Assembly (NCBI GenBank): GCA_934394665.1
Contig: CAKRRS010000087.1
Location: 1-11,303, forward strand
Length of the DNA: 11,303 nucleotides
Source of the DNA: an uncultured Acetatifactor sp.
GTDB lineage: Bacteria > Bacillota > Clostridia > Lachnospirales > Lachnospiraceae
Direction: 5' to 3'
Below the pieces are notes generated by a model. The model did no database searches, had not been told where the DNA came from, and saw nothing but the letters and a program-made list of their open reading frames with translations. A program made the position numbers and the translations under genes. Shown here in pieces: positions 1 through 11,303 of this stretch (positions are counted from its first letter, which is position 1; every line of letters begins with the position of its first letter).

Positions 1-217
1 TCAAAGTACGCCCGCTAAGTACCGGCGTCTGTTTACGGTCAGCTTATTCTTATATGCAACCGGGGCTACTGGTTTACGGAAAGCTTTTGTACCAAAGTGC
101 CCCAAAAGCACCAAAAAAGTACAAAAACATAGCTTTTTGCATTTGAAAACAGTATTATTTTCTCAAAAACATGATTACCCTTCCGTTTGGTACAAAAAAT
201 TTAATTTTTTCTAGTTT

Positions 218-246
218 TTTGTATCAGAAAAGTAATTTTATGCCAA
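218..246 (-). promoter_or_regulatory. Candidate sigma-A promoter of a leftward gene outside the window
   Basis: On the minus strand TTGGCA (241-246) is followed after exactly 17 nt by TACAAA (218-223). The -35 is a good match and the -10 is fair. A LacI-type palindrome lies 6 bp upstream of the -35. If used, the transcript would run left for more than 200 nt without a coding region in view. It is assigned by motif only. Confidence 0.35.
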
Positions 247-252
247 TTTGCG

Positions 253-264
253 AAAAACGTTTTT
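253..264. promoter_or_regulatory. LacI-type operator, site A
   Basis: AAAAACGTTTTT is a perfect 12-bp palindrome centred on CG, the usual form of LacI-family operators. It shares its core with the palindrome upstream of glgP (3112-3125) and sits directly upstream of a candidate leftward promoter. CcpA or the LacI-family protein encoded at 3169-4158 could bind it. The choice between them is inference. Confidence 0.5.
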
Positions 265-295
265 AAAGCAAAATTCAGGAATGCTCAAGAAAACA

Positions 296-537
296 GGACT
301 CCCAGAACGGACAGAATGCCTTCTGGAAGCTGTTTGTCGGAGAGTGTTGATATTCCCTTAAGAAGTGGTCGGGAAACAGGGAGGAGCGAACACGATGTTC
401 GCGACAGCCGATTCGCGCCATGGATGGCGCGTGTAGGCGACCCGTCCCTCTACCATATATGATATCCACTTCTTTAGGGAATTCACACTCGGAGACGTTA
501 CAGCTGCCAGAAGGCATTCTGTTCGTTCCGGGAGTCC
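296..537. repeat. Large imperfect inverted repeat with nested hairpins (possible MITE/BIME-like element or structured RNA)
   Basis: The left arm (296-368) and right arm (466-537) are inverted copies, about 58 of 73 positions pairing. The outermost ~38 bp are nearly perfect, starting GGACTCCC and ending GGGAGTCC. A stretch in the middle of each arm has diverged. The 97-bp centre has its own helices: AGGGA (378-382) with TCCCT (445-449), enclosing hairpin GCGAAC/GTTCGC (386-402, loop ACGAT) and hairpin CGCGCCAT/ATGGCGCG (414-431). The whole would fold as a long stem ending in a branched head. It starts 41 nt after the glgP stop and both outer ends are followed by T-rich sequence, so it may also end transcription. 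I see no clear target-site duplication and no transposase. Small open frames through it are by-products of the symmetry. Confidence 0.8.
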
Positions 538-578
538 GTCCCTTTTGCTTAATTAACTTGCCATTTTAATCGTATATC

Positions 579-2849
579 TTACTTCAATTTCCAGATATCT
601 CTGTTGTACTCCGCAATGGTTCTGTCGGAAGAGAAGAATCCGGCCTTGGCGATATTCACCAGCATCATCTTCTTCCATTTCTGCTGGTCCTCATAATCAG
701 CGAATGCCTGATCCTTGACTTTGATGTAGTCTTCCAGATCGAGCAGCGTCATGAACCAGTCTTTGTTCAGCAGTTCGTTGTACAGGCGCTCCAGATTCTC
801 CTTTTTGCCGACCTTAAGAACTTCCTTGCTGACGATGAAGTCCACTGCCTCTTTGATCACAGGGCTCTTCTTATAGTAGTCTCTGGACACATAATCTGCC
901 TTCTCGTAGTGCTTGATGACAGTATCGCTGTCCTGACCGAAGATATAGATATTGTCATCGCCTACCAGTTCATGGATCTCTACGTTTGCACCATCGCTGG
1001 TACCCAGCGTTACGGCACCGTTCAGCATGAACTTCATGTTACCGGTTCCGGATGCTTCCTTGGAAGCCAGAGAAATCTGCTCGGAAATATCACAGGCAGG
1101 GATCAGCTTTTCAGCATAGCTTACATTATAGTTTTCAACCATTACCAGCTTCATGTAAGGACTGACTTCAGGATCGTTGTTGATAATGTCAGACATTACC
1201 AACAGGAGATGAATGATATCCTGTGCGATCACATAAGCAGGTGCAGCCTTGGCACCGAAGATGAAGGTTAACGGGGTAGAAGGCTTCTTGCCACCCTTGA
1301 TCTCCAGATATTTATGAATAATATACAGTGCGTTCATCTGCTGACGCTTATACTCATGCAGACGCTTTACCTGAATGTCGAAGATGGAATCCGGATTCAG
1401 TTCCACACCTTCCTTTTCCTTGATATAAGATACCAGTTCTGTCTTCTTGGTCTTCTTAATATCGTAGATGGCATCCAGTACGGCCTGATCCTCCTTATGC
1501 TCCAGAAGCTTCTGCAATTCATCGGCGTCCTTCTTGTAGCCGTCACCAATGGTCCGGCTCAGGAAAGCTGCCAGTTCATGGTTGCAGGACAGCAGCCATC
1601 TGCGGAACGTAATACCGTTGGTCTTGTTGTTGAATTTTTCAGGATAGATCTTGTAAAAATGGTTCAGTTCGCTCTGTTTCAGGATCTCGGTATGAATGGC
1701 AGCCACACCGTTGACGCTGTAACCATAGTGGATATCGATATGTGCCATATGCACTCTCTTATCCTTGTCGATGATCTGTACCTTTTCATCTTTGTATTTC
1801 TTTGCCACACGGTCGCTGAGCTCTTTGATAATGGGAACCAGCTGGGGCACTACTTCCTCAATGTAAGCCAGAGGCCATTTTTCCAGAGCTTCTGCCAGAA
1901 TGGTGTGGTTCGTATAAGCACAGGTACGGCTTACGACATCAATGGCTTCATCCATGGTGAAGCCTTCCTCGGTGGTCAGGATACGGATCAGTTCGGGGAT
2001 AACCATGGTCGGATGGGTATCATTGATCTGAATCGCTACATGCTCCGGCAGGGTATGCAGGTCATAACCTTTTTCCTTCACTTCCTTCAGGATCAGCTGC
2101 GCACCGTTACATACCATGAAGTATTCCTGGTAGATACGAAGCAGATTGCCTGCCTCATCGGAATCATCGGGATACAGGAACAGGGTCAGGTTCTTCTCAA
2201 TGGCTTCCTTGTCAAAGGTAATGCCCTTCTTTACCAGACTCTCATCGACGGTCTCTACATCAAACAAATGCAGCTTATTCAGTCCGTTTTCATAACCTAC
2301 GACATCAATGTCATAAAGTACAGAGGTTACCTTGCGCTTGCCAAATGCCACTTCGAACTTCGTGCCGGTATTGTTCAGCCAGGAATCCTTCTGGATCCAG
2401 TCATTCTTCTCCGCATTCTGCAGATGATCCTTGAACACCTGCTTGAACAGGCCGAAGTGATAATTCAGACCGATGCCGTCTCCGGGATATCCCAGGGTAG
2501 CGATAGAATCCAGGAAGCAGGCTGCCAGTCTTCCTAAGCCTCCGTTACCCAGAGAGGGTTCCGGTTCTGCCTCTTCGATATCTGCCAGGTTCTTACCGTT
2601 CTTCTTCAGGATCTCGTTCAGTTCTTCATAGATTCCTAAGTTGATCAGGTTGTTGGATAACAGCTTACCGATCAAAAACTCCATGGAAATATAGTATACT
2701 TTCTTATCTCCGGTGATCACAGGAGTCTCTGCCATTTTCTCTTTTGTCAGCTGCAATACGCCGGTATACAGCTGGGCATCGGTGCAGGCACTGATGTTCT
2801 TGCCATATAATTTTCCGGTGATCTCGTTTAAATTCTGCTCTAAATTCAT
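579..2849 (-). CDS. glgP: Glycogen/maltodextrin phosphorylase (GT35 family)
   Basis: A cytoplasmic PLP-dependent enzyme that splits alpha-1,4-glucan with phosphate to release glucose-1-phosphate. The protein aligns along its whole length with E. coli-type GlgP. Clear family blocks are [10 protein letters not shown] near the N-terminus, [43 protein letters not shown], and the cofactor block [10 protein letters not shown] with the PLP lysine at about residue 606. At 756 residues it is slightly shorter than the E. coli enzyme, within the range for Bacillota, and looks complete. I chose the ATG at 2849 rather than the one at 2861 because GAGGA (2855-2859) is a good ribosome binding site for the inner ATG, whereas the outer one has none. 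It is preceded by a long structured leader and a LacI-type operator, with a LacI-family gene next upstream, suggesting control by alpha-glucan or glucose status. Glycogen versus maltodextrin preference cannot be read from sequence. Confidence 0.96.
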
Positions 2850-2865
2850 TTCAATCCTCATTTCT

Positions 2866-2998
2866 GCGCACGCCTTTTACGCATAACGAGTTTGTGTCGA
2901 GTGCGCGCAGACACAAATCTCGCGTGTGAAAGTTGATTTTCACACTATGCTCCATTGTGCACGATTGTTTTCTTTTTGAAAAGGGAAATGCATCGTGC
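2866..2998 (-). promoter_or_regulatory. Structured 5' leader of glgP: three hairpins and a possible pseudoknot
   Basis: On the glgP transcript three stems follow one another. The first (2959-2998) pairs GCACGAT with ATCGTGC around an inner A/T stem-loop. The second (2924-2945) pairs GTGTGAAA with TTTCACAC over a 6-nt loop. The third (2887-2922) has 12 bp with one bulged base: TTTGTGTC with GACACAAA plus CGAG with CTCG. The loop of the third holds GCGCAC, which is complementary to GTGCGC (2866-2871) just upstream of the ribosome binding site (2855-2859). The stems are seen directly. A regulatory role is inference, and I recognise no known riboswitch class or T-box features. Confidence 0.55.
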
Positions 2999-3059
2999 TG
3001 CGTTCCTTTTCATTCTGTTTTTTCGATCGTATACTGATTTTTTACCCTTCCACTCCGTA

Positions 3060-3088
3060 ATTATAGGGTATTTCATGTATTTCTTTCT
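3060..3088 (-). promoter_or_regulatory. Candidate glgP promoter with perfect -10 and poor -35
   Basis: On the minus strand a perfect TATAAT (3060-3065) lies about 210 nt upstream of the glgP start codon. At 17-bp spacing the -35 position reads AGAAAG, a poor match, which would suit a promoter that needs an activator. The LacI-type palindrome is centred roughly 65 bp upstream of the expected transcription start. A second, weaker candidate is TTGCGG and TATCCT spaced 17 bp apart, with the palindrome lying inside that spacer, which would instead suit repression. Confidence 0.4.
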
Positions 3089-3111
3089 CTTACAATACAC
3101 AGGATAGCATA

Positions 3112-3125
3112 GGAAAACGTTTTCC
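3112..3125. promoter_or_regulatory. LacI-type operator upstream of glgP, site B
   Basis: GGAAAACGTTTTCC is a perfect 14-bp palindrome with the central CG typical of LacI/MalR/CcpA operators. It lies between the lacI-family gene and glgP, upstream of the glgP leader. It is the best of three related sites in the window (others at 253-264 and 4418-4431). The adjacent LacI-family regulator is the natural candidate ligand-responsive binder, and CcpA is the alternative. Confidence 0.7.
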
Positions 3126-3168
3126 GCAACCTTTTCTTTTATTTTTCCCTATTTTTGTGCAAAATAGC

Positions 3169-4158
3169 TTAACAGATAATGTCCTTATAGTACATTTTCA
3201 CGATGCTATGCGGCATGACTACCTGATGACCTTCTCCGCCGTTCATCAGCTGGTGAACCTCTTCCACTGCTCTGCTGGAAATAGTGTAAAAGTCCTGTCT
3301 TATGGTATTCATCTGCTTACCGACATATCCCATCAGGGTAATGCCGTCGAAACCGCACACCGGGCGGAATATGTCCATATCGATCAGCGCATTCATGGCA
3401 CCGATAGCCATCAGATCGGACGCGCAGACCACCACGTCTTTATTTTTCGCATATTTTAATGCCACATTTCTCGCTGTCAGCTCACTAAAATCCCCCTGTC
3501 TGACCATCATCGTCAGATCCAGATCCTTCACCAGGCGCTTCATACCTTTTAATCTCTGATCCGTAACATAGCCGTCTCTTCTGCCGGCGATATATAAGAC
3601 ACGCTTGCAGTTATCATCCAGCACCGTTTTCTTCGCCACATCATACTGTGCCTGTTCCTGGTCAATACTGATTGAGGTCGTTCTGGCATTGACAATTGGC
3701 GCATCCACTACGACGCAGGCAAACTGTTTTTCCCGAACCAGCTTTTGCAGTACTTTGTCTTCCTTTGACATGCCATAGATCACAATACCGGAAATGCTTT
3801 GTGACAAAAACGATCTGGTAATCTCCTCCGCCGTCATCCCTGCGATCATAGAGGGGAAAATAGTTACCACTTCCACATTCAGTTCTTTTGCTTTATCCAA
3901 CGCTCCTACCAGATACTGCATGAAAATCTGGTCAATGGCCTGTGTCTGTCTATTCGGATCCAGTACCAGTGCAATTCTGCCAAACTGTTTGGAAGACAGT
4001 GCTGCGGCAATAGAGTTCGGGATATAATTCAGTTCCCTTATGGCATCCTGCACCTTTTTCTTCGTCTCTTCGCTGACATTCGGATAACCGTTCAAGACCT
4101 TGGATACTGTGGAGATTGCCACTCCCGCATGTTTTGCTACTTCTTTGATTGATACCAT
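3169..4158 (-). CDS. LacI-family transcriptional regulator, probably of alpha-glucan metabolism
   Basis: A DNA-binding sugar-responsive regulator of 329 residues, the normal length for LacI/GalR proteins. Residues 3-24 form the classical helix-turn-helix (IKEVAKHAGVAISTVSKVLNG). Residues 25-46 give the third helix and linker, and 47-57 (PNSIAAALSSK) the minor-groove hinge helix. Residues 60 to the end form the periplasmic-binding-protein-like effector and dimerisation domain, starting IALVLDPN and including a FDGITLMGY-type stretch near the C-terminus. The start is supported by GGGGGA just upstream of the ATG. It is encoded directly upstream of glgP on the same strand, with a 307-bp gap holding a LacI-type operator. 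By context I infer control of glgP, as MalR-like proteins do, but the effector cannot be named from the sequence and I give no gene symbol. Confidence 0.93.
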   Translation of the reverse strand: MVSIKEVAKHAGVAISTVSKVLNGYPNVSEETKKKVQDAIRELNYIPNSIAAALSSKQFGRIALVLDPNRQTQAIDQIFMQYLVGALDKAKELNVEVVTIFPSMIAGMTAEEITRSFLSQSISGIVIYGMSKEDKVLQKLVREKQFACVVVDAPIVNARTTSISIDQEQAQYDVAKKTVLDDNCKRVLYIAGRRDGYVTDQRLKGMKRLVKDLDLTMMVRQGDFSELTARNVALKYAKNKDVVVCASDLMAIGAMNALIDMDIFRPVCGFDGITLMGYVGKQMNTIRQDFYTISSRAVEEVHQLMNGGEGHQVVMPHSIVKMYYKDIIC

Positions 4159-4253
4159 AAATCCCCCGTTCCGGACCGCCTGTTACTCAGCCCGTTTCTT
4201 TCTTAGCGCATGCAACTGCGACATGTTTCTATTTGACGTTCCATCCGATATTC

Positions 4254-4281
4254 TTTATACTATAATTGCATGTAGCAAAAA
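4254..4281 (-). promoter_or_regulatory. Weak candidate promoter of the lacI-family gene
   Basis: On the minus strand a -10-like TATAAA (4254-4259), overlapping TATAGT (4259-4264), lies about 100 nt upstream of the start codon. The best upstream hexamer is TTTTTG at 16-bp spacing, which is poor. It is reported because it is the only -10-like cluster close to the gene. Confidence 0.28.
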
Positions 4282-4329
4282 GGCACAGATCACCGGAAGA
4301 CGATACCGTTTGTCAATCATGCAAGCGTG

Positions 4330-4359
4330 TTGACTTGCTTGCGCTCATGTTATCATACT
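4330..4359 (+). promoter_or_regulatory. Candidate tadA promoter overlapped by an inverted repeat
   Basis: TTGACT (4330-4335) is a strong -35. The -10 could be TATCAT (4351-4356, 15-bp spacing) or CATACT (4354-4359, 18 bp); neither spacing is ideal. GCAAGC (4321-4326) and GCTTGC (4337-4342) form an inverted repeat that brackets the -35 hexamer, where a repressor could sit. The 4159-4469 gap contains this promoter, the weak lacI promoter and operator-like site C, and no gene. Confidence 0.45.
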
Positions 4360-4417
4360 ATCGGGTAATCATCCGTAAGTCAATGTACAGCATTTACGAA
4401 ATATAGCCAGAATTTTT

Positions 4418-4431
4418 GGAAAAGGTTTTCC
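4418..4431. promoter_or_regulatory. LacI-type operator-like site C
   Basis: GGAAAAGGTTTTCC matches site B except for one base at the centre (GG instead of CG). It lies downstream of the candidate tadA promoter and about 40 bp before tadA, and about 260 bp upstream of the lacI-family gene. It could serve autoregulation of the regulator. An effect on tadA would be unexpected for a tRNA-modification gene. Chance occurrence in AT-rich DNA is possible. Confidence 0.4.
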
Positions 4432-4469
4432 GAAATAAGGAAGCAAAGTAAAGAAAGGGAACCGTCACC

Positions 4470-4967
4470 ATGGCAGTCATCAAAAGCGTTGAAGAAAAAT
4501 ATATGAAAGAAGCTCTGAAACAGGCAAAAAAAGCCTATGCTCTGGGTGAGGTTCCTATCGGCTGTGTCATTGTGCACGAAGGAAAAATTATCGGTCGGGG
4601 ATATAACCGTAGAAACACAGATAAAAATACGCTTGCACATGCAGAAATCACCGCCATCAATAAAGCAAGTAAATATATCGGGGACTGGCGTCTGGAAGAA
4701 TGTACCCTCTATGTAACGTTAGAGCCTTGTCAGATGTGTGCCGGTGCCATTGTACAGGCCCGCATTCCCGAGGTTGTGATGGGCTGTATGAATCCCAAGG
4801 CCGGATGCGCCGGATCTATCCTGAATATCTTGGAAATGCCCCAGTTTAACCATCAGGTGAAGGTTACCCGGGGCATTCTCGGTGAAGAATGTAGTCAGAT
4901 GTTAAAAACTTTTTTTGAAGAACTCCGTATCCGAAACAAACAGGAGAAAGCTGCAAAAAAGCTTTAA
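4470..4967 (+). CDS. tadA: tRNA-specific adenosine-34 deaminase
   Basis: A cytoplasmic zinc deaminase that converts adenosine to inosine at the wobble position of tRNA-Arg(ACG), essential in most bacteria. The 165 residues show the full cytidine/adenosine deaminase signature. HAE at 57-59 supplies a zinc ligand (His57) and the catalytic Glu59. PCQMC at 86-90 supplies the two zinc-binding cysteines (87 and 90). The conserved N-terminal helix (MKEALKQAKKA) and GEVPIGCVIV strand are also present. The AAGGGA site (4455-4460) is 9 nt before the chosen ATG. In Bacillus tadA lies directly before the SRP RNA gene and dnaX. Here the SRP RNA is about 1.85 kb further right with a reversed gene between. 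The stop codon overlaps the stop of that convergent gene by 4 bp. Confidence 0.96.
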   Translation: MAVIKSVEEKYMKEALKQAKKAYALGEVPIGCVIVHEGKIIGRGYNRRNTDKNTLAHAEITAINKASKYIGDWRLEECTLYVTLEPCQMCAGAIVQARIPEVVMGCMNPKAGCAGSILNILEMPQFNHQVKVTRGILGEECSQMLKTFFEELRIRNKQEKAAKKL

Positions 4968-6580
4968 GCGATCTCTCGTAAGCTGTCTTCTTTTTGATTT
5001 TCCTGCTTTTGCTCCTTCTTTTTGTCTTTCCGCAGGTTAAGAATCATACGTCCTGTCTCATAGCATCCCAGCGGAAGATACATAATCATAAATACACAAT
5101 AAGGAAAAACATACCGGCTCTTTGCTTCCCATAGAATGCTAAACAAGAATCCTCCAAAAATAGCGATCCACGGCAGCCACAGGGAAGTCGGGATATCCTT
5201 TTTCTTCCACCACATCAGTCCCAATGCCACCAGCGACATCACCCCTGCAAGATACAGCATACTTTGATAATAATTGGAAAGGTTCCATATCTTCTGTCGC
5301 GCCTGTCCATAATACAAATTTGTCAGAAATGCCGGCAGCGGTTTCTCGTCCTCAAAATCTTCCGTGGTCTCCAGTGCCGCATACATCGGTTCTATCCACT
5401 GACCTTCCAGCTTACTTTTGAAAAAATCACGTGCCATTGCCGGATCCTTTGCAAACTGTGCAAGTCTCTCCCGGATATATTCTTTTCCCTGCTGTGCCGC
5501 CGGTTCCTGTTGAAAATCATTTTCTGCAAAAAGCGCCTGATGATAGCGATTATAGACCCCAGCTCTTCCTTCCGTCTCCTGCAATCCCATGGCTACATAC
5601 AGGATACTCGGAATCCCGATGCCACTCGGATAGCCGGAGCGGTATTCGTACATGACATCCACCGCTTTCAGAGCAACGGTTGCGGACAATATCACAACGA
5701 TTCCCGTCAAAATATATTGCAGTTTTCTTTTCTTCAGGCAAAGCAACAGAGAATAGATTCCCACTGCGATAAGTACGATCAGCGTATTTCTGCGCGCCAG
5801 CGTTGCAATTGACGCAACCACTGCTGCCACAACCAGATATCTTTTCTGCGCAAAATGTTCGTAGGATGCGACTGCCCAGAACAAAATCGCGCTAAAGCTG
5901 ATGCTGATAACATCTCCATAGATGTAAGGTAAATAGAGCAGGTATGGAACACAGCCTAACATCGCCATACAATACAGGATCCGGAATATGGCTTTGTCCG
6001 TGTTCAATTTCAGAAATCCGCAGCCTGCGCAGATCGTCAGTACCCACCATACGACATGCAGAATTTTTGCCGGTGTATAATTAAAATTGCCAAAGATGGC
6101 AAACAACATCTCGTATAAAAATCCCAGTCCTTTTTGGTGCTGCTGCATCCCCATATAGCCGCCGGAGCACAGCATAATAAAATTACCATCTCTGCAATAA
6201 GCCGAAAATGCTGTTGTGCTGATCTGATCCCCCACCGGATAATACGGGTTTTCCATCACATAAAATACACCAATAAAAAACGCGATCACGCAGGTCACGA
6301 TCAGTGTGCAAATGCATAATTTTTCCTGCATGATTTTACTTTGCTTTTGCAGCAGCAGATCCATTCCGAAGGCAGCAAAAGCCGCGCATAGAAAAAGTAG
6401 TAGATGTTTCCAGGTCCTGTCTTTGACCAAGAGTCCTCTGGGTCTGAAATCCACAGCGCCATAATAGGAATATCGGCATGCCCAATAACTGAGCAATAGC
6501 ATCATAAGCATCGTGCATACCAACAGTCCGCCCGTCAATAGGTAATAGAGTTTCTCACTTTTTTCCTGTTTACTTTGCAT
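4964..6580 (-). CDS. Multi-pass membrane protein, probable GT-C fold glycosyltransferase (PMT/ArnT-like)
   Basis: A 538-residue integral membrane protein with about 11-12 hydrophobic segments, for example residues 11-31, 57-77, 86-108, 170-190, 222-240, 266-282, 286-305, 438-457, 467-484 and 489-507. A large soluble stretch spans about 310-435. An acidic motif (YYPVGDQ, Asp118) follows the third segment, where GT-C enzymes carry a catalytic acidic residue. The last membrane segment begins KSRYVFPYCVF, resembling the RY..P motif of polyprenyl-phosphate-sugar glycosyltransferases. The C-terminal tail is lysine/glutamate rich and probably cytoplasmic. It would transfer a lipid-linked sugar on the outer face of the membrane; the acceptor is unknown. 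It has its own promoter (6680-6708). The gene lies between tadA and the SRP RNA gene in the opposite orientation, which suggests insertion. A lipid flippase or polymerase is less likely, but I cannot exclude it. Confidence 0.7.
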   Translation of the reverse strand: MQSKQEKSEKLYYLLTGGLLVCTMLMMLLLSYWACRYSYYGAVDFRPRGLLVKDRTWKHLLLFLCAAFAAFGMDLLLQKQSKIMQEKLCICTLIVTCVIAFFIGVFYVMENPYYPVGDQISTTAFSAYCRDGNFIMLCSGGYMGMQQHQKGLGFLYEMLFAIFGNFNYTPAKILHVVWWVLTICAGCGFLKLNTDKAIFRILYCMAMLGCVPYLLYLPYIYGDVISISFSAILFWAVASYEHFAQKRYLVVAAVVASIATLARRNTLIVLIAVGIYSLLLCLKKRKLQYILTGIVVILSATVALKAVDVMYEYRSGYPSGIGIPSILYVAMGLQETEGRAGVYNRYHQALFAENDFQQEPAAQQGKEYIRERLAQFAKDPAMARDFFKSKLEGQWIEPMYAALETTEDFEDEKPLPAFLTNLYYGQARQKIWNLSNYYQSMLYLAGVMSLVALGLMWWKKKDIPTSLWLPWIAIFGGFLFSILWEAKSRYVFPYCVFMIMYLPLGCYETGRMILNLRKDKKKEQKQENQKEDSLREIA

Positions 6581-6679
6581 TCTCTTTTGTCAGCCTTTTT
6601 CTATTATAATGAAATTCTTCATAATGAGGTTCTTCTGTCAATTTTATACTTTCTTAAGATATTGCATATTCTAACGCTC

Positions 6680-6708
6680 ATTATAGCACGCTGACACGTT
6701 TTCAGCAA
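6680..6708 (-). promoter_or_regulatory. Promoter of the GT-C-like membrane protein gene
   Basis: On the minus strand TTGCTG (6703-6708) and a perfect TATAAT (6680-6685) are spaced by exactly 17 bp, about 90 nt upstream of the start codon. A second TATAAT nearer the gene (around 6604-6609) lacks a matching -35. The palindrome CGGCTTAAGCCG (6717-6728) lies 8 bp upstream of the -35, between this promoter and the divergent SRP RNA promoter. Confidence 0.6.
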
Positions 6709-6781
6709 GATAAACGCGGCTTAAGCCGGCTCGCTGTCATCTATGAAAGGCTCTGCTGCAAATGCTCTGCAGAATCGCTGC

Positions 6782-6810
6782 TTGACAAAAGCATGCAGAA
6801 ACGATAAACT
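6782..6810 (+). promoter_or_regulatory. Promoter of the SRP RNA gene
   Basis: TTGACA (6782-6787), a perfect -35, is followed after 17 bp by TAAACT (6805-6810). Transcription would start at about 6817, exactly where the terminal helix of the SRP RNA begins. Such a strong, simple promoter fits an abundant stable RNA. Confidence 0.75.
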
Positions 6811-6816
6811 AAAAAA

Positions 6817-6982
6817 GCCGTATGTGTCGGGCTGCCATGTCATGGTGATGAAACTCGGTCTTACGCAATGGGAATCTACGAACCGTGTCAGGTTGGGAAC
6901 AAAGCAGCACTAAGTAGAACCTTCCATGTGCCGTGAGGAAACTGGGTGGAGCTTTTGGTCATGGTCCGGCATGTACGGTTTT
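6817..6982 (+). ncRNA. ffs: Signal recognition particle RNA (4.5S/scRNA type)
   Basis: The RNA partner of Ffh, needed for co-translational targeting of membrane proteins. The conserved Ffh-binding tip is clear. GTCAGG (6887-6892) leads into TTG, the tetraloop GGAA (6896-6899), CAA, and then AGCAGCA (6903-6909), the symmetric-loop signature. The ends form a continuous 13-bp helix with G-U pairs: CCGTATGTGTCGG (6818-6830) with CCGGCATGTACGG (6966-6978), followed by TTTT. At about 166 nt it is longer than the E. coli RNA and much shorter than the B. subtilis scRNA of about 270 nt. I do not see an Alu domain. The ends are inferred from the helix and the promoter. No separate hairpin terminator is evident beyond the terminal helix and the following T-rich stretch. 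Confidence 0.9.
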
Positions 6983-7037
6983 GATATTTGTATATTTTTT
7001 CAGGCATTCCAAAGCAATCAGATAAGAGGTCGTAAAT

Positions 7038-8027
7038 TTGTCAATCGATATTGCATCCCATTTTTCAGTTTCCAACTGCATCGCATCAGATTCTGCCGGT
7101 TCTGTATCTCACTCCGGGGCATGGCTTCGGGAGATGATGTCTGACTGTACACTGTGCCCCAGAGCCTGCCACGCCAACCGGCTGGCAGGGCAGACAGGCT
7201 ATTGCGGTCAGGCTACCGGAATCATAGCCGCCAGAGCTTCCCTGCACTACTGGGAAGAGCCCTGTATCTCCGGCGCTTCCGGTTCCGGCACGGTATTTTT
7301 CTCCGGATGTAATCTGAGATGTGTGTTCTGTCAGAATCACAATATCGCCATGGGGAAAGCCGGACGGTTGATTTCCCCGGAACATCTGGTGGAAATCTAT
7401 CTGCAGTTACAGGAACAGGGGGCAAACAACATCAACCTCGTCACACCGACGCATTTTCTTCCGCAAATCGTCCTCTCTCTGGAATCCGCAAAAAAACAGG
7501 GACTTTCTATCCCTGTTGTATACAATACGGGCAGTTATGAATCTGTGGATGCTTTGAAACACTTGGAAGGGCTGATCGACATCTATCTTCCGGATCTGAA
7601 ATATTTTTCTGCCGAATTATCGACTGCCTACTCTCACGCCCCGGATTATTTTTCCATAGCATGCCGGGCGATTGCAGAAATGTATCGTCAAATCGATGAT
7701 CCGGTAATAGATGCGACTACCGGATTAATGAAGCGTGGGCTGATTGTGCGTCATTTGATTCTTCCCGGCCAAACAAAGGATTCCAAAAAAATACTCCGTT
7801 ATCTTCATGAGACCTATGGGAATCATATTTATATCAGCATCATGAATCAATATACGCCCCTGCCCCAGGTCGCTGATATGGCTCCCTTAGACCGTACCGT
7901 CACAGCAGAGGAGTATGACCGCGTTCTTCGTTTTGCGGAGCGTATCGGTATCGAACGGGGATTTCGCCAGGAGGGTACTGCTGCCAGTGAAAGCTTTATT
8001 CCGGAATTTGACGAGCGAGGGCTGTAA
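7038..8027 (+). CDS. Radical SAM protein, PflX-like (putative pyruvate formate-lyase activating enzyme family)
   Basis: An iron-sulfur enzyme of the PflX (COG1313) type; the actual substrate is unknown. The radical SAM cluster motif is CNLRCVFC, with Cys91, 95 and 98 counted from the TTG start. The N-terminal cysteine motif typical of this family, CTLCPRAC followed by NR and GYC, lies at residues 37-56 and may bind a second metal centre. Conserved stretches HYWEEPCISG, SGTVFFSGC, LPDLKYF and VRHLILPGQ support the assignment. The start is uncertain. TTG at 7038 has a good ribosome binding site (AAGAGGT, 7024-7030, 7-nt spacing) but adds about 32 serine-rich residues. The ATG pair at 7134/7137 fits the usual family N-terminus but has GGGAG almost touching it. 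The gene begins 55 nt after the SRP RNA and may share its transcript. It converges on the next gene with a 13-nt gap. Confidence 0.88.
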   Translation: MSIDIASHFSVSNCIASDSAGSVSHSGAWLREMMSDCTLCPRACHANRLAGQTGYCGQATGIIAARASLHYWEEPCISGASGSGTVFFSGCNLRCVFCQNHNIAMGKAGRLISPEHLVEIYLQLQEQGANNINLVTPTHFLPQIVLSLESAKKQGLSIPVVYNTGSYESVDALKHLEGLIDIYLPDLKYFSAELSTAYSHAPDYFSIACRAIAEMYRQIDDPVIDATTGLMKRGLIVRHLILPGQTKDSKKILRYLHETYGNHIYISIMNQYTPLPQVADMAPLDRTVTAEEYDRVLRFAERIGIERGFRQEGTAASESFIPEFDERGL

Positions 8028-8047
8028 GACATTACTATTTTTACAGC
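8021..8047. terminator. Weak bidirectional hairpin between convergent genes
   Basis: GCTGTAA (8021-8027) and TTACAGC (8041-8047) form a 7-bp stem around a 13-nt loop. Each arm contains the last codon (CTG) and the TAA stop of one of the two convergent genes. Neither side is followed by a good T-run, so termination would be weak. The symmetry arises partly because both genes end in CTG-TAA. Confidence 0.3.
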
Positions 8048-8949
8048 TCAACGGAAATCATATAGTAGCCAAAATCCCCCTCCCAGGCCGGCTCTCTGGC
8101 GCCTTCAAAGCTTTCAAAGCCGAACATTCTTGCTACTTGTTTTTCCCTCTCATAAAAGTTGCCCGGAACGCCTATGTAATATTTTACCTGTTCTGCCATG
8201 CTTTGGCGCATCAGCAGCAAATGTCTGTAATTATAATATCCATGAAGCAAAAAGCTGTTATGGGTCATCTGATAATATCTTTCCCGTAGTACCACGAAAT
8301 CCTCAGGACCAACGGATAGGAATTCTCTCTCATCCCGAAAAGGATGGATATGAGGATAAATGCTGTTTAACTGCTCCCATTTGGTGTCCATCATGTGCAG
8401 GGCGGTTGCGGTATCTGCGGTGTCCTTGTCTTCGCGATTAGGATTTCTCAAATTTTGTGCTCTTTCCGTTTTTTCTGTTTCTTCTATCCCATTTCGCTCT
8501 TCCTTTGTTTTTGCGCTATTCGCTATCCTTGTAGCTTCTTTTATACTGCTTCGTTCAGTTGATAATAATATTTCCGCAGGTTTTTCCGCATCTTGTTTCT
8601 CCATTGGCAAATTTGTCACATGATTTCTCGGAAAATCTCCGCCAATTTCTTTGTTTTTATCCAGTGGAATCTTCACGCCGTATGGAAAGTCATCATTTTC
8701 TCTGCGATTCCATCTCTTTTCACAGGCAATTTTTCCCCCGACGGCAACAGTCTCTCCAACACTCTCGTCCCCACTTTCTTTCCTGAGATATATTTGTACA
8801 GGTACTTTGTCTATCCCTTTCATCCTATCAATGTGTAATGTTAAAATATATTCCTTATCCAGGCTGATCAGTCTGGCGTACCCTGCACTTTTCACACGCT
8901 GCCCATTTTCTCTGAGTTCCAGATAACTGATTTGTTTCCGGTATGACAT
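8041..8949 (-). CDS. Uncharacterised Lachnospiraceae-type protein (three-part architecture)
   Basis: I do not recognise a function. The 302 residues split into three parts. Residues 1-95 are beta-rich in character, with LELRENGQRVKSAGYARL and FPYGVKIPL. Residues 100-185 are a highly charged, low-complexity and probably disordered linker rich in E, K, R, T and N. Residues 186-302 form a compact aromatic-rich domain with IYPHIHPF, GPEDFVVL, FLLHGYYNYRHLLL and YYIGVPGNFYEREKQVARMF. There is no signal peptide, no membrane segment and no obvious catalytic motif. From memory it resembles a family of uncharacterised Lachnospiraceae proteins, perhaps DUF6128, which I could not verify. The linker would be expected to vary between relatives while the C-terminal domain is conserved. 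The ATG is preceded by AGGGGG, but that site lies inside a hairpin arm (8956-9024). It probably follows cdaR on the same transcript, 81 bp downstream. Confidence 0.82.
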   Translation of the reverse strand: MSYRKQISYLELRENGQRVKSAGYARLISLDKEYILTLHIDRMKGIDKVPVQIYLRKESGDESVGETVAVGGKIACEKRWNRRENDDFPYGVKIPLDKNKEIGGDFPRNHVTNLPMEKQDAEKPAEILLSTERSSIKEATRIANSAKTKEERNGIEETEKTERAQNLRNPNREDKDTADTATALHMMDTKWEQLNSIYPHIHPFRDEREFLSVGPEDFVVLRERYYQMTHNSFLLHGYYNYRHLLLMRQSMAEQVKYYIGVPGNFYEREKQVARMFGFESFEGAREPAWEGDFGYYMISVEL

Positions 8950-9024
8950 AAAAATCCCCCTGCCTAAAATGTTTCACCGATTCCGTCTCATGTTTGGAAC
9001 GATTACTACATTTTATTCAGGGGG
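8950..9024 (-). terminator. Terminator/attenuator hairpin that contains the next gene's ribosome binding site
   Basis: On the minus strand CCCCCTGAATAAAATGT (9008-9024) and ACATTTTAGGCAGGGGG (8956-8972) pair over 17 positions with two mismatches. They enclose a 35-nt loop that can fold a small inner stem. The 3' arm is followed by ATTTTT (8950-8955) and then immediately by the ATG of the downstream gene (8947-8949). The structure therefore looks like a rho-independent terminator for cdaR, yet its GGGGG is also the only ribosome binding site of the downstream gene. Folding would both stop transcription and hide that site. Confidence 0.7.
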
Positions 9025-9030
9025 TTGTCC

Positions 9031-10119
9031 TTAATATTCCTGATTGTCCAGATATTTCATATAATTTACGACCATTAATGCGATCTTAAAGGTCAGCGCA
9101 TCGTCGAAGCTGCGCAGATCCAGTCCGGTACTCTTCTGAATCTTCTCTATACGATACACCAGCGTATTACGATGTACAAACAGCTGTCTGGAAGTCTCTG
9201 ATACATTCAGATTGTTCTCGAAGAATTTGTTCAGGGTATTCAGCGTCTCTTCATCCAGATCCGTAGGCACATTATCTCCGAAGATTTCATCGATAAATAT
9301 TTTGCACAGATTTACCGGCAGCTGATAGATCAGTCGTCCGATGCCCAAGGTACTGTACGCAATTACTTTCTTCTCCGCATAGAAGATTTTGCCTACATCC
9401 AGTGCCATCTTTGCTTCTTTATAGGACTTGGATACATCCTTCAGTTCCTGTACGACAGTACCGTAAGCTACCTTTACATCCAGCAACGCTTCTGCATTCA
9501 TCATAGCTACAATCGTCTCTGCCAATTCATGTAATGTCTCCGGTGTCGTCGTGTTTTCTACCGATTTGATCAGGATCAGACTTGACTCATCCACTGCGGT
9601 CACATAATCTCCCGCCTGCGGAGAGAACATGCTCTTCAGCACTTCCGATACAATACCGTCTTTCTCATCCTTCGTTTCGATCAAGTATACCGCTCTTGGG
9701 CAGTTTACTTCCACATGCAGTTTCTTCGCTCTGTTGTAAATATCTACCAGCAGCAGATTGTCAAGCAACAGATTCTGGAAGAAATTATTTCTGTCAAACC
9801 GCTCTTTATAAGCAATAATCAGGTTCTGTAATTGGCTGACCGCGATCTTGCCCACCATATATACATCATCCGACATGCCTCTTGCCACCAGGACGTATAA
9901 CACTTCGCCCTCGTCACGGATTTTCAGAAGATGATGTACTCCGATCACCTGACTGTCTGCCGGGGAAGCTGCAAACCCAGTGATCAACTCTGTCGTGATG
10001 TCGTCCCTTTCCATAGTAGATGCCACTACAGATCCGTTCAGATCATAGACCCCGAGGTCTACTTTGGTAATTCCTTTTAATTCATCAATGCTTGTCTGTA
10101 TAATCTGGCCTGTAATCAT
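9031..10119 (-). CDS. CdaR/PucR-family transcriptional regulator
   Basis: A cytoplasmic DNA-binding regulator of 362 residues. The N-terminal part, from MITGQIIQTSIDELKGITKVDLGVYD to about residue 120, resembles the sugar-diacid or small-ligand recognition domain of CdaR-type proteins. A middle GGDEF-like/PucR region runs to about 290. The C-terminal helix-turn-helix of the PucR type starts near residue 308 (ETSRQLFVHRNTLVYRIEKI) and continues to DDALTFKIALMV. I chose the ATG at 10119. A GTG at 10128 is possible, but its AAAGG is only 1 nt away, and the inner ATG gives the usual family N-terminus. The gene lies downstream of a sugar ABC transporter ATPase gene but is separated from it by a terminator and has its own promoter. 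By position it may control that ATPase or sugar uptake. The ligand is unknown, so I give no symbol. Confidence 0.88.
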   Translation of the reverse strand: MITGQIIQTSIDELKGITKVDLGVYDLNGSVVASTMERDDITTELITGFAASPADSQVIGVHHLLKIRDEGEVLYVLVARGMSDDVYMVGKIAVSQLQNLIIAYKERFDRNNFFQNLLLDNLLLVDIYNRAKKLHVEVNCPRAVYLIETKDEKDGIVSEVLKSMFSPQAGDYVTAVDESSLILIKSVENTTTPETLHELAETIVAMMNAEALLDVKVAYGTVVQELKDVSKSYKEAKMALDVGKIFYAEKKVIAYSTLGIGRLIYQLPVNLCKIFIDEIFGDNVPTDLDEETLNTLNKFFENNLNVSETSRQLFVHRNTLVYRIEKIQKSTGLDLRSFDDALTFKIALMVVNYMKYLDNQEY

Positions 10120-10210
10120 ATTTTCCACGCCTTTCTCTTCAATGCTTCGGTTCTGTTATTTCTATCTACAATTATCTTTTTTACTATTATTATGACAGAT
10201 TCTATTTATA

Positions 10211-10239
10211 AGTATAAAGTATTTGTCTCACCGGCGCAA
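10211..10239 (-). promoter_or_regulatory. Candidate promoter of the cdaR-type gene
   Basis: On the minus strand TTGCGC (10234-10239) and TATACT (10211-10216) are 17 bp apart. They lie just downstream of the ATPase gene terminator and about 90 nt before the regulator start codon. The -10 is good and the -35 moderate. Confidence 0.5.
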
Positions 10240-10251
10240 GCGAAAAAGCTG

Positions 10252-10286
10252 AAAAAAGCCCCGTCTGCATTCACAGACAGGGCTTT
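10252..10286 (-). terminator. Rho-independent terminator of the ABC transporter ATPase gene
   Basis: On the minus strand AAAGCCCTGTCTG (10274-10286) pairs with CAGACGGGGCTTT (10255-10267) over a 6-nt loop and is followed by a T-run (10252-10257). The single non-complementary position becomes a G-U pair only on the minus-strand RNA, which supports this orientation. It begins 23 nt after the stop codon of the ATPase gene. Confidence 0.9.
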
Positions 10287-10309
10287 GAAATCTCTTATTC
10301 AGCTTAAGA

Positions 10310-11303
10310 CTAGTTGGTAATAACCTGCTCGGTCTCCTTGTCGAATACGTGGATCTTCTCAACATCCAGAGCGAACTTAACGGTATCGCCGGGTCTTGCA
10401 GTGGTACGAGAATCTACTCTTGCGGTCATAGGGAACTCGTCAAGATCGAAGTACAGATATACTTCTGCACCAAGTAACTCGTAAACCTTGATGGTAGAGG
10501 TAAATACGCTCTGAGGAGAGGTCTCGATGTACATCTCGGAATCATATACATCCTCAGGACGGATACCGAAGGTAACAACCTTTCCGTCATAACCGCCATC
10601 GATCAGCTTCTTGGACTTAGCGGGAGGAAGAGGAATGCTGTGACCTGCGATTACCAGGTTAGCGATGTCGCCTTCTACCTTAACAGTAGCATCTAAGAAG
10701 TTCATCTGCGGAGATCCCATGAATCCTGCTACGAACAGGTTGCAAGGCTTCTCATACAGATTCTGAGGAGTATCTACCTGCTGGATAACGCCGTCCTTCA
10801 TAACAACGATTCTGGTACCAAGGGTCATAGCCTCGGTCTGGTCATGTGTAACGTAGATGATGGTGGTGCCCAGTCTCTGATGCAGCTTAGCGATCTCGAT
10901 ACGCATCTGTACACGCAGCTTAGCATCCAGGTTGGACAGAGGCTCATCCATCAGGAATACCTTAGGGTTACGAACGATTGCACGTCCCATGGCAACACGC
11001 TGTCTCTGACCACCGGACAGAGCCTTAGGCTTACGATCAAGCAGCGGAGTCAAATCCAGAATCTTTGCTGCTTCCTTAACCATCTTATCAATCTGATCCT
11101 TGGGAACTTTTCTCAGCTTCAGACCGAATGCCATGTTGTCATATACGGACATATGAGGATACAGAGCGTAGTTCTGGAATACCATTGCGATATCTCTGTC
11201 CTTGGGCTCTACATCGTTAACTACCTTGTCACCGATCTTCAGTTCACCGGAAGAGATATCTTCCAGACCTGCGATCATACGAAGAGTGGTGGACTTACCA
11301 CAT
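10310..11303 (-). CDS. msmK: Sugar ABC transporter ATP-binding protein, MsmK/UgpC/MalK type (5' end outside the window)
   Basis: The ATPase subunit of a CUT1-type carbohydrate importer, acting on the inner face of the membrane. About 330 residues are visible, out of roughly 370 usual for the family. The N-terminus lies beyond the right edge. The visible part begins inside Walker A (CGKSTTLRMIAGLE). It continues with the Q-loop (MVFQNYALYPHMSVYDNMAFGL), the signature LSGGQRQRVAMGRA, Walker B with its catalytic glutamate (VFLMDEPLSNLD) and the H-loop (YVTHDQTEAM). The C-terminal MalK-type regulatory/TOBE region follows, with FMGSPQMNF and FGIRPEDV. No permease or binding-protein gene is next to it on the visible side and a strong terminator ends it. 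This suits an orphan ATPase shared by several sugar transporters, as known for MsmK. UgpC or MalK are alternative names for the same type. Confidence 0.93.
   Translation of the reverse strand, partial: CGKSTTLRMIAGLEDISSGELKIGDKVVNDVEPKDRDIAMVFQNYALYPHMSVYDNMAFGLKLRKVPKDQIDKMVKEAAKILDLTPLLDRKPKALSGGQRQRVAMGRAIVRNPKVFLMDEPLSNLDAKLRVQMRIEIAKLHQRLGTTIIYVTHDQTEAMTLGTRIVVMKDGVIQQVDTPQNLYEKPCNLFVAGFMGSPQMNFLDATVKVEGDIANLVIAGHSIPLPPAKSKKLIDGGYDGKVVTFGIRPEDVYDSEMYIETSPQSVFTSTIKVYELLGAEVYLYFDLDEFPMTARVDSRTTARPGDTVKFALDVEKIHVFDKETEQVITN

Follow-up and report, generated by a model that had tools for sequence, protein, structure and literature searches.

The TwoAYGGAY hairpin beside glgP is probably one module of a repeated, MITE-like terminal-repeat element

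The closest described systems are summarised here from excerpts of the papers cited. MITEs such as Correia/NEMIS, RUP and ERIC are small repeated sequences with TA-ended terminal inverted repeats and a long stem-loop (PMC2229807). IS1272 and TnSha1, of the IS1182 family, encode or carry a transposase and are reported to insert at stem-loops or terminators in both orientations, with loss of the target hairpin and no target duplication (PMC5678879, PMC4923244); IS1272 elements have been found in one and the same terminator in both orientations (PMC4923244). In P. fluorescens, dispersed, hairpin-forming intergenic repeats show a tail-to-tail bias (PMC2718517), and the REP unit is a palindrome of 20-40 bp tagged GTAG or CGTC (PMC3733652). 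Weinberg et al. (2010) rated the TwoAYGGAY motif as a likely RNA that is unlikely to be cis-regulatory, with a range covering human gut, gamma-Proteobacteria and Clostridiales (PMC2864571); its Rfam type is cis-regulatory (RF01731). CsrA binding was proposed for it by Gardner & Eldai (2014; PMC4333381), and a 2025 preprint describes unequal stability of its two loops (PMC11661157). In the portions of the open-licence literature available, no description of TwoAYGGAY as mobile, or of a Lachnospiraceae MITE of this kind, was found. The element described below shares with the excerpted MITEs the repetition, the TA-ended terminal inverted repeats and the long stem-loop, but is larger and modular, contains an Rfam motif and often ends on stop codons. 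Its likeness to IS1272 and TnSha1 is one of behaviour and not of sequence, in that their reported mode of insertion would explain its flanks (PMC5678879, PMC4923244, in the parts used). It is dispersed, hairpin-forming and biased towards tail-to-tail placement like the P. fluorescens repeats, while the TwoAYGGAY copies of P. fluorescens have flanking sequence different from its own.

The hairpin lies at positions 296-537 of the window, the whole stretch of 11,303 nucleotides that was analysed. The preliminary description had claimed a 242-bp inverted repeat of two paired arms with an inner stem and two hairpins in its centre, and this was borne out. The outer arms on the + strand, 296-333 on the 5' side and 500-537 on the 3' side (the latter followed by GTCCCTTTTGC), are 38 nt each and 92% complementary; the inner arms, 352-368 and 466-482 on the same strand, are 17 nt long, show 94% complementarity and enclose 97 nt. 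Both head hairpins are present on the + strand. The first, at 386-402, reads GCGAACA-CGA-TGTTCGC and has lost the GGA of the family (loop region ACGAT), and the second, at 414-431, reads CGCGCC-ATGGAT-GGCGCG and carries a CsrA-type GGA in a hexaloop closed by C-G. A GGG at 379-381 (+ strand) would close the junction of the head with CCC at 441-443, as read from the sequence and not predicted by a tool. The + strand of 280-550 folded at -146.6 kcal/mol, against -82.3 +/- 4.8 kcal/mol in 200 shuffles (z -13.3), and the - strand of the hairpin region gave a z of -14.7. The hairpin is therefore real and far beyond chance.

Positions 335-497 of the + strand, the core of the hairpin, were identified as TwoAYGGAY RNA with a covariance-model score of 102.2 bits, the gathering cut-off being 43. 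The window copy shares with the family the two-hairpin head on a long stem, but the feature that gives the family its name, two AYGGAY loops, is kept in hairpin 2 (ATGGAT) while hairpin 1 (ACGAT) is one G short. To our knowledge TwoAYGGAY, first described in 2010, has remained an orphan family with no established role.

The search for further copies that had been proposed for this hairpin was run on relatives of the window organism (G002, a member of the Lachnospiraceae; G640; and G001, a Roseburia) and on wider samples. Window GlgP is 98% identical to its G002 counterpart, and G640 is about as near; G640 is congeneric, coming from the genus sample of G002. Every place inspected in it lay on one contig, and most of the window is matched there by a single syntenic stretch. 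There were 41 TwoAYGGAY matches in G001, 16 in G002 and 30 in G640, and at least 60 in a P. fluorescens genome, where 150 of 267 candidates were scored. The hairpin is thus not single-copy, and many of the copies have conserved ends. The cores of eight of the 30 G640 copies are identical, and 127 pairs of G640 elements aligned over more than 90% of both members were 96.6% identical in the median and 99.6% at most. The G001 copies form hairpins of mostly 230-290 bp and gave only four short flank matches among the 20 loci read; since they share almost no flanks, the composite element set out next is a feature of the window's genus and not of TwoAYGGAY generally. At nine P. fluorescens loci that were read (L123, L127, L130 and six more), TwoAYGGAY was seen inside a longer, closely similar dispersed repeat, and a C4 antisense RNA with its target lies near one of these copies (L123 2593-2784).

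In G002 and G640 the motif sits between inverted terminal repeats of roughly TAA[AC]T[TGA]GA[GA]AGTTAG and its complement. When up to one mismatch was allowed, the 14-base terminal end was matched 39 times in G002 and a reversed-pattern control not once, and both terminal repeats (at most two mismatches) were present at 24 of the 30 G640 copies. The elements so delimited measure 465-698 bp in G640, which would be short for a transposase gene, and six in G002 measure 421-1071 bp. Their modules follow one order: terminal repeat, a second hairpin module, a variable spacer, TwoAYGGAY, sometimes a further module, and the other terminal repeat. The further module in G002 (L171 1242-1374, L172 790-931) weakly resembles Clostridiales-1 RNA (RF01699), at 34 bits below the cut-off of 48, and G002 also has two elements with the same terminal repeats and no TwoAYGGAY (L256 1094-1514, L257 1501-2421). 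A scan of viral contigs for the terminal repeat gave one match per contig, which looks like chance.

The window copy corresponds to the right part of such an element. Positions 1-75 (+ strand) are the 3' part of the second hairpin module, here called type B, which forms the far end of the element and whose 5' part lies beyond the window; six stretches from loci of G002 match them at 76-88% identity, and 22 of the 24 G640 elements do so at 82-86%. An AT-rich, copy-variable spacer follows at 76-290, shortened to a few bp in the G640 copies matched, then the hairpin at 296-537, and at 553-568 on the - strand the right terminal inverted repeat, slightly decayed by comparison by eye; its reverse complement begins TAAAATGGCAAGTTAA, where the common G640 form is TAAATGGAAAGTTAG. 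In the AT-rich spacers (L172 1211-1600, L175 1211-1450 and window 76-290), words were apparently repeated in both orientations and differed by copy when compared by eye. The 242-bp unit of the preliminary description is accordingly a real hairpin but only one module of a longer element which includes 1-75 and 553-568. We consider, with a probability of about 0.78, that the inverted repeat forms the TwoAYGGAY module within a MITE-like terminal-repeat element that is repeated in the genus and probably mobile. Mobility is suggested by the identity of the copies together with their matching ends, and the earlier option of a mobile miniature element is supported by the 30 copies, 24 terminal-repeat pairs and eight identical cores of G640. 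The decayed right repeat of the window, and the position of the left end beyond it, count against this reading, as do the near lack of shared flanks among the G001 copies, the small share of G002 ends on stop codons (given below) and, for a role as terminator, the failure of any terminator-like site to score in window 1-700.

The ends of the elements frequently coincide with stop codons. Among frames of at least 128 codons, 21 of the 48 G640 element ends are the TAA stop of the neighbouring frame; such ends occur in 17 of the 24 elements, four of which have two. Of 434 intergenic TA dinucleotides in the background, outside the elements, 20 belong to a stop codon (p about 5e-13 for 17/24). In G002, only four of the 12 ends of the six elements fall on a stop codon. 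The C-termini of the stop-abutting frames look natural to the eye, which is demonstrated for glgP only. The element ends are mostly TA. Plain insertion into the TA of a stop codon predicts that the base beyond the far TA completes TAA or TAG; by our own reading of the flanks, 12 of the 17 stop-abutting G640 elements misfit, four fit and one could not be judged, and plain insertion was rejected for the misfits. The flanks appear to fit hairpin replacement better. The 12 misfits would be explained by hairpin replacement as reported for IS1272 and TnSha1, and also by deletions adjoining the element. One gene-element junction is common to G002 and G640, with the interior of the element in opposite orientation. 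On the reading of a mobile terminal-repeat element, it would be moved in trans by a putative transposase that, like that of IS1272, replaces hairpins (terminators) behind stop codons, and it would be tolerated at gene ends, where its TAA end would restore the stop codon and its long hairpin could end transcription. If general, such docking at stop codons would offer a mobile element an elegant means of inhabiting a gene-dense genome harmlessly. It is a speculation, and we regard it as quite improbable in full, that a mobile family settles at stop codons in place of the terminators there and supplies a terminator of its own with a CsrA-binding head. Transposition would then rewire the set of genes whose RNA ends respond to CsrA or titrate it, and TwoAYGGAY would be the RNA cargo of a transposon family across Clostridia and gamma-Proteobacteria.

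The glgP gene of the window (579-2861, - strand) has its stop codon 10 bp beyond the terminal repeat. Its C-terminal residues are the same in the window, G002 and G640, and glgP is therefore not truncated. An element of this family is found near glgP in all three congeneric species examined, at different points. In G640 it ends on the glgP stop, between glgP and an ABC-F-like gene (named by eye from its C-terminus). In G002, glgP retains a terminator-like hairpin, as seen by eye, and the element lies further out in the opposite orientation; no such hairpin was scored in window 1-700. We read the three as separate insertions. Outside the genus, 20 glgP regions were examined in 19 genomes that bear the motif; some of the regions were cut by contig ends, and two (G213 and G127) had a copy within about 400 bp. 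The copy of G213 and that of the window lie at like distances from glgP, 81 and 82 bp, and their arms are unrelated. G213 has two copies between an upstream gene and glgP (L236 678-845 and 1039-1204), on opposite strands and with unrelated arms.

CsrA-type proteins prefer GGA in hairpin loops. CsrB/RsmZ-type CsrA-binding RNAs likewise present GGA in hairpin loops closed by C-G, but TwoAYGGAY is scattered in many copies, usually with two loops each and with no promoter signal. The alternative that survives best follows the proposal of Gardner & Eldai (2014): TwoAYGGAY would be a CsrA-sequestering RNA transcribed from the + strand, with AYGGAY loops that titrate CsrA, and every copy would add sites. 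We hold this to be tentative and rather doubtful, and we are just as hesitant about the narrower claim that the GGA loop of the window element also binds CsrA. The loops vary in a manner that spares GGA, since among 104 copies 74 had at least two GGA loops, 25 had one and five had none, leaving at least one in 99. Co-occurrence with CsrA was strong in raw counts, where motif presence is a lower bound because nine candidates per genome were scored in the Lachnospiraceae and eight in the Clostridia. Of 299 Lachnospiraceae genomes, 45 had the motif (43 of them above its cut-off) and 154 had CsrA (152 above its own), CsrA being present in 44 of the 45 motif-bearing genomes and in 110 of the 254 others (p 2e-13). 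Among 341 Clostridia genomes, CsrA was present in 27 of 32 motif carriers (23 over the cut-off) and in 84 of the 309 others (p 3e-10), and after removal of five positives common to the family sample in 22 of 27 carriers (p 3e-8). A glgP tree was made for 105 of the 299 genomes, selected because a good glgP match was available. On this tree, motif presence was scattered with 24 state changes, and CsrA was found in 26 of 27 carriers and 53 of 78 others (p 0.0035). However, an independent-pairs test gave 2.3 pairs in the same direction, 0.3 in the opposite direction and 11.3 with no difference (median p 0.5), and CsrA may be expected to travel together with motility genes, which is a possible confounder. 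Six carriers had no CsrA match and no FliW either; a single copy was read from each of these six, and in every case it retains both GGA loops. The co-occurrence is nevertheless a checkable lead on the printed CsrA hypothesis.

The strand of the copies also speaks against sequestration. In 54 of 76 Lachnospiraceae copies (44 of the 76 being from G001 and G002) and 19 of 28 class-level copies, the gene on the 3' side turns its stop codon towards the element, at a median distance from the core of 73 bp and 85 bp, respectively; in 20 of 76 and nine of 28 it turns its start. The strand bearing GGA is thus mostly antisense to the abutting gene. No sigma-70 type promoter signal was found upstream of the + strand in 96 copies (best score 5.56, against 5.70 in shuffles), and no promoter was found in window 1-700. 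The window copy has a single GGA loop, and G-U pairs, counted below, are nearly absent. The GGA loop of CsrA type suggested in the preliminary description is plausible in that such loops persist and raw co-occurrence is strong, while strand, promoter and pairing evidence are unfavourable to it. Two further indicators of strand were tried and dropped: the copies of G339 were co-oriented with replication in 12 of 18 cases, which is not significant by our own reckoning, and the outer arms had 202 G-U against 146 A-C pairs overall and 113 against 120 with G002 subtracted, favouring neither strand.

Covariation, which had been suggested as a sign of RNA, was abundant: in an alignment of 32 sequences both-sided changes were found at 29 of 30 consensus pairs, with 284 both-sided and 22 one-sided changes by our own sums. 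But G-U pairs were scarce. The 822 pairs of 112 head hairpins included nine G-U and six A-C, and the 2663 pairs of 101 inner arms included 32 G-U, 37 A-C and 270 other mismatches, compared with 19 G-U and five A-C among 263 pairs in a small control of 26 terminators. G-U being scarce and no commoner than A-C points to upkeep of the palindrome at the level of DNA, by selection or by template-switch repair, and with such upkeep possible, covariation alone is no proof of RNA. That TwoAYGGAY is a high-copy repeat, carried in one genus by a terminal-repeat element, likewise changes how its covariation is to be read. A second alternative is that the DNA itself, as a cruciform or single-strand hairpin, is recognised by a protein and that the RNA fold is incidental. 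The almost purely Watson-Crick stems of heads and inner arms, set against the control terminators, and the excess of both-sided changes would agree with this, yet template-switch repair of palindromes would yield the same pattern with no function of the DNA, and the strand-specific conservation of the loops would demand a separate reason. Of 60 genomes, 45 had a head that folds a little better as + strand RNA and 14 had the reverse, which loop energies could explain. We judge recognition at the DNA level unlikely.

We regard it as very unlikely that the hairpin is an immobile two-way terminator, or a stabiliser of mRNA ends, that evolved in place. The placement of the copies at gene 3' ends (the same 54 of 76 and 19 of 28 that face a stop codon) would suit it, as would hairpin edges that are A-rich on the left and T-rich on the right, although these T runs are modest and stand without a control; on such features a terminator function may be supposed. 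Against it are the near-identical terminal-repeat copies at unrelated loci, the lack of any terminator-like site scored in window 1-700, and the size of hairpins of this kind, mostly 230-300 nt, far larger than terminators, as the preliminary description had already remarked of the window hairpin. A single-copy regulator of glgP was rejected, as copies occur genome-wide and 18 of the 20 glgP regions outside the genus, some cut by contig ends, showed none within about 400 bp. The idea of a structured RNA that comes from the 3' region of glgP is unsupported because the GGA-bearing strand is antisense to glgP. The locus is only loosely BIME-like, in being palindromic and repeated, but a REP unit measures 20-40 bp and the hairpin, at 242 bp, is six to twelve times as long, which places it outside the REP/BIME class by size.

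Elsewhere in the window, a bacterial large SRP RNA was found at 6760-6995 on the + strand with 102.8 bits, and a stretch of 52 bp at 4306-4357, perhaps another small repeat, had three further matches of 85% identity in G640.
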